Positions 1 through 64,000 of a DNA stretch of 64,000 bases are shown here, piece by piece. The position numbers were made by a program, and so were the translations under genes. The notes beneath the pieces were generated by a model. The model saw nothing but the letters and a program-made list of their open reading frames with translations, did not search any database and was not told the origin of the DNA. Each line of letters opens with the position of its first letter. Within the stretch, counting starts at the first letter, position 1. The stretch is from Halobaculum halobium (GTDB taxonomy: Archaea; Halobacteriota; Halobacteria; Halobacteriales; Haloferacaceae): the NCBI RefSeq assembly GCF_030127145.1, contig NZ_CP126158.1, positions 186,001 to 250,000 of the forward strand. Direction: 5' to 3'.

Positions 1-327
1 ACGCCGCTGGCGACGACGATCGCACGCGAACTCGACACGGATCTGGCGGCGTACGCCCCGGCGAAACACCAGTGGGACGAGGGAGACATCGACGACGTTG
101 GCGGCGGCTTCTCGCGTAACTTCGCGACGATCCGCGGCCGAGAGTGCTTCGTCGTCGACGACACTGTTACTTCTGGGACGACGCTCACGGAGACGGTCGA
201 GGCAGTGCAGGCCGAAGGTGGTCAGCCCAAGGCGTGCGTGGTCATCGTCGACAAGCAGGGGCTCGACGAGGTCGCTGGCGTGCCCGTCTACTCGCTGATC
301 AACGTCGTCGGCGTCGGTCGCGACTGA
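1..327 (+). CDS. gfcR: GfcR-type transcriptional regulator (orotate PRTase-like), C-terminal part
   Basis: The gene is cut by the left edge of the window; 108 residues remain, ending with TGA at 325-327. The fragment contains the PRPP-binding loop of type I phosphoribosyltransferases (VVDDTVTSGTT, about residues 53-63 of the fragment), preceded by a YAPAKHQWDEGD segment. Both resemble the haloarchaeal orotate-PRTase-like proteins; the characterised Haloferax member, GfcR, activates sugar-catabolism genes through an N-terminal helix-turn-helix. That N-terminal domain lies outside the window, so the regulatory role is inferred from family resemblance. A true PyrE is the alternative, but the KHQWDEGD and GGFSRNF segments favour the GfcR type. 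Confidence 0.75.
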   Translation, partial: TPLATTIARELDTDLAAYAPAKHQWDEGDIDDVGGGFSRNFATIRGRECFVVDDTVTSGTTLTETVEAVQAEGGQPKACVVIVDKQGLDEVAGVPVYSLINVVGVGRD

Positions 328-336
328 GCCGCGCGG

Positions 337-1344
337 ATGGTCCCCGCGCCGTCTGATTCCACCGATCCCGCCGAGCACCACTACTCATCCCGTCGCGGCG
401 AACCCGCCGATGGTGGCGAGGACGGCAGCGGCGCTAAGAATGGCGAGGACGTCGACAGCGGCGGCGACGACGGCGACGGATCGATCGATCGCGACGAGGG
501 AGGGGACTGCGAGTCGGTCGTCTCGTGGGATCTCTCGACCGAAACGGACCGCGTCGCGGGCGCGGTGCTGCTCGCGGGAGTCGGCTTGATCGTCGGGCTC
601 CCCGTCGGAGCCCTCGTCCTCGGCGGCGCCGTCGTTGCGGCGATCTCCCTCCTCGAGCAGAACCTCGTGCTGTTGGGAGCGCTCGCGGCAGCCGTGGTCG
701 TCGCCGTCGCGATCTCCCGCGCGGAGTTCACAGCGATCCGCATCGCGAACCGCAACAGGACGGGAAGCGGGACGGGAACGCGGCGGATGGTAGTCGCCAC
801 GCTTCTCGGCGGAGTCGCTCACGCCGTACTCATCGCGATCGCCGGTGCAGTCGAGTACAGCTACGGGCTGGTTGCGGTCGGCTTCGTGACGATCGCCGCC
901 TCCGCCGTGTTCGCGGGTGAAGGGCGGGTCGATCCGGCGGCGGGAACCGTCGACTACTGTGGGGACGAGTTGCCGCTGGGAGCGATCCGCTCGTTCCGGG
1001 CGGTCGGGTTCGCCGGCCGAGTCGTCGTCCTCCCGCGCTACCGCGGCGGGGTACCGACGGCCTCGCGGGCGGTGACCTTCTCTCGGGAGGCGTACGCCGC
1101 GGCGGAGCCGCTGTTGCGAGCGGGGGTCCGCGGAGACAGCGACGCACTCGGCCCCGTCGAGCGGCCACGCCGACTCCCGCGTGCCGTCAGAATCACCGCG
1201 GCCGTGATCGCGACGGGGATGGTCAGCGTCGCCGCCGCGGTCCACCTGCTCGCCCCGCCGGACCTTGCGGTCGTGGTTCCGCTGCTCGTGGCGGGCGAGA
1301 TTCCGGTTATCGCCGTGTTGCTGTGGTACGCGTACGCCGGGTAG
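337..1344 (+). CDS. Hypothetical multi-pass membrane protein
   Basis: A 335-residue protein I do not recognise. The first 70 residues are hydrophilic, low in complexity and very acidic, as is common for haloarchaeal cytoplasmic tails. Two hydrophobic stretches follow (about residues 71-130), then another pair (about 150-195), a soluble block of about 80 residues that may bear on a membrane-proximal domain, and a final pair of helices at the C terminus. The ATG at 337 starts 9 bases after the gfcR stop, so the two genes may be co-transcribed. A later start is possible because the acidic leader could be partly untranslated. Confidence 0.6.
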   Translation: MVPAPSDSTDPAEHHYSSRRGEPADGGEDGSGAKNGEDVDSGGDDGDGSIDRDEGGDCESVVSWDLSTETDRVAGAVLLAGVGLIVGLPVGALVLGGAVVAAISLLEQNLVLLGALAAAVVVAVAISRAEFTAIRIANRNRTGSGTGTRRMVVATLLGGVAHAVLIAIAGAVEYSYGLVAVGFVTIAASAVFAGEGRVDPAAGTVDYCGDELPLGAIRSFRAVGFAGRVVVLPRYRGGVPTASRAVTFSREAYAAAEPLLRAGVRGDSDALGPVERPRRLPRAVRITAAVIATGMVSVAAAVHLLAPPDLAVVVPLLVAGEIPVIAVLLWYAYAG

Positions 1345-1446
1345 ATCCGGATGTACGCGGTGAAAAAGCGGAATTCGCGATCGGGAGAAATACGACCGCG
1401 CTACCGCGTCACAACCCCTATCAACCGGAGTCGCTTACTCTCACGT

Positions 1447-1794
1447 ATGGCGTTCCAACCCGAAAGCGAACTGACGACCGAGGAGGCCACCGAACGCGTC
1501 GACGAGGTGCTCTCGGAACACGACGTGGTGCTGTTTATGAAGGGGAATCGGCTGATGCCGCAGTGCGGCTACTCCAAGCGCGCGCTCGGGCTCATCTCCC
1601 AGCACGTCGAGGAGTTCGAGACGGTCGACGTGCTCCCGGCGCTGCCGGAGTACCGGGAGGCGCTGGAGGCACAAGGCGGGTGGGAGACGATCCCGCAGAC
1701 GTACGTGGACGGGGAGTTCGTCGGCGGCAGCGACATCCTCGTCGAGTTGGAGGAACGCGGGGAGTTAGGCGAGACCCTCGGTGCGGACGCGTAG
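1447..1794 (+). CDS. Monothiol glutaredoxin family protein
   Basis: A 115-residue glutaredoxin fold. The segment VVLFMKGNRLMPQCGYS resembles the active site of monothiol glutaredoxins of the Grx4/GrxD class, whose usual motif is CGFS; here it is CGYS, with the cysteine near residue 40. The downstream TIPQTYVDGEFVGGSD segment holds the cis-proline (TIPQ) and glutathione-contact GG that complete the fold. Family members carry or transfer [2Fe-2S] clusters, so an iron-sulfur role is more likely than disulfide reduction. The ATG at 1447 is preferred over upstream in-frame starts because a CAACCCCTATC core-promoter-like element lies about 30 bases before it. Confidence 0.85.
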   Translation: MAFQPESELTTEEATERVDEVLSEHDVVLFMKGNRLMPQCGYSKRALGLISQHVEEFETVDVLPALPEYREALEAQGGWETIPQTYVDGEFVGGSDILVELEERGELGETLGADA

Positions 1795-1958
1795 AACGCT
1801 CCTGGCGGTCGTTCCCACCTCGTTCGGATCGGCGCCGGCCGGGGACAGGTGTTTTACGCCTCGGGTTCGTAGATACCGGCGAGTAGGGTCGTACGGACGG
1901 CGACCGCAAGACGACGCGACGCTTTCCCGTCGCACCCACCCCACCCCCCATTCCACAC

Positions 1959-2519
1959 ATGTCAGGCCGCGTATACCGACTTCACTCGACACTTGAACTG
2001 CCACTGGAAGACCTGCAGGACCACTTCGCGTCCGACCCGGAGCTTCCGGAGGGCGTCGAGGACGTTGACATCACACGCCGGAACAACACGCTGATCCTGA
2101 AGGCGGTGTCGAACGACGAATCGATCGGGAAGTACACCCCGACTGCCCAGTTGAAAGCCAGCGTCTCTGAGACGCGGGTGTACGAGGAGGAACCGCCCCG
2201 TACCGGCGGCGGCTGGATGCAAGAGGAGGAAGAGGAGATCCCCTCGGAACTCGTGGAGTTCGCCTGCTTCAAGGGCGACCGCGAGACCGTCCTCCAGAAC
2301 ACCGCGCTGCAGTATCCGATGTTCCTCGTGCTGCGCGAGATCGCGCTGCTGTCGGAGAAGGGAACGCTCACGGCCATCACCGAGGTCGACGACACGCTCC
2401 GCGCCCACCGCATCGTCGAGGGCGAGGAACGCCCCGCCAGCGTCGAGGTCGTCGAAACCCCCAACCGCGACGCCGAGAAGGGCGGCGTCGAGTGGCGGGA
2501 CAACAAGTTCATCAGCTGA
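1959..2519 (+). CDS. Conserved haloarchaeal protein of unknown function
   Basis: A 186-residue soluble protein without signal peptide or membrane segment. The N-terminal 65 residues look like a small alpha/beta domain; a proline- and glycine-rich linker with a run of six glutamates (about residues 88-95) follows, then a helical block containing the ACFKGDRETVLQNTALQYP segment. I recognise it as a type of protein found in haloarchaea but cannot give it a function. It has its own ATG preceded by a C-rich, T-poor upstream sequence and stands alone between the glutaredoxin and the CysD-like gene. Confidence 0.75.
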   Translation: MSGRVYRLHSTLELPLEDLQDHFASDPELPEGVEDVDITRRNNTLILKAVSNDESIGKYTPTAQLKASVSETRVYEEEPPRTGGGWMQEEEEEIPSELVEFACFKGDRETVLQNTALQYPMFLVLREIALLSEKGTLTAITEVDDTLRAHRIVEGEERPASVEVVETPNRDAEKGGVEWRDNKFIS

Positions 2520-2745
2520 TCGCTGCGCCTGAACGGAGGCGGTCGCACGGGACGCCAGAGCACACGCGGCGTCAGACCGAACGCGACGATCGCCTGTACA
2601 CGAGAGCACGGCAGCAGATTTCACATTCCCACGGGTAGGCCGCTACCTGCGGCTGATAGGCACTCCATATTGTCGCTCAAACCGGCCCGAGCGACGGTTA
2701 CGGTCACAAGAACTTTACCCGTCTAATTATATCTCATTACCAGGC

Positions 2746-3729
2746 ATGGCAGACTCACAGCAGCAGTTCCCCGAGTATCTTGACGTGGACTACACGGACG
2801 GCGAGGGTGAGGAACCCGGCGACTACCCGAGCATCGAGCACAAGCTCGAGAAGGCCCTGGAGGTCGTCGAAACCGGCCTGCGCGAGTACGAGAACCCCGC
2901 GGTGATGTGGACCGGCGGGAAGGACTCCACACTCACGCTGTACTTCGTGAAGGAAGTCGTCGAGCAGCACGACGAACTGGAGCTGCCGGTAACGGTGTTC
3001 ATCGACCACTACCAGCACTTCGACGAGCTGATGGACTTCGTCGAGCACTGGGCCGACGAGTGGGACCTGGAAGTTGTCTGGGCCCGCAACTCGGACGTGG
3101 GCGACTACGTCGAGGAGAACGATCTGGAGCCGGGCGACGACATCCCCGTCGACGCGCTCTCGGAACACAACCAGCACCACATCCGCAACATCCTCGAGTA
3201 CGAGGAGGAGACGTTCCCGTTCCTGCTCGACACCTACGTCGGCAACCACCTGCTGAAGACGGTCGCGCTCAACGACACGCTGGAGTCGGAGGAGATCGAC
3301 GGCATCATCTCAGGCATCCGCTGGGACGAGCAGGAGGCCCGCGCAGACGAGACGTTCTTCTCGCCGCGCCACGACCCGGACATCTACCCGCCGCACGACC
3401 GCATCCAGCCGATCCTCCAGTTCAAGGAGGCGGACGTGTGGGACGCCTTCTGGTACTTCGTCGTCCCCGAGACAGTCGAGGGGTATCCCGAGGACGGCTA
3501 CGTCCCGCAGGGCTTCGACGACCTGCCGGACGGTATCGAGATCGAGGACATCCCGGTGTCGCCGAAGTACTTCGCCGGCTTCCGCTCGCTTGGCTCGGAG
3601 ATCTCGACGGACAAGTCCGCCGAGGAGCCCGCGTGGCTGCAAGACATGGAGAACACGACCGAGCGCGCCGGCCGCGCCCAGGACAAGGAGGACCTGATGG
3701 AGCGCCTCCGCGACCTGGGCTACATGTAA
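2746..3729 (+). CDS. PAPS reductase / CysD-like ATP-pyrophosphatase family protein
   Basis: A 327-residue adenine nucleotide alpha-hydrolase-fold protein. The PP-loop TGGKDS sits near residues 56-61. The C terminus (ERAGRAQDKEDLMERLRDLGYM region) is arranged like the ERxGR...D...ME..K..GYF tail of sulfate adenylyltransferase subunit 2 (CysD). No CysN partner, CysC or sulfite reductase gene is nearby, so I cannot tell whether it makes APS, reduces PAPS or modifies another substrate. It stands alone behind a 225-base intergenic stretch containing an AT-rich element (TAATTATAT, about 2725-2733). Confidence 0.8.
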   Translation: MADSQQQFPEYLDVDYTDGEGEEPGDYPSIEHKLEKALEVVETGLREYENPAVMWTGGKDSTLTLYFVKEVVEQHDELELPVTVFIDHYQHFDELMDFVEHWADEWDLEVVWARNSDVGDYVEENDLEPGDDIPVDALSEHNQHHIRNILEYEEETFPFLLDTYVGNHLLKTVALNDTLESEEIDGIISGIRWDEQEARADETFFSPRHDPDIYPPHDRIQPILQFKEADVWDAFWYFVVPETVEGYPEDGYVPQGFDDLPDGIEIEDIPVSPKYFAGFRSLGSEISTDKSAEEPAWLQDMENTTERAGRAQDKEDLMERLRDLGYM

Positions 3730-3811
3730 GATCCGCGCGCTGTCGCCCCGCGGTGATCGCTGCCTAGTCCCCTTCGACGACCGCTTTTTCCGGATAACTT
3801 CGGACCGACAG

Positions 3812-4906
3812 TCACCGCTCTTCGATCGAGATCCGCGTCCAGCCGTCGTCGCCGCGATTCGGTCGCCCCGGGCGCAGCCCGCCATCGCCAGCGGAGGGTG
3901 ATCCGGGACTCTCTCCCCCACGGTTGTCAACTCGGGGAACCCCTCTGGCACCGGCTCGCGACTCAGCACCTCGTCGCCGGAGGCGATCGACTCGCTCGTC
4001 CATCGGTGGATGCGTTGCCAGCAGCCGCGCGAGCGGGTGCTCGTGCTCTCTGCGGCTGTACAGCGGCGCGAACGGGATCCGAGAGCGGCTCGCCCGCTCG
4101 ATCTGCTCCAACGCGCGAGCGAGTGCGAGCGGATCTCCTGTCACCTCGACCGCGCGGTCGTCGGCCGCGTGCTCGCGCCGACGCGAGTACGCGCGCAAGA
4201 ACAGCGTCAGCCCGACCAACAGGAGCGTGAGCACCTGCGCGAGTCCGACGTGAAGCTGTCCCGGCACCGTCCGGTGCCACTGGCCGGGCGACCCGCGTGC
4301 GAGCGCCACCCCGCGGGCGAACCCGCCAGCGAGGAACGTCAGCGGGGCGAGCGCGAGCGCGACGACGCCGACGGCGGTGTGGACGGCACTGTGAGCGAGC
4401 GTCTGCACGAGGCCGTCGCGGCCCTCGATGTGGGCGAGTTCGTGCGCCAGCACCGCGCGCAGTTCCGCGGCGTCGAGCGCACGAAACAGCGAGTAATCGA
4501 CGACGAGCGCGGGCGGGCGCCCACCGAGCGCGAGGGCGTTTGGCTCGCCCAGGCGGGCGACGTACACCCCGGGGCGAGACACGTTCATCGCCGCCGCGAG
4601 GTCGTCGACGACGCGGTGGACGCCGCGGGCACGCTCGCGCGGAAGCTCTCGCGCGTCCAGTCCGGCGAGGGTTCGCCCCGTGCCGAACCGGTAGGTGAGA
4701 TACCCCGAAATGAGCGTCGCCAGGAGGAACGTCCACGCCAGCGTGAACACGCTCGGCCGGTTCGCCCAAACGAACTGTCCGAGCCGCCAGAAGACGGCGG
4801 CGGCGACCCCGTAGAAGCCGAGTGTCGCCGCGCCGGCGACGGCCATCGCGGCTCGGAAGCCGGCGCTCGGGTCGCGGGTGGGAGCCGAGGGCGAGGACGG
4901 GGACAT
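3812..4906 (-). CDS. M48 family membrane metalloprotease (HtpX-like)
   Basis: A 364-residue peptidase. The zinc site HELAH is at about residues 155-159, and the third ligand is probably the Glu in the REHAADDRA segment about 75 residues later. Two N-terminal transmembrane helices (about 20-40 and 52-72) and two between the zinc motifs (about 175-195 and 220-240) give the HtpX/Ste24-like layout, with the catalytic site on the cytoplasmic face. HtpX-type enzymes degrade misfolded membrane proteins. The last 60 residues are a hydrophilic, poorly conserved tail. The ATG at 4906 is 100 bases from the divergent dph6 start. Confidence 0.88.
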   Translation of the reverse strand: MSPSSPSAPTRDPSAGFRAAMAVAGAATLGFYGVAAAVFWRLGQFVWANRPSVFTLAWTFLLATLISGYLTYRFGTGRTLAGLDARELPRERARGVHRVVDDLAAAMNVSRPGVYVARLGEPNALALGGRPPALVVDYSLFRALDAAELRAVLAHELAHIEGRDGLVQTLAHSAVHTAVGVVALALAPLTFLAGGFARGVALARGSPGQWHRTVPGQLHVGLAQVLTLLLVGLTLFLRAYSRRREHAADDRAVEVTGDPLALARALEQIERASRSRIPFAPLYSRREHEHPLARLLATHPPMDERVDRLRRRGAESRAGARGVPRVDNRGGESPGSPSAGDGGLRPGRPNRGDDGWTRISIEER

Positions 4907-5005
4907 CGCTCACCGTCCGTACGTCGGCGCCGCTCAAACCGGTGTCGACGGGTCCGGTGGCGCCCGACCGTCACGGGTAAGGGGTGGTCGACGCGTACCC
5001 TCGGT

Positions 5006-5776
5006 ATGAGCGACGACGCTGACGGCGACGCTGACGGGACCTCCGACGGCGACGCGACCGCTTCGCCCGGCGCCTACGTCGGGCTGTTCTCCGGTGGTAA
5101 GGACTCCTCGTGGGCGGTGTACCGGGCGCTGGATCGCGGGCTCCCGGTCGAGCGCCTGCTGACGGTCCACCCCGCGGGCGACTCGTACATGTACCACGTC
5201 CCCGAGACGCGCCTCGCGGCGCTCGCGGCAGAGAGCATCGGGATCCCGCTCGTGGAGATCGAGCCAGACGACTTCGACGCCGGTTCCACGACCGACTCGG
5301 GCGCGCAGGGCGACAGGGAACTCGAACCGATGGAAGCGGCGCTGACGGATCTGGCCGCAGAGGTTCGGCTGACGGGTGTCACCGCTGGCGCCGTCGAGTC
5401 CGAGTTCCAGACGAGCCGGATCGAGGCGATGTGCGATCGCCTCGGGATCGAACTGTTCGCGCCGCTGTGGCAGCGCGACCCCCGGGCCCTCGCCGAGGAG
5501 ATGCTCGATGCCGGCTTCGAGATCACGGTCATCCAGGTCGCGGCGGCGGGGCTTGACGAGTCGTGGCTCGGCCGGACCATCGACCGGGAGGCGCTCGCGG
5601 AGTTGGAACGACTCAACGACGAGTACGGCGTCCACCTGCTCGGCGAGGGCGGCGAATTCGAGACGTTCGTCACCGACGGCCCGCACATGGACCGCCGGAT
5701 CGAACTGTTGTACGACACGGAATGGGACGGCACCCGCGGACGGATCCGGGTGACGGAGGCCAAACTGGCGGACTAG
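5006..5776 (+). CDS. dph6: Diphthine--ammonia ligase (Dph6-type ATP-pyrophosphatase)
   Basis: A 256-residue member of the archaeal MJ0570/Dph6 family, which performs the last, ATP-dependent amidation in making diphthamide on elongation factor 2. The PP-loop SGGKDS is at residues 29-34, followed by HVPETRLAALAAESIGIPL and, near the middle, VTAGAVESEFQTSRIE. The C-terminal GEGGEFETFVTDGP signature is diagnostic of this family. The first 20 residues are an acidic haloarchaeal leader. The reading frame is open far upstream, but the ATG at 5006 gives the normal family length and has a GGGTAAGGGG element about 25 bases before it. Confidence 0.85.
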   Translation: MSDDADGDADGTSDGDATASPGAYVGLFSGGKDSSWAVYRALDRGLPVERLLTVHPAGDSYMYHVPETRLAALAAESIGIPLVEIEPDDFDAGSTTDSGAQGDRELEPMEAALTDLAAEVRLTGVTAGAVESEFQTSRIEAMCDRLGIELFAPLWQRDPRALAEEMLDAGFEITVIQVAAAGLDESWLGRTIDREALAELERLNDEYGVHLLGEGGEFETFVTDGPHMDRRIELLYDTEWDGTRGRIRVTEAKLAD

Positions 5777-5791
5777 ACCGGTCGTCGCTCT

Positions 5792-6760
5792 TCAGGTATC
5801 GTTGGTCAGCCGCGAGTGAGCGCCGATGAGCGCGCCCGAGAGGTCGAGCCCGTCGACGACGGTTTCCTCGTCGATGATGCTGCGGCGCACGTCGGCATCG
5901 CGGACGGTCGCGTTGCCGAAGACGACCGACGATTCGAGCGACGAGTCGACGATCTCAGCGCCTGGGAGGACGTACACGTCGTCGCCGATCTCCGAGTCCG
6001 TGACGGTCGCGTCCGGGTGGACGATCGACTCGCCGTCGAGATACCACGAGACTGCGTCGAGGTAGCTCTCGGGCGTGCCGATGTCGAACCAGGCTTCCTC
6101 GAAGGTGAACGCGTGGACGGGCTGGCGAGACTGGAGCCACTGGATGAACCACCCGGGCTCGTCGGGGTTGTTGCCGTCGGAGAGGTACTCCTCGAAGTCC
6201 GGCAGCGTCTCCTGGGGGAACGCGTAGCAGGCGATGGAGACCAGCGTGCTCTTCGGGTCCTCGGGCTTCTCTTGGAAGTTGATGACGCGGTCGCCCTCCA
6301 ACTCGACGAGCCCGTAACTCTTCGCTCGGTCGCGCGATCCCACGTCGTAGGCGGCGAGCGCGGGCGTCCCCTTCTCGGCGAAGAAGTCGACGAACTCCGC
6401 GACGTCGAACGAGATGAGGTTGTCGCCGGCGACGACGACGAGGTCGTCGTCCACGTTCTCTCGATCGATCAACTGCGCGAGCGCGCCGACGACGCCGAAC
6501 TTCTCCGACTCGGCGCTGGTGTCTTCGACCGAGATGGTCGGCTTCTCGAACTCGGAGTCGGCGAGGTACGTCTCGAACGCTTCGGCGAAGCGCTCGTTCG
6601 TCGAGACGAACACCTCGTCGATCCGATCGTCGGCCTCCAGATCGCCGAATATCTCGTCGATGACGGTCCCGTCACCGACCGGAAGCAACATCTTCGGCCG
6701 GTTCCGGGTGATCGGCCAGAGCCTCGTCGCGTATCCCCCTGCGAGTACAACTGCCTTCAT
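5792..6760 (-). CDS. Sugar-1-phosphate nucleotidyltransferase
   Basis: A 322-residue enzyme starting MKAVVLAGGYATRLWP, the nucleotide-binding signature of glucose-1-phosphate thymidylyl/uridylyl-transferases, with KMLLP completing the loop. The catalytic domain covers about residues 1-225. From about 240 to the end there is a hexapeptide-repeat-like region (alternating I/V and small residues: TVTDSEIGDDVYV) that forms a short left-handed beta-helix. It makes NDP-sugars for surface-glycan or N-glycan synthesis; sugar and nucleotide cannot be read from sequence. The internal ATG at 6760 is chosen because the signature begins there; the longer frame adds 15 residues with no homology. It converges with dph6 (16 bases). 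Confidence 0.85.
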   Translation of the reverse strand: MKAVVLAGGYATRLWPITRNRPKMLLPVGDGTVIDEIFGDLEADDRIDEVFVSTNERFAEAFETYLADSEFEKPTISVEDTSAESEKFGVVGALAQLIDRENVDDDLVVVAGDNLISFDVAEFVDFFAEKGTPALAAYDVGSRDRAKSYGLVELEGDRVINFQEKPEDPKSTLVSIACYAFPQETLPDFEEYLSDGNNPDEPGWFIQWLQSRQPVHAFTFEEAWFDIGTPESYLDAVSWYLDGESIVHPDATVTDSEIGDDVYVLPGAEIVDSSLESSVVFGNATVRDADVRRSIIDEETVVDGLDLSGALIGAHSRLTNDT

Positions 6761-6886
6761 GAGGCCACGGTTACGCCGGACCGACAAGGGCTTTTCCTCT
6801 CTCATTCCACTCGGGCAACAGTTCCGCTCCCGGCGCCCGCGGCAGTCGCCCGAAACCGATACCCTCCCTCATGAACTACTCCGGGT

Positions 6887-7171
6887 ATGCCCGAGCGGAC
6901 GACCCGCGAGCGGATCGCCGACGCGTTGCGCGAACGGGCGCGGTCCGGCAGCGCGCTGGCCGCAGAGTTCGACCTGCCCCGTTCGGCGGTGTACGACCAC
7001 CTCGACCACGTCGCACAGTCGCTGCCCGACGGCGAGGAGTTCCTCGTCGCACCCCCGACGTGTCGCGACTGCGGCTTCGACGACTTCGACGAACCGGTGA
7101 ACGCGCCGTCGCGGTGTCCCTCCTGTAAGGGGGAACGCATCGAGGAACCGCAGTTCGTGATCGAGGGGTGA
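6887..7171 (+). CDS. Small HTH plus zinc-ribbon transcriptional regulator
   Basis: A 94-residue protein. Residues 1-45 form a winged-helix-type HTH (ADALRERARSGSALAAEFDLPRSAVYDHLDHV). Residues 58-84 carry a zinc ribbon of four cysteines arranged CRDCGF and CPSCKG. This matches the archaeal family of predicted regulators with an HTH fused to a Zn ribbon (COG3357 type). Target unknown. It diverges from the sugar nucleotidyltransferase and is followed 39 bases later by a small membrane protein. A CCGAAACC element about 25-35 bases upstream fits a leaderless start. Confidence 0.75.
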   Translation: MPERTTRERIADALRERARSGSALAAEFDLPRSAVYDHLDHVAQSLPDGEEFLVAPPTCRDCGFDDFDEPVNAPSRCPSCKGERIEEPQFVIEG

Positions 7172-7210
7172 CGCCGCGCCGCTTTTCCCTACCCACCCGA
7201 AACGGGGCGT

Positions 7211-7486
7211 ATGGCAGTTGGCACGCGGACAGTGTTGGCCCTCCTGGGCGGCGTCGTGCTGACCGCGGGAGTCTACCTCCACGCGACCGGGCGCGAAAGT
7301 ACCGGCTACGCGGTCATGGCACTGGGCTTTGCGACCGCGGCCGGCTGGGCGTTCCTCGGCATGGAGTTGGCACGCATGGGGCGAGCGCAGACGCCTGAGA
7401 GGACGTACCTCTCGGGCGCGATGGCCGCGGTCACCCTCGCGATGTACTTCGGGATGCGCGCGCGAGCCCTCGCGAAGGGCGAGTGA
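7211..7486 (+). CDS. Small membrane protein, hypothetical
   Basis: A 91-residue protein with three hydrophobic segments (about residues 7-24, 31-50 and 67-82) and a short charged tail. No family recognised. A CGCTTTTCCCTACC element lies about 27-40 bases before the ATG, suggesting its own promoter. An A/T-rich inverted repeat follows the stop codon (see terminator entry). Confidence 0.65.
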   Translation: MAVGTRTVLALLGGVVLTAGVYLHATGRESTGYAVMALGFATAAGWAFLGMELARMGRAQTPERTYLSGAMAAVTLAMYFGMRARALAKGE

Positions 7487-7527
7487 CCGGTCATCCCCGA
7501 GCGATCGTCGTGGCTGCTATTGTCGCT

Positions 7528-7554
7528 AAACAAAAATGAACTCGTTTTTCGTTT
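7528..7554 (+). terminator. Candidate terminator stem-loop with T-run
   Basis: AAACAAAAA at 7528-7536 pairs with TTTTTCGTTT at 7545-7554 with one bulge, around an 8-base loop, leaving T-rich sequence on the 3' arm. It lies 42 bases after the stop of the small membrane protein at 7211-7486. Haloarchaeal termination is mostly at T-runs rather than hairpins, so the hairpin itself may be incidental. Confidence 0.3.
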
Positions 7555-7656
7555 ACGGCGGTTTTCGCCAAATTTCGTCTGTGCACAGAACTAGCGAATA
7601 GCTGGAGATACTGGCACTTTCTCGTCGTGAGAATTTGGGAATAGAACCGAGGAAGG

Positions 7657-7672
7657 TGAAATACTGATTTCA
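7657..7672. promoter_or_regulatory. 16-bp palindrome upstream of the peptide-importer operon
   Basis: TGAAAT-ACTG-ATTTCA is a perfect 6-bp inverted repeat with a 4-bp spacer, 66-81 bases before the ATG at 7738 and about 35 bases upstream of the presumed TATA element. It lies in a 250-base AT-rich intergenic region, unusual in this GC-rich window. Position and symmetry suit a regulator-binding site; no regulator gene is adjacent. Confidence 0.35.
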
Positions 7673-7705
7673 GTGACTTCTCCTGATATGAGAGAATCCC
7701 ACATG

Positions 7706-7711
7706 CTTAAG
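7706..7711 (+). promoter_or_regulatory. TATA-like element of the peptide-importer operon
   Basis: CTTAAG centred 30 bases before the ATG at 7738, preceded by the purine/A-rich ATCCCACATG stretch. The spacing predicts transcription starting at or a few bases before the start codon, i.e. a leaderless mRNA. Confidence 0.45.
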
Positions 7712-7737
7712 TTCGGTATTCCATAACGAAGGCCCGT

Positions 7738-9804
7738 ATGTCAGACAACCAGTCCGGTTCCACCCGGCGTCGGTTCCTGCAGGGAACTGGCGTCGCGGCG
7801 GTCTCCGCTGGCCTCGCCGGTTGCTCAGGCAACGGCGGCGACGGCACCGAAACGTCCGGCGACGACGACGAGACGCCGACACCAGATCAGACGCCGACCC
7901 AGGTGGACGACACCGGGGACATCCCGACCGGCGGGATCTTCGACTTCGGCATGGGAACCTCCCCCAACACGCTGAACGTCCTCGCGAGTTCCTCCGCGTA
8001 CGTCGGCGTCATCACCGACCGTATCTACGAGTCCGGTGCGGCGATCGACCCGGTCAACTTCGAGATGCACCCGAACGTCTTCACCGACTGGGACTACGAG
8101 GTGCTCGACGAGACCGGCGAGGACGACCGCCCGAACGTCGAGGTCTACTTCGACGTCCGCACGGACGGCCTCACCTGGAACGACGGCGAGGAGTTCACCG
8201 TCGACGACGTGATCTTCTCGTACAACTACATGCTGGAGCAGGTTCCCGGCGGCTACGCGGCGTCGCTCAACCCCATCGTCAGCGTCGAAGAGCACGACGG
8301 CGACTGGGACTGCGTGATGACGCTGAACCAGCCGAACGGGACGTTCGCGTACGACCAGCTCGGCCTGCCGATCCTCCCGGAGCACATCTGGAGCGACGTC
8401 GACGACTACCAGACGTATGAGCCGGCCGACACCGACTTCGGTCCCGTGGGACTCGGTCCGGGCGTCGTCACGCAGTACGACCCCGACACGTCCGTCGAGG
8501 TCTCCTTCGCCGAGCGCGAGGGCGAGTACAACCTCTCGGAGCTGAGCTGGCGCGAGGAGGTCCCCGGCGTTATCGCCGGCGGCCCCTTCATCGACGCCAT
8601 GCGGATCCGCGTGTACTCCTCGCAGTCCGCGCTCCACCAGGCGCTGTTCGAGGGCGACATCGACTCGCTGTACGAGGGTGTCCGCACCTCCCGTATCTCG
8701 GACGCGCAGGACGACGAGAACATCAACCTGCTCGACGGCTTCGACACTGGCTACGGCCACTACTCGTTCAACCTCCGCAACACGCCGCTCGACGACCTGA
8801 CGTTCCGGCAGGTGCTCGGGTTCGCGTTCGACGACGTACTGTGGACCCAACAGCTCCAGCGCGGCTACGCCCAGCAGGGTGACTTCGTCATGCCGCCCGG
8901 CTACACGGCCGTCCGCCCGGAGACCGGGTCGGACCAGGAACTGCTCGACGGGCCGTCGACGCAGGCGTTCTCCTTCCGCCAGTCGAGTCCCAGCGTCCCG
9001 GACGTGGAGAACATCCGCGCGTTCCTCACCGAGGGACAGGTCATCACCGGCGAGGGCGGAACGTACGTCGGGCAGGAGTACCCCGGCAGCCTCACCGGCG
9101 TCACCGCGAGCCAGACGGAGACGAAGCACGACTACAGCTTCGGTCCCGTCGAATCCGACGTGCTCGCCAACTCCGACCAGGACCCGGATCAGGAGATCCG
9201 CGTCAACGGAGAGACGATCACCGAGATCAACGACGGCCCGATCACGATGCTGATGTCTCCGGCACAGGAGGCGCCTCAGTCGGCCCAGATGATCCAAGAC
9301 TGGATCGGCTCGCTCCAGCAGATCGGGATCCCGATCGACCGCGAGGTCGTTTCGTTCAACACCCGCGTCACGCGGGCGTACGGCTCCGAGGAGTTCGACG
9401 CGTTCAGCATGGGCTGGGTGAACCTCTCGCCGTTCGCGACGAACACGCTGTACAGCCTGTTCCACTCCGACAACGCCGACGACCACTCGGTCGCGGAGAC
9501 CGAGGGTGACGACGAGAACACCTCAAGCCTGCTCAACAACGCGATGGGCTACGGCCTGTTCGAGGACGCCAGCGCCGACGACCTCATCGACGAGGCGCGT
9601 ACCACGCTCGACTCCGAGGGGCGCAACCAGACCTCCCGGGAGGCCGTCGAGCGCATCTACCTCGACTTCCCGACGATGGTCGTCGACTACGGCGTGCCGA
9701 AGTGGCCGATCTCGACCGAGTGGTCGGGCGCCATCGAGAACATCCCGGGTCCGGGCTCGACGTATCTCGGAACCCAGATCATGCAGATCCACCAGAGCGA
9801 GTAA
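7738..9804 (+). CDS. ABC transporter substrate-binding lipoprotein, peptide/nickel family (SBP family 5)
   Basis: A 688-residue extracellular binding protein, longer than typical DppA/OppA (about 530-600). The N terminus has a Tat signal (STRRRFLQ) and a lipobox ending LAGC with Cys at residue 29, followed by an Asp/Thr-rich linker, so it is exported folded and anchored by lipid. The body has family-5 features such as the GLTWNDGEEFTVDDVIFSYN segment near residue 145. It is the first gene of a five-gene operon with two permeases and two ATPases. Substrate is probably oligopeptides; sugars or nickel cannot be excluded. Confidence 0.9.
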   Translation: MSDNQSGSTRRRFLQGTGVAAVSAGLAGCSGNGGDGTETSGDDDETPTPDQTPTQVDDTGDIPTGGIFDFGMGTSPNTLNVLASSSAYVGVITDRIYESGAAIDPVNFEMHPNVFTDWDYEVLDETGEDDRPNVEVYFDVRTDGLTWNDGEEFTVDDVIFSYNYMLEQVPGGYAASLNPIVSVEEHDGDWDCVMTLNQPNGTFAYDQLGLPILPEHIWSDVDDYQTYEPADTDFGPVGLGPGVVTQYDPDTSVEVSFAEREGEYNLSELSWREEVPGVIAGGPFIDAMRIRVYSSQSALHQALFEGDIDSLYEGVRTSRISDAQDDENINLLDGFDTGYGHYSFNLRNTPLDDLTFRQVLGFAFDDVLWTQQLQRGYAQQGDFVMPPGYTAVRPETGSDQELLDGPSTQAFSFRQSSPSVPDVENIRAFLTEGQVITGEGGTYVGQEYPGSLTGVTASQTETKHDYSFGPVESDVLANSDQDPDQEIRVNGETITEINDGPITMLMSPAQEAPQSAQMIQDWIGSLQQIGIPIDREVVSFNTRVTRAYGSEEFDAFSMGWVNLSPFATNTLYSLFHSDNADDHSVAETEGDDENTSSLLNNAMGYGLFEDASADDLIDEARTTLDSEGRNQTSREAVERIYLDFPTMVVDYGVPKWPISTEWSGAIENIPGPGSTYLGTQIMQIHQSE

Positions 9805-9864
9805 CGCCCGCGAAACCGACCGTCGCGTCCGACTGACGCGCGGTGTCGGGCATCCCCTCATCGT

Positions 9865-9878
9865 CCGGTCTCGACCGG
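9865..9878 (+). promoter_or_regulatory. Short inverted repeat between binding protein and permease genes
   Basis: CCGGTC-TC-GACCGG, 6-bp arms with a 2-base loop, about 60 bases after the binding-protein stop. A hairpin here could lower transcription or stabilise the upstream message, giving more binding protein than permease, as in many ABC operons. No T-run follows. Confidence 0.25.
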
Positions 9879-9986
9879 AGCGATTCGGGGTCCCTGACGG
9901 CGCCGCGCGTCGGTATCGGACGATTCAACAGGTTCAAACGGCCGCCTTCGTGACATAGTACTACGCAGAACGGTCCCACAAAACGC

Positions 9987-10976
9987 ATGACCAGAATCAG
10001 TGGAAAATACCTCGCAAAGCGGATCGTCGTTTCGTACCTGACGCTCCTCGTGATCATGTCGCTGCTGTTCGTCCTCCTACGGAGCATGCCGGGCTCGTTC
10101 ATCACGAGCATGATCAGCACCGGGATGACGTCGGAGCAGATCGAACGGATCCGGGAGACGTGGGGACTGAACGAACCGCTGTGGAGACAGTATCTCGACT
10201 TCATGATCAACTATCAGACCGGCAACTTCGGCCGGTCGCCGACGTACAACGCCCCCGTCTCGGATCTGATGATCCGTCGGCTACCGCGGACGCTGATCCT
10301 GTTCGGTGCGACGTTCCTGATCGGCTTCATCATCGGCCCGCTCGTCGGGATGTACCTCGGCTGGTGGCGCGGCTCGAAGAAGGACAAGACCATCTTTAGC
10401 AGCTCGCTGCTGCTGTACTCGATGCCCAGCTTCTGGATCTCGTGGCTGTTCATCTGGGTGTTCAATTACGAGCTCGGGTGGCTGCCGAGCGCGTACATGT
10501 TCACCCAGTTCCCCGAGTTCCAGTGGACCGCATTCACCGTGATGCGCGACGTGCTGTACCACATCGCGCTGCCGATACTGAGCCTCACGTTCATCGGATG
10601 GGTCGGGTCCATGCTCATCATGCGCCCGACGATGAACCAGGTCACCGACGAGGGCTACGTGTTCCTCGCACGCGCCAAAGGGCTCTCGGAGCGCACGGTG
10701 ATGATCAAACACGCCGCGCGAAACGCGCTCATCCCGGTCGCGACCGGCGCGGTCGTCGGACTGGCGTTCCTCATCGACGGCTCGATCATCATCGAGAACG
10801 TGTTCAACTGGCCCGGGATGGGACAGATCATCGTCACCTCGGTGCTCAACCGGGACTTCCCGGTCGCACAGGCCACGTTCTTCCTGTTGGCCGTGCTGGT
10901 CGTCATCATGCGGCTGCTCACCGACGTGGTGTACACGTACCTCGACCCCCGGATCAAGTTCGGGGAGGGTGAATAA
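9987..10976 (+). CDS. ABC transporter permease, DppB-like
   Basis: A 329-residue inner permease of the peptide/nickel importer. The N-terminal helix (about residues 10-32) is followed by the extracytoplasmic RETWGLNEPLWRQYLDF segment typical of DppB/OppB, then five more helices. The ATPase-contact loop is near residues 225-250 (AKGLSERTVMIKHAARNALIP). The stop codon overlaps the next start (TAATG, one base shared), showing translational coupling with the second permease. Confidence 0.9.
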   Translation: MTRISGKYLAKRIVVSYLTLLVIMSLLFVLLRSMPGSFITSMISTGMTSEQIERIRETWGLNEPLWRQYLDFMINYQTGNFGRSPTYNAPVSDLMIRRLPRTLILFGATFLIGFIIGPLVGMYLGWWRGSKKDKTIFSSSLLLYSMPSFWISWLFIWVFNYELGWLPSAYMFTQFPEFQWTAFTVMRDVLYHIALPILSLTFIGWVGSMLIMRPTMNQVTDEGYVFLARAKGLSERTVMIKHAARNALIPVATGAVVGLAFLIDGSIIIENVFNWPGMGQIIVTSVLNRDFPVAQATFFLLAVLVVIMRLLTDVVYTYLDPRIKFGEGE

Positions 10977-11938
10977 TGGCAACCGGACAAGGAGACACCG
11001 ACACCGACGGCGAATCGTACACGCGGCGCTTTGAGCCGCGGATTGAGCGACTCAAGCGAGGCTGGAGCAGATACACCGAGCACAACATCGGGATCCTCGG
11101 ACTCGTCATCCTCGCGATATTCAGCCTGTGGGCGGTAGTTCCGGGCGTGTTCGCCCCGCACTCTCCGGACTGGATCGCCTACCTGGGGGAACCGCCCATC
11201 CAGAGCCGGCTCTCGGCCGAACAGGTCCGGTCGCTCCCGCACCCGCCGGCGTTCGGCGACCCGTTCTTCGCTCCGCTGGGGACGAACGCGAACGGGAACG
11301 GGATCCTCTCGCTCGTGATCTACTCGGCGAGCAACGCCATGTACATCGGGCTGGCCGCCGGCCTGCTGTCCAGCCTCGTGGGCGTTCCGCTGGGCCTGAT
11401 CTCGGGGTTCTACGGCGACACGTGGATCGACGAGGCGATCCAGCGGTTCGTCGACATCATGTACGGCCTGCCGTTCCTGCCGTTCCTGATCGTGCTCGTC
11501 GCCATCCGCGGGATCACGACGACGAACATCATCATCGGCATCGCGGTCACCTCCTGGCTCAACAACTGCATCACGATCCGTGGGGAGACGCTCTCGCTGA
11601 AGGAGCGCTCGTACGTCGAGTCCGCGAAGGTCGCCGGGGCCTCCGACACGCGGATCATCTTCCGGCACATCATGCCGAACGTCCTCCCCATCTCGTTCGT
11701 GTTCCTCGCGCAAGACGCCGCGGGCGCGGTCATCGCGCAGGCGTCGCTGGCGTACCTCGGCCTGGCGGACTTCACCGCCAACTCCTGGGGGATCATGTTG
11801 GAGAACATCAAGTCCCAGGGGTACATCTTCGACGCCTGGTGGTGGCTGCTGCCGCCGGGCATCGCACTGATGCTGATGGCCGCATCGTTCTACTTCATCG
11901 GCTTCTCGATGGAGGACGTGACCAACCCGCAGCGGTGA
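10976..11938 (+). CDS. ABC transporter permease, DppC-like
   Basis: A 320-residue permease pairing with the preceding DppB-like subunit. It has a cytoplasmic N terminus of about 38 residues, a first helix (NIGILGLVILAIFSLWAVV), an external loop, and a helical core. The coupling loop AKVAGASDTRIIFRHIMPN (about residues 217-235) carries the EAA-type signature that docks on the ATPase. Six helices are expected. It is followed 11 bases later by the first ATPase gene. Confidence 0.9.
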   Translation: MATGQGDTDTDGESYTRRFEPRIERLKRGWSRYTEHNIGILGLVILAIFSLWAVVPGVFAPHSPDWIAYLGEPPIQSRLSAEQVRSLPHPPAFGDPFFAPLGTNANGNGILSLVIYSASNAMYIGLAAGLLSSLVGVPLGLISGFYGDTWIDEAIQRFVDIMYGLPFLPFLIVLVAIRGITTTNIIIGIAVTSWLNNCITIRGETLSLKERSYVESAKVAGASDTRIIFRHIMPNVLPISFVFLAQDAAGAVIAQASLAYLGLADFTANSWGIMLENIKSQGYIFDAWWWLLPPGIALMLMAASFYFIGFSMEDVTNPQR

Positions 11939-11949
11939 TCTGATATTCA

Positions 11950-13107
11950 ATGACACTACTGGAAGTAAACGACCTCTCGATCCGATACGCGGTCGACGAC
12001 GGCTCGTCGGTCCACGCCAGCGACGACGTGAGCTTCTCGGTCGAACCCGGGGAGACCTACGGGCTCGTCGGCGAGTCCGGCTGCGGAAAGACGACGCTGG
12101 CGAAGAGCCTCGTCCACCTGCTCGACGACAACGGGTACATCGAAGACGGGGAGGTGTGGTTCGAGACGACGCTCCCCCAGTGGGCCGACGAGAACGGCGA
12201 CCCCAAACAGTCGGTCATCGACGACCCGGACAAACCCGTTCGGGCGGACGGAAAGACGGATCTGGCGCAGCTCGACAGCAAGCAGATCCGCGACATCCGC
12301 TGGCGCGACATCGCCATCATCCCGCAGTCGGCGATGAACGCGCTCAACCCGGTGTACAAAGTCGGTGACCAGATCGTCGAGGCGATCCTCAGACACGAAC
12401 CGGAGACGACCGCCGAGGAGGCGGACGACCGTGCCCGCGACCTGCTCGAACGGGTCGGCATCGAGCCCGACCGCGCGGACGACTACGCACACCAGTTCTC
12501 GGGCGGGATGAAACAGCGGGCGGTCATCGCGATGGCGATGGCCTGCAGCCCGGACCTGCTGATCGCCGACGAGCCGACGACCGCGCTCGACGTGATCATC
12601 CAGGACCGCATCCTCGAGGAACTGGAAGCGCTCCAAGAGGAGTTCGGTGTCTCTATACTCGTCATCAGCCACGACATCTCGGTGATGGCGGAGATCTGCG
12701 ACCGGATGGCCGTCATGTACGGCGGGAAGGTCATGGAGTCGGGACGCACCGAGGACATCTTCGGCGAGACGGCGAACCCGTACACGCTCGGGCTGAAGAA
12801 CTCCTTCCCGACGATCACCTCGGCGGATCAGGACCTCGTCTCAATCCCCGGCACACCGCCGACGCTGCGTGACCCCGAGGAAGGCTGTCGCTTCCGCGAC
12901 CGGTGTCCGTTCGCCGTCGAGGAGTGCCACGCCGCACACCCGCCGATGTACGACGTTGCCACCGCAGAGACCGAGGGCAGGGCCGTCGAGTCGACCGACC
13001 GACGGGCGCACCAGACGGCTTGCTACCGAATCGACGACCTCGAACAACTCCGAACCGACGCACTCAACGAATCCACATGGACCGATCAGACGATCGAGAA
13101 CCGCTAG
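11950..13107 (+). CDS. ABC transporter ATP-binding protein, DppD-like
   Basis: A 385-residue ATPase. Walker A GESGCGKTT is at residues 41-49, the signature FSGGMKQR near 180 and Walker B LLIADEPTTALD near 200. The C-terminal oligopeptide-transporter domain contains CRFRDRCPF-type cysteines (about residues 313-325), which bind an iron-sulfur cluster in some members of this family. An insertion of about 30 residues after the Walker A region is typical of haloarchaeal DppD. The end overlaps the next gene by 31 bases. Confidence 0.9.
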   Translation: MTLLEVNDLSIRYAVDDGSSVHASDDVSFSVEPGETYGLVGESGCGKTTLAKSLVHLLDDNGYIEDGEVWFETTLPQWADENGDPKQSVIDDPDKPVRADGKTDLAQLDSKQIRDIRWRDIAIIPQSAMNALNPVYKVGDQIVEAILRHEPETTAEEADDRARDLLERVGIEPDRADDYAHQFSGGMKQRAVIAMAMACSPDLLIADEPTTALDVIIQDRILEELEALQEEFGVSILVISHDISVMAEICDRMAVMYGGKVMESGRTEDIFGETANPYTLGLKNSFPTITSADQDLVSIPGTPPTLRDPEEGCRFRDRCPFAVEECHAAHPPMYDVATAETEGRAVESTDRRAHQTACYRIDDLEQLRTDALNESTWTDQTIENR

Positions 13108-14465
13108 TAGAGCTCGAGGGGCTGCAGAAGCACTTCGACCAGTCACAGGGCATCGTCGACACCGTCCTGGGACGCGAGCCGCAGCCGGTCCGCGCCGTCG
13201 ACGGCGTGTCGCTCGACATCTACCGGGGCGACACCGTCGGCATCGCCGGCGAGTCGGGGTGCGGCAAGACCACCCTCGGGAAGCTGCTGGTGAAGCTGTA
13301 CGAGCCCACGGAGGGCTCGATCCGCTTCGACGGCGAGGAGATCACCGGCATGACCCGCGAGGACGAACGCGAGTTCCGCAAGCGGGTCCAGATGATCTTC
13401 CAGGACCCCTTCGAGTCGCTCAATCCGCGGATGACGGTGTACGACACCGTCTCCGAACCGCTCAAGATCAACGAGATGGTGGACGGATACGACGAGCGGC
13501 GCGCGCGCGTCAAACAAGTGCTCGAGGACGTCGGGCTGGGGCCCGCAGAGGTATACCTCGACGCGTTCCCCGACGAACTGTCCGGCGGCGAGCGACAGCG
13601 GGTCGCGATCGCCCGGGCGCTCGTCGTCGACCCGGACTTCGTCGTCTGCGACGAGCCGGTATCGATGCTCGACGTGTCCATCCGCGCGGGCGTGTTGAAC
13701 CTGATGCAGGAACTGCAGGACGAGTACGACCTCACCTACCTGTTCATCAGCCACGACCTCTCGCTCATCCGGTACATGTGCGATCGCGCCGGGATCATGT
13801 ATCTCGGCAACATGGTCGAGCAGGGCCCCACCGACGACGTCATCGACGATCCCAAACACCCGTACACGGAGGCGCTGTTCGACGCGGTTCCGGACGTGGA
13901 ACTGGGAGACGATCGCCGTCGCGCCAACGCCACCGGCGAGGTGCCCTCGCCCCGGAATCCACCGAGCGGCTGCCGCTACCATCCGCGGTGTGCCCACATC
14001 ATCCCTCCGGACGGCTGGGGCGGAAGCCAGGAGGCGTTCCGACGGTCCTTCCAGTACAAGTTGAAGCTCGAACGGGGAGACCTCGATGCCGACGCTGTGC
14101 GCGACGACGGCGGCGAGCCGGTGCAGTCGCTCATCGAGCACGGACTGACGCTCGACGTGCCCGAGGAGTACCGCAGGGAGTCGGAGGTCGAGAGCGGCGG
14201 CCATCGGGTCTCCGTCTCGTCGCTCGATCTGCCGGGTGACGCCCGCAGCGCGCTCGAGGAGTCAGCGCAGGCGCTGCTCGATGGCGACGCCGAGACGGCC
14301 GTCGCCGCGCTCGACGACGTCATCACGACGCCGTGTGCCTCCCGGGAACCGCGACCGCTCCCGTCGGGCACGCGCGAGGTCGCGTGTCACCGGTACGAGG
14401 ACGGGAGCGGCGAGGCGATCGGCGGGTCGGACAGCCGGCTCAACGCGGCCCCCGCGGAGGACTGA
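13077..14465 (+). CDS. ABC transporter ATP-binding protein, DppF-like, with C-terminal extension
   Basis: A 462-residue ATPase, the second motor of the importer. Walker A GESGCGKTT (about residues 58-66), Q-loop in QMIFQDPFESLNPR, signature LSGGERQR and Walker B FVVCDEPVSMLD are intact. After the usual DppF end (PSGCRYHPRCAHI, about residue 300) comes an extra acidic stretch of about 150 residues, helical in its second half, with no motif I recognise. The ATG at 13077 is chosen over longer frames because alignment to DppF begins there; it overlaps dppD by 31 bases. Confidence 0.85.
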   Translation: MDRSDDREPLVELEGLQKHFDQSQGIVDTVLGREPQPVRAVDGVSLDIYRGDTVGIAGESGCGKTTLGKLLVKLYEPTEGSIRFDGEEITGMTREDEREFRKRVQMIFQDPFESLNPRMTVYDTVSEPLKINEMVDGYDERRARVKQVLEDVGLGPAEVYLDAFPDELSGGERQRVAIARALVVDPDFVVCDEPVSMLDVSIRAGVLNLMQELQDEYDLTYLFISHDLSLIRYMCDRAGIMYLGNMVEQGPTDDVIDDPKHPYTEALFDAVPDVELGDDRRRANATGEVPSPRNPPSGCRYHPRCAHIIPPDGWGGSQEAFRRSFQYKLKLERGDLDADAVRDDGGEPVQSLIEHGLTLDVPEEYRRESEVESGGHRVSVSSLDLPGDARSALEESAQALLDGDAETAVAALDDVITTPCASREPRPLPSGTREVACHRYEDGSGEAIGGSDSRLNAAPAED

Positions 14466-14467
14466 CG

Positions 14468-14947
14468 GTGGTCAGGCCCCCGCGAACCCAGCGCGCCCTC
14501 CTCGCCGCCCTCGCGGTCGTGCTCGTCGTCAGCGCCGCCGCGTTCGTCGCGACAGCGAGCGCGCAGCTGGCGTGGCAACAGCGCGACAGCATCGATTTCC
14601 AGCCCACTGACTACGAGCTCGTCGACGACGACGATCCGCGGCTCCGAGTGAGTCTCGAGGTGACGAACCCGACGAGCGTCGACGCACAATTCCGCGTCGG
14701 TTCGGTGGTCGTGTACGACGGCGATCCCGCAGAGGGCGCGGCGTTGTCGGTTCCCCGAAGCGAGCGGCTGGCTGACGGGAGAGAGGCGACGGTCGCGGCG
14801 GGCGCGACAGCGACGGTGACGCTCGTCGCGTCGGTTCCCGGAGACACCGTCGAGGCGGCGCGAGCGGCGATCGAGTCGGACCGCGCGGTGACCTCCGGGA
14901 CGTTCGCGGTCACCCTCCGCGAACGGAGCTATGAGGCGAATGTCTGA
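14468..14947 (+). CDS. Membrane-anchored protein with an immunoglobulin-like domain
   Basis: A 159-residue protein beginning with GTG two bases after the dppF-like stop. One hydrophobic helix at about residues 9-30, then a 120-residue beta-rich domain with LRVSLEVTNPTSVDAQFRVGSVVV and a second similar strand set, as in LEA14/CARDB-like adhesion or scaffold domains outside the membrane. An in-frame ATG at 14333 would give 45 more residues but lies inside the ATPase gene. Function unknown; tight spacing suggests co-transcription with the importer, which need not mean a shared function. Confidence 0.55.
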   Translation: MVRPPRTQRALLAALAVVLVVSAAAFVATASAQLAWQQRDSIDFQPTDYELVDDDDPRLRVSLEVTNPTSVDAQFRVGSVVVYDGDPAEGAALSVPRSERLADGREATVAAGATATVTLVASVPGDTVEAARAAIESDRAVTSGTFAVTLRERSYEANV

Positions 14948-15404
14948 GCGAACGTCGGGGCTGGTAGGAGCGGTGACGCGCCCCGTGCAAGCGTCGTACG
15001 GCTCGCGTCGCGAGCGACTCGCCGCCGCGCTGGCTGTCGGACTCCTCGCGGGGCTGTCGGCCGCGATGGCGACGTACACCCTGTGGCAGGGATCACTCGC
15101 GCCGACGTGGGCCAGCGACGTCGTCACGGGGTCGCTGGTGTTCGCGGCGGGCGCGCTGGTGAAGCTGCTGTGTCAGAACCTCAAGACGAGCGTGCTCGCG
15201 CTGGCGGTCGCCGTCGTCGCCGGAGCCGCCCTGACGGCGGCTGCGGGGATCGCCCCGTACCTCCTGCTCGACATCGGAACGCTCGGTGGGATCGCGCTGC
15301 TGCCGGACCTCCGCGACGTGATCACGCTGGTGGTGTTCGGACAGATCCCGCTGCTGTTGTTCGGCTACCTCATCGCGATCGTCTACGACGGCGCGACAGC
15401 CTGA
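14940..15404 (+). CDS. Hypothetical membrane protein
   Basis: A 154-residue protein with four hydrophobic segments (about 26-45, 62-78, 84-103 and 125-148). It overlaps the preceding gene by 8 bases; a second ATG at 14931 would add three residues. No family recognised. Overlap and order suggest the two small genes form a pair: one Ig-domain protein and one polytopic partner. Confidence 0.6.
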   Translation: MSERTSGLVGAVTRPVQASYGSRRERLAAALAVGLLAGLSAAMATYTLWQGSLAPTWASDVVTGSLVFAAGALVKLLCQNLKTSVLALAVAVVAGAALTAAAGIAPYLLLDIGTLGGIALLPDLRDVITLVVFGQIPLLLFGYLIAIVYDGATA

Positions 15405-15455
15405 CCGCGGGCGCGCGACGACAGGCCTTTGGCTCGCTATCGGGTACCGGTGGGT

Positions 15456-15716
15456 ATGCCGAAGGAGATCCCGACGGAGGAGAAGTCGGTTCGCGAGCGG
15501 GGGACGTACGCCAACGACGGCAACGACCCGACGCTCGCATCGTACCTCTCGTCGCTGTTTTTTCTCTTGTCGGTGCCGGCGTTCGTGACGCTCGCGTACG
15601 GTGGGTACTGGGCCGGTCTCTACGGGGAGTCGGCGGTCGTCCCCGCGTTCGCGGGGCTGCTCGTCGCGGGACTGGCCGGCGTGTTCGCGGTGATGCACGT
15701 CACGACCGGGCGGTGA
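15456..15716 (+). CDS. Small membrane protein, hypothetical
   Basis: An 86-residue protein: a hydrophilic N terminus of about 30 residues and two hydrophobic helices (about 31-50 and 60-80). The ATG at 15456 is preferred to an upstream GTG, because an AGGCCTTTGGC element about 30 bases before it fits a leaderless promoter. Function unknown. Confidence 0.6.
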   Translation: MPKEIPTEEKSVRERGTYANDGNDPTLASYLSSLFFLLSVPAFVTLAYGGYWAGLYGESAVVPAFAGLLVAGLAGVFAVMHVTTGR

Positions 15717-15812
15717 GGGCGGCCGCTCACCCAAGCGGGCGCTGGCCGAAGGGAACGGAACGAGAGAGTCTGATGCCGAGGCGGTCGGAGTCTCGCGCGG
15801 TCGCAGCCGGGC

Positions 15813-16355
15813 TCAGAACCACTTGTCGTTGTACACGCACTGGAGGGGCTCGGTGACGACGTTCGTCGCCAGCGCCATCGAGACGATCTCGACGGCGTCG
15901 TCGTACCCCCCCGCGTCGGCCGCCTCGTCGTCCCAGGCGGCGATTCCGACTCCCAGTTCGACGTGGTAATCGAACACCGTGATCAGCCACTCGTCGGGGA
16001 GCGTGCGCTCGTCGGCGTCGGACTCGTTTATGACGCGGATCAGGTACTTGAACGTCGTGTCATCGCGACCCGAGAGGTCGTCTCCGGCGTCGTACCCCGG
16101 GACGTTCGGGGTGCCGAACAGCTGGACGAGGCGGTAGAGAGCCGTTCCCACGTCGTCGTGGGTTCCCCGCTCTGTGGGGTCCGGCTCGAGTTCGATGTGG
16201 ACGTCCTCGCGCGCCTCGCGGAGGTTCACCTCCTCGAAGGCGGCGTCTCCCTCGCGCCGCGACAGGATCTCCTCGCGGGAGACCGGCACCATCGTGAACT
16301 CGCGGAGCTCTTCGACCGGCGGCGCCTGCGGGTGCTCGCGGATGTCGTACTGCAT
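15813..16355 (-). CDS. Conserved haloarchaeal protein of unknown function
   Basis: A 180-residue soluble acidic protein, MQYDIREHPQAPP at the start and EPLQCVYNDKWF at the end. No catalytic motif or membrane segment seen. It starts two bases before the stop of the membrane protein at 16357-16602, so the two are an operon and the membrane protein is read first. Its composition and the lack of paralogues nearby give no functional hint. Confidence 0.7.
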   Translation of the reverse strand: MQYDIREHPQAPPVEELREFTMVPVSREEILSRREGDAAFEEVNLREAREDVHIELEPDPTERGTHDDVGTALYRLVQLFGTPNVPGYDAGDDLSGRDDTTFKYLIRVINESDADERTLPDEWLITVFDYHVELGVGIAAWDDEAADAGGYDDAVEIVSMALATNVVTEPLQCVYNDKWF

Positions 16356-16356
16356 C

Positions 16357-16602
16357 TCAGTACGCGAACCCCATGAATCCCTTCCAGCCGGCGTAGCCGG
16401 CGATGATACACGCGAGACCGGTTCCGATAACGATCAACGCCTCTGTGCTGGAGATGCCCTCGATCCCGTTCAGCCCCAGAAACAGCGTGATCCCGAGCAT
16501 GGTGAAGATGTAGCCCACCACCAGTCCGAGGATCATGACGCCCAGAGAGGCGGCGCCGAGGGGGCCTTTGAGGCCGTCGGGGACGCGATTGCTCACGGAC
16601 AT
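16357..16602 (-). CDS. Small membrane protein, possibly SecE/SecG-sized but unassigned
   Basis: An 81-residue protein with two hydrophobic segments (about 18-42 and 52-72) rich in glycine, beginning MSVSNRVPDGLKGPLGAASLG. It is the first gene of a two-gene unit with the soluble protein at 15813-16355. I do not recognise the family. The size resembles small accessory subunits of membrane complexes, but nothing in the sequence supports a specific assignment. Confidence 0.6.
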   Translation of the reverse strand: MSVSNRVPDGLKGPLGAASLGVMILGLVVGYIFTMLGITLFLGLNGIEGISSTEALIVIGTGLACIIAGYAGWKGFMGFAY

Positions 16603-16703
16603 TCGTACCTATTCGTAGCGGATTCGCGGGTCTTAATTCCCCCGTTACGAGGTGGCACGGACCGCGGACGACGCAGCCGCTGAGGCGGTCTCGTTGCGAC
16701 CCG

Positions 16704-17108
16704 TTATCGGTCGTCGCGTTCCTCGCCGCGCTCGCGGCGGTCGCGTTCGGCGTCGCCGGGGTCGGCCTCGCCCAGGGGGCTCATCGCGGGGTCGAAGGTG
16801 GACTCTTCCCCCGTCGACAGTTCGGTGTCGCCCGCGTCGCCGCCGCCGGATCCGCGGTCGTGACCCCGCTCGTGTTCGCCGCGTTCGCGGGCCTCGCTGG
16901 TGAGCCCGTACTGCTCGGCGATCGGTCTGCGCGCGCGGTAGCCGATGGCGATGGCGACGACGCCGGCGACCCCGTAGACGACGACCGGCGTCGCGGTCAC
17001 GCCCACTTCGCCGGTGACGACAGAAAGGTGCAGCGCCTGGCCGATCGAGAGGGCGCCGACGACGAGCATCGCCGTGGAGATCACGCCGAGGAAGCGAGTC
17101 GAGACCAT
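16704..17108 (-). CDS. Hypothetical membrane protein with charged tail
   Basis: A 134-residue protein: two hydrophobic segments within the first 60 residues (about 6-26 and 38-57) and a long, low-complexity, highly charged cytoplasmic tail rich in Arg, Glu and Asp ending RRERGEERDDR. No recognised family. It lies between the 16.4 kb pair and hpt on the same strand. Confidence 0.5.
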   Translation of the reverse strand: MVSTRFLGVISTAMLVVGALSIGQALHLSVVTGEVGVTATPVVVYGVAGVVAIAIGYRARRPIAEQYGLTSEARERGEHERGHDRGSGGGDAGDTELSTGEESTFDPAMSPLGEADPGDAERDRRERGEERDDR

Positions 17109-17156
17109 ATCGGTACTGTGGGTGCCGCCGTGAAAAACGCGCGGGAGTCAGCCGGC

Positions 17157-17723
17157 TCAGCCGTCGCCGTACTCGTCGACGACGACGACCTCGCCGTCCT
17201 CGACGGTGACGTTGATCAGCGTCTTCACCGAGTGGTCGGTGTCGTCGAGCTTGTTCGGGCCGGCCTTCTTGATCACCGCGACGACGTCGACCACGTCGGC
17301 GCCGATGTGGGTGAGCGCGTCGAGGATACCCTTCATCGTGCCGCCCGTCGAGAGCACGTCGTCGAGCACGAGCACGCGGTCGCCCTCGAACACGTCGTTG
17401 ATGTACATCTCGCCCTCCGAATAGCCCGTCTCCTGCTGGAGTGCGACTTCGCCCTCGAGGCCGTACTCCCGCTTGCGGATGACGACAAGCGGGATGTCGG
17501 TCATCAGCGACAGCGCGGTGGAGATGTGGATCCCCATCGCGGCGGGCGTGACGATCTTGTCGACGTCCTCGATCTGGGCCTTCCGGATGATCCGAATGAC
17601 GATCTCTCGGAGGAGTTCCGGCTCCAGCATCGGGACGCCGTCGCTGATGGGGTGAACGAAGTACTGGTACTCGCCCTTCTCGATGATCGGTGCGTCCAGC
17701 AGGGACTGGCGCAGGCGTTCCAT
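17157..17723 (-). CDS. hpt: Hypoxanthine/guanine phosphoribosyltransferase
   Basis: A 188-residue purine-salvage enzyme of the archaeal HGPRTase/APRT-like group. The PRPP loop is [13 protein letters not shown] (about residues 117-129); a [10 protein letters not shown] segment and [11 protein letters not shown] follow the pattern of archaeal Hpt. It converts hypoxanthine or guanine and PRPP to IMP or GMP. The ATG at 17723 is chosen because [14 protein letters not shown] is the normal archaeal N terminus; the longer open frame adds 53 unrelated residues. Upstream lies a 235-base stretch shared with the end of the Mrp operon, with no other gene visible. Confidence 0.85.
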
Positions 17724-17958
17724 GTTGCCGGTACCGCTACCGAGGTGAAAAGCGCGGCGGATCCCGACAGGGCCCGAGTCGGCCGCACGCGAGACGCTGA
17801 CGCGCGACTGTTCTCGTAGGCTCGACTCACTGAGGATCGTGTGGCCGCGTTCGACCGAAGACCGCTCGTCGCCCGCAAGCACCTCCCGCGACGAACGCGG
17901 TGGGCACGTGCCGTCCTCGCCCTCCGCTGACTGCCACAGGTCCAGTCGCGGTTCCCGG

Positions 17959-19719
17959 TCACACGAGGAACAGCAGCGCGAGACTGACCAGCAACGCGAC
18001 CAGCAACACGCTCGTTCCGAACCCGGCGCGCAGGTCGATGTCGGGCCGCTCGTGTGCGCCGTTCGTCAGTGCGTCGTCGCCGGCGATCACGCCGACGGCG
18101 CCGATCCGGTCGAGCGTCCCGGCCGGGTCCCGGACGGCCCCCGCGACGGCGCTCGACCCCGCGACGACCGCGCGGTCGACCGCCGCGTACAGCTCGGTGA
18201 CGCCGACCACGAGCGCCCGCGTACCGTAGAAGCCCGCGCGGTTGTAGATCGCGTCGACGTCGGGCACGCGACCGACCTTCGCGAGCGGCTTCTTCAGGAT
18301 GACGAAGCCGACCACGCCGAGCGCCGCGAGGATCAGCCCCTCTTCAACGTGAGGGACGGTGTACGTGGTGTATTCGTAGCTGCCGGTGTCCGGAAGCACC
18401 GCGAACAGCGCGGGCGGGTAGACGCCAAGCACGACGCACAGGACGGCGACGGTCCCCATCGCGAGCTTCTGGCCGACGTTCGCCGGACGCACGTCGCCCT
18501 CGTACTCGCCGTGGAGGAAGACGTAGTAACCCAGCTTGATGAACGAGAGGAACGTGCCGACGCCGCCCGCAAGCAGCAGGTACCAGATGATGTCGTAGTG
18601 CTTCTTGTGAGCGGCCGCGAGCACCATCCCCTTGGAGACGAACCCGTTGAACCCGGGGAATCCCGCGATCGACAGCGCCGCGATCAGGAACGCGAACGCC
18701 GTGACGGGGAGCTTCCGCCAGAGCCCGCCCAGTTCCTCGAGGTGCTCCTCGCCGGTGCGGTAGATGACGACGCCGACCGTCATGAACAGCAGGCTCTTGT
18801 AGAGGATGTGGTTGAAGACGTGACCGAAGGCGCCTGCGGTGGCGAGCGCGCCGCCGAGGCCGACGCCGGCGACCATGTACCCCACCTGCGACTGGATGTG
18901 ATACGAAAGCAGCCGCCGCATGTCGCCCTGCAGCAGCGCCATCCCCGCACCGAAGACGGCCATCAGCGCGCCCATGTACGCGACCGCGAGTTCGCCCTCC
19001 GGGAACGCCCGGAACATGCCGTACACGCCGGTCTTGGTGGTGTACACGCACAGGAACACGCTGGCGGCGATGTGCGGCCGGGGGTACGTGTCGGGCAGCC
19101 AGGCGTGCAGCCCGATGAAGCCGACGTTGACGCCGATACCCACTGCCGCGAGCACGGGCGCGACGACGCCGGCCAACCCGTCGCCGGTGAAGACGAACGT
19201 GCCCGTCTCCACGTAGTGCCAGATCACCGCCCCGAGTAGGAGCGTGCCGCCGATCCCGTGGAGGAGGGCGTACCGGAAGCCCGCGCGCACGGCGCGGCCG
19301 CCGTAGTGCCACACCAGGAGCGTGCTGGTGACGGCCATCAGCTCCCAGAAAAAGATCAGCGTGAGCCAGTCGCCGCCGAAGACCGCGCCGAGGCTGGTGC
19401 CGACGTAGCCGAGCGCGAACGCGGTCTGTCGTTCGTCGGCGCCGCTGGCCCACGAGTACAGCACCGCGATCGCGCCGATGAAGCCGAAGATGACGCCCAT
19501 CAGGCGCGAGAACCCGTCGACGTTGAACAGGACTGCGTCGAAGCCGAACAGTAGCGTCGGGAGGTGCTCGCCGCCGGGCACGAGCCACACGTACGGGACG
19601 ACCGCCGCGGTCGCGAGCACGCCCAGCGCGTGACCGGCGCGGCGACCCAGCAGGGGGACGACCAGCGCGGCCGCGAGCACGAACAGGAACGGCGGGACCA
19701 GCGGGTCGAGCGCCACCAT
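17959..19719 (-). CDS. Mrp-type antiporter subunit, NuoL/MrpD-like (third copy)
   Basis: A 586-residue polytopic proton-conducting subunit and the last gene of the nine-gene antiporter operon. It carries the conserved lysine/glutamate helices of the family, including the [12 protein letters not shown] segment near residue 190. Start ATG at 19719 forms an ATGA overlap with the stop of the preceding gene; a longer frame adds 50 non-homologous residues. Its length and C-terminal extra helices make it the most NuoL/MrpA-like of the three. It may take the place of the N-terminal part of MrpA, which is otherwise missing here. Confidence 0.82.
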
Positions 19720-21374
19720 CAGACGCTCACCCCCGTGGCGCCCGCGACGATCAGGCGGACGATCCTGAGGAACACGGCGCCGTCGGGGACGATCCCGAGG
19801 ACGACAGACCCGAGCGCGGTGACGAGGATCGGTGCGAGCATGAACCACGTCGACTCGCCGCCGGTCCACCCGCGGCGGTCCCAGCCGCCCGCATGGTCGT
19901 GGCCGCCTTCGTGGCCGTAGGCGTCGCCGCCGCCGTCCGCGACCGCGTCGGTGTCGGAGGTTTCAGCTTCAGCGACGGCCGCGCGCCCCCACGACAGTCG
20001 GCCGCCCAGCGGCCCCCCGACGAGCGGCTTCTCGTCGGTCTCCTCGGGCGACTCGAAGAAGGCGGTGTACACGACCGGCCAGAAGTAGCCGATGTTCAAC
20101 ACCCCCGAGACGAGCAGCGCGACCGCGAACAGCGTCTGTCCCGCCGACACCGAACCGATGAGCAGGAAGTACTTGCTCACGAAGCCGGCGACCAGCGGGA
20201 TGCCCGCCATCCCGGCCGCGGCGACGGCGAACGCCGCCATCGTCAGCGGCATCCGCCTCCCGATGCCGGCCATGTCGGAGATGTCGTCGGTGTGGGTCTC
20301 GACGTGGAGGGCCCCGGCGGCGAAGAACAGGGTGATCTTCATGAACGCGTGCGCCGGGATATGGAGCAGTCCACCAACCAGCGACGTTGGCGCTACCACC
20401 GCAAGCCCGAGCACGATGTACGACAGTTGGCTCACCGTCGAGAAGGCGAGCCGGCGCTTGAGATTGTCCTGCCTGAGCGCGATGACGCTGGCGGTCACGA
20501 GCGTGAACGCCGCGACCGCCGCAAGCGGCAGCCCCATCCCCAGGTCCGCGACGGCGTCGGGCCCGAACACGTCGAGGACGATCCGGGCGATGCCGAAGAC
20601 GCCGCTTTTCACGACCGCGACCGCGTGCAACAGCGCGGAGACGGGCGTGGGCGCGACCATCGCGTCGGGCAGCCACGAGTGCAGCGGCATCAGCGCCGCC
20701 TTCACCCCGAACCCGGTCGCCAGCAGCGCGAACGCCAGCCGGGCGAACATCGGGTCCGCCGAGGCGAGCCCCTCGATACCGCCCGGGGTGAACGCGACGG
20801 TTCCGGTGAGCCAGTAGACGAGCGCGGTGCCAGCCAGCACAGCGACGCCGCCGCCGAACGTGTACGCGAGGTACTTCCGGGCGGCCGAGCGCGCCTCATC
20901 CGTCTCGTCGTGGGCGACGAGCGGGTACGTCGCGACGGTGAGCAGTTCGTAGAAGACGAACAGCACCAGCAGGTTCGACGCGAACGCGACGCCGACCGCC
21001 GCGGAGACGCTGCCGGCGAAGGCGGCGAAGTAGCGCGTCTGTGCGTGCTCGTCGAGCCCGCGCATGTAGCCGATGCTGTAGCTGCTAGTGACGATCCACA
21101 GAAAACTGGCCAAGAGCGCGAAGAGGACGCCCAGCGCGTCCGCTTTCAGCGCGAACCGGGCGCCCGGGAGGAACGCGCCCAAATTCGTGACGTACGTGTC
21201 GCCGGCGAGCACGGCGGGCACCATGCTGGCGACGATGCCGAACTTCGCGAGCGCCGCGACCGCGGTCCACGACTCGCGGACGTTCGGCCGGCTGCCCGAC
21301 AGCAGGATCGGGCCGATAGCGACTGCCGAGACGAGCACGGCCGCGAGCGGTCTGAGTGACGTGATATCGGTCAT
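19719..21374 (-). CDS. Mrp-type antiporter subunit D-like (second copy)
   Basis: A 551-residue proton-conducting transporter of the MrpD/NuoN/NuoM group with about 14 predicted helices and an intact MPLHSWLPDAM signature near residue 225. A low-complexity acidic/His-rich linker (AYGHEGGHDHAGG, about residue 480-495) interrupts the last two helices, which is unusual for MrpD and may bind metal or be a simple insertion. Translational coupling on both sides: ATGA with the 504-residue subunit upstream and ATGA with the 586-residue one downstream. Confidence 0.82.
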   Translation of the reverse strand: MTDITSLRPLAAVLVSAVAIGPILLSGSRPNVRESWTAVAALAKFGIVASMVPAVLAGDTYVTNLGAFLPGARFALKADALGVLFALLASFLWIVTSSYSIGYMRGLDEHAQTRYFAAFAGSVSAAVGVAFASNLLVLFVFYELLTVATYPLVAHDETDEARSAARKYLAYTFGGGVAVLAGTALVYWLTGTVAFTPGGIEGLASADPMFARLAFALLATGFGVKAALMPLHSWLPDAMVAPTPVSALLHAVAVVKSGVFGIARIVLDVFGPDAVADLGMGLPLAAVAAFTLVTASVIALRQDNLKRRLAFSTVSQLSYIVLGLAVVAPTSLVGGLLHIPAHAFMKITLFFAAGALHVETHTDDISDMAGIGRRMPLTMAAFAVAAAGMAGIPLVAGFVSKYFLLIGSVSAGQTLFAVALLVSGVLNIGYFWPVVYTAFFESPEETDEKPLVGGPLGGRLSWGRAAVAEAETSDTDAVADGGGDAYGHEGGHDHAGGWDRRGWTGGESTWFMLAPILVTALGSVVLGIVPDGAVFLRIVRLIVAGATGVSV

Positions 21375-22885
21375 GAGAGGAGCACCTCAACGGTCGGAGC
21401 GAGGGCAGATTCGTACGCCGGGACGGCCGCCCCGAGGCCGACGGCGAGCAGTGCCGCCGCGAGGACGGCGGCGACCATGCCGAGCGAGACGCCGCGGTCG
21501 GCGGGGGCGTCGCCGACGGCGTCGTCTCCGCCGCCGTCGGCGACGGCGTCAGCAGCGGCGTCGGTTCCCGCGGGCGCCTCGCGGAAGAACATCCGTTCGA
21601 GCAGGCGCGCGAAGTACGCGAGCGTCAACAGCGTCGACAGGAGAATGACGGACGCCAGCGCCCACGCGCCCGCCTCCAGCGTGCCGACGACGATGTACCA
21701 CTTGCCGAAGAAGCCGATCGCCGGCGGCACGCCGACCATGCCGAGCGCGAGCGCGCCGAAGGCGGCCGCCGCGGTCGGCATCCGGGAACCGAGCCCGTCG
21801 TAGTCGGCGACCGAGCGGCCGCCGACGCCGGTGGCGACGAGGCCGGCAGCGAGGAACAGCCCGCCCTTCATCACCGCGTGGCCGACGAGGTGAACCGCTA
21901 GTCCGACCAACGCCGTCGCGTTCGTCACCGACAGCGCGGCGACGACGAGTCCGAACTGCGACACCGAGGAGTAGGCAAGCATTCGTTTGATCTCCGTCTG
22001 TGCGACCGCGAGGACGCTGCCGACGACGATGCTGACGGCGGCCGTCGCCGCCAACAGCGGCCGCGCGAACGGCACCGCCTCGAGGAACTCCGGCGTGAAC
22101 ACCGTGAGGACGATCCGGACGAGCGCGTACGCGCTGACCGTCGAGACGAGCGAGGCGATGAACGCGCTCACGGAGTCGGGCGCGCCGGCGTACGCCGCCG
22201 GCTGCCAGGTGTGAAGCGGGAACATCGCGACCTTGACGAACAGGCCGACGACGACGAACGCGAACGACGCCCGGACGAGCGGCGACGCGTAGCCGACGGC
22301 GGCGAGTTCGGTCGACAGATCGGCCATGTTCAGCGTCCCCGTGGCGACGTACGCGTAGCCGACGCCCAGCAGGTACAGGGCGGCGCCGAACGTCCCCACG
22401 AGGAGGTACTTCAGCCCGGCGACCGCCGACCGCCCGCCGTCTCCGCTCGCGACGAGCGCGTAGGCTGTCAACCCGGTTATCTCCAGGAAGACGTACATAT
22501 TGAACGCGTCCCCGGTGACGGACATCCCCGTGAGCCCGGTGACGAGCAGGAGGTACGTCGAGTAGAAGCGGTTCGAGCGCGGGCCGGCGCGGCGCGCGTA
22601 CGCGAGCACGCCGAGCGCGACGACCGCCACCAGCACGACCATCGACGCCGACAGGCCGTCGACGAGCAGTTCGATGCCGTAGGGGATCGTGAAGTCGCCG
22701 ACGGCGTAGCTGCCGGGCGCGCCCGAGAGCCCGTCGGCGGCGAACGCGACCGCGCCGGCGACCTGCAGGGCCAGCGTCGCCGCCGCGACGTACCAGCCGG
22801 AGCGGGTCCAGCGGATCCCGGCGAGCAGCGATACGAGCGCCCCCACGATCGGGAGCACCACAAGCAGCGCCGGGAGGTCACTCAT
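21371..22885 (-). CDS. mnhD: Mrp-type antiporter subunit D
   Basis: A 504-residue member of the proton-conducting family; gene order directly after C makes it the canonical MrpD. It has the MFPLHTWQPAAY segment (about residue 220) aligned with the HxWLP signature. Mrp complexes exchange cytoplasmic Na+ for external H+, important in a salt-in organism. The start overlaps the end of mnhC by 8 bases and the end overlaps the next D-like gene by 4 (ATGA). The last 60 residues include an Ala/Asp-rich loop. Confidence 0.85.
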   Translation of the reverse strand: MSDLPALLVVLPIVGALVSLLAGIRWTRSGWYVAAATLALQVAGAVAFAADGLSGAPGSYAVGDFTIPYGIELLVDGLSASMVVLVAVVALGVLAYARRAGPRSNRFYSTYLLLVTGLTGMSVTGDAFNMYVFLEITGLTAYALVASGDGGRSAVAGLKYLLVGTFGAALYLLGVGYAYVATGTLNMADLSTELAAVGYASPLVRASFAFVVVGLFVKVAMFPLHTWQPAAYAGAPDSVSAFIASLVSTVSAYALVRIVLTVFTPEFLEAVPFARPLLAATAAVSIVVGSVLAVAQTEIKRMLAYSSVSQFGLVVAALSVTNATALVGLAVHLVGHAVMKGGLFLAAGLVATGVGGRSVADYDGLGSRMPTAAAAFGALALGMVGVPPAIGFFGKWYIVVGTLEAGAWALASVILLSTLLTLAYFARLLERMFFREAPAGTDAAADAVADGGGDDAVGDAPADRGVSLGMVAAVLAAALLAVGLGAAVPAYESALAPTVEVLLS

Positions 22886-23234
22886 CCTCGTTCACCTCCG
22901 CGACGAGATCCGCGCGGAGCGTCCCGTACTCCCCGTAGATGCGGACGATCAGTCCCAGCGCCACCGCGGTGAGGCTCACTCCGACGACGATGGCCGTCAG
23001 GATGAGCACGTGCGGCAGCGGGCTCACGTACGGTCCCGGCTCCGACAATAGCGGCGCGGACGCGCCGGTCACGTACGCCGAGGCGATGAGGAACAGGAAG
23101 ATCCCCGTCTGGAAGACGTTCAGTCCGATCACCTTCTTGACGAGGTTTCGATCGCCGATCACCATGTGGGCGCCGATCCCGAGCAGAAGGAACGCGACGA
23201 CGAAGTACGCTCGGTCGACGAGCACGTCTATCAC
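22878..23234 (-). CDS. mnhC: Mrp antiporter subunit C
   Basis: A 118-residue three-helix protein homologous to NuoK/MrpC: helices at about 6-24, 30-50 and 68-92, and the GLNVFQTGIFLFL segment. Starts with GTG at 23234 in a GTGA overlap with the mnhB stop; longer in-frame starts run back through mnhB and are not used. C-terminal residues are charged (YGEYGTLRADLVAEVNEDE). Confidence 0.85.
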   Translation of the reverse strand: MIDVLVDRAYFVVAFLLLGIGAHMVIGDRNLVKKVIGLNVFQTGIFLFLIASAYVTGASAPLLSEPGPYVSPLPHVLILTAIVVGVSLTAVALGLIVRIYGEYGTLRADLVAEVNEDE

Positions 23235-23734
23235 TCCTCCACCTCCTCGGCATCGCCGTTCGCGTGGCCCGCAGCCAGCGCGAAGAACAGGCCGACGACG
23301 GTCCCGGAGACGATGATCCCGATCCCGACCTCGACGAGTTCGATACCGTACTTGCTGGAGTGAGCCACCGGGATCGCCGTGTACTCCAGGAACGCCCCGC
23401 CGAAGGCGACCGCGGCGAGGCCGATACCCATGAACAGCGCGACGCCAGAGACGACGAGCACCGTGAGAAACGACGACGAGAGCCAATCGCGGGTCGGCCC
23501 GACGCCGAAGGCGATGGCTATCATGAGGATAACCGTCCCGACGATGACGCCGCCTTGGAAGCCGCCGCCGGCGGAATCGGCGCCGTGGAACATGATGAAC
23601 GCGCCGAGCGTGAACACGAACGGCGCGACGATGCGGACGGTCGCCATGATGATCGGGCTCTCGACGTACGGACGGACCGGGCCGTTACTGACCGAGAACT
23701 CGTCGTCACCGTCGGCGGTCGACGACGAACTCAT
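23231..23734 (-). CDS. mnhB: Mrp antiporter subunit B
   Basis: A 167-residue protein with four helices and the MnhB-typical FHGADSAGGGFQGGVI segment (about residues 48-63), which is the family signature. The N-terminal 25 residues are a soluble acidic leader. ATGA overlap with the preceding gene and GTGA with mnhC. Part of the membrane arm shared by Mrp and Mbh-type complexes. Confidence 0.88.
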   Translation of the reverse strand: MSSSSTADGDDEFSVSNGPVRPYVESPIIMATVRIVAPFVFTLGAFIMFHGADSAGGGFQGGVIVGTVILMIAIAFGVGPTRDWLSSSFLTVLVVSGVALFMGIGLAAVAFGGAFLEYTAIPVAHSSKYGIELVEVGIGIIVSGTVVGLFFALAAGHANGDAEEVEE

Positions 23735-24264
23735 GCCAACACCTCCCGGTCGAGCACGACGAGCAGTCCGATGAGCGCGGCGAAGACGACGACCGCCTCC
23801 CCGAGCGTGTCAAACCCGCGGTAGGCCGCGAGCACCGCGGTCACGGCGTTCTCGACTTCGGTCTCGGTGTAGGCGTTCTCCAAGTAGTAGTTCGTCACCC
23901 GAGAGGTCGCCACCGGCGTCGACGACGAGCCGACCGGCGGGAGTGCCGTCAGCGTCGTCGCCAGTGCTCCCACCAGCAGTCCGGAGACTCCAAGGGCCGC
24001 CACGTCGATGTCGACGAACAAGTCGTCGCCGGCGGGCCTCACGGTTTTCGCGATCGTCAACAGGAACAGCACCGTCGTCACGCCGGCGCCGACGGCGGCC
24101 TCGGTCAGCCCCACGTCCGGCGCGCGAAGCAGCAGCCAGATGACGGCGATTCCGAGGCTGTAGGCTGCGAACGCGATGATCGACGCGAGTACGTCGCGGA
24201 GCAGCGCCGTCGCGAGCGCACAGCCGAGGACGAACGCGAGGATCGTCCACTCGACGGGCGTCAC
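23731..24264 (-). CDS. MrpA C-terminal / MbhD-like subunit (DUF4040 type)
   Basis: A 177-residue protein equivalent to the C-terminal part of bacterial MrpA (MbhD plus MbhE-like): the first 75 residues (DVLASIIAFAAYSLGIAVIWLLL and APDVGLTEAAVGAGV) form the MbhD-like helices, the rest an MbhE-like helix pair with an external loop. The N-terminal NuoL-like half of MrpA is not fused here. It starts with GTG (MTPVEW) in GTGA overlap with mnhG. Confidence 0.82.
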   Translation of the reverse strand: MTPVEWTILAFVLGCALATALLRDVLASIIAFAAYSLGIAVIWLLLRAPDVGLTEAAVGAGVTTVLFLLTIAKTVRPAGDDLFVDIDVAALGVSGLLVGALATTLTALPPVGSSSTPVATSRVTNYYLENAYTETEVENAVTAVLAAYRGFDTLGEAVVVFAALIGLLVVLDREVLA

Positions 24265-24698
24265 CGGCGGTCACCCCCGTCGGTTGCGGCGCCGTCCGGG
24301 TCGCCGCCCGCGGAGTCGCCGCCGGGCGGGTCGCCACCGGAGTGAGTCGGATCGGCGTCGCCGTCCGCGGACCCCTCGGCGTCAGCGTCGGGGTCGCCTG
24401 CGGTCCACGGTTCGATGCCCTGGTCTGCGGCCGCCCGCGCGATGGCGTGGGCGGCGGTCGGATTCGTGATGAACATGAAGACGATCAACAGCGCGAGCTT
24501 GAGCGTGTCGACGCCCGCGTCGAGCGCGAGCGCGGCCGCTCCGAGCGTGAGCACCGCGCCGAGCGTGTCGCTCTTGGAGGCGCTGTGGGCTCGGGTGTAC
24601 AGGTCCGGCAGCCGGATCAGCCCGACGGCGGCGACGAACGCGAAGAAGAGGCCGCCCGCAAGCAGCGCGACCACGGCCGCCTCGATACCGGTCACCAT
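24261..24698 (-). CDS. mnhG: Mrp antiporter subunit G
   Basis: A 145-residue protein with three helices in the first 90 residues and the MnhG signature GLIRLPDLYTRAHSASKSDT followed by TNPTAAHAIARAA. The last 45 residues are an Asp/Gly/Ser-rich soluble tail not found in bacterial MnhG (about 100-120 residues), probably a halophilic addition. The ATG at 24698 overlaps the stop region of mnhF. Confidence 0.88.
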   Translation of the reverse strand: MVTGIEAAVVALLAGGLFFAFVAAVGLIRLPDLYTRAHSASKSDTLGAVLTLGAAALALDAGVDTLKLALLIVFMFITNPTAAHAIARAAADQGIEPWTAGDPDADAEGSADGDADPTHSGGDPPGGDSAGGDPDGAATDGGDRR

Positions 24699-24974
24699 CT
24701 ACAGGACCCCTCCGCGCTCGACGGTGAACTTCGAGATGGCGATGCTCATCAGGAAGTTGAGCAGCGCGTACACGAGCGCGATGTCGAGCGCTCCCGGCGT
24801 GTCGGTCGCCGCGGCGATCAGCGCCGCGACCACGACCGTGTTCGACCCGACGACGTTCACCGCGATGACGCGGTCCTGCATCGTCGGGCCCTTGACCGCA
24901 CGGTACAGCACCACCAGAGAGATGAGGACGAACCCGGCAGCCGCCGCCAGTAGCGCGTCGGTGACGAGCGTCAC
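24699..24974 (-). CDS. mnhF: Mrp antiporter subunit F
   Basis: A 91-residue, three-helix protein with the MnhF segment VKGPTMQDRVIAVNVVG (about 27-43) and LDIALVYALLNFLMSIAISKF. It starts with GTG at 24974 in a GTGA overlap with the mnhE stop and ends one base before mnhG. Confidence 0.87.
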   Translation of the reverse strand: MTLVTDALLAAAAGFVLISLVVLYRAVKGPTMQDRVIAVNVVGSNTVVVAALIAAATDTPGALDIALVYALLNFLMSIAISKFTVERGGVL

Positions 24975-26008
24975 TCCTCCACCTCCTCGCGCTCGCCCGG
25001 CGTCGGGCGACGGGCCGCCGACCGGCCGTAGAAGACGAACCTGACGGCTCGCTCTAATTTCCCGTCAAGCAGGTCCTCGCGAGCGCCGGCGGTCAGCGAG
25101 TGGATGGTGAAGTGGCGGCGCTCGACGTCGACGGTCAGCGTCCCGGGCGTGAGGGTGATGCTGTTCGCCAGCGTCGCCGCGGGGACAGTCGACCACACGT
25201 CGGCGTCGAACTCGATCAGCTTCGGGTCGATCGGCAGCGACGGGTGCAACACCACGTACGCGATCTGGAGGTTCGCCTTCGCGATCTCCCACAGCAAGAA
25301 CACCGCATACAGCGACAGCCGACCGAACTGGGCGGCCAGCCGGCGAGGATCGACCGCGCCGGTGAACGAAATGTGCCACAGCGTGGCGGCGACCGCGCCG
25401 GCCGACACCGCTCCGGTGATGAGGTCGTAGGGGGCGGTCGACCAGCCGGCGAGGAACAGGTAGAACCCCGCCGAGAGGGCGAACAGCAACAGGAACTGGC
25501 CCACGCCGGACCTCCGAACGAGGCGATCCCGCTGCGTCTCGCGCTCGACCGGGGCCTCCTCGACGTCGAGTCCGGTTCCGGTGATCTCTGCCTCCAGCGC
25601 GGGCAGCAGCGGCGTCGAGCCGGTCGGGCGGTACTCGGGATCGAGCACGACCTCCCGAACGCCGTGTTCGTCCGCGTACTCGGCGATCGCATCGGCGTAG
25701 TCGCCGGGGCTGAACAGGTACTCGTCGGCGCCGACGACCGCGGTCTCGACGGTCACGCGGTCGCCGTTCTCGCCTCGGTCCTCCTCGACCCACACCTCGA
25801 TCCGGTCGAGCAGGTCGCTCGCGCGGTCGTATTCGTCGCCGACCGTGCCGCGGCTCGACAGCGGGAACACGAAGTGCAGCGTCGACGGCTCGCCGGACTC
25901 GACTGCCCGTCGGACGACGTACCCAACCGTGTTCCGGAGCGTGCTCGACTCCTCGACCGGGACAACCACGGCCCCGGGACTCACGGCGTCCCCCCCGGTT
26001 CGCGGCAT
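24971..26008 (-). CDS. mnhE: Mrp antiporter subunit E fused to an N-terminal universal-stress-like domain
   Basis: A 345-residue protein and first gene of the antiporter operon. Residues from about 165 on are MnhE: two helices, then the LLWEIAKANLQIAYVVLHP segment and SITLTPGTLTVDVE, both diagnostic. Residues 12-150 look like a UspA-type alpha/beta nucleotide-binding fold (VVVPVEESSTLRNTVGYVVRRAVE at the start, ADEHGVREVVLDPEYRP near its end). Bacterial MnhE is about 160 residues and lacks this domain. The added domain could sense nucleotide or energy state and regulate antiport; that is inference. No strong promoter visible in the 150 bases upstream. Confidence 0.85.
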   Translation of the reverse strand: MPRTGGDAVSPGAVVVPVEESSTLRNTVGYVVRRAVESGEPSTLHFVFPLSSRGTVGDEYDRASDLLDRIEVWVEEDRGENGDRVTVETAVVGADEYLFSPGDYADAIAEYADEHGVREVVLDPEYRPTGSTPLLPALEAEITGTGLDVEEAPVERETQRDRLVRRSGVGQFLLLFALSAGFYLFLAGWSTAPYDLITGAVSAGAVAATLWHISFTGAVDPRRLAAQFGRLSLYAVFLLWEIAKANLQIAYVVLHPSLPIDPKLIEFDADVWSTVPAATLANSITLTPGTLTVDVERRHFTIHSLTAGAREDLLDGKLERAVRFVFYGRSAARRPTPGEREEVEE

Positions 26009-26159
26009 CCGTCCCGATCCGAGCGGATGGGTCGGCGGTAGCTGGTTGGTATCACTGGCTGTTGTGGCGTCGTTGGGATGAACGGATCAAAACCGTTGTG
26101 ATCCCGGGTACGCGAAATCGGGACGACGGGCGCCGATTTCGGCTGAGTTCGGCCGGGGA

Positions 26160-27373
26160 TCAGCCGATCACCGTCGCCAGTTCGTCGGCGACACGGAGCC
26201 CGAGCCCGAGCTTCGATCCGGTATAGGCGTCGAAGCCCGCTCCCTCTCGGTGGACGACGAGCGCCCGGGTGTCTTCCGCGCCCATCACGCCCGCGTCGTT
26301 CGCGACGACGAACGCGAGGTCGACGCGTTCCAGCGTCTCGCGCGCCTTGGCGGCGAGCGCCTCGTCGTCGCCACCGGGCTCGGCTTTGAATCCCACGAGC
26401 GGGAGGGCCGGGTACTCATCGCGGACCGCATCGAGCAGCTTCGGCGTCGGCGTCAACTCCAGCGTCAGCGACGCCTCGCCCGACCGGATCTTCCCCTCGC
26501 TCGGCTCGACGGTGTAATCGGCGATGGCCGCCGCGGAGATCAGCGCGTCGGCGTCCGCACACGCCTCGACGGCCGCGGCGGTCATCTCCGCGGCCGACTC
26601 GACGTCTACCACGTCTGCGTACGGCACGACGCCGTCCGCGTGGCCGGCGGCGTCAGCCGCCCCCTCACCGCGCCCGCGTCGTGTAGCAGCGTCACGTCCG
26701 CGCCGCGGGCGGCGAGCGCCCGGGCGATCGCGCGGCCGGTCCGCCCGGATGCCCTGTTTGTCAGCACGCGCACGTCGTCGACGGGCTCGCTCGTCGCGCC
26801 CGAGGTGACGACGACGCGCCTGCCCGCCAGCGATCGGTCGCTTGCCGCGCGCGCCGTCGCCGTGACGATCGCCTCCTCGGTCGCGATCTTCGCTTTCCCC
26901 TCCTCGATCCGCGGGTCGACGAACTCGACGCCCCACGACTCCACGCGGTCGATGGCGTCCAGCACGCCCGGGTGGTCGTACATCGGCTCGTGCATCGCGG
27001 GCGCGCACACGACCGGCACGTCGGCCCCGAGCGCCGTCGTCGCGCAGGTCGTGACCGGCGTGTCGTCGACGGCGGCGGCGATCTTGCCGACGGTGTTGGC
27101 GGTCGATGGCGCGAGCAGGAGCACGTCCGCCCAGCCGTCGCGGCCGCACAACTCGACGTGCTCGACGCGCCCGGTGATCTCGGTGACGACGTCGTGTTCG
27201 GTCGCGAACTCGAGGGCCCACGGGTGGATGATCCCCGTCGCGGCGTCCGTCATCACCGCGCGGACCGAGGCGCCGTGACGCTGAAGCTCGTGGGCGAGTT
27301 CGACCACTTTGACGGCCGCGATGGAGCCGGAGACGCCGAGCGCGACGTTGGTGTCGGCGAGGAGATCGCTCAT
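26160..27373 (-). pseudogene. coaBC: coaBC (phosphopantothenoylcysteine decarboxylase/synthase), single-base frameshift
   Basis: Two overlapping frames together make one CoaBC. The first (27373 to 26606) carries the CoaC flavoprotein domain (NVALGVSGSIAAVKVVEL, CAPAMHEPMYDHP) and the start of CoaB (RRVVVTSGATSEPVDDVRVLTNRASGRTG), then runs into a stop after about 25 unrelated residues. The rest of CoaB (PYADVVDVESAAEM, LISAAAIADYTV, LVGFKAEPG, FVVANDAGVMG) is in another frame, open to 26160. The shift falls between about 26655 and 26685, near a run of five C. One base missing restores a single reading frame. CoaBC makes phosphopantetheine for coenzyme A, so a real null is unlikely unless replaced; a sequence error is likely. 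Confidence 0.82.
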
Positions 27374-27399
27374 CACGGGTACGGATGCACCGTCGGGTG

Positions 27400-27404
27400 T
27401 TAAA
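27400..27404 (-). promoter_or_regulatory. coaBC: TATA-like element upstream of coaBC
   Basis: On the minus strand TTTAA lies within ACAATTTAACACC, centred 29 bases before the ATG at 27373, giving the spacing expected for a leaderless transcript. Confidence 0.45.
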
Positions 27405-27541
27405 TTGTCCTCGGACCGGCTGTGCGGATCCGACGGCGTCGTCGACCCGGTGTTCGGCGGCCACCGAACGCGTTAGTGTTTCTTCGAACCCGGGACACGG
27501 GACGCGACCCGAGCGTGCGGTCCGGTACCCGTCTCGGCCGT

Positions 27542-28222
27542 TTACGAATCCAGGTCTCGCAGCGTGAACCACCAGTCGTACAGCTCGACCCCGTCTTCGT
27601 CCGCGATCGACTCGCGCGAGGCGATCCCGTCGACGGTGCTGGGCGGCGGGAGGAGCACGCGATCGTCGAAGAGGTCGTTGTTCGGCCAATCGGCCGGCGT
27701 GGCGACGCCCTCCTCGTCGCTCGTCTGCAGGGCGTCGAGGGAGCGAAGGATCTCGTCGATGTTCCGCCCGATCTCCTTGGGGTAGTACAGGATCTGTCGG
27801 ACGATCCCCTTCGGGTCGACGACGAACACGGCGCGGATAGTTGCGGACCCGCCACCCGGATGGAGCATGCCGAGTCGCTCGCCGACGGTGCCGCCCTCGT
27901 CGGCGATGATCGGGAAGTCGATATCCACGTCGAGTTCGTCGGCGATCCATTCGGTCCACTTGTGGTGGGAGTGGACGCGGTCGACCGACAGACCGACCAA
28001 GTTCGCATCACGGGCCTCGAACTCCTCGCGGCGCTCCTCGAAGGCCGTGAACTCCGTCGTGCACACGGGGGTGAAGTCGCCCGGGTGACTGAACAGGACG
28101 ATCCACTCGCCCTCGTAGTCGTCCGGAAGCGAGATCGACCCGTGTGTCGTCTCGACCTCGAGTTCCGGGAACTCGTCTCCGATCAGCGGCATCGTCGTCG
28201 CTTGCGGTGTCTCTGTCGACAT
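27542..28222 (-). CDS. 1-Cys peroxiredoxin (AhpC/TSA, Prx6-like)
   Basis: A 226-residue peroxiredoxin. The peroxidatic site HPGDFTPVCTTEF puts the only cysteine of the protein at residue 54; there is no resolving cysteine, so it is a 1-Cys enzyme that needs an external reductant. The C-terminal arm (DWPNNDLFDDRVLLPPP) is typical of the archaeal Prx6 branch. The ATG at 28222 is chosen since the conserved N terminus starts there. A pair of operator-like repeats sits just upstream. The TrxR-like flavoprotein gene precedes it on the same strand. Confidence 0.88.
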   Translation of the reverse strand: MSTETPQATTMPLIGDEFPELEVETTHGSISLPDDYEGEWIVLFSHPGDFTPVCTTEFTAFEERREEFEARDANLVGLSVDRVHSHHKWTEWIADELDVDIDFPIIADEGGTVGERLGMLHPGGGSATIRAVFVVDPKGIVRQILYYPKEIGRNIDEILRSLDALQTSDEEGVATPADWPNNDLFDDRVLLPPPSTVDGIASRESIADEDGVELYDWWFTLRDLDS

Positions 28223-28239
28223 CCATTCGAGAGGAGGGG

Positions 28240-28275
28240 TTGTCCAACGTTCAACTTCTCTTTGTCCAACGACAA
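28240..28275. promoter_or_regulatory. Direct repeats/inverted repeats upstream of the peroxiredoxin gene
   Basis: TTGTCCAACG occurs at 28240-28249 and 28262-28271, spaced by 22 bases, two turns of the helix. The second copy is part of a perfect inverted repeat TTGTC-CAAC-GACAA (28262-28275); the first continues GTTCAA, an imperfect half. They lie 18-53 bases before the ATG at 28222, flanking the expected TATA position, and may bind a redox-responsive regulator. Confidence 0.4.
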
Positions 28276-28387
28276 CGTCAGTTCGATGAACGAAAACCGC
28301 CGTCGGTGAGGTGGCTTCGAGAGCTGCTCCGCCGATGACCGACACCGTGTGGCACCGATCCGTAGCCAGCCCGAATGGCGCCTGGTC

Positions 28388-29230
28388 TCAGCTGTCGCCG
28401 TCGGTCGACCCACCACCGCCGTCGCTCGTCCCGCCGCCACCGCCGTCCTCGTACCACTCGTCGTCGACGCGCCCGAGGTCGTCGTCGACGAGACTCGGGT
28501 GAGTACGCTGGCGGTCGGGGTGCTCCTCGGCGAAGAACTCGCGCATCGTCTCGCGCGACTCGGCGGCGCGACGCTGCCGTTCGGTGCCGCTGATCTCCGC
28601 ACAGCCGGGCGGCACCTCCCGACCGCGGTCGGTGAAGTACCCCTCGGGGACGACCCAGTCGTGATAGAAGGGTACCTCGGCGTCGTGCAACAGGGTGATC
28701 GCCGCCTCGGCGCCGTGACCGGCGGTGACGACCGCCTGGTGATAGCGCTCGGCGATCCGGCCGGCCGCGTACACGCCGTCGACGGCGGTGCGCCCGAGGG
28801 CGTGCTCTGCGACGTAGCGCTTGCTCCCGGCGTCGCGGACCTCGACGCCGAGCCCGTCGAGGTAGTCGGCGTCCGCCCACGAGGCGGCGACGACGCGCGC
28901 GGCCGTGACCGCGGTTCCATCGTCGACGGCGGCTGTGAACGCGCCCTCCTCGCCGGTGACGCCCTCGACGAGCCCGGTCTTGATCTCGGCGCCGTTGCGC
29001 TCGGCCTGCTCGCGGAGCATGTCGGCGAACAGCCTGGGGTTCACACCCGCCGGGAAGCCAGGAACGTTCTCCAGGTGCGCGTTGCGCCGGAGAATCGACT
29101 CGTCGCCGGCGACGACGAGCGTCGCGAGGTCTGCGCGCGCGAGGAACGTCGCCGCGGTGAGGCCTGCGACGCCGCCGCCCACGATGAGCGCGTCGTAGTC
29201 GGCGTCGGTGTCGAGCGTCGTGTCGCTCAT
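28388..29230 (-). CDS. FAD-dependent oxidoreductase, thioredoxin-reductase-like without CxxC
   Basis: A 280-residue protein with an N-terminal FAD-binding Rossmann motif DALIVGGGVAGLTAATFLAR (about residues 13-32) and the second FAD motif VDGVYAAGRIA near residue 150. It is much shorter than thioredoxin reductase (about 310-340), lacking the NAD(P)H domain with its CxxC disulfide; the only cysteine is in the PPGCAEIS segment. The C terminus is a Gly/Ser/Asp-rich tail. The two-part FAD domain suggests a flavoprotein reduced by a partner, not by NADPH directly. It lies beside the peroxiredoxin, 165 bases apart. Confidence 0.75.
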   Translation of the reverse strand: MSDTTLDTDADYDALIVGGGVAGLTAATFLARADLATLVVAGDESILRRNAHLENVPGFPAGVNPRLFADMLREQAERNGAEIKTGLVEGVTGEEGAFTAAVDDGTAVTAARVVAASWADADYLDGLGVEVRDAGSKRYVAEHALGRTAVDGVYAAGRIAERYHQAVVTAGHGAEAAITLLHDAEVPFYHDWVVPEGYFTDRGREVPPGCAEISGTERQRRAAESRETMREFFAEEHPDRQRTHPSLVDDDLGRVDDEWYEDGGGGGTSDGGGGSTDGDS

Positions 29231-29342
29231 GGCGGCAGGTCAGCTCACGCCGGCTTCAGTACCACGATCCGTCACGGTGGGGGATTCCATCGCCCGTGGG
29301 AGCGTGGGAACGCCTTTCGACCCGAATCACGTACCGTGCGGT

Positions 29343-29630
29343 ATGCCTACGTACACCGTGCTCGCGAACGCGAACGAGGCGCAGTTCCAGAACCCGCAGG
29401 AACTGGTGTCGATCTGGGGTGATATTCGGGCGGACATCGAGCGACTCGGGGGCGAACTCGGCGAGAGCCACGCGCTCGTCGGGGAGTACGACTTCCAGCT
29501 CACGTTCGAGGTCACCGACGAGGAGGCCGCCCTCCAGATCGCGCTCGCCATCGAGGGCCACGGGTTGGACACAGAGACGATGCGCGCGATCCCGATCGAG
29601 CGCATGGGCGAACTCGTCGAGGACGTCTGA
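29343..29630 (+). CDS. GYD domain protein
   Basis: A 95-residue small alpha/beta protein beginning MPTYTVLANANEAQFQNPQEL, with LVGEYDFQLTFEVTDEEAALQIALAI in the middle. This fits the GYD-domain family (dimeric alpha-beta barrel-like, function unknown). The ATG at 29343 is chosen because the family start fits there; the longer frame adds 45 residues. It is a lone plus-strand gene between two minus-strand genes with a CGCCTTTCGACCC element about 30 bases before the start. Confidence 0.75.
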   Translation: MPTYTVLANANEAQFQNPQELVSIWGDIRADIERLGGELGESHALVGEYDFQLTFEVTDEEAALQIALAIEGHGLDTETMRAIPIERMGELVEDV

Positions 29631-29671
29631 CCGCCGGCGTCGACGGCCGCAGGATCCCGCACACCCCCGCG

Positions 29672-31606
29672 TCAGTCGTCGGTAGACGCTCCCGGGAGCG
29701 TCTCCGCCTGTCGCCTGCGGGCGCGCTCGACGAACTCCTCCGGCAGCGACTCGATCTCGCCGGCCTGCACCCCCCACAGTTTGGCGTACAGCCCGTCGGC
29801 CGAGAGCAGCTCCTCGTGGCCGCCGCGCTCGACGACCTCGCCGCCCTCCAGCACGAGCACCTCGTCTGCGTCCTTCACCGTCGAGAGGCGGTGCGCGATG
29901 ACGAACGTCGTCCGGTCCGCCGCGAGTCGGTCGAGGCTCCGCTGGATCAGCAGTTCGGTCTCCGTGTCGACCGCGGAGGTCGCCTCGTCGAGCACGAGGA
30001 CCTCGGGGTCTTGGAGGACGACCCGAGCGATGGACAGGCGTTGGCGCTGGCCGCCCGACAGCTTCACGCCGCGCTCGCCGATCCGGGTGTCGTACCCGTT
30101 CGGGAGGTTCTCGATGAAGTCGTGGGCCTCCGCGGCCTTCGCAGCCTCGCGTACCGCCCCGTCGTTGGCGTCGAAGCGACCGTAGCGGACGTTTTCGGCG
30201 ACCGTTCCGTCGAAGAGGTAGGTGTCCTGGCTGACGTAGCCGACAGACTCGCGGAGGCTCCGCAACGTCACCTCGCGCACGTCGTGGCCGTCGATCCGGA
30301 CCGCGCCGTCGTCCACGTCGTACAGGCGCATGAGGAGCTTCAACAGCGTCGACTTCCCGGCGCCAGTCGGGCCGACGAGCGCGACCGTCTCGCCCGGGTC
30401 GACGCCGAAGTCCACGTCACGGAGGACGAGTTCGTCCTCGCCTTCGTAGCCGAAGTCGACGCGGTCGTACTCGATCGCACCTTGCACGTCGTCGAGGGCG
30501 ACCGCGTCGGGCGCCTCCGTGACCGCCGCGGGGATGTCCTGCAGGCCGAACACGCGCTCGCAGGAGGCCTTGGCGTTCTCGTACTGCGAGACGATGTTCG
30601 ACACCTCGGCCAGCGGCGTGACGAACCGCTGGGTGAGAAACAGGAACGTGACGAACGTCCCCGCCCGAAGCTCGCCAGTCAGCGGCCCCGGTGCGGTGCC
30701 GGAGACGATCCACAGCCCGCCGACCACGAACGTCGTCGCGAACGCGATTCCGGCGAACAGCTCCATCCCGGGGCGGTACACGTAGTTGAGCCGGAGCATC
30801 GCGAGCGTCTTGCGGAAGTAGTCGTAGGATGTGTCCTCGACGCGGCTCGTCTCGTAGTCCTCGGTCCCCGTGGTCTTCACCAACTGGATACCCCCCAGGG
30901 CGTTCTCCAGCCGGGTGTTGAGGTCGGCGACGGCCTCGCGCTGGGCCGCGTACCGGGGCTCGACCGCCTTCATGAACCAGTAGGTGAACAGCACCATCCC
31001 CGGCACGACGACGAGGGTGACGAGCGCCAACTGGCTGTTGCGCTCGAACAGGACGATTCCGATCCCCAACAGCATCACCCCGAGGCGCACGGAGTTCTGG
31101 AGCGCGTCGTCGAGGAAGCGCTCGAGGTTCGTCGCGTCGTTGTTGAGGACCGACATGACCTCCCCGGTCTGCTTGTCGTCGAAGAACGTCATGTCCAGGT
31201 CCTGCATCTTCGCGTAGGAGTCGGTCCGAACGTCGTGCATGACGCGGTGGGCGAAGTTGTTCGCGGCGACGCCGTACACCCACGTCAGCGCCGCGGTGAC
31301 CGCGAACGAGCCGACGATCAGCCACGCGGAGAACCAGAACTGCGCCACGTCGGGCGCGGTCGTCGGGAGCCACCCGGCGGGGATCAGCGGCAGCGTGTAC
31401 GGCTGGTCGCCGGTGAACGCGGCGTCGATGGCGACGCCAAGAACCAGCGGCGGCAACAGGCTCGCGCCGCGGGCGATCACGTTCGCGGTCATGCCGACGA
31501 GGAGCCACGGCCACTTGTCGAGCCCGTACTCGGTGAACAGGCGGTACAGCGGCCGGTCGACGCGGTCGCGGTACACGTCGAAGGCGCTCTCCTCCTCGGT
31601 ACTCAT
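29672..31606 (-). CDS. ABC exporter (membrane and ATPase domains fused)
   Basis: A 644-residue half-transporter of the MsbA/multidrug type. Six helices in residues 35-320, then an ATPase with Walker A LVGPTGAGKST (about residue 408), signature LSGGQRQR, Walker B VLVLDEATSAVD and the H-loop VIAHRLST. It should act as a homodimer and export a lipid or drug-like molecule; the substrate is unknown. A lone gene with no exporter partner adjacent. The N terminus is a cytoplasmic MSTEEESAFDVYRDRVDRPL. Confidence 0.9.
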   Translation of the reverse strand: MSTEEESAFDVYRDRVDRPLYRLFTEYGLDKWPWLLVGMTANVIARGASLLPPLVLGVAIDAAFTGDQPYTLPLIPAGWLPTTAPDVAQFWFSAWLIVGSFAVTAALTWVYGVAANNFAHRVMHDVRTDSYAKMQDLDMTFFDDKQTGEVMSVLNNDATNLERFLDDALQNSVRLGVMLLGIGIVLFERNSQLALVTLVVVPGMVLFTYWFMKAVEPRYAAQREAVADLNTRLENALGGIQLVKTTGTEDYETSRVEDTSYDYFRKTLAMLRLNYVYRPGMELFAGIAFATTFVVGGLWIVSGTAPGPLTGELRAGTFVTFLFLTQRFVTPLAEVSNIVSQYENAKASCERVFGLQDIPAAVTEAPDAVALDDVQGAIEYDRVDFGYEGEDELVLRDVDFGVDPGETVALVGPTGAGKSTLLKLLMRLYDVDDGAVRIDGHDVREVTLRSLRESVGYVSQDTYLFDGTVAENVRYGRFDANDGAVREAAKAAEAHDFIENLPNGYDTRIGERGVKLSGGQRQRLSIARVVLQDPEVLVLDEATSAVDTETELLIQRSLDRLAADRTTFVIAHRLSTVKDADEVLVLEGGEVVERGGHEELLSADGLYAKLWGVQAGEIESLPEEFVERARRRQAETLPGASTDD

Positions 31607-31652
31607 TACGAATCGAAACCCGCGGGGGCGACTTAGGCGAACCGGTGTCGCA

Positions 31653-32569
31653 TCAGGGACCGACCAGCCACAGCACGGGCAACAGCGTCGCCGCCGAGGC
31701 GACCGTCGTCGCGAACACGTTGACGGACGCGAGGCCGTCGTCGCCGCCGAGCGCGCTGGCGTACACGAACGTCGAAACGGCGGTCGGCATCGCGAACATG
31801 ACGACGCCGGCGCGGACCGTCGAGGGAGCGCCGCCGAGCGCAGAGAACGCGGCGAACGCGATCAGCGGCATCGCGAGCAGCTTCGTCCCCGCCACCGTTC
31901 CGACGGTGGGGTAGTCGATCGAGACGCCGTCGAGCGCGAGCGAGGCGCCCACGCCAAGCAGCGCGACGGGGAGCGCCAATTCGGCAGCCACGACAGCCCC
32001 GTCGCGACCGCCGACGGCGGCGCCCAGCCGACGGCTGCCGAGGCGAGGCCGGCGACCAGCGCGAGGAGGACGGGGTTGCGCCCGAGCGAGACGATCTCGC
32101 TCGCCAGATCCGCGTCGGCGTCGTTCACCAGCGACAGGATCGTCACCGTCGCGGGGACGTGGACGAGGGCGCCGACGCCGAGGATCACGCTCGCCTTCCC
32201 CGCCTCGACGGCGCCCGCGCCGAAGGTCGCGGCGACCAGCGGGAGCCCGAGGAACCCGAGGTTCGCGTGGTACGACTGGACGACGGCGACGCTTCTGACG
32301 GCGGCGTCCGCCCGTCGGCGATGGACGGTCCAGCTCAGGCCGATACCGACCGCAAGCGCGCCCACCACGCCCGCGACGAGTCGGATCGAGAGCACCTCGC
32401 CGAGCGGCTGCGCGTACGTCGAACTGTACACCAGCGCGGGCAACGCGAGGTAGAAGGCGGCGTCGGTGAGCGCGTCGCGGCGGCGCGGCGTGAGTAGGCC
32501 GACTCGTCGGGCGGCGAGCCCGGCGGCCAGCAGGGCGAGCATGAACGCGAGGTTCGAGGCGACGGACAC
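31653..32569 (-). pseudogene. AEC-family (auxin efflux carrier-like) transporter, single-base frameshift
   Basis: The N-terminal two thirds (GTG start at 32569: VASNLAFMLALLAAGLAARRVGLL, then GFLGLPLVAATFGAGAVEAG) reads to about 31990 and then runs into unrelated residues. The C-terminal third (ELALPVALLGVGASLAL, VAGTKLLAMPLIAF, MFAMPTAVSTFVYASALGGD) continues in another frame to 31653. Together they make a complete ten-helix AEC carrier of about 305 residues with the SWL/AELALPVALL junction. One base missing near 31983-31990 explains it. The family exports or imports small carboxylates and related compounds. Disruption may be a sequencing error or a recent null. Confidence 0.75.
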
Positions 32570-32651
32570 GGGAGTCGACGGTACTCTGCGGGGGCGAGGG
32601 TTTACCGTTGCGTTCCCGGCGAAGCGGGGCTGCCGCGGTCGGCGCCGCTGC

Positions 32652-33464
32652 TCACTCGTCGATCGCCCGTCGCGGCGTGACACGCGGACCGTTCGGGCCG
32701 AAGCCGACCTCGGCCTCGACGCCGAACACGTCCCTGAGGAGGTCCTCCGTGACGACCTCGTCGGGCGGCCCCCACTCGTACGGCTCGCCGTCACGCAGCG
32801 CGATGAGGTTGTCCGCGAAGCGTGCGGCCTGGCTGATGTCGTGGAGCACGACGCAGACGGTGATCCCGTGGTCCTCGTTCAGTTCGCGGACGGCGTCGAG
32901 CACCCGGAGCTGGTGATGCAGATCGAGGAACGTGGTCGGCTCGTCGAGCAGGAGCGCGTCCGTCTCCTGTGCGAGCACCATCGCGAGCCACGCGAGCTGG
33001 GCCTGCCCGCCCGAGAGGTCTCCCACCCGTCGGTCGGCGAGGTGCTCGACGCCGGCGCGCTCGATGGCGCGGTCGACCGCACGGTAGTCCTCCTCGCGCA
33101 TCCCCTCGAAGAAGCCGCGGTGCGGGTACCGTCCGTGGGTCGCCAGTTCGCGCACCGTCGTCGACTCCGGAGCGACGTGTTCCTGCGAGAGCAGGCCGAG
33201 CCGGCGCGCCAGCTCGGTCGTCTCGAACTCCTCGACGTCGCGCCCGTCGAACGCCACCGCGCCGCGGTCCGGGGTGAGCTCCGCGTTCATCGACTTCAGG
33301 AGCGTCGACTTGCCGCTGCCGTTTGGCCCGATTAGCGCGGTGATCTCGCCGGCGGGTACCTCCAGGCGCTCGGCCTCGATCACGGGCTCACCGTCACCGT
33401 ACGAGAGGGCGATGTCGCGGATCGACAGCGGCGGCGAATCGCCGGCGCCGTCGTCCGCGCTCAT
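32652..33464 (-). CDS. Iron-siderophore type ABC transporter ATP-binding protein
   Basis: A 270-residue ATPase of the FecE/FhuC/BtuD group. Walker A IGPNGSGKST (about 44-53), signature LSGGQAQLAWLAMVLAQ (about 150) and Walker B ALLLDEPTTFLDL, followed by the H-loop VVLHDISQAARFAD. The start ATGA overlaps the stop of the FecCD permease gene, so the two are translationally coupled. It powers uptake of a chelated metal, most likely iron(III), given the partner genes and the iron-box-like sites. Confidence 0.9.
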   Translation of the reverse strand: MSADDGAGDSPPLSIRDIALSYGDGEPVIEAERLEVPAGEITALIGPNGSGKSTLLKSMNAELTPDRGAVAFDGRDVEEFETTELARRLGLLSQEHVAPESTTVRELATHGRYPHRGFFEGMREEDYRAVDRAIERAGVEHLADRRVGDLSGGQAQLAWLAMVLAQETDALLLDEPTTFLDLHHQLRVLDAVRELNEDHGITVCVVLHDISQAARFADNLIALRDGEPYEWGPPDEVVTEDLLRDVFGVEAEVGFGPNGPRVTPRRAIDE

Positions 33465-34618
33465 AGGTCCCCCAGCCCGTCCTGCTTGCGCATCAGGTAC
33501 AGGAAGTACGGACCGCCGATGAGTCCGGTGACGATACCGACCGGGAGCTGTGCCGGCGACAGGGCGAGCCGGGCGCCCACGTCCGCGAGCGTAACCAGCG
33601 CCGGCCCGGCGAAGACGCTCGCGACGACGAGGCGCTTGTAGTCGGAGCCGACGAGTTGGCGGACCATGTGCGGCACGATGAGCCCCACGAAGCCGACGAT
33701 GCCGGCGACGGCGATCGCCGTTCCCGCCGCGAGCACCGCGACCGCAGACAGCGCGAAGCGGACGCGCTCGACCGACATGCCGAGCGAACGCGCGGTGCGC
33801 TCACCGAGCAGCAGGACGTTCAGCTGTCTGGCGCCGACGAGCGTGAGGGGGACCGCGACGAGCGTCCACGGGAGCCCCATCCGCACCTGCTCCCAGTCGA
33901 CGCCCGTCAGCGAGCCGGTCGTCCACGCGATGGCGGACTGAACGACGCCGAGGTCGTCGGCGAAAAAGAACAGCCCCGTCTGGAGCGAGCCGAACACCGT
34001 CGAGACGATGACCCCCGCGAGTACGAGCCGAACGGGGTTCGTCCCGCCCTTCCACGCGATCGCGTACACGAGCAGGAACGCCACCGCGCCGCCACCGGCG
34101 GCGATGAGCGGGAGGAGCGTCGTCAGCCCAGAGAAGACTATCAGCGTCAACAGGATCGCCAGCCCGGCGCCGGAGGAGACGCCGAGGATGAACGGGGACG
34201 CGAGTTCGTTCCGCGTCACGGCCTGGAACACGGCGCCCGAGACCGCGAGGTTCGCGCCGACGATGACGCCGACGAGCACCCGCGGCATCCGGATCTGCCA
34301 GACGATGAGCGTCTCTTTCGGGAGGTCGACGGCGGCGGTGGAGATCCCGAGCGCGCTCGCGACCGCGTTACCGAACCCCTCGCCGAGGAACAGCCGCAAC
34401 AGCACTTGCGGGTTCGTCCACACCAAGGGATCGAACACCGAGGCCCACGCGGTCGTGATCGACATCGTGAACGTGCCGAAGCTCACCTGCACGAGCCCGG
34501 ACAGAACCACGACCGCCGTGCTCGCGGCGATGACTGTCAGGAGCGACGTGTCGATCCACGAGAGCGCACTCTCCACCTCGTGGACCGGTCCACCGGCCTT
34601 TCCGGCCTCACCTGCCAC
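33461..34618 (-). CDS. Iron-siderophore type ABC transporter permease (FecCD family)
   Basis: A 385-residue permease with about ten helices. The SGAVFQAVTRNELASPFILGVSSGA segment (about residues 115-140) is the FecCD signature, and GIVGFVGLIVPHMVRQLVG (about 300-318) the ATPase contact region. Start is GTG at 34618; no in-frame ATG exists nearby. It has its own promoter region with a palindrome (34646-34659), 20-odd bases before the start, separate from the binding-protein gene. Confidence 0.88.
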   Translation of the reverse strand: MAGEAGKAGGPVHEVESALSWIDTSLLTVIAASTAVVVLSGLVQVSFGTFTMSITTAWASVFDPLVWTNPQVLLRLFLGEGFGNAVASALGISTAAVDLPKETLIVWQIRMPRVLVGVIVGANLAVSGAVFQAVTRNELASPFILGVSSGAGLAILLTLIVFSGLTTLLPLIAAGGGAVAFLLVYAIAWKGGTNPVRLVLAGVIVSTVFGSLQTGLFFFADDLGVVQSAIAWTTGSLTGVDWEQVRMGLPWTLVAVPLTLVGARQLNVLLLGERTARSLGMSVERVRFALSAVAVLAAGTAIAVAGIVGFVGLIVPHMVRQLVGSDYKRLVVASVFAGPALVTLADVGARLALSPAQLPVGIVTGLIGGPYFLYLMRKQDGLGDL

Positions 34619-34645
34619 AGCGACTCCCCACTCGTTGCATAATTT

Positions 34646-34659
34646 TTAGGGCGGCCTAA
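34646..34659. promoter_or_regulatory. Iron-box-like palindrome before the FecCD permease gene
   Basis: TTAGG-GCGG-CCTAA: perfect 5-bp inverted repeat. It begins 28 bases before the GTG at 34618 and overlaps or directly adjoins the A/T-rich TATA-like tract (34641-34648), so a bound repressor would block the basal factors. The arms match those of the sites at 35922 and 35957, and resemble DtxR/MntR-type metal boxes; the regulator itself is not in this window. Confidence 0.5.
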
Positions 34660-34740
34660 GTATTCAAAACCGTTTCGTTCCTCGAGGCGACGCGGGAATA
34701 CCGAGAGAGCCAGCCCCTTCGAGTTTCGCGGGTGATTCGT

Positions 34741-35916
34741 TCAGGCCTCGCCGCGGACGGCCGCCGCGAGGTCGTCGCGCGAGAACAGTTCGCCGGAGAA
34801 CCGGTCGGGGAAGTACAACGTCGAGAAGCGTTCGAGGTTGAACAGGTGCTGAAGCGGACCCTGGTAGATGGGGCCGCCGCGGAACACGCGACCCTCCTGC
34901 ACAGCCGTCAGCTCCGAGGCCACGTCGTGATCCTGCATGAACGAGACGACGGTGTCGCGGAACTCCTGTTCGGTCTTCCCCTCGTGGCCGCGCAGGAGGA
35001 TGGAGTCGGGGTCGACCGAGAGCAACGTCTCGTAGTCGATCTGCCCGCGGTCGTTGGTCGAGAGCCCGGAGACGCCGGTGCCTGAGAGCGCGTCCGTGAT
35101 CCCGAGGTCGCGGAACTGCTTCTTGTTGGTCCCGCGGTCGGAGAGGCGGTACGGGTAGAACTGTTCGGGCTCGTCGCTCGCGCCGAAGCACAGCAACGCG
35201 TTCGGCCGGCTGTCGGCGCTCGGGAGATCCGCACTCACCGTCGCGAGCGCGTCGTCGTGGACCGCCTTCACCGCCTCGTAGCGGTCGGTTCGCTGGAACA
35301 CCTCCGCGACCTTCTCGAACGCCTCGTACAGCGTGTAGTAGCGATACTCGTGCCACCCGTCGGTCCGGCGGAAGATCGTGTTGCCGACGAACGGCCCGAC
35401 GTCGTCGACGACGCCGTCCACGTCGGACTGTTCGAGCTTGAAGCCGTTGTTGATCAGCCACTGCGGGTCGATGAGGTGCACGTCGCTGTCGAGTTCGTAG
35501 AACAGTTCGCGGTCGATGGCGAACGAGTCGCCCAGCAGTTGGGTGGGCTCCGCGTTCACGGAGACCCCGTCCAACTCGGCGACGTGGTCCGTGTGGAAGC
35601 GCGCGGTGTTGCCGACCGCGAGGAGGTCGTCTCCCTTCCCGAGCGCGATACCCATGTCCGCGTATCCCGACTCGTACGCCGAGAACGTCTCCGGCACCGC
35701 GTCGAACGTCACGTCGCCGACGGGTTCCATCGAGACGGTGTGGCTGGCGGTCGGCGGCGCCGTCGTCGTCGCATCCGCCTCCGTGGCCGGCGTCGATCCG
35801 TCGCCCCCGGCCGACTCAGTTTCTCCCCCGTCGCCGTCGGATCCGGCACAGCCGGCGAGTCCGGTGGCTATCGCGCTCGCGCCCACACCGACGAACGTCC
35901 TTCGATCCAGGTCCAT
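34741..35916 (-). CDS. Iron-siderophore type ABC transporter substrate-binding lipoprotein
   Basis: A 391-residue periplasmic-binding-type protein. The Tat signal DRRTFVG (residues 4-10) and lipobox LAGC put the lipidated Cys at residue 23, followed by a Gly/Asp/Ser/Thr-rich linker of about 25 residues. The body has the two-lobed TroA/FepB-type fold (DDLLAVGNTARFHTDHV; SALLCFGASDEPEQF region). It presents the chelate to the FecCD permease. It has its own promoter, with two palindromes upstream, and a gap of about 120 bases to the permease gene. Confidence 0.85.
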   Translation of the reverse strand: MDLDRRTFVGVGASAIATGLAGCAGSDGDGGETESAGGDGSTPATEADATTTAPPTASHTVSMEPVGDVTFDAVPETFSAYESGYADMGIALGKGDDLLAVGNTARFHTDHVAELDGVSVNAEPTQLLGDSFAIDRELFYELDSDVHLIDPQWLINNGFKLEQSDVDGVVDDVGPFVGNTIFRRTDGWHEYRYYTLYEAFEKVAEVFQRTDRYEAVKAVHDDALATVSADLPSADSRPNALLCFGASDEPEQFYPYRLSDRGTNKKQFRDLGITDALSGTGVSGLSTNDRGQIDYETLLSVDPDSILLRGHEGKTEQEFRDTVVSFMQDHDVASELTAVQEGRVFRGGPIYQGPLQHLFNLERFSTLYFPDRFSGELFSRDDLAAAVRGEA

Positions 35917-35921
35917 ACTGT

Positions 35922-35935
35922 TTCGGCCAGCCTAA
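35922..35935. promoter_or_regulatory. Iron-box-like palindrome next to the binding-protein start codon
   Basis: TTCGG-CCAG-CCTAA, with one arm mismatch against TTAGG. It ends six bases from the ATG at 35916, over the presumed transcription start; the TATA-like CTTTTAT (35939-35946, minus strand) is just upstream. Same arm sequence and 14-bp layout as the site at 34646. Confidence 0.5.
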
Positions 35936-35956
35936 ACAAATAAAAGCGCGTCGGTT

Positions 35957-35972
35957 TTTTGGCTGGCCAAAA
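35957..35972. promoter_or_regulatory. Second palindrome upstream of the binding-protein gene
   Basis: TTTTGGC-TG-GCCAAAA: perfect 7-bp inverted repeat, 41-56 bases before the ATG at 35916 and directly upstream of the TATA-like element. Core TTNGGC..GCCNAA is shared with the site at 35922, spaced by 35 to 36 bases. It lies in the 139-base divergent region with the SRPBCC gene. Confidence 0.5.
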
Positions 35973-36020
35973 TATATTCGCAGCCACCGGCGCCGACTAA
36001 GGGTCCGCGCCGTCCCAGCC

Positions 36021-36030
36021 CGAACCCTTA
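36021..36030 (+). promoter_or_regulatory. Core promoter element of the SRPBCC gene
   Basis: CGAACCCTTA, 26-35 bases before the ATG at 36056, of the AACCCTT type seen before several genes in this window (see findings). Confidence 0.45.
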
Positions 36031-36055
36031 CCTCTCGTCCGGCGGATCCGGAGAC

Positions 36056-36598
36056 ATGGACGAGCTCGTGGTCTCGACGGACGTGTACGTCGCCCCCGAG
36101 GAGGCGTACGAGTTCCTCGTGGACCTCCCGCGCTACGAGCGATACAGCGAGTACCTCGACCGCGTGTCGCGGACGCACGGCGACGGCGGTCCCGGGTCGC
36201 GCTACGCGCTCCGGTTCGCGTGGTGGAAGCTGACGTACACCGCCCGTTCGGAGGTGACCGACGTGGAACCGCCGACGCGGATCGACTGGCGGATCCTGAA
36301 AGACATTCGAGCGCGCGGCTCGTGGCGGATCGAGCCCTTCGACGATCTGCCGGCAGACGCGCCCGACGACGCGACGGTCGGCTGTCGCGTCACCTTCGAA
36401 GTCCGTTTCGACGCCGAGAGCGCGGACGCCTCGTCGGTGTCGCTCCCGCCGCTGGTTTCGTTCGACTGGGTACTCGACAAGGTGAGAGGGCTCGTCACCG
36501 AGGAGGCCGAGCGGGTCGTCAGGCGTGCGGTCGCCGATCTCGAGGGGCGCGATCGAGAGGTGACGCTCGTCGTTCGCGAGGACACGGACGCGGTGTAG
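36056..36598 (+). CDS. SRPBCC (START-like) family protein
   Basis: A 180-residue helix-grip fold protein of the polyketide-cyclase/START-like type: VSTDVYVAPEEAYEFLVDLPRYERYSEYL at the start, then VEPPTRIDWRI and a long C-terminal helix (residues 137-165, LDKVRGLVTEEAERVVRRAVADLEG). Such proteins bind a hydrophobic ligand; the ligand here is unknown. Oriented opposite to the iron-binding lipoprotein, it has its own CGAACCCTTA promoter. Confidence 0.75.
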   Translation: MDELVVSTDVYVAPEEAYEFLVDLPRYERYSEYLDRVSRTHGDGGPGSRYALRFAWWKLTYTARSEVTDVEPPTRIDWRILKDIRARGSWRIEPFDDLPADAPDDATVGCRVTFEVRFDAESADASSVSLPPLVSFDWVLDKVRGLVTEEAERVVRRAVADLEGRDREVTLVVREDTDAV

Positions 36599-36733
36599 CG
36601 GCGGTGGAGGGTCCTCGGTGCCGTCGAAGTGACGACCGCGTCCGCGCCACTGGCGGTGACGCGGGTGGTTCAACTTCGGAACGCTCATTTTGTTCGGTCG
36701 AACACGAACGGGCATGACAGGGGTGGCCCCGCC

Positions 36734-38071
36734 GTGCGAGTCGTGATCATCGGCGCGGGACAGGTGGGAGAGAGCATCGCCGCGGACCTCGACGAGAGCC
36801 ACGAGGTGGTGATCGTCGAGCGGGACGCCGACCGGTGCGACGAACTGACGTACTCGCTCGACGTGTTGACGATCAACGGCGACGGGACCGCCGTCTCCAC
36901 GCTGGAGGACGCCGGCATCACGGAGGCGGACATGGTGATCGCCTCCACCGACAACGACGAGACGAACATCGTCGCCTGTTCGACGGCGAAGGCCGTGAGC
37001 GACGCGTTCACGATCGCCCGGATCAAGAACACCGAGTACCTGCGCACCTGGGAGCGCTCGCGGACGGCGTTCGGCATCGATTTTATGGTGTGTACGAACC
37101 TGCTCACCGCGGAGTCGATCGTCAGAGTGATCGGGCTGCCCGCGGCCCACCAGGTCAATCTCTTCGCGGACGGCGAGGTGCAGATGGCCGAGTTCGACGT
37201 GAGCGAGGAGAGCCCGATTGCGGGTCAGACGGTCAGCGAGGCCGATCGGTTCGACTCGCTCACCTTCGCGTCGCTCATCCGCGACGAGGAGGTCGTCATC
37301 CCGCGCGGCGAGACGCGGATCACCGCGGGCGATCGGGCGGTCGTGATCGGCTCACCCGGCAGCGTTCGCGGGTTCGCCGCCGACGTGGCCCCGGAAGAGC
37401 ACGTCGGAACGAGCGAGGAGGTGGTCATCGTCGGCGGGTCCGAGATCGGCTACCACGCCGCGCGTCTGCTCGCCGAGCGTGGGTTCTCTCCCCGGCTCAT
37501 CGAGCAGGACGAAGAGCGGGCCCGCGAACTCGCAGAGGAGCTCCCCGAGACGGTCGTCATGCAGTCTGACGCCACCGACGTCGACTTCCTCGAGCGCGAG
37601 CACGTCGGCGACGCCGACGTCCTCGTTGCCACGTTGGACTCCGACGAGAAGAACCTCCTGTCGTGTCTGCTGGCGAGCCGAATCGGCGTCGAGCGCACGG
37701 TCGCGGTCGTCGACCGGACCGTCTACGTCGATCTCTTCGAGACGGTCGGCATCGACGTGGGCGTCAGCCCGCGAGCGGTCGTCGCCGAGGAGATCTCCCG
37801 GTTCACGCGAGAGGGCAGCGCCGAGAACGTCGCGTTCATCGAGGACGACCGAGCGGAAGTCTTGGAGGTCGAAGTGAGCGAGGAGTCGATGCTCGCAAAC
37901 CGCCCCATCAGCGAGTCGATCCACGACTTCCCGCCGTGCCTGGTGATCGGTGCGATCACCCGGGACAGGGATCTCGTCACCCCTCGCGGTGACACGGTGA
38001 TCAAGCCCGGCGACCACGTCGTCGTCTTTTTCGAGGAGAGCGTCGTCGACGAGGTCACGAGCAAACTCTAA
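36734..38071 (+). CDS. trkA: Trk potassium uptake system regulatory subunit TrkA
   Basis: A 445-residue protein with two Rossmann-type nucleotide-binding RCK domains, each followed by a TrkA-C domain: first GxGxxG motif IIGAGQVGESIA at residues 5-16, second IVGGSEIGYHAARLLAE near residue 234, and TrkA-C regions ending VVIGSPGSVRGF and VVVFFEES. It is the cytoplasmic NAD(H)/ATP-gated regulator of TrkH. Start GTG at 36734 is where homology begins; the longer frame adds 35 unrelated residues. The TrkH gene is 4 kb away at 42271, not adjacent. Confidence 0.85.
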   Translation: MRVVIIGAGQVGESIAADLDESHEVVIVERDADRCDELTYSLDVLTINGDGTAVSTLEDAGITEADMVIASTDNDETNIVACSTAKAVSDAFTIARIKNTEYLRTWERSRTAFGIDFMVCTNLLTAESIVRVIGLPAAHQVNLFADGEVQMAEFDVSEESPIAGQTVSEADRFDSLTFASLIRDEEVVIPRGETRITAGDRAVVIGSPGSVRGFAADVAPEEHVGTSEEVVIVGGSEIGYHAARLLAERGFSPRLIEQDEERARELAEELPETVVMQSDATDVDFLEREHVGDADVLVATLDSDEKNLLSCLLASRIGVERTVAVVDRTVYVDLFETVGIDVGVSPRAVVAEEISRFTREGSAENVAFIEDDRAEVLEVEVSEESMLANRPISESIHDFPPCLVIGAITRDRDLVTPRGDTVIKPGDHVVVFFEESVVDEVTSKL

Positions 38072-38091
38072 GCCGTCGCGCCCGGTCTCGG

Positions 38092-39207
38092 CTACTCGAT
38101 CGTCAGCGTTCGCTCGGGCATTCCGCCCTGGAGCGCGCCGAAGGCCGTCTCGTACCCCTCGTGGCGCGCGATCTGCGGCCACACCGTCGGCGTCAGCGTC
38201 AGCTCGTCGCCCGACTCGACGCTCGCGCCCTCCATCGCCGCCCCGTAATGGTACGAGAGATCGGGATCGAGCGTCCGGCTCAGCTCGCCGGTGAACAGCG
38301 TCTCACCCCCGCGTTCGTGGGTCGCCTCAAGTCCCATCGCGGGGATCACCATCCGGTTGTACGGGGTTCGCGCCGAAACCGCGAGATACGGGCCGGGAGC
38401 GTCGACGCCGACGGGCGACTCCTCCAGCAGCGTCGCCACGAGGACCGCGTCGTTACTGTTCACTTCGCCGAGTCTCTCCCCCGGGAGGTCGTCTACCGGC
38501 GGCGCGGTCGCGTCGGGCATCATCTCCATCTCCATGCGATCGACGGCGTCGCGCGCACCGGCGTTCTCGAGGGTCCGGAAGGAAATCTCGTCGCGCCCGG
38601 ACTGGCTGTACTCGATCTCGACCGGAACGGTTGCGGGATCGCCAAACCGATCGCGGTACGTCCCCGTCCGCCGGGTGCGGACGCCGCCGACGGAGACGTT
38701 CACGGTGTAGGTACCGTCGCCCTCGAGGCCGAAGTTCGCGCCGTAGTGGGTCCCCATCGGCTGGGAGAGCATCGGGTAAATGACCTCCTGGGAGACGAGC
38801 GACCCGTCCTGTTCGATCTCGACCGACAGGCCGGTTTCCGGGAGTATCTGTCCCGTTTCGGGGTCCCAGACGCTCGCCATCAGGTGCACGTCGTCGTCGG
38901 GCTGCACGTCCGTCTGCTCGACGGACTCGCCGTTGACGTTCCAGAAGCGGTGCGCATACGAGTAGAACACCCCGACGCGGTAGTCCCCGCTCTCACCCAT
39001 GCCGCCCATCTTCATCCCCTCCACGTGGCTCGGGAGGTAGACGCCGTCCGGGCGGTCCTCGACGATCGGCGGCTCGCCGGCGATCCCGTCGCTCGAGCCG
39101 AGTTCGAAACCCAGACAGCCGGAGAGCCCCCCGGCGCCGGCGACAGCACCGGTCGCCGCCGCGCTCCGGAGGAACGTCCGTCTGTCCAACTGCGTTCGTC
39201 TGCGCAT
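38092..39207 (-). CDS. Tat lipoprotein of the Tp34/EfeO-like iron transport type
   Basis: A 371-residue exported protein. Tat signal DRRTFLR (residues 8-14) and lipobox LSGC with Cys at 31. The EGMKMGGMGESGDYRVGVFYSYAHRFWN region (about residues 62-90) resembles the Fe2+-binding protein family P19/Tp34, whose conserved Met and His ligands bind copper and iron; the M-rich motif here is conspicuous. The C-terminal half has a second beta-domain. Its promoter element matches that of the DyP-like gene at the same distance. The protein could deliver iron to a permease that is not identified here. Confidence 0.72.
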   Translation of the reverse strand: MRRRTQLDRRTFLRSAAATGAVAGAGGLSGCLGFELGSSDGIAGEPPIVEDRPDGVYLPSHVEGMKMGGMGESGDYRVGVFYSYAHRFWNVNGESVEQTDVQPDDDVHLMASVWDPETGQILPETGLSVEIEQDGSLVSQEVIYPMLSQPMGTHYGANFGLEGDGTYTVNVSVGGVRTRRTGTYRDRFGDPATVPVEIEYSQSGRDEISFRTLENAGARDAVDRMEMEMMPDATAPPVDDLPGERLGEVNSNDAVLVATLLEESPVGVDAPGPYLAVSARTPYNRMVIPAMGLEATHERGGETLFTGELSRTLDPDLSYHYGAAMEGASVESGDELTLTPTVWPQIARHEGYETAFGALQGGMPERTLTIE

Positions 39208-39211
39208 ACTC

Positions 39212-39560
39212 GTGATCGGACCCGGCGACGAAAGGGGGTTCTGGTACACCCGTCGAATCGGTGGTGCGCCCGTCGAACGCCGTCGGCGAGGAGGAGCGCT
39301 TACTACTGTCGGGGGACGACTGGGGACGACGGACGCACGGGCCGCGCTGGCCGCGGCCGCGACGACGCTGATCGTCACAGCCGGCGTCGTCGTCGTGACC
39401 GCCGGGCCGACTGTCGGTCCGGTCTCCCTCGGCGTCGCTATCGCCGCCGAGGTGTTCGTGATGTACGGCGACGGCCGCGTCGCGGTGCTCGAACCGCCCG
39501 GGACGGCCGGCGGCGCCGGGGTCGAAACCGTGTTATGCGCGCCGACCCTCGACTGCGGCG
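39212..39560 (+). other. Coding-like stretch for a short membrane protein (possible remnant)
   Basis: This 350-base interval between the Tp34-like gene and the small membrane protein at 39561 has no solid gene. One frame reads a hydrophobic, GC3-rich segment (LIVTAGVVVVTAGPTVGPVSL and EVFVMYGDGRVAVLEPP, about 39345-39520) from a GTG at 39212, but it continues into the next gene in another frame until 39937, and no stop follows the hydrophobic part. It may be a truncated or frameshifted membrane-protein remnant. The TTAT at 39534-39537 is probably the promoter element of the gene at 39561. Confidence 0.3.
39231..39240 (-). promoter_or_regulatory. Core promoter element of the Tp34-like gene
   Basis: On the minus strand AACCCCCTTT, its C5 run 27-31 bases before the ATG at 39207. 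The same sequence and spacing occur before the DyP-like gene, extending to an ACCA-N-AACCCCCTT match. Confidence 0.45.
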
Positions 39561-39848
39561 ATGAGACGGAGACTCCTCGCTGCCGCGTTCGTGGCGACGC
39601 TCGCGATCGCGTCGCTTCCGCAGGGCGTGCTGGCTCATCCGGGCCACCCGACCGCGACCCCGACGGGTCCGCTCGCCGGGGCATCCCCAACCGGGCTCGG
39701 GATCGGACTCGCGGGACTGCTCCTCGGGTCCGGGGTGTTGTTGCTCACTCGCGAGGACGTGCTCACCGAGCGCACGCGCAGTGTGGGCGTCGCCGTCGCC
39801 GTCGCGCTGACGGTGATCGGCGCGGTCGTGGCGTTCGTTCACTTCTGA
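39561..39848 (+). CDS. Small exported membrane protein, hypothetical
   Basis: A 95-residue protein: signal peptide MRRRLLAAAFVATLAIASL with a likely cleavage after VLAH/AHP, a short Pro/Thr/His-rich loop (HPGHPTATPTGP), and two hydrophobic segments (about 47-65 and 75-93). The motif HPGHP resembles a small metal-binding loop. It lies between the iron lipoprotein and the DyP-like gene, on the opposite strand from both. A TTAT element about 25 bases upstream fits a leaderless start. Confidence 0.55.
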   Translation: MRRRLLAAAFVATLAIASLPQGVLAHPGHPTATPTGPLAGASPTGLGIGLAGLLLGSGVLLLTREDVLTERTRSVGVAVAVALTVIGAVVAFVHF

Positions 39849-39873
39849 ACCGGCCCCCCGAGCCGCGCGTCGA

Positions 39874-41217
39874 TCACCCCTCGCTTCCGTCGGGCGTCGG
39901 CAGCGCGCGCAGCGACCGCGGCGGAACGAGGAAGTAGCCGCGGTGGCGCAGGAAGATGTACTCGAGGATGCCGTTGTTGACGCGCTGTCGGACGGCCGGC
40001 GTCGCCTCCGTCGCGTCGACGCCGTTCATCGACCGCCGGACGGTCTCGAACTGGTCGATCGAGCGCTGAAGCGACGGGAAGTGCAGGCTCGCGATATCGT
40101 CGTCAGCCGACTCGAAGTGCCGCCGGAGCAAGAGCGGGTTCCCGTCGGCGTCGCGGTTGTCCCGTGCGGCCTTCTGTGCGTGGCCGACCCGCCCGTACTC
40201 CTCAGCGTCGTCGACCACCGTGTCGAGGAACCGGTCGATTCCGGAGTCGTCGCCGAGGTTCGTCCCCACGCCCTCGACGAGGTTCTCCGCGGCGTGGCCC
40301 GGGGAGAACATCTCCATCACCTGTTGGTCGAAGTCCTGCTCCCCGTACCAGTCGTCGAGCCGCTGGCGCCAGTTCCCGACTGACTTCGTCGTCCCCTCGG
40401 CGAACGGCCCCTCGCCGATGGCAACGGAGTCCTCCGTCGCCTGGTTTCCCCTGAACCCGGCCGCGAAGCCCATGAACAGCGGCGCGTCCTCCGGGATCGG
40501 ATTCGGGTCCGGCACCCCGGAGAGGCCGTCGGCCTTCTCGTGGGGCATCCCGGGGTCGAAGAAGCCCGTTCGACGGTCGTCGAGCGCGAGCGCGTCGGTC
40601 AGGGCCGACGGGACCGAAACGCCGTTAGCCTCCTCGCGCTCGCCGAGGAGCGCTTCCTCGGCGGCTAACAGCGCGTCCGGGCGATCGGACGCGAGGTGGA
40701 CGAGCACGTCCTGCGTGTCGAACTCGGGCGTCTCGTAGTCCGCAAGTGGACCGGGCTCCGGCAGGGACACGTCTTCGGGGAGGGCGAGCGATCCCTCGAA
40801 GCGCGCGAAGTACTGCGGCGAGTACCCGGCCGAGTGGAGCAGTCCCTCGTGACTCCACGCGTACGCCCGGTCGAGCGCGTCGAGCGCGGCCGCGACCGCA
40901 CCTCGGTCGTCGTCGCTGGGCGGTCCATCCTCCGGAAGCGAGAGGTACAGAAGAGTCTGATGACGCGGGACTAGCCAGTTGCCGGCGTCGTCGGTCCGGA
41001 TGTGGTCGTTCCAGCCGAACTGGCGATCCGGGTGCGCATCGGCGCCGTCGCCGGCCGGGATCGGCTCCTCGCCGTCGAGCCGGTCGACGCAGGCGGCGAG
41101 GCCGGCAGCGCCGCCGACGGCGACGGCCGCCTTGAGCGCGTCACGTCGCGACAGGCCGTCGGTGGCGAGACCGTCTCCCCCGGGCTCGTCCCCCTCGGAA
41201 GCGTCCGCGTCGGTCAT
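39874..41217 (-). CDS. Tat-exported DyP/EfeB-like haem peroxidase family lipoprotein
   Basis: A 447-residue protein with a Tat signal (SRRDALK, residues 23-29) and lipobox LAAC (Cys 43). The body resembles dye-decolourising peroxidases: GFAAGFRGNQATEDSVAIGEGPF (equivalent of the GxxDG region but with a different sequence), then GRVGHAQKAARDN, whose His is probably the proximal haem ligand, and a C-terminal LHFPSLQRSIDQFE, the beta/alpha element of the DyP fold. EfeB-type DyPs act with EfeO in iron uptake or haem-iron release. Confidence in the family is moderate because key distal residues differ. Confidence 0.65.
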   Translation of the reverse strand: MTDADASEGDEPGGDGLATDGLSRRDALKAAVAVGGAAGLAACVDRLDGEEPIPAGDGADAHPDRQFGWNDHIRTDDAGNWLVPRHQTLLYLSLPEDGPPSDDDRGAVAAALDALDRAYAWSHEGLLHSAGYSPQYFARFEGSLALPEDVSLPEPGPLADYETPEFDTQDVLVHLASDRPDALLAAEEALLGEREEANGVSVPSALTDALALDDRRTGFFDPGMPHEKADGLSGVPDPNPIPEDAPLFMGFAAGFRGNQATEDSVAIGEGPFAEGTTKSVGNWRQRLDDWYGEQDFDQQVMEMFSPGHAAENLVEGVGTNLGDDSGIDRFLDTVVDDAEEYGRVGHAQKAARDNRDADGNPLLLRRHFESADDDIASLHFPSLQRSIDQFETVRRSMNGVDATEATPAVRQRVNNGILEYIFLRHRGYFLVPPRSLRALPTPDGSEG

Positions 41218-41240
41218 ACCCGTGTTACCGGCGTCGCGGA

Positions 41241-41250
41241 GAAGGGGGTT
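41241..41250 (-). promoter_or_regulatory. Core promoter element of the DyP-like gene
   Basis: On the minus strand AACCCCCTTC, the C5 run 27-31 bases before the ATG at 41217, identical in spacing to that before the Tp34-like gene. A further match of about 16 bases (GTGCGC-CGTCGAACG type) lies upstream in both. Confidence 0.45.
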
Positions 41251-41304
41251 GTGGTGCGCGCGTCGAACGGGCGTCGGAGTGACCGCTTCGAGCGGAGCAG
41301 TCGG

Positions 41305-41838
41305 TCACTCGAGCAACGCGTCGACGAGCCGGGTGAACCGATCGAGTAGCCGGTCGGGCAGCGACGGCTCGATCTGCTGCAGCAACGCGGCAGTCGCCTC
41401 CGGGTCGGTCAGCGCGAGCGTGACGCGCCCGTGTGCGTCGCGCCGCTTCTCGACGACACCGGCCTCGACGAGGCCGTCGAGGTGCCACTCTAGGGTGCTC
41501 CTGGCGACGCCGACCGCGTCGGCGACGGCGTCCGGTCGGGCGGGGGCGTCGAGCAGTTCGACGACGGCGTCGCGGGCGGTCTCGCGTCGGAACAACGCCA
41601 GCCGCCGACGGTCGATCGGAGCGACGGTGGGGTCGAAGTAGTGGGTCCGACCCGAGACCTCCTCGCCGACGACGCGGTCCTCGCGGACGAGCCGGCGGAG
41701 GTGGTACTGCGCCTGTCCGGGCGCCAGATCGAGCCGGCGGACGAGTTCGTTGAAGTGGATCCCGGGATGCGCGAAGACGTAGTCGGCGACGCGTTCGCGC
41801 GTCGGCCGGTCGCCTGCCGGCGTTGCGGGATCGCTCAC
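41305..41838 (-). CDS. Winged-helix transcriptional regulator with two HTH units
   Basis: A 177-residue regulator. First winged helix at about residues 13-68 (RERVADYVFAHPGIHFNELVRRLDLAPGQAQYHLRRLVREDRV), second at about 84-143 (ARDAVVELLDAPARPDAVADAVGVARSTLEWHLDGLVEAGVV). Tandem winged helices of this kind are common in haloarchaea. Start GTG at 41838 forms a GTGA overlap with the stop of the membrane protein gene upstream. It may control the neighbouring iron genes, but its own binding site is unknown. Confidence 0.75.
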   Translation of the reverse strand: MSDPATPAGDRPTRERVADYVFAHPGIHFNELVRRLDLAPGQAQYHLRRLVREDRVVGEEVSGRTHYFDPTVAPIDRRRLALFRRETARDAVVELLDAPARPDAVADAVGVARSTLEWHLDGLVEAGVVEKRRDAHGRVTLALTDPEATAALLQQIEPSLPDRLLDRFTRLVDALLE

Positions 41839-42158
41839 GAGGCCGCCTCCGTGCGTATCGTCCGCGCGTAGTACACCGCCGCGATGACGAGGCCGGCCAT
41901 CACCACGTCGAGGAGGTGTTCGCCGAAGTGGTGGGGGCTGACGCCGACGAGGCCGACGGCAGCGGCGCCCGCAAGGCCCGCCCGGGCCGTGAGGGTGCCG
42001 AGCGCGAGCGCGACGAGCAGATACGATCGCGACCGTCGCCGGAGGAACGCCGCCAAGCCGAGCCCGAGGAGGACCGCGCCGGCGACGCCGCCGACCGCGA
42101 CGACGAGCGCGTAGGCGGCACCCTGGAGTCCGGCCGACACGTGGAGCAGGCCGTTCAT
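41835..42158 (-). CDS. Small membrane protein, hypothetical
   Basis: A 107-residue protein with three hydrophobic segments (about 14-37, 45-70 and 80-98) and a HHFGEHLLD stretch (about residues 76-84) with two adjacent His and a third nearby, suggesting metal or haem binding in the membrane. It is the first gene of the pair with the winged-helix regulator and is read before it. A membrane sensor plus regulator is an inference from gene coupling only. Confidence 0.6.
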   Translation of the reverse strand: MNGLLHVSAGLQGAAYALVVAVGGVAGAVLLGLGLAAFLRRRSRSYLLVALALGTLTARAGLAGAAAVGLVGVSPHHFGEHLLDVVMAGLVIAAVYYARTIRTEAAS

Positions 42159-42270
42159 ACCTGTGCGTGACGCCGAGTGGCCTTCACAATTGCGCGCTGC
42201 GTACCGACGGGGGCGACGCGCTCGCGCCGGAACGGTAGCTTCAACAGGGACGCGCTCGCCCGCTTCGAGA

Positions 42271-43896
42271 GTGAACCTCCGCGTGGAGTACCGGGCGAGC
42301 CTGAGCCTCGTCGGGACCGTCGTGCGGTACCTCTCGGTCCCCCTGCTCGCTCCGCTGGTCGTTTCGCTGTACTACGGCGAGTCGATAGCGCCGTTCGCCG
42401 TGACGATCCTCCTCGCCGTGCTTGCCGGGACGGGGTTGGAGCGGTTGGATCCCGACCCGGATCTCGGCGCCAGAGAGGGCTTTCTCATGGTCGCGATGAC
42501 CTGGTTCGCAGTCGGGATCGTCGGCTCGGTTCCGTACCTGATCGAGGCCCACGGGATCCCCAGCGTCCTCGCGCCTATGGCCCCGACCTCGACGCTCGCG
42601 AACCCGGTGAACGCGCTGTTCGAGGCGATGTCGGGCTTCACGACCACGGGTGCGACCGTCCTCGGCGACATCTCTTTCGACACGCACACCCGCGGGATCA
42701 TGCTGTGGCGGCAGCTCACGCAGTGGCTCGGTGGCATGGGGATCGTCGTCCTCGCGGTCGCGATCCTCCCCGAGCTCTCCGTCGGCGGCGCGCAGCTGAT
42801 GGACGCCGAGGCGCCCGGCCCGGGGATCGAGAAGCTGACCCCGCGGATCGCCGAGACGGCGCGCGTACTGTGGGGCGTCTACGCGGGCATCACCGCGCTC
42901 GAAGTCGTGCTCCTGTACGGGATGCACGTGGGCGGTCCGGCGGTCGGCATGCCCGGGCTGGCGCCGAACATGACGCTGTATAACGCGATCGCCCACGGCC
43001 TGACGACGATGCCGACCGGGGGATTCTCGCCGGAAGCGCGGTCGATCGAAGCGTTTTCCGCCGCCGTGCAGTGGGTGATCATCCCGTTCATGTTCGCCGC
43101 CGGGATCAACTTCGCGCTGTTTTGGGGCGTGCTCACCGGCGACCCGCGGCGGATGTTTCAGGACGTCGAGTTCCGCGCGTACGTCGGCGTGCTCGGCGTG
43201 CTGACCGCGATTCTCACCGGACTGCTGTTCGGCGGGACGTTCGTCTCCGCGGTTCCAGCCGGGGGATCGACGTTCGACGCCGCGTACCTCACGCAGGTGA
43301 CGGACGCTATCTCGGGCAACGTCGAGCCTGCCCTTCGCCACGCGCTGTTCCAGGCGCTCGCACTCGTGACGACGACGGGGTACGCGAGCATGGACTTCAA
43401 CGCCTGGGGGCCGGTAGCACAGTACGTGCTGCTGTTCGCGATGTTCATCGGCGGCTCCGCCGGGTCGACCGGCGGGGGGATCAAGGTCATCCGCTGGGTG
43501 GTGATCGCCAAATCGCTTCGGCGCGAACTGTTCACGACCGCCCATCCCGACGCGGTCCGTCCTGTCCGGCTGAACGGCCGGGCGCTCGACGAGCGCGGGG
43601 TCCGCGGGATATTTGCGTTCACCCTGCTGTACATCGTGCTGTTCTTCCTGTCCGCGCTGGTGCTGTTCCTCGACAGCCTCCGCGTCGACACGGCGTTCTC
43701 CGTGCTCGAGATCATGAGCGCCGCAGCGACGACCCTCGGAAACGTCGGGCCGGGGTTCGGCGTGCTCGGACCGATGGGGAGCTACCTCCCGTTCTCGAAC
43801 GGCAGCCGCCTGTACATGGTGTTCCTGATGTGGATCGGTCGCCTGGAGATTATCCCGGTGCTGGTTTGTTTCACGCCGGAGTACTGGCGACGATAG
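42271..43896 (+). CDS. trkH: Trk potassium uptake protein TrkH
   Basis: A 541-residue potassium channel-like transporter subunit with four pore loops. Filter-like segments: SGFTTTGATVLG (about residues 123-134), GLTTMPTGGFSPE (about 248-260), LVTTTGYASMDF (about 368-380) and AATTLGNVGPGFG (about 488-500), each carrying the invariant glycine. The GTG at 42271 is chosen over the open frame from 42163 because the conserved N terminus VEYRASLSLVGTVV begins there. It needs TrkA (36734), 3.5 kb upstream, for gating. Confidence 0.85.
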   Translation: MNLRVEYRASLSLVGTVVRYLSVPLLAPLVVSLYYGESIAPFAVTILLAVLAGTGLERLDPDPDLGAREGFLMVAMTWFAVGIVGSVPYLIEAHGIPSVLAPMAPTSTLANPVNALFEAMSGFTTTGATVLGDISFDTHTRGIMLWRQLTQWLGGMGIVVLAVAILPELSVGGAQLMDAEAPGPGIEKLTPRIAETARVLWGVYAGITALEVVLLYGMHVGGPAVGMPGLAPNMTLYNAIAHGLTTMPTGGFSPEARSIEAFSAAVQWVIIPFMFAAGINFALFWGVLTGDPRRMFQDVEFRAYVGVLGVLTAILTGLLFGGTFVSAVPAGGSTFDAAYLTQVTDAISGNVEPALRHALFQALALVTTTGYASMDFNAWGPVAQYVLLFAMFIGGSAGSTGGGIKVIRWVVIAKSLRRELFTTAHPDAVRPVRLNGRALDERGVRGIFAFTLLYIVLFFLSALVLFLDSLRVDTAFSVLEIMSAAATTLGNVGPGFGVLGPMGSYLPFSNGSRLYMVFLMWIGRLEIIPVLVCFTPEYWRR

Positions 43897-43932
43897 CCCG
43901 GCGCGATGCCTCGACTGTCCGGGGCGGTGATG

Positions 43933-44139
43933 TCACCCGTGCGAGGAGCCTCGCCCGACATAGCGGATCCCGACGAGAAGAATAACCGACGTTCCGACGA
44001 CCGTGAACACGATCCTGCCGGCGCCAAACGAGATCCGGAACCGGAGAACGCCGAGCACGTACGGTATCACGAGAAGGGCTATCACGATCCGCTGGCGTCG
44101 TTCGATCGAGTCGAGTCGCTGGCGGAGGGCGTCGTCCAC
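43933..44139 (-). CDS. Small membrane protein, hypothetical
   Basis: A 68-residue protein starting with GTG: a charged N-terminal coil (DDALRQRLDSIERRQR) and two hydrophobic segments (about 18-33 and 43-60). It lies convergent to trkH, 36 bases away. Length and layout resemble small haloarchaeal membrane proteins of unknown role. Confidence 0.45.
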   Translation of the reverse strand: MDDALRQRLDSIERRQRIVIALLVIPYVLGVLRFRISFGAGRIVFTVVGTSVILLVGIRYVGRGSSHG

Positions 44140-44208
44140 GTCCGAACCGCGAAACTCGGCGGCAAAAACTACTGATGGGAGTTCCCCGGCCGGCCAGCGG
44201 CCGCGCTC

Positions 44209-45591
44209 CTACTCCTCGACGGCGCTGCCGGCGCGGATGACCGTCTCCTCGCCGAAGGCCGGGCCGACGAACTGCATCCCGACCGGCAGTCCCTCGACCT
44301 CGCCGGCGGGCACCGAGATCGCGGGGAGGTTCGCGAGGTTCACCGGCACCGTGTTGGCGTCCATGAGGTACAGCGAAAGCGGGTCGTCGAGGCTTTCGCC
44401 GCGCTTCGGTGGCAACACGGGCATCGTCGGCGTCGCGAGCACGTCCGCTTCGGCGAGCGCCTCGTCGAAGTCCTGTTTCACCCAGGCGCGGGCGTCCTGG
44501 GCCTTCTTGTAGTACTTGTCGTGGTAGCCCGCCGAGAGCGCGTAGGTGCCCAGCAGGACCCGGCGCTTCACCTCGTCGCCGAAGCCCTCCTCGCGGGACC
44601 GGGCGAACGACTCGTTCCAGTTGCCCTCGCCGCCGTCGATCCCGTAGCGGACGCCGTCGAACCGTGCGAGGTTGGAGGAGGCCTCCGACATCGCGATGAC
44701 GTAGTACGCCTGGACCGCGTGCTCGACCGAGGGAAGCGACACCTCGACCGTCTCGGCGCCGCGCGCCTCGAGATCCGCGAGCGCGTCCTCGAACACGTCG
44801 ACGACGGCGTCGTCGGCGCCCTCGACCAGTTCCGTCGGCACGCCGATCGTCATGCCGTCGACGTCGCCGTCGGCGGCCGCGGCGTACTCGGTCGCGTCGG
44901 CCGGATGAACGTCGTCAGGGACGTCCGCGGCGTCGCTGACGGCGGCCGCGCCGCCCTCGGCGGCGTCGTACCGCGTGGTGGCGTCGTGCTCGTCGGGGCC
45001 GGCAATCGCATCGAGCAGCGCCGCCGCGTCCTCGACAGTGGTCGCCAGCGGGCCGATCTGCTCGAGCGAGTTGGCGTACGCGACGAGGCCGTATCGCGAG
45101 ACGAGTCCGTACGTCGGCTTGATGCCGACGACCCCGCAGAAGGCGGCGGGATTGCGCACGGACCCGCCCGTGTCCGACCCGAGCGCGAGGTCCGCTTCGC
45201 CGGCGGCGACGGCCGCCGCGGAGCCCCCGGAGGAGCCGCCGGGGACGTGCTCTGGGTCGACGGGGTTCTTCGTGGGTCCGTACGCCGAGGTTTCCGTGGT
45301 GCCGCCCATGCCGAACTCGTCCATGTTCGTCTTGCCGACGATCGTCGCGCCCGCCTCGCAGAGCCGCTCGACGACCGTGGCGTCGTACGGCGGAACGTAC
45401 CCGTCGAGCATCGCGGAGCCGCAGGTGGTGGGGATCCCCGCCGTCGAGATGTTGTCTTTCACCGCGACGGTCTTGCCGGCGAGCGGTCCCTCGTCGTCGC
45501 CGGCGACGGTCTCGCGGCTGAGGAAGACGTTGAACTCGTCGCCGTCGTCGGAGCCCGCGGTGTCGTCGGGACGGGCGTCGTCGGCGCTCAT
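44209..45591 (-). CDS. gatA: Asp-tRNA(Asn)/Glu-tRNA(Gln) amidotransferase subunit A
   Basis: A 460-residue amidase. The Ser-cisSer-Lys triad is evident: Lys in VAVKDNIST (about residue 49), and Ser residues in GGSSGGSAAAV and GSDTGGSVRNPA. The haloarchaeal insert of about 60 residues (EEGGAAAVSDAADVP to ADGDVDGM) makes it longer than bacterial GatA. GatA supplies ammonia from glutamine to convert misacylated Asp-tRNA(Asn) or Glu-tRNA(Gln). It begins at ATG 45591, overlapping the gatC stop (ATGA). gatB is not in the window. Confidence 0.93.
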   Translation of the reverse strand: MSADDARPDDTAGSDDGDEFNVFLSRETVAGDDEGPLAGKTVAVKDNISTAGIPTTCGSAMLDGYVPPYDATVVERLCEAGATIVGKTNMDEFGMGGTTETSAYGPTKNPVDPEHVPGGSSGGSAAAVAAGEADLALGSDTGGSVRNPAAFCGVVGIKPTYGLVSRYGLVAYANSLEQIGPLATTVEDAAALLDAIAGPDEHDATTRYDAAEGGAAAVSDAADVPDDVHPADATEYAAAADGDVDGMTIGVPTELVEGADDAVVDVFEDALADLEARGAETVEVSLPSVEHAVQAYYVIAMSEASSNLARFDGVRYGIDGGEGNWNESFARSREEGFGDEVKRRVLLGTYALSAGYHDKYYKKAQDARAWVKQDFDEALAEADVLATPTMPVLPPKRGESLDDPLSLYLMDANTVPVNLANLPAISVPAGEVEGLPVGMQFVGPAFGEETVIRAGSAVEE

Positions 45592-45899
45592 GAGACCTTC
45601 GGCCCCTTGAAGAAGCCCGCCTCGCTGTCGGGCGCGTTCGCCAGCGCCTCCTCTTGCGTGAGTCCGTCGCGGACCTCGTCGGCCCGCATCACGTTCACCA
45701 GATCCGGTTCGTCCTCGACTTCGGGCACCTCGTCGAGCGCCGCGAAGTAGTCGAGCACGTCCGCGAACTGCTCGGCGAACGCCGCCGCCTCCTCGTCGTC
45801 GAGGTCGACCCGCGCGAGGTCGGCGACGTGGCGGACCTCGTCGGGGTCGACGACGCCCGCGTCGGCGTCCGATGCGCCGCCATCGTCCGTCGCTGTCAT
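45588..45899 (-). CDS. gatC: Asp-tRNA(Asn)/Glu-tRNA(Gln) amidotransferase subunit C
   Basis: A 103-residue subunit with the GatC pattern: PDEVRHVADLARVDLDDEEAAAFAEQFADVLDYFAALDEV then MRADEVRDGLTQEEALANAPDSEAGFFKGPKVS. It stabilises the GatAB complex. The ATG at 45899 is preferred because the CGAAACCCTTA element (45926-45936, minus strand) fits it; the longer frame adds 21 unrelated residues. Confidence 0.92.
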   Translation of the reverse strand: MTATDDGGASDADAGVVDPDEVRHVADLARVDLDDEEAAAFAEQFADVLDYFAALDEVPEVEDEPDLVNVMRADEVRDGLTQEEALANAPDSEAGFFKGPKVS

Positions 45900-45925
45900 G
45901 TACGGGGAGTGCCGCGGACCGCGAG

Positions 45926-45936
45926 TAAGGGTTTCG
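45926..45936 (-). promoter_or_regulatory. gatC: Core promoter element of gatCA
   Basis: On the minus strand CGAAACCCTTA, 27-37 bases before the ATG at 45899: CGAAA fits a BRE and CCCTTA the TATA slot. Confidence 0.5.
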
Positions 45937-46190
45937 ATACCCCCGACCGGGCGCGCCTCCACCGCCAGACTCGTCGGTTCCGACCGACCGCCTTCGCCCG
46001 TCCGAGCTCACCCGGGGAACGTCGCAGTTCGGAGCCGATGGCGCCGAGACGCAAACCGGCGTCGTAGGGTGCGTTTCGCGACCGGGGACAGCGAAATACC
46101 GCCAGCAGATATAAGTTGCTTCCGCCCGTGTAATTGGTACGGCGAAACCCCCATCGGAGCTGTTAGTCTCCGATTTCAACCATCCTAATA

Positions 46191-47180
46191 ATGAGTGAGA
46201 ACGTCCGAAGCTACACGGACGACCGATCGCGTACTACCACCGTCGATGAGGACGAGGCGACGTCCGAGTCGGAGGGAGAACAACTCGAGTGTCCAGAATG
46301 CGGCGGCAAGCTGACGAACGACTCCGAACGCGGCGAGACGGTCTGTCGAGACTGCGGTCTCGTCGTCGAGGAGGACGAGATTGATCACGGGCCGGAGTGG
46401 CGCGCGTTCGACTCCAAAGAGAAGGACCAGAAGTCCCGCGTCGGCGCCCCGACGACGAACATGATGCACGACAAGGGGCTGTCGACCAACATCGGCTGGC
46501 AGGACAAGGACGCCTACGGCAACCAACTGTCCGGCCGCCAGCGCGAGAAGATGCAGCGCCTGCGCACGTGGAACGAGCGGTTCCGCACGCGCGACTCGAA
46601 AGAGCGAAACCTCAAGCAGGCGCTCGGCGAGATCGACCGCATGGCCTCCGCGCTCGGCCTCCCGGACAACGTCCGCGAGACCGCGTCGGTCATCTACCGC
46701 CGCGCGCTCGACGAGGACCTCCTGCCGGGGCGCTCCATCGAGGGCGTCGCTACCGCGAGCCTGTACGCCGCCGCGCGGCAGGCCGGCACGCCGCGCTCGC
46801 TCGACGAGATCACCAACGTATCACGGGTAGAGAAGGACGAGATCGCCCGCACGTACCGCTACGTCGTCCGCGAGCTGAAGCTGGAGATACAGCCCGCCGA
46901 CCCCGAGAGCTACGTCCCGCGGTTCGCATCCTCCCTCGAGCTGTCCGACGAGTCCGAGCGCCGCGCTCGCCAGCTCCTCCAGACCGCAAAACAGGAGGGC
47001 GTCCACTCGGGCAAGTCGCCGGTGGGCCTCGCCGCGGCCGCCGTCTACGCCGCGTCGCTGCTCACCAACGAGAAGGTGACCCAAAGCGAGGTGAGCGAGG
47101 TGGCGAACATCTCGGAGGTCACCATCCGAAACCGGTATCACGAGCTCCTCGAAGCTGAAGAGCACGTACAGCTCGGTTGA
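46191..47180 (+). CDS. tfb: Transcription initiation factor IIB (TFB)
   Basis: A 329-residue archaeal TFB. The zinc ribbon CPEC...CRDC lies at about residues 34-55, preceded by a 30-residue acidic leader typical of halophilic TFBs. The B-finger/linker (GLVVEEDEIDHGPEWRAFDSKEKDQKSRVGAP) and two cyclin-like repeats (about residues 120-210 and 220-310) follow, the second with the HTH contacting the BRE. One of several TFBs expected in haloarchaea. The 290-base upstream region has a GATATAAG motif about 80 bases before the ATG, implying a possible leader. Confidence 0.95.
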   Translation: MSENVRSYTDDRSRTTTVDEDEATSESEGEQLECPECGGKLTNDSERGETVCRDCGLVVEEDEIDHGPEWRAFDSKEKDQKSRVGAPTTNMMHDKGLSTNIGWQDKDAYGNQLSGRQREKMQRLRTWNERFRTRDSKERNLKQALGEIDRMASALGLPDNVRETASVIYRRALDEDLLPGRSIEGVATASLYAAARQAGTPRSLDEITNVSRVEKDEIARTYRYVVRELKLEIQPADPESYVPRFASSLELSDESERRARQLLQTAKQEGVHSGKSPVGLAAAAVYAASLLTNEKVTQSEVSEVANISEVTIRNRYHELLEAEEHVQLG

Positions 47181-47263
47181 GCGACTGACGTGCGTTCCGG
47201 GGCCGTCCGTCGCGCTCGGCCCGCTTTCGTAACGCCGAAGCCGTGCACCCGCCAGCGACGCGT

Positions 47264-47746
47264 ATGGAAACGACACGCCACTTCACCGCGACCCTCTACC
47301 TCGTCCACGACGGCGCGACCGCCCTTCACCGCCATCCGAAGCTCGGCATTCGTATCCCGCCCGGTGGTCACGTCGACCGTGACGAACTCCCCCACGAAGC
47401 GGCGCTCAGGGAGGCGCACGAAGAGACCGGTCTGGAGCCGACACTCGTCGACGATACCGAACCGATCGCGGCGCCGGCAGGCGAAACGCTTCCGGTGCCC
47501 CGACACACCATGCTGTACGATATCAACGTCCACGATGACGGCACAGTCGGTCACCAGCACGTCGACTCGATCTACTTCGCGGCCGTCGACAGCCGGGTGA
47601 TCGACCCCGCCGGCGACGACGAGGTCGGTGCGCAGGCCTGGAACTGGTACACTCCCGGCGATCTCCGCGAGGGCGACGTGGACAGCGACACTGCCGCGAT
47701 CGGCACTGAGGCGATCGAGACGGTCGCGGACGCGATGGACTGGTAG
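47264..47746 (+). CDS. Nudix hydrolase
   Basis: A 160-residue pyrophosphohydrolase. The Nudix box GHVDRDELPHEAALREAHEE (about residues 37-56) fits Gx5Ex7RExxEExGx with all catalytic glutamates. The flanking beta-sheet begins METTRHFTATLYLVHDGATA. It hydrolyses a nucleoside diphosphate linked to X; the substrate is unknown. Start ATG at 47264, with a CCCGCTTTCGTAACG element about 30-45 bases upstream. Confidence 0.88.
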   Translation: METTRHFTATLYLVHDGATALHRHPKLGIRIPPGGHVDRDELPHEAALREAHEETGLEPTLVDDTEPIAAPAGETLPVPRHTMLYDINVHDDGTVGHQHVDSIYFAAVDSRVIDPAGDDEVGAQAWNWYTPGDLREGDVDSDTAAIGTEAIETVADAMDW

Positions 47747-47963
47747 CGGCGCCCGTCCGACGCGCTCGAGATCCACCTCCAGTCGAGCGTGCAGTCGCAG
47801 CCGAGGGTTCAAGTACGGGAACGCGACCACTGTCGCCGTCGAGTAGCCAGCGCCGGTCGGCGCTCAGCGGGAGCGCGACACTGCGTCGACCGCTGTGGCC
47901 CGCGAGGCCGTGTCGCCTGTCAGCACCGACCGAGAGCGCAGCGTCTGACCGCTCGACGGCTGG

Positions 47964-49142
47964 CTACGCCTCATCACCCGTGCGGTACTCCTCGCCGCAC
48001 AGATCGGCGACGTAGCGCCCGACGTGGTCGTCCATCCGGCGTTTGAACCCGGACTGTCGCGCGAGGCGGTCGAGTTCGCGGGAGACGTACGTGCCGTATT
48101 GGACTGCCTTCTTATTCGCCGAGCGGACGTGTTCGGGGACGAGTCCCTCGGCGGCAGCGCGCAGCGCCACCTTCCGCTCGCTGTCGGCGACAAGGAGGTG
48201 TCCGGGCAGCGCGAGCGCCGCCGACACGATGCGGTCGTGGAGCAACGGCGCGACCGGTTCGACGCCCGCCGCGCCGAGCGCGAGCACGTCGCGCTCGAGT
48301 TGGTCTGGGAGCGTCGCGACCGTCTCGCGGCGGGCGCCGCGGACGGTGCTCGCGTCGACGCGAGGGTCGTCCGCCGGATCGACCACCTTCGCGTAGCCGC
48401 CGAACAGTTCGTCCGCGCCCTGGCCGACCGCGAGCCGGGTGTATCCGTCCGCGGCCGCGCGTTCGCCGACGAGATACAGCGGGAGCGCGATAGCGACGTC
48501 CATCGGGTTCCGCCTGCCCGTCGCCGCGACGATTTCGGGGACGGCTCGCGTCAGATCGTCGTGGGTCAGTTCGACGACCCGCAGGTCGCGATCCATCGAT
48601 GCGGCTGCCTCGCGAGCGGCGGCGACGTCGTGTGCACCCTCGAACCCGGCGACGTACAGCGGCGCCTCCGGTACTCCGGCGGCGACGACTCCAGAGTCGA
48701 CGCCGCCGGAGAACGCGACCGCGAGCCCGTCCGAGTCAACCGACCGAACGCGGTCGCGGACAGCGGCCCCGACTTCCTCGAGCGCCGTCAGATCGTCGAC
48801 CGGGTCAGGATCGGGAAGCGACCAGACGCGTCGCTCGCCGTCGGCGTCGAGCACGCGGCCGGCGGGGAGCGAGCGCGGGCGCTTCAGGTCTGTTGGCGTC
48901 CGGCTCCAGCGGTCGGCGTCGTCGCGGTCGACGAACAGCGGCCGTCGACCGAGGACGTCACGAACTAGAGTCCCGTCGAGAATCCCCGCGAACCCGTTGG
49001 TTCCGGGTAGCGGGACTCCGTCGGAAAGCGCCGTGCGGACGATCACGGGATCGGCGCCGTCGACGCGGTCGGTCCCGCCCCTGTCGGAGGTAGTGGCGCT
49101 CCCGCCGAGATCTGTCACTCCGGGGCGACGAATGCGGCTCAC
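47964..49142 (-). CDS. Asparagine synthetase-like protein with partial glutaminase domain
   Basis: A 392-residue protein. The C-terminal two thirds is an asparagine synthetase ATP-pyrophosphatase domain: SGGVDS in VAFSGGVDSGVV (about residue 166), LTHDDLTRAV, GQGADELFGGY (about residue 263) and a C-terminal RSANKKAVQYGTYVSRELDRLA. The N terminus retains only a short part of the Ntn glutaminase domain (RDVLGRRPLFVDRD) and no N-terminal nucleophile Cys. Start GTG at 49142 gives a GTGA overlap with the PHP gene. It may use free ammonia or another amine. Product uncertain: asparagine or an amide in a special metabolite. Confidence 0.78.
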   Translation of the reverse strand: MSRIRRPGVTDLGGSATTSDRGGTDRVDGADPVIVRTALSDGVPLPGTNGFAGILDGTLVRDVLGRRPLFVDRDDADRWSRTPTDLKRPRSLPAGRVLDADGERRVWSLPDPDPVDDLTALEEVGAAVRDRVRSVDSDGLAVAFSGGVDSGVVAAGVPEAPLYVAGFEGAHDVAAAREAAASMDRDLRVVELTHDDLTRAVPEIVAATGRRNPMDVAIALPLYLVGERAAADGYTRLAVGQGADELFGGYAKVVDPADDPRVDASTVRGARRETVATLPDQLERDVLALGAAGVEPVAPLLHDRIVSAALALPGHLLVADSERKVALRAAAEGLVPEHVRSANKKAVQYGTYVSRELDRLARQSGFKRRMDDHVGRYVADLCGEEYRTGDEA

Positions 49143-49822
49143 AGGAGATCGCCGACGCGGCGACCGATGCGGCGCTTGGCGCCGCCGGCGGCCTGTCGAA
49201 AGGAGATGTACCACGGGGTCCGCTTGCCGACGACGCTCGTACGCCCATCGCGGACGGCGTCGAGGATTGCGTCGACCGAGCGTTCCTCGGCGCCCACCTC
49301 GGTCACCGCTTGGCCCACCATCTCGGCGATGTGTGCGTCGCTCCCGGCAGTCATCGGGAGTCCCCGGTTCACTGCGAACGATTCCGCTTGGCGGTTCGAG
49401 CGCCCTGTGAGGAGTCGGGAATTGTACACCTCGATGGCGTCCGCGTTCGCCAACTGATCGTCGGAGATGTGCGGTGCGACGCCGTGGCGCGACTTCTGGA
49501 ACGGATGCGGGACCACCGCGAGACCGCCCTGCTCGTGGATCCGGTCGAGCGTCTCGTCATAGTCCAGCCCGGCGGGGATCGGGTCATCGATACCGAACGC
49601 GAGCACGTGACCGGCAGCGCTCGTGACCTCCATCCCCGGGATCCCGACGAGCCCGTACTCATCGGCCAGTTCGGCAGCCTCCAGGCTCGCGTCGAGTTCG
49701 TCGTGGTCGGTGACCGCAAGCGCGTCGAGGCCGACGGCGGCCGCCTGTTCGAGGAGCATGTCGACCGGGTCGCGGCCGTCGTGCGAGAGCGCGGAGTGAC
49801 TGTGCAGCTCGACCGATAGCAC
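49139..49822 (-). CDS. PHP domain metal-dependent phosphoesterase
   Basis: A 227-residue PHP family protein with HSHS at the start (ELHSHSALSHDGRDP), TDHDELDAS (about residue 46), the catalytic histidines in VVPHPF (about 122) and GSDAH near residue 187. Members hydrolyse phosphoesters or are DNA-polymerase-associated exonucleases. The GTG at 49822 fits the family start, with a CCCCTTTTC element about 28 bases before it. It is coupled by GTGA to the asparagine-synthetase-like gene, so the pair may act in one pathway. Confidence 0.8.
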   Translation of the reverse strand: MLSVELHSHSALSHDGRDPVDMLLEQAAAVGLDALAVTDHDELDASLEAAELADEYGLVGIPGMEVTSAAGHVLAFGIDDPIPAGLDYDETLDRIHEQGGLAVVPHPFQKSRHGVAPHISDDQLANADAIEVYNSRLLTGRSNRQAESFAVNRGLPMTAGSDAHIAEMVGQAVTEVGAEERSVDAILDAVRDGRTSVVGKRTPWYISFRQAAGGAKRRIGRRVGDLL

Positions 49823-49951
49823 GACAGAACGTACTCGCGGACCGTAGAAAAGGGGCCCGGTCCGATCGGGACCCCCGGTAGATCGGCGACATATGGGCAT
49901 GTTCGTGCACATGGAAAGCCATTTTGCTGGCCGTGTTGACCGCACATGTGA

Positions 49952-52114
49952 ATGCCCCTCGCCGATGCGGACCGGGAACTGGTGGAGGCGGAACTCGGAC
50001 GGGAGCCGACCCGAGCCGAGTCCGCGCTGTTCGAGAACCTCTGGAGTGAGCACTGCGCGTACCGGTCGTCACGTCCGCTGTTGAGCGCCTTCGACAGCGA
50101 GAGCGACGACGTGGTCATCGGGCCCGGCGACGACGCGGCGGTCGTCGCGCTCGACGAAGACACCTACGCCACGCTGGGGATCGAGAGCCACAACCACCCC
50201 TCGTACGTCGACCCGTTCGACGGCGCCGCTACCGGCGTTGGCGGGATCGTCCGCGACACGATGTCGATGGGCGCGTACCCGATCGCGCTGGCGGACTCGC
50301 TGTACTTCGGCGGCTTCGACCGTGAGCACTCCAAGTACCTGTTCGAGGGCGTCGTCGAGGGGATCAGCCACTACGGCAACTGCATCGGCGTCCCCACCGT
50401 CGCGGGGTCGGTCGCGTTCGACGACGGCTACGAGGGGAACCCCCTCGTCAACGTCGCCTGCGTTGGCCTCACCACCCCAGATCGGCTTGTCACCGCGACC
50501 GCCGAGACGCCCGGGAACAAGCTGGTACTCGTCGGCAACGCGACCGGCCGCGACGGCCTCGGCGGCGCCTCCTTCGCCAGCGAGGACCTCGCGGAGGACG
50601 CAGAGACGGAGGACCGCCCCGCCGTCCAGGTGGGAGACCCGTACGCCGAGAAGCGTCTGATCGAGTGCAACGAATCGCTGATCGACGAGGGGCTCGTCGT
50701 CGCTGCCCGAGACCTGGGTGCGGCCGGGCTCGGGGGAGCCTCATCCGAACTCGTCGCGAAGGGAGAACTCGGCGCCGAGATAGCGCTCGACCGCGTCCAC
50801 CAGCGCGAGCCGAACATGAACGCCATGGAGATCCTGCTCGCCGAAAGCCAAGAGCGCATGGTGTACGAGGTGCGAACCGAAGACGTCGACCGCGTCGCCG
50901 AGCTGGCCGACCGATTCGACCTCGGCTGCTCGACCATCGGCGAGGTGACGGACGGCAACTACGTGTGCACCTTCGACGGCGAACCGGTCGTCGACGCGCC
51001 CGCGGGGTACCTCGCCGACGGGGCGCCGATGAACGACCTCGACCGGGAGGAACCCGTACAGCCAGATCGGAACCTGCCGGACCTGGTTGCCGACGACGGG
51101 GAAGCGGCGATCGATTCCGAAGCGCTACTCGAGGCGATCGAATCGGTCGTCGGGCACCCCAACACCGCGAGCAAGCGCTGGGTGTACCGGCAGTACGATC
51201 ACGAGGTCGGCGTCCGAACCTCAGTGCTCCCGGGCGACGACGCCGCGGTCATGGCTATCCGCGAGGCGGAGTCCGACGCTGGTGAGCCGCTGGGACTGGC
51301 CCTGTCTTCGGGGTCGGAGCCGCGATGGACGGATGCAGCTCCGTACGACGGTGCCCGCGCCGTCGCGCTGGAGAACGTGACGAACCTCGCGGCGAACGGA
51401 GCGACCCCGCTCGCGGCGGTCGACTGTCTCAACGGTGGAAACCCGGAGAAGTCCGACGTGTACGGCGGGTTTGCGGCCGCCGTCGACGGGCTGGCCGAGA
51501 TGTGTTCTGATCTCTCGGTCCCGGTTGTCGGCGGCAACGTCTCGCTGTACAACGACTCGGTCGCCGGCCCGATTCCGCCGACGCCGACGCTGGCGGTCAT
51601 CGGGACGAAGGCGGGGTTCTCGGCGCCGCCGGCGGCCTTCTCCGGCGAGGGGACGCTACTCCACGTGGGCGCGCCCGGCGAGGCGCTCGGCGGGTCGGAG
51701 CTGCTGGCGCAGATCGGCGGGAGCGACCGCTTCCCAGGGGTTCCGGAGAACGCATCGGCAGTCGTCGAATCCCTCGCTTCGGTGGCCAACGAGGGGGAGA
51801 CGCTCGCGGTCCACGACGTGAGCCACGGCGGACTCGCTGTCACGCTCGCCGAGATGGTGACGGACGGCGCGGGCGCCGACGTGGCGCTCGACGACGCTCT
51901 CGCGCTGTTCGACGAGACGCCCGGACGGGCGGTGATCGAGACGACCGATCCGGAGGCGGTCCGCGAGACGTTCGACGGCGTCGCGCCGGTCGAGCGGATC
52001 GGCGAGGCGACGGCCGACGGGACGCTCTCGCTCACCGTCGGTAACGCGGCGCTGTCGTTCGACGCCGCGTCGATCCGCGCTCTCCGCAGGGTCATCGAGC
52101 GCGAACTGGAGTGA
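49952..52114 (+). CDS. purL: Phosphoribosylformylglycinamidine synthase subunit PurL
   Basis: A 720-residue small-type PurL (archaeal/Gram-positive FGAR-AT), with N-terminal [17 protein letters not shown]/metal-binding [29 protein letters not shown], and a second DVSHGGLAV repeat half. It makes FGAM from FGAR in purine synthesis with PurS and PurQ, which are not in this window. ATG at 49952; upstream is a 129-base region with no clear promoter motif. It faces away from the PHP gene. Confidence 0.95.
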
Positions 52115-52365
52115 CGGCGCCCCGAGGTGGGGGAGACGGTGGCGGTCGCAGCGGCGCGAGAGTCGATCGACCGCGGTGCCTCTCTGGGTTCATGGAATTG
52201 CGTCTCGCTCCGCGTTACCCTTCCGGCTGCGGTGTTCGCGAGGCACTCGGCCGCATTCGAGACGAAGGGGACAGTCACCGTCGCTGTGAACGAATCAGCG
52301 AGGCTGTGCCGAGGTGAAAGCCCGATGAGATCGATCGTCGGGACCGAGTCGAGACGCTCCGACCG

Positions 52366-52524
52366 TTACACCAGAACGAGCGGCAGCCCGAAGGCGACGA
52401 GGACGCCGACGATCGCGATGATTGCGCCCGTGATCGCCTGTCCACTCGTCACGTTCTGCATCGGCGAAGTGACGCGCTCGTAGTCGAACTCCTTGTAGTG
52501 ATCGTGATCGTGGTGGTCGGCCAT
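52366..52524 (-). CDS. Small single-helix membrane protein with histidine-rich N terminus
   Basis: A 52-residue protein read directly from the sequence: MADHHDHDHYKEF at the start (four His in the first ten residues), YERVTSPMQ, then one hydrophobic helix (about 31-52) ending LPLVLV and TAA at 52366. GC3 is high and a homologous type is known in haloarchaea, so I regard it as real. The His-rich tip could bind a metal. It lies in a 500-base interval between purL and the membrane protein at 52651, and its start is 127 bases from the latter, divergent. Confidence 0.65.
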   Translation of the reverse strand: MADHHDHDHYKEFDYERVTSPMQNVTSGQAITGAIIAIVGVLVAFGLPLVLV

Positions 52525-52650
52525 AGTTCCTATCGGAACGGCGTCGCGCTGCTACTTAATCGGTCGTGGTCCGCGTCGGCTGCGGGCCAATCGGGACCCA
52601 GCGACGCCGTCGGCCGTCACCGTTTTGTCGTGGGTTCGACACACGGGGGT

Positions 52651-52977
52651 ATGGTCCTCCCGAATCGCTCGACCCTCCTCACGCGCGTCCAGCGAGCGGC
52701 ACAGCGAAGCGAGTACGTCGCCGACCTCGTCTGGTGGACGGTGTTCGCGTGCTACGCCGCGACGGTCGCCGCCGTCGGACTCACGGGGGTAGTCGGGGGC
52801 GTGTACGGCTACCTCAGGTACGTCCACCCCGTCGTCGTCGAAACGGTCGACCCGACGGCGCAGGCGGTCGCCGGGCTCGCGTACGTGTTCGTGCTGTTCG
52901 TGCTGCTTCACTCGCTCGTGAGTCGCATCCGGTCGTGGCTGTACGGCGGGGGAACCACCGCGAGATGGAAGCGGTGA
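52651..52977 (+). CDS. Membrane protein, hypothetical
   Basis: A 108-residue protein: two long hydrophobic segments (about 27-55 and 70-93) flanked by basic clusters (VQRAAQRSEYV and RIRSWLYGGGTTARWKR). The ATG at 52651 has the TTTTGTCGTGGG upstream segment about 27 bases away. No family recognised. It may pair with the divergent 52-residue protein. Confidence 0.55.
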   Translation: MVLPNRSTLLTRVQRAAQRSEYVADLVWWTVFACYAATVAAVGLTGVVGGVYGYLRYVHPVVVETVDPTAQAVAGLAYVFVLFVLLHSLVSRIRSWLYGGGTTARWKR

Positions 52978-53096
52978 GCCGAGTCGTGTGACCGACGGGG
53001 TCCGACCGACGCTGTCGGGGCAACTATGATCACGACGGCCGTCGCGGTCGCGCCCGACGCCGCTCGGGCAGTCCCTGCGCGGACAGGCGAAACGAT

Positions 53097-53103
53097 GAAA
53101 CCC
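53097..53103 (+). promoter_or_regulatory. hisF: Core promoter element of hisF
   Basis: GAAACCC in GATGAAACCCGGG, 21-27 bases before the ATG at 53124. Confidence 0.4.
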
Positions 53104-53123
53104 GGGTCGCGGCTATCGAACGT

Positions 53124-53954
53124 ATGACCCTTACGAAGCGGATCATCCCGTGTATCGACGTCGACCTCGACGACGACGGGAACGCCGCCGTCTACACCGG
53201 TGTCAACTTCGAGAACTTAGAGTACTCCGGTGACCCCGTCGAGATGGCGAAAAAGTACAACGAGGCCGGTGCCGACGAGTTCGTGTTCCTCGACATCACC
53301 GCCAGCGCGGAGGGCCGCGAGACGATGCTCGACACGGTGTCGGCCGTCGCCGACGAGTGCTTCATCCCCCTGACCGTCGGCGGCGGCATCCGCACGAAGG
53401 CCGACATCAAAGAGACGCTCCGGGCGGGAGCGGACAAGGTGTCGATCAACTCCGGCGCGATCGAGAACCCCGAACTGATCACCGAGGGCGCCGACGCCTT
53501 CGGCAGCCAGTGCATCGTCATCTCCGTCGACGCGCGGCGCCGCTTCGACGACGAGGGCGACCACTACATCGAGGTCGAACGCGAGGCCGGCGAGACCGAG
53601 GAATGCTGGTTCGAGTGCACCGTCAAAGGTGGTCGAGAGGGAACCGGTCTCGACGTGGTGACGTGGGCGAAGGAGGCGGAAGAACGGGGTGCCGGGGAAC
53701 TGTTCGTCAACTCCATCGACGCGGACGGGACGAAAGACGGCTATGACGTCCCGCTCACGCGGGCCGTCTGCGACGCCGTGTCGACGCCGGTTATCGCCTC
53801 CTCCGGCGCGGGCAGCCCCGAGCACATGCGAGAGGTGTTCGTCGATGCGAACGCCGACGCCGCGCTGGCGGCCAGCATCTTCCACTTCGACGAGTACGGG
53901 ATCGACGAGGTGAAGCGCTACCTCGACGAGCACGACGTTCCCGTCCGGCTCTGA
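53124..53954 (+). CDS. hisF: Imidazole glycerol phosphate synthase cyclase subunit HisF
   Basis: A 276-residue TIM barrel. The catalytic aspartates are in IIPCIDVD (residues 7-14) and [11 protein letters not shown] (about residue 193). Signature segments: [32 protein letters not shown], and a C-terminal [14 protein letters not shown]. With HisH it turns PRFAR into IGP and AICAR, linking histidine and purine synthesis. An insert of about 20 residues near position 145 ([16 protein letters not shown]) is a haloarchaeal addition. hisH is not nearby. Confidence 0.96.
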
Positions 53955-54062
53955 AGCCGTCGATCGACCGCCGTCATGCCATCGCCTCTGACGGCCTGCG
54001 CACTTGTGCGTACCAGACACGACCGCTGAACGTTGAACACGCGGGCCAGCGAAGAGTCGGGT

Positions 54063-54632
54063 ATGAGCACCGACGGCGACACCGATCTTGACCCGGAGGC
54101 ATACGACGAGCGCGTTCGCCAGGACCGCCGCAAGAAAGACGAGTTCTTCGCCGAACACCCGCGATCGCCGGTTCCACAGTCGGACCGAGCGGGGTTTTCC
54201 GGCCTGAACTACTTCGATCCGGACCCCGCGTACCGCTTTGCGGCCACGTTGCACGAACACGACGACCCCGAGCGCATCACCGTCGAGACGACGCAGGACG
54301 GCGCTCGCGAGTACGACAACGTCGGCGAGTTCCGGATCACGGTCGACGGCGAGGATGTGACGATCCAGGCGTATCGATCCCCGGGCGACGAGCACCGCCT
54401 GTGGGTGCCGTTCCGCGACGAGACCAACGGCGAGTGGACCTACCCAGCCGGCCGGTACCTCGATTTGGAGGACCCCGACGACCGGACCGCCGGCGGCGAC
54501 TGGCTGGTGGACTTCAACGAGGCGTACAACCCCTACTGCGCGTACTCGGAGGCGTACGAATGCCCGCTCGTCCCGATGGAGAACTGGCTCGACGTAGCGA
54601 TCACGGCGGGCGAGACGCTTCCCGACGAGTGA
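54063..54632 (+). CDS. DUF1684 family protein
   Basis: A 189-residue acidic protein: an N-terminal charged helix (YDERVRQDRRKKDEFFAEHPRSPVPQSDRAGFSGLNYFDPDPAYRF) followed by a beta-rich domain and the conserved motif FNEAYNPYCAYSEAYECPLVPMENWL. That C-terminal region is the DUF1684 signature. Function unknown. The start ATG 54063 is chosen over a TTG that would add 10 residues. Confidence 0.82.
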   Translation: MSTDGDTDLDPEAYDERVRQDRRKKDEFFAEHPRSPVPQSDRAGFSGLNYFDPDPAYRFAATLHEHDDPERITVETTQDGAREYDNVGEFRITVDGEDVTIQAYRSPGDEHRLWVPFRDETNGEWTYPAGRYLDLEDPDDRTAGGDWLVDFNEAYNPYCAYSEAYECPLVPMENWLDVAITAGETLPDE

Positions 54633-54671
54633 CCGACGAGAGCGAAGAAACGTACCGCGGCGGCTCCCGGA

Positions 54672-54980
54672 TCAGGCCTCGGCGGCCGCGACGTCGTCGA
54701 AGGCGACCTCGATTCGGTCATAGAGGGTTTCAAGATCGTCCGAGACGGCCATCGCGGCCTGTTCGAGCGCGTCGAGCGGGTCGAGTCCGTCCTCGGTTTT
54801 GATCGAGAGGATCGGCTCGGTCTGTCCGCCTGACTGTTCGGGGTTCATGTCGTACGTCGCGGCGGCGACGCCGTCGGTATTGAGCAGTTGCCCCTTGAGA
54901 ACGTTCATGAAGGTGTGGTCCTCGCCCGCGATCTCGATGCGGAGTTCCTCGTCCGTCTTGTCGATGACGCGAAGTTCCAT
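54672..54980 (-). CDS. rpoL: DNA-directed RNA polymerase subunit L
   Basis: A 102-residue subunit of the D/L assembly platform of archaeal RNA polymerase. [33 protein letters not shown] is the canonical start (HTFxN of the AC19/Rpb11 family), and the C-terminal helix [22 protein letters not shown] pairs with subunit D. The promoter (GAAACCC type at 55003-55010, minus strand) fits ATG 54980. Convergent with the DUF1684 gene. Confidence 0.95.
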
Positions 54981-55002
54981 TGCCGGAGCGTTCGCCTCAG
55001 TC

Positions 55003-55010
55003 GGGTTTCA
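55003..55010 (-). promoter_or_regulatory. rpoL: Core promoter element of rpoL
   Basis: On the minus strand TGAAACCC in CTTGAAACCCGAC, 23-30 bases before the ATG at 54980. Confidence 0.4.
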
Positions 55011-55099
55011 AGCTTGTGTTCCGCGGATTCACGCGTCGCCGTCTGCGGACGGAGGCCGGCCGACGCGTCTCGCCGGCGTCCCGGTACGCCCCACTGGCG

Positions 55100-56122
55100 T
55101 CACTCCCCGGTCCACTCGACGACGCGGTCGATGCCGGGGTCGGGAAACAGTGCCGACACGGCCGGATCGGCGTCGACGAGGGTATAGCGCGTCCCGTCGC
55201 GTTCGACGACTCCGGCGCCCGCGAGGTGATCGAGGTGAGCGTACGCCTCGCCGGGGCCGTGGAGCACGTGGATGCCGTGGAGATCGCCGAACAACGCGGC
55301 GCTCACTTCCCACGGCGTCGACGGGCCGAGGTCTGCGAGCGCGTCGACGACGTTCTCCGTTCGCTCGACGTGGTGCCGGAGGATCGTCGCCGCGCGACCC
55401 GCCGGGTCGTCGATGCGGTCGCGGTGACCCGGCCACGCGGTCCCGGGATCGAGGTCGATCAGGTCCAGTAGGCTTCGCACGTACCTGCCCAGCGGATCGT
55501 CGACCCGGATGTCTGCCCCGCCCACGTTCGGGGTGTACTTCGGGAGGATCACGTCGCCGACGAACGCCTCGTCGGCCGCGGGATCGTGGAACGCCGAGAG
55601 GCCCGCGGCGTGGCCGGGCAGGTGAACGGCCTCCAGCGTCCGCCCACCCACCGCGAACTCGTCGCCGCCGGCGAACGGCGTCACGTCGCACGGCTCGCCG
55701 CTGAGGTCGGCGTGGTCCGTGAGGAAGTCGACGAGTTCCGCGCGCGTTTGCTCGGGAATTCCCCACTCGCGGAACTTCTCCTGCTGGAGCCGGCGCTCCT
55801 CCTCGACGCTGGCTTCGTCGCCCGCGACGAGCGGCGCGTCCGCCTCGTGGACGTGCACGGTCGCGCCCGACTCCGCCTGAATCGCCCCGGCGAGCCCCGC
55901 GTGGTCGGCGTGCCAGTGCGTGAGGAGCACCCGGTCGACGTCCGCGATCTCGTGCCCGAAGTCGGCGAGTCCCGCCGCGAGCTGTTCGCGAACGTCCGGG
56001 AGGGCGACGCCGGCATCGACGAGAACCAACTCCTCGCCACGATCACCGTTTGCCGGGCCTTCGAGCACGTAGACGTTGTTGAGTCCCTCGAAGACGGTGT
56101 TGGTGAGACGGATCCGCTGCAT
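55100..56122 (-). CDS. MBL-fold metallo-hydrolase (LACTB2/glyoxalase II-like)
   Basis: A 340-residue metallo-beta-lactamase-fold enzyme. The HxHxDH motif is THWHADHAG (about residue 70-78), the third zinc ligand in HLPGHAAG (about 168-175), then FVGDVILP and WPGHRDRI. A C-terminal helical/winged extension (about 250-340: TPWEVSAALFG, EAYAHLDHLAGAGVVERDG) fits the LACTB2 class, which has a winged domain thought to bind nucleic acid or peptides. Promoter: GGGTTCTTAGC on the minus strand about 30 bases before the ATG at 56122. Confidence 0.88.
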   Translation of the reverse strand: MQRIRLTNTVFEGLNNVYVLEGPANGDRGEELVLVDAGVALPDVREQLAAGLADFGHEIADVDRVLLTHWHADHAGLAGAIQAESGATVHVHEADAPLVAGDEASVEEERRLQQEKFREWGIPEQTRAELVDFLTDHADLSGEPCDVTPFAGGDEFAVGGRTLEAVHLPGHAAGLSAFHDPAADEAFVGDVILPKYTPNVGGADIRVDDPLGRYVRSLLDLIDLDPGTAWPGHRDRIDDPAGRAATILRHHVERTENVVDALADLGPSTPWEVSAALFGDLHGIHVLHGPGEAYAHLDHLAGAGVVERDGTRYTLVDADPAVSALFPDPGIDRVVEWTGE

Positions 56123-56333
56123 ACGGACCGATGCTCATCGGACGCTAAGAACCCTTCCGACTCAGCCCGCGACGACATCGCAGGGGGAGCGGTCCACTCG
56201 CGGTTCGTCGGCACACAAATTTTCATCACGAAGAAGCCCGTGGGGACCCGTGAGTGCCTCTCGTACAGTGTGTCGGCTGTCGTCTCGGACGAGCCTCCCG
56301 AGACGCCGTCGTCGACCATCGGTCGGTGAGTCG

Positions 56334-57614
56334 ATGACCCGGCAAGAGAGCCGGCTTGCGCGGGTTATGACCGCCGGAATCGTCGGGATGGCGACGGTCG
56401 GGACGCTGTCGGGTCGGCTTCGCGACCGCGTGAACGCGACGATCATCGATGTCCTGTCGTCTGTCGGGGAGTGGGCGTCGGGTGTCGCAGCCAGATACGG
56501 CGACAGGGGAGCCACGGATCCGCCTGGAGCAGCGCTCGCGGCCGCCCGCGAGGTCGCAGTCGACGCCGCGGTTGAGGGGCTGATCGTCCTCGACCAGAAC
56601 GGTGTCGTCATCGACTGCAACTCGGTCGCGGCCGACGTGATAGCCGTCGAGCGAGGGGTCGCCGTTGGACAGTCGATCGCGGAGCTGGACCCGGAGATCG
56701 CTGCCCGGATCGACGGATCGAACGACGAGTTGGCTGACGACCTGACCGACGTACGCGGAGAGCCGCGAGATCACGGCAGCGCGCGCCGACAGCCGTACGT
56801 CACGCGGATGACCGACGAGGGAAAGCGTCACTACGAGGTCCGCGTCACACCGTTCGAACGGCCCGATCTCGAGGGGCGAGTCATCGCGCTGCAGGACGCC
56901 ACCAATCGCCGCCGACTGCGCCGACGAGTGGGGGTGTTGAATCGGCTCCTCCGACACGATCTCCGCAACGAGATGAACGTCGTGTTGGGCTACACCGAGC
57001 TGCTCGAAGAACGACGTGCGGATCGAACCGAGGCCGAAACGGGTGACGACGACCGGCAGGTTGCGACCGCGCTCGACCGGATCACCGGCGCCGCTGAGAC
57101 GATGCTTGACCGCGCGGAGACGGTCCGCCACGTCGAGGCGACCCTCGACGCTGACGAGCCGACAAAGACGCACTTCGACGTCGCACGGTTGGTGCGTGCG
57201 CAGGTGGACGGACTGGCCATGGAGTACCCCGCCGTTGACCCACAGATCACTGTCGACGCCCCCGAGTCCGCGTGGATTACCGCGACGGGGCTGATCGACA
57301 CCGTGTTCACGAATCTCCTCGAGAACGCGATCGAACACAGCCACCGCGAGCGCCCGACGATCGAGATCACGGTGGTCAACTCCGGCGCGTTCGTCGCCGT
57401 GACCGTCGCCGACGACGGGCCGGGGATCCCCATGCAAGAGCTGGAGACGTTCGAGACCGAAACCGAGACGGCCGTCACGCACTCGTCGGGGCTGGGCCTG
57501 TGGCTCGTCGTGTGGATCACCGAGTCGTCAGGCGGACGCGTCTCGTTCGACGTGGACGAGACGGGAACGGCCGTCACCGTGGAGTTCCCGGCGGCGGACC
57601 CGCCGGGAGACTGA
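56334..57614 (+). CDS. PAS-domain sensor histidine kinase
   Basis: A 426-residue kinase. N terminus has weak hydrophobicity (MTAGIVGMATVGTL), then a PAS domain (about residues 82-190), an H-box LLRHDLRNEMNVVLGYTELL (about residue 212) with the phosphorylated His, an N-box NLLENAIEHS, G1 DDGPGIP and G2 SSGLGLWLV. Haloarchaeal kinases of this kind are often soluble or tied to unknown response regulators. No response regulator is adjacent, so its target is unknown. Start ATG at 56334 is one of several possible starts within the open frame from 56076. Confidence 0.82.
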   Translation: MTRQESRLARVMTAGIVGMATVGTLSGRLRDRVNATIIDVLSSVGEWASGVAARYGDRGATDPPGAALAAAREVAVDAAVEGLIVLDQNGVVIDCNSVAADVIAVERGVAVGQSIAELDPEIAARIDGSNDELADDLTDVRGEPRDHGSARRQPYVTRMTDEGKRHYEVRVTPFERPDLEGRVIALQDATNRRRLRRRVGVLNRLLRHDLRNEMNVVLGYTELLEERRADRTEAETGDDDRQVATALDRITGAAETMLDRAETVRHVEATLDADEPTKTHFDVARLVRAQVDGLAMEYPAVDPQITVDAPESAWITATGLIDTVFTNLLENAIEHSHRERPTIEITVVNSGAFVAVTVADDGPGIPMQELETFETETETAVTHSSGLGLWLVVWITESSGGRVSFDVDETGTAVTVEFPAADPPGD

Positions 57615-57709
57615 ATTCTGTCGGGACCGCGGCGGACGAACGGCCGTCTGTGACCGAAGACGTCGCGGCGGATTCCGTCGCGTGACCCGACCGGTGCCGG
57701 TGACCCCGC

Positions 57710-58462
57710 TTACCGAACGAGGTACGGGTCTGACCCCGCGATGAACCGCCCGAGGTCCGACTCGCGGCGGTAGTCCGTGGCGCGAAGTGTCGCGAGTCCG
57801 TCGACCAGCCGGTCCGCATCCGACGCGGCGACGCCGGCGCCGTCGGTCGCCCCGACGGTCTCGTCGTCGGCGCGTGCCTCTTCGGCGTCCCGGTTCGTGG
57901 GCTTCGTCACCGCGGCGTCCGAGCCCTCAGTCCACTCGGCGGGGGATTTGATCGGGAGGACGAGCCAGCCGGAGCCGCGGATCTCGCGGCCGTGGAGGTC
58001 GTCCATTCGGATCGGGGTCTTGTTCGCTTGAGCCGTGTACTGTTCTATCACGTGTCGAGTCGCCCGCTCGCCGACCGGAAGGAGCACGTGGGCCGCGATG
58101 GCGCGAACCTCCGCGTCGAAGAACCGCTCCATATCGTCGTACGACGCCGCGGTCGGCGCGCAGTCGGGGCCGAGCCGGTCGCCGGTCGCCTCGCACATGT
58201 GGAGATACGAGAGGTACGTCGAGTCGACGACAGGCTCGTCGCCGGCGGTCTCGAGCAGCCCCGCGCGGACCAGCGCGTCGAGCAAGCGCTCGCCGGCGGC
58301 CGACCCGGTGAACGGAACCCCCGTTTCGAGGCCGCCGTGGACGCCCGGGTGGTCGCCGATGACGTGGAAGTCGGCGTTCGCGTCGCCGTATCCGGGGACG
58401 AACCGATCGCACTCGGGAGACAGTCCGAACGGGTTCGACACGCGATCGGTGACGTTCTTCAC
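57710..58462 (-). CDS. Uracil-DNA glycosylase superfamily protein
   Basis: A 250-residue protein with the motif GDHPGVHGGLETGVPFTGSAAGERLLDALV (about residues 36-65), close to the GExPGxxExxxGxPFVGxAGxLL of UDG families 4 and 5. Three cysteines (18, 90 and 101) are at positions where family 4 enzymes bind an iron-sulfur cluster, but I cannot place a fourth with confidence. The C-terminal 75 residues are an acidic low-complexity insert followed by a helical end. Starts with GTG at 58462. It is likely a repair glycosylase; catalytic identity is not certain. Confidence 0.78.
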   Translation of the reverse strand: MKNVTDRVSNPFGLSPECDRFVPGYGDANADFHVIGDHPGVHGGLETGVPFTGSAAGERLLDALVRAGLLETAGDEPVVDSTYLSYLHMCEATGDRLGPDCAPTAASYDDMERFFDAEVRAIAAHVLLPVGERATRHVIEQYTAQANKTPIRMDDLHGREIRGSGWLVLPIKSPAEWTEGSDAAVTKPTNRDAEEARADDETVGATDGAGVAASDADRLVDGLATLRATDYRRESDLGRFIAGSDPYLVR

Positions 58463-58567
58463 GACACGTGGTAGGACGCGAGCGGGGCAAACCGGTTTCG
58501 GTCCCGGTCAGGACGACGGGGACGACCGCAAGAACAGGGACGACGAGGCCGAGGCGGCGACCGGGTA

Positions 58568-59041
58568 CTACAGTTCGACGCCCGACGGGATCAGACTCTC
58601 GCGGCGGAGCAGGTTGCCCTCGGCGTCGTACACGAGGAAGGTCTCCTTCTCGTAGGCGACGACCGGATCGCCGTCGACGTCGATCTCGACCCGGTACCGG
58701 CCGTCGCCGTCGCTGGCGCGGCCGTACTCGCGGGCCGCGCGGATGAAACGGAGCACGTCGTCCGCGGACTCGTTGAGTTCGAGGACGAAATCCCCAGTGT
58801 GGCGGTTCGTCACCCCGACGACGCCTGTCGCCTCGGGGTCCCGCTCGTGATCGGACTGGAGCCGAAATGCCACGTCGGTCTCCTTGGCGTCCAGCAGCTC
58901 GCCGTCACCCTTGGTGAGGCGCTCGCGGAGGAGGTCCGCTGGGCCGTGGAAGTCGATAGATACGTGCGGCTTCGCGGGATCCGCGTCGGTCTCGACCCAG
59001 TCGACGTGGTCCACAGTTAACTCGAAGTAGTCGCGCCTCAT
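58568..59041 (-). CDS. DUF5793 family protein
   Basis: A 157-residue acidic protein starting MRRDYFELTVDHVDWVETD, a conserved haloarchaeal family I associate with DUF5793. No catalytic motif seen; it is predicted soluble with alternating beta strands (VAFRLQSDHERD, GDFVLELNESADDVL, YRVEIDVDGDPVVAYEKETFLV). The GTG start at 59050 would add three residues. It lies 105 bases downstream of the UDG start on the same strand. Confidence 0.8.
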   Translation of the reverse strand: MRRDYFELTVDHVDWVETDADPAKPHVSIDFHGPADLLRERLTKGDGELLDAKETDVAFRLQSDHERDPEATGVVGVTNRHTGDFVLELNESADDVLRFIRAAREYGRASDGDGRYRVEIDVDGDPVVAYEKETFLVYDAEGNLLRRESLIPSGVEL

Positions 59042-59127
59042 TCCGTACACGGCTGTAGGGAATCAGCGTGTAAGTACGTAACGCCCCCCAACCCCGGTCG
59101 GTCTGTCTGTCTGTCGTGGGAGGGATC

Positions 59128-59141
59128 GAGTGAGGTCACTC
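59128..59141. promoter_or_regulatory. Perfect palindrome in the 59.04-59.25 kb intergenic region
   Basis: GAGTGA-GG-TCACTC: 6-bp arms and a 2-base spacer, in a 210-base divergent interval. It is next to a simple tandem of GTCT (59097-59114) and GGTC-type repeats (59158-59190). Weak evidence for an operator. Confidence 0.3.
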
Positions 59142-59220
59142 GGAGGCGGGGGCCGCGCTGGTCGGTCTGGTCGGTCCGGTTAGCCGGTCAGTCAATGCTG
59201 TCGACCCGTCGGTCCAATCG

Positions 59221-59227
59221 ATTTATT
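59221..59227 (+). promoter_or_regulatory. TATA-like element before the membrane protein gene
   Basis: ATTTATT, 25-31 bases before the ATG at 59252, following the GGTCCAATCG BRE-like segment. Confidence 0.45.
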
Positions 59228-59251
59228 TCACCGCGCCGTGCTCCGGGGAAC

Positions 59252-59785
59252 ATGGTCTGGGTCCGATCTGAGTACGCAGGGGAACTCGCCGTGTTGTCCA
59301 CGTGGGTCGCGGCGCTGCTTCCGTGGAACCTATTCTACGGCGCCGTCGCCGGTGGAACGGTACTGTTCGTCCGGTTCCCGCTGTTTCAGATACGCTACGC
59401 GTTCGGTGTCCCGCTCGTCCGCGCGACGAGCGTCTCCTCTCCCGTTTCGGCGTACCTACTACAGTCTGGAACCTCCGTCCAGATCGCGTACGGCGCTTGG
59501 CTCGTCGGCGCGTGCGTGTTTCTCGTCGCCCTCGGCGTCTCGGTGTACTACTACCGCGAGGAGGAACGCGCCGAGTCGTGGCGCGTCGACCCCGTAGACG
59601 TGCTAGGCGGACTGCTCGTCGCCTCGGCGACGCTGTTTCTCGTCGCGTCGGTGCTGTTTCCCGAGCGCTTCTTCGGGATCGGCTTCGGCGTCGGCGGCGG
59701 GCTCCCCGGTGTGTCGATCCCGGTCGGGGCCGCGCTCCAGTTCGTACTCGGAGGCGTACTCCTGAGGGCCGAGCAGGTGAGGTGA
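59252..59785 (+). CDS. Conserved haloarchaeal membrane protein
   Basis: A 177-residue protein with four or five hydrophobic segments (about 13-33, 34-45, 75-95, 110-132, 145-165). It starts MVWVRSEYAGELAVLSTWVAALLP, which I have seen as a conserved haloarchaeal start, but I cannot give a function. A clear TATA-like ATTTATT at 59221-59227 sets the ATG at 59252; the longer frame adds 19 residues. Confidence 0.7.
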   Translation: MVWVRSEYAGELAVLSTWVAALLPWNLFYGAVAGGTVLFVRFPLFQIRYAFGVPLVRATSVSSPVSAYLLQSGTSVQIAYGAWLVGACVFLVALGVSVYYYREEERAESWRVDPVDVLGGLLVASATLFLVASVLFPERFFGIGFGVGGGLPGVSIPVGAALQFVLGGVLLRAEQVR

Positions 59786-59920
59786 ATGGGGACGGTGCGC
59801 CGTGCGTTGCGCGGCCGTGACGACGGGGTCGTTCCCGCGTGAGCGACGGTCGGGATATCAGAACTGTGATCGTTGGTGGTGAAGTTAAGTACCGGACTTC
59901 CCTACGGACGCCAGTAACCG

Positions 59921-61705
59921 ATGTCGGGGGACGCCGCTGACGCCGCGACCGACGATCGCCCCCTGTCCGCGCTCAGGCAGCGCCTCGCTCGGACGCTCGA
60001 GGTGCTCCGCGGCGGCGACCTAGCGGTCCGACCGTTCCTCCCCGACGAGGACGGTCCGCTGGCGTCGTTCGACCCGCCAGCGGACCACGACGAAATCGAG
60101 CGCTACTGGGTGAACGCCCCGTACGCGTACATCGTCGTCACGTACGACACGGAGGGCGACAATCACGTGTATCACGTCGTCGAGCCGGAGCTGGACGACT
60201 TCGAGTTCGACCTCCTCCAGCGCGTCGTCGACGACATCCGCGACCCGCTGTTGTACCGCGAGGACCCCGGCGAGGCGGACGACGAGACGCTCCGCGACGA
60301 GCTGGAGGCGCTGCTGGAACAGTACGGCGTCGACGCGTCGATGCAGACGTTCCACGCGCTGTTGTACTACCTGCGGCGAGACTTCCGCGGATACGGGAAG
60401 ATCGACGCGCTCCTCTCGGACCACCACATCGAGGACATCTCCTGTGACGGCTACGACCTCCCGATCTTCGTCTACCACGACGAGTACACCGACATCGAGA
60501 CGAACGTGGTGTTCGGCCCCGACGAGCTAGACAACTACGTTATCAGGCTTGCGCAGCGGTCGGGGCGGCACATCTCCGTCGGCGACCCGATCGTCGAGAC
60601 GACGCTCCCGGACGGGTCGCGTGCCGAGCTCGCGCTCGGCGAGGAAGTCACACCACGCGGCTCTGCGTTCACTATCCGCCAGTACGCCGAGGAGCCGTTC
60701 ACGCCGATCGACCTGATCGACTACGGGACGTTCTCGATCGAACAGATGGCGTACTTCTGGCTCTGCATCGAGCACAACAAGAGCCTCATCTTCGCGGGCG
60801 GCACCGCCTCCGGGAAGACCACCTCGATGAACGCGGTGTCGATGTTCATCCCCCCGCGATCGAAGGTACTCACCATCGAGGACACCCGCGAGCTGTCGCT
60901 GTACCACGACAACTGGCTCTCGTCTGTCACCCGCGAGCGGATGGGGCAAGGGGAGGACATCGACATGTACGACCTCCTGCGCTCGGCGCTCCGACACCGC
61001 CCGGAGTACATCATCGTCGGCGAGGTGCGCGGCGAGGAGGCGCTCACCCTGTTCCAAGCGATGAACACGGGCCACACCACGTTCTCGACGATGCACGCCG
61101 ACTCGATCGAGACGGTGATCAACCGGCTGGAGAACGAGCCGATCAACGTCCCCCGGGCGATGGTTCGATCGCTGGACTTGCTGTCGGTCCAGACGCTCGC
61201 ACGCTTCGACGGCGGACGCGTGCGCCGTGCGAAGACCGTCGGCGAGATCGGCGGGATCGACCAGCGGACGGGCGAACTGGACTACTCGTCGGTGTACGAG
61301 TGGGACGCCGGCTCCGACAGCTTCACCAGTAGGGATTCGGCCCTCTTGGACGAGATCCAGTCCGATCGGGGGTGGAGCCGGGCGGAGTTGCTGTCGGAGC
61401 TTCGCGACCGGCGTCGGTTCCTCTCGCACCTGAGTGATCACGGTGTCACCGACTACCGCCGCTTCACCGCGCTCGTCAACGAGTACTACGCCGACCCCGA
61501 CCGCGTGATGGCGCGGATCGAGGCCGCCGATGACGACGCGGAGGAGGATCTGATCGGCGATGCGGATCTCGGTGAGTCTGACGTTTCGGAGTCCGACCTC
61601 GGGGAATCTGACCGCAACACGTCCGATATCGGGGAGTCCGATAGCAACGAGTCCGGACCCGGTACCGGCGGGGACGAGGAGTCCGGCCTCGGCGACGGGG
61701 ACTGA
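59921..61705 (+). CDS. Type IV pilus assembly ATPase (PilB/VirB11-type) with repeat tail
   Basis: A 594-residue secretion ATPase of the archaeal type IV pilus group (PilB3-like). Residues 1-150 form an N-terminal domain with a tyrosine-rich WVNAPYAYIVVTYD segment; the core has Walker A GGTASGKTT (about residue 291), Asp box TIEDTRELSL, Walker B YIIVGEVRGEEAL and His box HADSIETVI. The last 45 residues are a low-complexity acidic tail containing imperfect repeats of a GESD-like unit. Followed directly by the PilC-like gene, it powers pilin or fimbrial assembly at the membrane. The GAAGTTAAG element lies about 33-40 bases upstream. Confidence 0.9.
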   Translation: MSGDAADAATDDRPLSALRQRLARTLEVLRGGDLAVRPFLPDEDGPLASFDPPADHDEIERYWVNAPYAYIVVTYDTEGDNHVYHVVEPELDDFEFDLLQRVVDDIRDPLLYREDPGEADDETLRDELEALLEQYGVDASMQTFHALLYYLRRDFRGYGKIDALLSDHHIEDISCDGYDLPIFVYHDEYTDIETNVVFGPDELDNYVIRLAQRSGRHISVGDPIVETTLPDGSRAELALGEEVTPRGSAFTIRQYAEEPFTPIDLIDYGTFSIEQMAYFWLCIEHNKSLIFAGGTASGKTTSMNAVSMFIPPRSKVLTIEDTRELSLYHDNWLSSVTRERMGQGEDIDMYDLLRSALRHRPEYIIVGEVRGEEALTLFQAMNTGHTTFSTMHADSIETVINRLENEPINVPRAMVRSLDLLSVQTLARFDGGRVRRAKTVGEIGGIDQRTGELDYSSVYEWDAGSDSFTSRDSALLDEIQSDRGWSRAELLSELRDRRRFLSHLSDHGVTDYRRFTALVNEYYADPDRVMARIEAADDDAEEDLIGDADLGESDVSESDLGESDRNTSDIGESDSNESGPGTGGDEESGLGDGD

Positions 61706-61708
61706 CAC

Positions 61709-63838
61709 GTGGTTCTGTCGTTTCTTCCGCTGGCAGGTACGGTGCTCCTGTTGGCGCCGATCCTCGTCGGAGCGGTGAATCGCGAGGCGAACCTCGTTGT
61801 GACGCGGGTCGCCGTTCACGCCTTCGGTGACTACGTGGCGACCGATCGACCGCGGACACACCGCCAACGCGACCGGTTGCGGGCGGCACACATCGGCGTC
61901 ACGCATCGGTCGTACGCGTCGAAGACCATCCTGTACGCGGCCGTCGCGGGCGTCTCCGGGAGCGTCCTCGGCGTGTATCTCGCAGCGGGAACGCTGGCGC
62001 TCCTTCGGATCGGCGGGGACGCCGTTCGCGCGGCGCTGCCGGCCGTCTTGAGCTTCCTCGCGGACCTCACGCGACTCGGCGAACTCGGCGTTCGCGAGCT
62101 GTTCCCGCTGCTTTTCGTCTCGTCGGCGACAGTCGGCGTCGGCTCGGCGCTCGCGGTGTACCTGCTCCGCTGGGAGATCCTCGACCAGCGCGCACACGCC
62201 AGGGCGAGCCAGATCGAGGCAACGCTTCCCCGGACGGTCGCGTTCGTGTACGCGCTGTCGCGCTCGGGGATGGCGCTTCCGGCGGTGTTGGAGACGCTGT
62301 CTCGCAACGAAGACGTGTACGGTGAGGCGGCCCGCGAGCTCGGCGTCGCCGTCCGCGACATGAACACGTTCGGGACGGACGTGCTCACCGCGCTCGAACG
62401 CACGGCCGACCGCACGCCCTCACAGAATATGGCCGAGTTCGGGGAGAACCTCGCGTCCGTGCTCGGCAGCGGCCGGGAGGTATCGGCGTTCCTGCACGAC
62501 CAGTACGAGCGCTACCAAGAGGAGGCCGAGTCGCAGCAGGAGCAGTACCTCGAACTCATCTCCGCGTTCGCGGAGGCGTACGTGACGGTGCTCGTCGCCG
62601 GGCCGCTGTTCTTCATCACGATCCTCGTCGTCATCGGGATCGTCCTCTCGGACACGCTTCCGTTGTTGCGGGCGGTCGTCTACCTCGCGATCCCGCTCGC
62701 GAGCTTCGGGTTCGTCGTCTACATCGATTCGATCACCCGGTCGAGCGGCGACACGATCGCCCCGGATCAGCCGGTTGATGACGCGCGGGTGCTCGCGGTG
62801 GCGGCCTCGAACGTCGCCGGACTCGGCGGCTCGGACGCACGGGCGGACGGCGGCGTGACTGCCGGCGACGCCGATGCCGCTGTGGAAGGCGATCGGTGGG
62901 CGGCGAGCAGGGAACGGCTGGCTGTCTATGATCGGATCGAGGCCGTGCTCGACGCCGCGAGCCGCCCGGCGGGACTCCTGCTCGAACGGCCGGGGCTGAC
63001 TGCCGTCTTCACGATCCCCGTCGGCGTGTGCTGGGTGTGGATGCGAACGCCGTCGATCCCGCTGTCGCTGGGACCGTTCGCTCGGGTCGTCGACTCCCCG
63101 GTGATCGAGGCGACGCTACTGGTGCTCGCCGGGTACGGGATCGCCTACGAGGTCGAGAAACGCCGGATCCGGGGGATCGAACGCGCGGTTCCCGACTTTC
63201 TCGACCGGATGGCAAGCATCAACGACGCAGGGGTGAGCGTCGTCGAGAGCCTGCGCCGGCTCACCGGCTCGGACCTCGGCAAAGTCACGCCGGAGGTCCA
63301 GCGCGTGTGGCGGGACGTGCAGTGGGGCGCGACCGTCACGACGGCGCTCGACCGGTTCCGTCAACGCGTCCGCTCGCCGATGGTGTCGCGCGCCGTCGCG
63401 CTCACCACGAACGCGGTCGACGCGAGCGGCGACGTGGCGCCGGTGCTTGCGATCGCCGCTGACGAGGCGCGTTCGACGCGGCAACTCCGGAGGGAGCGAC
63501 GGCAGGTCATGGTGACGTACCTCCTCGTGATCTACGTCTCCTTCGCGGTGTTTATCGGGATCATCGGTGCGCTGACGGTCGCGTTCATTCCGGCCGTCGA
63601 GGGGGCGCAGCTGTCGGCCCCGGGCGGCGTGGGGGGCGTTTCGACGGGCGTGTTCGAGGGGATCGGAAACGTCGACACCGGCAGCTACGTCGTGTTGTTC
63701 TATCACGCCGCGGCGATTCAGGCGATCGCGTCGGGTCTGATCGCCGGACAGCTGGGCGAAGGCAGCGTCAGCGACGGCGTGAAACACGCCACCGTCATGC
63801 TCCTGCTCGCATATCTCACGTTCGTGATCGTCGGATGA
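61709..63838 (+). CDS. Type IV pilus membrane assembly protein (PilC/TadC-type)
   Basis: A 709-residue polytopic protein, GTG start 3 bases after the ATPase stop. Two T2SSF-type domains: the first at about residues 160-300 (VEATLPRTVAFVYALSRSGMALPAVLE, start SQIEATLPR), the second at about 490-630 (ERAVPDFLDRMASINDAGVSVVESLRRLTGSDLG, WRDVQWGATVTTALDRFRQRV). A linker of about 90 acidic residues joins them. It forms the membrane platform for the ATPase. Ends with an overlapping ATG for the methyltransferase (ATGA at 63835). Confidence 0.9.
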   Translation: MVLSFLPLAGTVLLLAPILVGAVNREANLVVTRVAVHAFGDYVATDRPRTHRQRDRLRAAHIGVTHRSYASKTILYAAVAGVSGSVLGVYLAAGTLALLRIGGDAVRAALPAVLSFLADLTRLGELGVRELFPLLFVSSATVGVGSALAVYLLRWEILDQRAHARASQIEATLPRTVAFVYALSRSGMALPAVLETLSRNEDVYGEAARELGVAVRDMNTFGTDVLTALERTADRTPSQNMAEFGENLASVLGSGREVSAFLHDQYERYQEEAESQQEQYLELISAFAEAYVTVLVAGPLFFITILVVIGIVLSDTLPLLRAVVYLAIPLASFGFVVYIDSITRSSGDTIAPDQPVDDARVLAVAASNVAGLGGSDARADGGVTAGDADAAVEGDRWAASRERLAVYDRIEAVLDAASRPAGLLLERPGLTAVFTIPVGVCWVWMRTPSIPLSLGPFARVVDSPVIEATLLVLAGYGIAYEVEKRRIRGIERAVPDFLDRMASINDAGVSVVESLRRLTGSDLGKVTPEVQRVWRDVQWGATVTTALDRFRQRVRSPMVSRAVALTTNAVDASGDVAPVLAIAADEARSTRQLRRERRQVMVTYLLVIYVSFAVFIGIIGALTVAFIPAVEGAQLSAPGGVGGVSTGVFEGIGNVDTGSYVVLFYHAAAIQAIASGLIAGQLGEGSVSDGVKHATVMLLLAYLTFVIVG

Positions 63839-64000
63839 CGCAGGGCGACCCGACCGCGGACGGAAGCGAGCGGCCCGAGGCGGACGAGCCACCGCAGTCG
63901 CGGCCGGCGGGGAGCGCGGTCGCGTCGACGTACGACCGCATCGCCGCCCACTTTTCAAAGACGCGCGAATACGCCTGGCCGGAGGTGGAGTCATTCCTCG
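63835..64000 (+). CDS. Class I SAM-dependent methyltransferase (Trm9-like), N-terminal part
   Basis: The first 55 residues of a gene cut by the right edge. After an acidic, Pro-rich leader of about 30 residues comes STYDRIAAHFSKTREYAWPEVESFL, which matches the beginning of the Trm9/ABH8 methyltransferase family that modifies tRNA wobble uridines. The SAM-binding GxGxG motif lies outside the window. The start overlaps the PilC-type stop by four bases. Confidence 0.65.
   Translation, partial: MTQGDPTADGSERPEADEPPQSRPAGSAVASTYDRIAAHFSKTREYAWPEVESFL

Follow-up and report, generated by a model that had tools for sequence, protein, structure and literature searches.

Iron-box-like palindromes at a siderophore-type ABC importer locus of Halobaculum halobium and their recurrence among haloarchaea

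We analyzed a 64-kb stretch of the Halobaculum halobium genome, referred to here as the window, that carries the genes of a siderophore-type ABC importer and three short palindromes upstream of them. Our results indicate that these palindromes are very probably the operators of a metal-dependent repressor of the DtxR family, which would silence the ferric-siderophore-type importer in iron-sufficient cells. In this model, we infer that the protein binds the boxes, which metal it uses, in which direction it acts, and how it blocks transcription sterically.

Three boxes at the importer locus

The window combines, in one locus, a Peripla_BP_2 substrate-binding protein, a FecCD-family permease, and an ABC ATPase, completing the gene set of a siderophore-type ABC importer (FhuD/FecCD/FecE; Table 1). 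The best NCBIfam match of the ATPase was FecE, with a score under the cut-off of that model. The permease scored similarly against the NCBIfam models FecD, BtuC, and FhuB (ferric dicitrate, cobalamin, and hydroxamate, respectively), all of them below cut-off, so that the substrate of the importer is not fixed by sequence alone. The boxes described below favor iron as the substrate over cobalamin or heme. Two further Peripla_BP_2 genes are present in the genome, one encoding a PGF-CTERM-anchored BtuF-like protein and the other a TroA-like protein; with one mismatch allowed, no box was found in their loci of ~3.6 kb, which include ~1.5 kb on each side.

Table 1. Boxes, promoter element, and importer genes in the window (positions are those of the 64-kb stretch)
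Feature	Positions	Strand	Context and basis
Box A, TTTGGCTGGCCAAA	35958-35971		5' of the binding-protein TATA element; pattern match
Box B, TTCGGCCAGCCTAA	35922-35935		6 bp 5' of the binding-protein ATG, 36 bp from box A; pattern match
Box C, TTAGGGCGGCCTAA	34646-34659		28 bp 5' of the permease GTG, abutting its likely TATA element; pattern match
Likely TATA element, CTTTTATTT	35938-35946	-	Between boxes A and B; sequence and conservation in relatives
Tat-lipoprotein substrate-binding protein, 391 aa	34741-35916	-	Peripla_BP_2, PF01497, E 1.7e-22; ferric-siderophore type
FecCD-family ABC permease, 385 aa	33461-34618	-	PF01032, E 1.8e-88
ABC ATPase, FecE/FepC type, 270 aa	32652-33464	-	PF00005; 4-bp overlap with the permease gene

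A preliminary description of this DNA had reported three iron-box-like palindromes around the importer genes. All three were recovered where it had placed them, and a pattern search showed that they share the core TTNGGN4CCNAA. Their placement relative to the TATA elements and start codons was also as described, with the transcription starts being predicted ones. The core of box A sits inside a 16-bp palindrome (35957-35972), and box B probably coincides with the 5' end of a leaderless mRNA.

We assessed by shuffling how often such matches arise. The core pattern occurs four times in the window, compared with an expectation of 0.35, and four or more matches were obtained in 1 of 100 shuffles. 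The fourth match (16105-16118) lies within a predicted gene and looks like a chance occurrence. For the 139-bp gap upstream of the binding-protein gene (35917-36055), none of 20,000 dinucleotide-preserving shuffles contained two or more matches, and the presence of at least one match in the 122-bp gap upstream of the permease gene (34619-34740) had a probability of P = 0.004 in local dinucleotide-preserving shuffles.

Because boxes A and B flank the TATA element of the binding-protein promoter at a spacing of 36 bp, a repressor bound to them would occupy the start site as well as the BRE/TATA region and could thereby block TBP/TFB or RNA polymerase. At box C, the same blocking would take place at the separate promoter of the permease-ATPase transcript. 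When iron falls, the repressor would lose its metal and leave the boxes, and both transcripts would be made.

Conservation of the boxes and the promoter cassette

One scan provided nine relatives of the binding protein in named genomes, sharing 48-82% identity with it: three from Halobaculum and one each from Halolamina, Halegenticoccus, Haloprofundus, Halobacterium salinarum, Halogranum, and a metagenome-assembled genome. In all nine, the orthologous gene has one or more exact boxes on its 5' side. Six of these relatives carry a box pair spaced by 35-36 bp and one carries a pair at 26 bp; in the other two, a single exact copy is accompanied by a decayed partner. The positions kept in the relatives, counted from the start codon, are -55 for box A and -19 for box B. 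Box B served as the anchor for an ungapped alignment of the four closest relatives, in which the eight core bases were 100% identical for box A and 91% identical for box B, compared with 30% identity in the upstream flank.

The box upstream of the permease follows the organization of the locus. It was found 32-80 bp 5' of the permease gene in six of the eight relatives that have a permease in the locus. In the two that lack it (L033 and L034), the permease starts 0-8 bp after the stop codon of the binding-protein gene and therefore has no promoter of its own. As the box is missing only in these two, it appears where a promoter exists to control.

Across the loci examined, we counted 49 distinct pairs of boxes separated by at most 120 bp; the spacing is 33-36 bp in 38 of them and exactly 36 bp in 25. 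These pairs have a common layout, consisting of a box, three or four A residues, a CGAA-like element, a TTTA-like element, the second box, a few A residues, and the ATG. The pair in the window matches this cassette, reading TTTGGCCAGCCAAA, AAACCGACGCGCTTTTATTTGT, TTAGGCTGGCCGAA, ACAGT, and ATG in that order. The arrangement suggests that two repressor dimers could bind there, one on each side of the TATA element. We found neither a description of a TATA-bracketing two-box cassette nor a printed haloarchaeal box sequence in the literature searched, a body of work that did not extend to the main haloarchaeal regulon papers. The layout proposed in the preliminary description, in which a DtxR-family protein acts on a tandem pair of sites at the binding-protein gene and on a single site for the permease-ATPase transcript, agrees with every comparison that we made.

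Distribution of the box in the order and in the H. halobium genome

We searched an order-wide sample of 59 genomes (27 genera, 11 families) for the strict form TTAGGN4CCTAA and for its reversed control. The strict form occurred 624 times, compared with 72 for the control, and exceeded the control in 57 of the 59 genomes. When gaps of 3-5 nucleotides were searched, 624 of the 633 sites had a gap of 4, and gaps of 3 and 5 together contributed nine. The order-wide excess and the rarity of the other gaps are not those of a motif spread at random over the genome, a distribution that the preliminary description had named as refuting its proposal. A separate sample of the phylum (100 genomes) gave 212 sites versus 23 in the 18 members of this order and 135 versus 221 in the other 82. 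The box is a haloarchaeal signal.

To the targets of the box we devoted a survey of 30 loci, one per genome, and all strict sites of four genomes (60 sites). Among the 98 strict sites, duplicates included, 86 are near a predicted gene start, nine have no predicted target, and three lie deep in genes; removal of duplicates left 92 sites with 70 distinct nearest genes. The commonest Pfam family among these genes is Peripla_BP_2 (17 of 70), and SBP_bac_6 (5), ABC_tran (5), RGP (4), and FecCD (2) are also represented. Siderophore-type families found once each include an acetyltransferase and an aminotransferase, and there are non-iron nearest genes as well (MoeA, GSDH, and a lipoyl ligase). The gathering of the motif before iron genes, proposed earlier as a way of checking the iron-repressor model, is thus seen order-wide, with Peripla_BP_2 in the leading position. 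Of 90 predicted target genes, 26 encode a Tat-lipobox N-terminus, versus 3 of 198 other predicted genes, and the distance from the box center to the start codon peaked at 12 bp.

The signal is weaker in the H. halobium genome itself. Scanning all 3.46 Mb (three contigs) with TTNGGN4CCNAA returned 22 places versus 11 for the reversed pattern. By our own reading, 11 of these places are no more than about 100 bp 5' of a gene start, eight are intragenic, and three are ambiguous. The 11 promoter-type matches comprise the three importer boxes, two boxes 5' of an RGP-like gene, and one each for dpsA, a [2Fe-2S] ferredoxin (Fer), a DUF7331-like small protein, gcvT, a GT2 glycosyltransferase, and a Gluconate_2-dh3-like lipoprotein. 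The gcvT, GT2, RGP-like, and DUF7331 genes have no obvious iron role, and the sites before them count against the iron-repressor model. The looser pattern TTWGGN4CCWAA with one mismatch allowed gave 34 matches versus 87 for the control, with IS-like repeats intruding, and is therefore not informative. Strict sites number three in this genome versus 10-16 in most of its family. One relative (G045) is likewise box-poor, having four strict boxes and a reversed control that exceeds the signal.

Several of these sites have particular surroundings. The tandem boxes at C2:252040 and C2:252067 (L020) lie 5' of the RGP-like gene, annotated as an "alpha-1,4-glucan-protein synthase," and other genomes contain homologues that carry a box 25-26 bp 5' of the start and adjoin solute-binding lipoproteins. 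The DUF7331-like protein of 57 residues is preceded by a close pair of boxes (C1:405875 and C1:405892, L005) about 0.9 kb from the dpsA box, and a similar boxed small protein is present in L058. In each of two genomes, a Tat lipoprotein that weakly resembles Gluconate_2-dh3 is preceded by a box at 12-19 bp (C2:256954 in L020, and L123).

Two alternative readings of the palindromes concern their origin and their target. Were they a product of chance or of promoter composition, an enrichment no more than two-fold in this one genome and the absence of any enrichment of the loosened pattern would be readily understood. The shuffle tests, the conservation in relatives, and the strict gap across 59 genomes refute this origin, and the lack of enrichment in the 82 genomes of other orders (135 versus 221) also argues against it; we give it practically no weight. 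Box A might instead serve the divergent SRPBCC gene (36056-36598, plus strand) rather than the importer, as it is located 84 bp 5' of that gene and is followed by a TATA-like stretch on the plus strand (35969-35979). However, the pair stays with the binding-protein gene where no SRPBCC gene is adjacent, as in the second gene of L028, in Halobacterium salinarum, and in QH_7, and many genomes have this pair in front of binding-protein genes at other places. Because the pair is fixed to the binding-protein gene even without a neighboring SRPBCC gene, we rejected this assignment, which we consider highly improbable.

Known iron-control systems and candidate regulators

A study of iron starvation in Haloferax volcanii (PMC11349517) reports increases of 12.7-fold for the fhu permease HVO_B0197, 4.5- to 8-fold for five fhuD proteins, and 7-fold for HVO_A0557. 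According to the same study, all fhu genes or operons of H. volcanii have, on their 5' side, the regulon signal "ferR" of Leyn and Rodionov (2015). Since that published signal precedes all of them, the system at work here is most likely a known one, of which the boxes are a further instance. The gene type (fhuCGD importers) and the organism class are the same; the organism and the locus described here are new. We expect that the box motif is the published ferR motif; the boxes are part of a DtxR-type haloarchaeal iron signal whose description is almost certainly already in print. In a second study (PMC11218638), H. mediterranei E6P09_17310 and 17315 are among the iron-uptake genes repressed in denitrifying cells, and we found a 36-bp box pair 5' of E6P09_RS17310 in the plasmid record. 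In H. alexandrinus, the gene that seems to correspond to HVO_A0557, matched through the name of a neighboring gene, is also preceded by a box pair, in a spacer shared with a third box for a divergent gene.

Control of haloarchaeal iron uptake by the DtxR family is on record, as summarized in PMC11349517, for TroR/Idr/SirR of H. volcanii (Martinez Pastor et al. 2024) and for Idr1/Idr2 of Halobacterium salinarum (Schmid 2011; Martinez-Pastor 2017). The H. volcanii network involves three DtxR-family proteins, whereas the genome studied here encodes two with both Pfam domains.

These two loci, C1:2399266 and C1:2556133, pass both DtxR-family models (PF01325 and PF02742) over the cut-off. Both lie elsewhere in the genome, as anticipated by the preliminary description, which had placed the regulator gene outside the window. 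The genome has no match to the Fur model PF01475, which the controls did match, and a Fur regulon was rejected on this ground.

The product of C1:2399266 (minus strand), hereafter the long protein, has three domains (HTH, dimerization, and FeoA/SH3) and is homologous to IdeR (E 5e-29) and DtxR (E 3e-24). Its RHHRLLE and EADxLEHHIS motifs are kept in 28 of 28 sequences of this type, barring single variable positions. In actinobacteria, the half-sites of the DtxR/IdeR tox-box are TTAGG...CCTAA. The haloarchaeal box has identical half-sites and the same 4-nucleotide gap; however, it is set in an archaeal promoter as an operator pair around the TATA element, whereas the actinobacterial tox-box is one extended 19-bp site. 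A further difference is found in the protein, where an Asp occupies what we take, from the ligand numbering, to be the position of the Cys metal ligand of DtxR/IdeR. Based on its retained metal-ligand residues and its DtxR/IdeR-like recognition helix, the long protein is the most likely candidate for the reader of the box. No exact box was found within 250 bp 5' of the DtxR genes at 52 loci and at L148, and hence no autoregulation was seen.

The product of C1:2556133 (L023:1501-1935), the short protein of 145 residues, aligns to ScaR, SloR, and MntR and has lost most of the ligand positions. Proteins of this cysteine-bearing type could possibly act as Fe-S or thiolate sensors. In at least seven haloarchaeal genomes (G034, G049, G011, G028, G051, G018, and G041), a distance of 4-10 kb separates genes of the long (FeoA) and short (cysteine) types, a closeness that suggests a shared network. 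In H. mediterranei (NZ_CP039140), the divergent short DtxR-like gene E6P09_RS17320 (L148:7564-7983) adjoins the boxed E6P09_RS17310 and a NifU-like gene.

The identity of the reader and of its metal allows other readings of the same boxes. The short protein could itself read them, sensing iron through a cysteine-held cofactor rather than as free ferrous iron. Its orthogroup shows the same restriction to haloarchaea as the box (E <= 3.8e-36 in all 18 genomes sampled from the order, and none better than 5.7e-23 in the 82 others of the phylum), its four cysteines are invariant in 21 of 21 sequences (YCIxERFL and CPxCFDxExDxC), and the proximity of the two gene types is in line with such a role. 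However, the three-domain type is equally universal and equally restricted in the same 18 and 82 genomes; as both types are universal in haloarchaea and distinct from anything in the other 82 genomes, distribution does not choose the reader. Moreover, the short-type helix (SPASANEM) resembles the GPTVSQT of DtxR/IdeR less than the long-type PPTVTSM does, and we regard reading by the short protein as possible but rather doubtful. The more specific proposal of a fixed two-operator cassette (box, BRE/TATA, box, and start codon, with centers 34-36 bp apart) read by this cysteine-bearing protein, its cysteine-held cofactor sensing iron, seems to us unlikely. The regulator might also respond to manganese or another metal by an MntR-like logic, given that the long protein has Asp in place of the Cys ligand, an MntR-type MEDY N terminus, and a partly MntR-like helix. 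Against this, the targets are ferric-siderophore importers, the ferritin-like DpsA, and Fe-S proteins, not manganese transporters, and homologous genes respond to iron starvation (PMC11349517), which makes sensing of another metal very unlikely. The favored reading is still that of an iron-responsive DtxR-family repressor, with the long protein as its probable representative in H. halobium.

Together, these comparisons confirm an iron-control element that was first spotted in raw sequence and extend it to the whole order. With the gap-4 rule and the stereotyped cassette, the iron regulon of an unstudied haloarchaeon can be listed from its sequence. Some wider value lies in the question of which of two universal haloarchaeal DtxR-type proteins, one of them cysteine-bearing and without the usual metal ligands, reads the box. 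The features that deserve further attention are the strict gap, the cassette around the TATA element, and the box reader.
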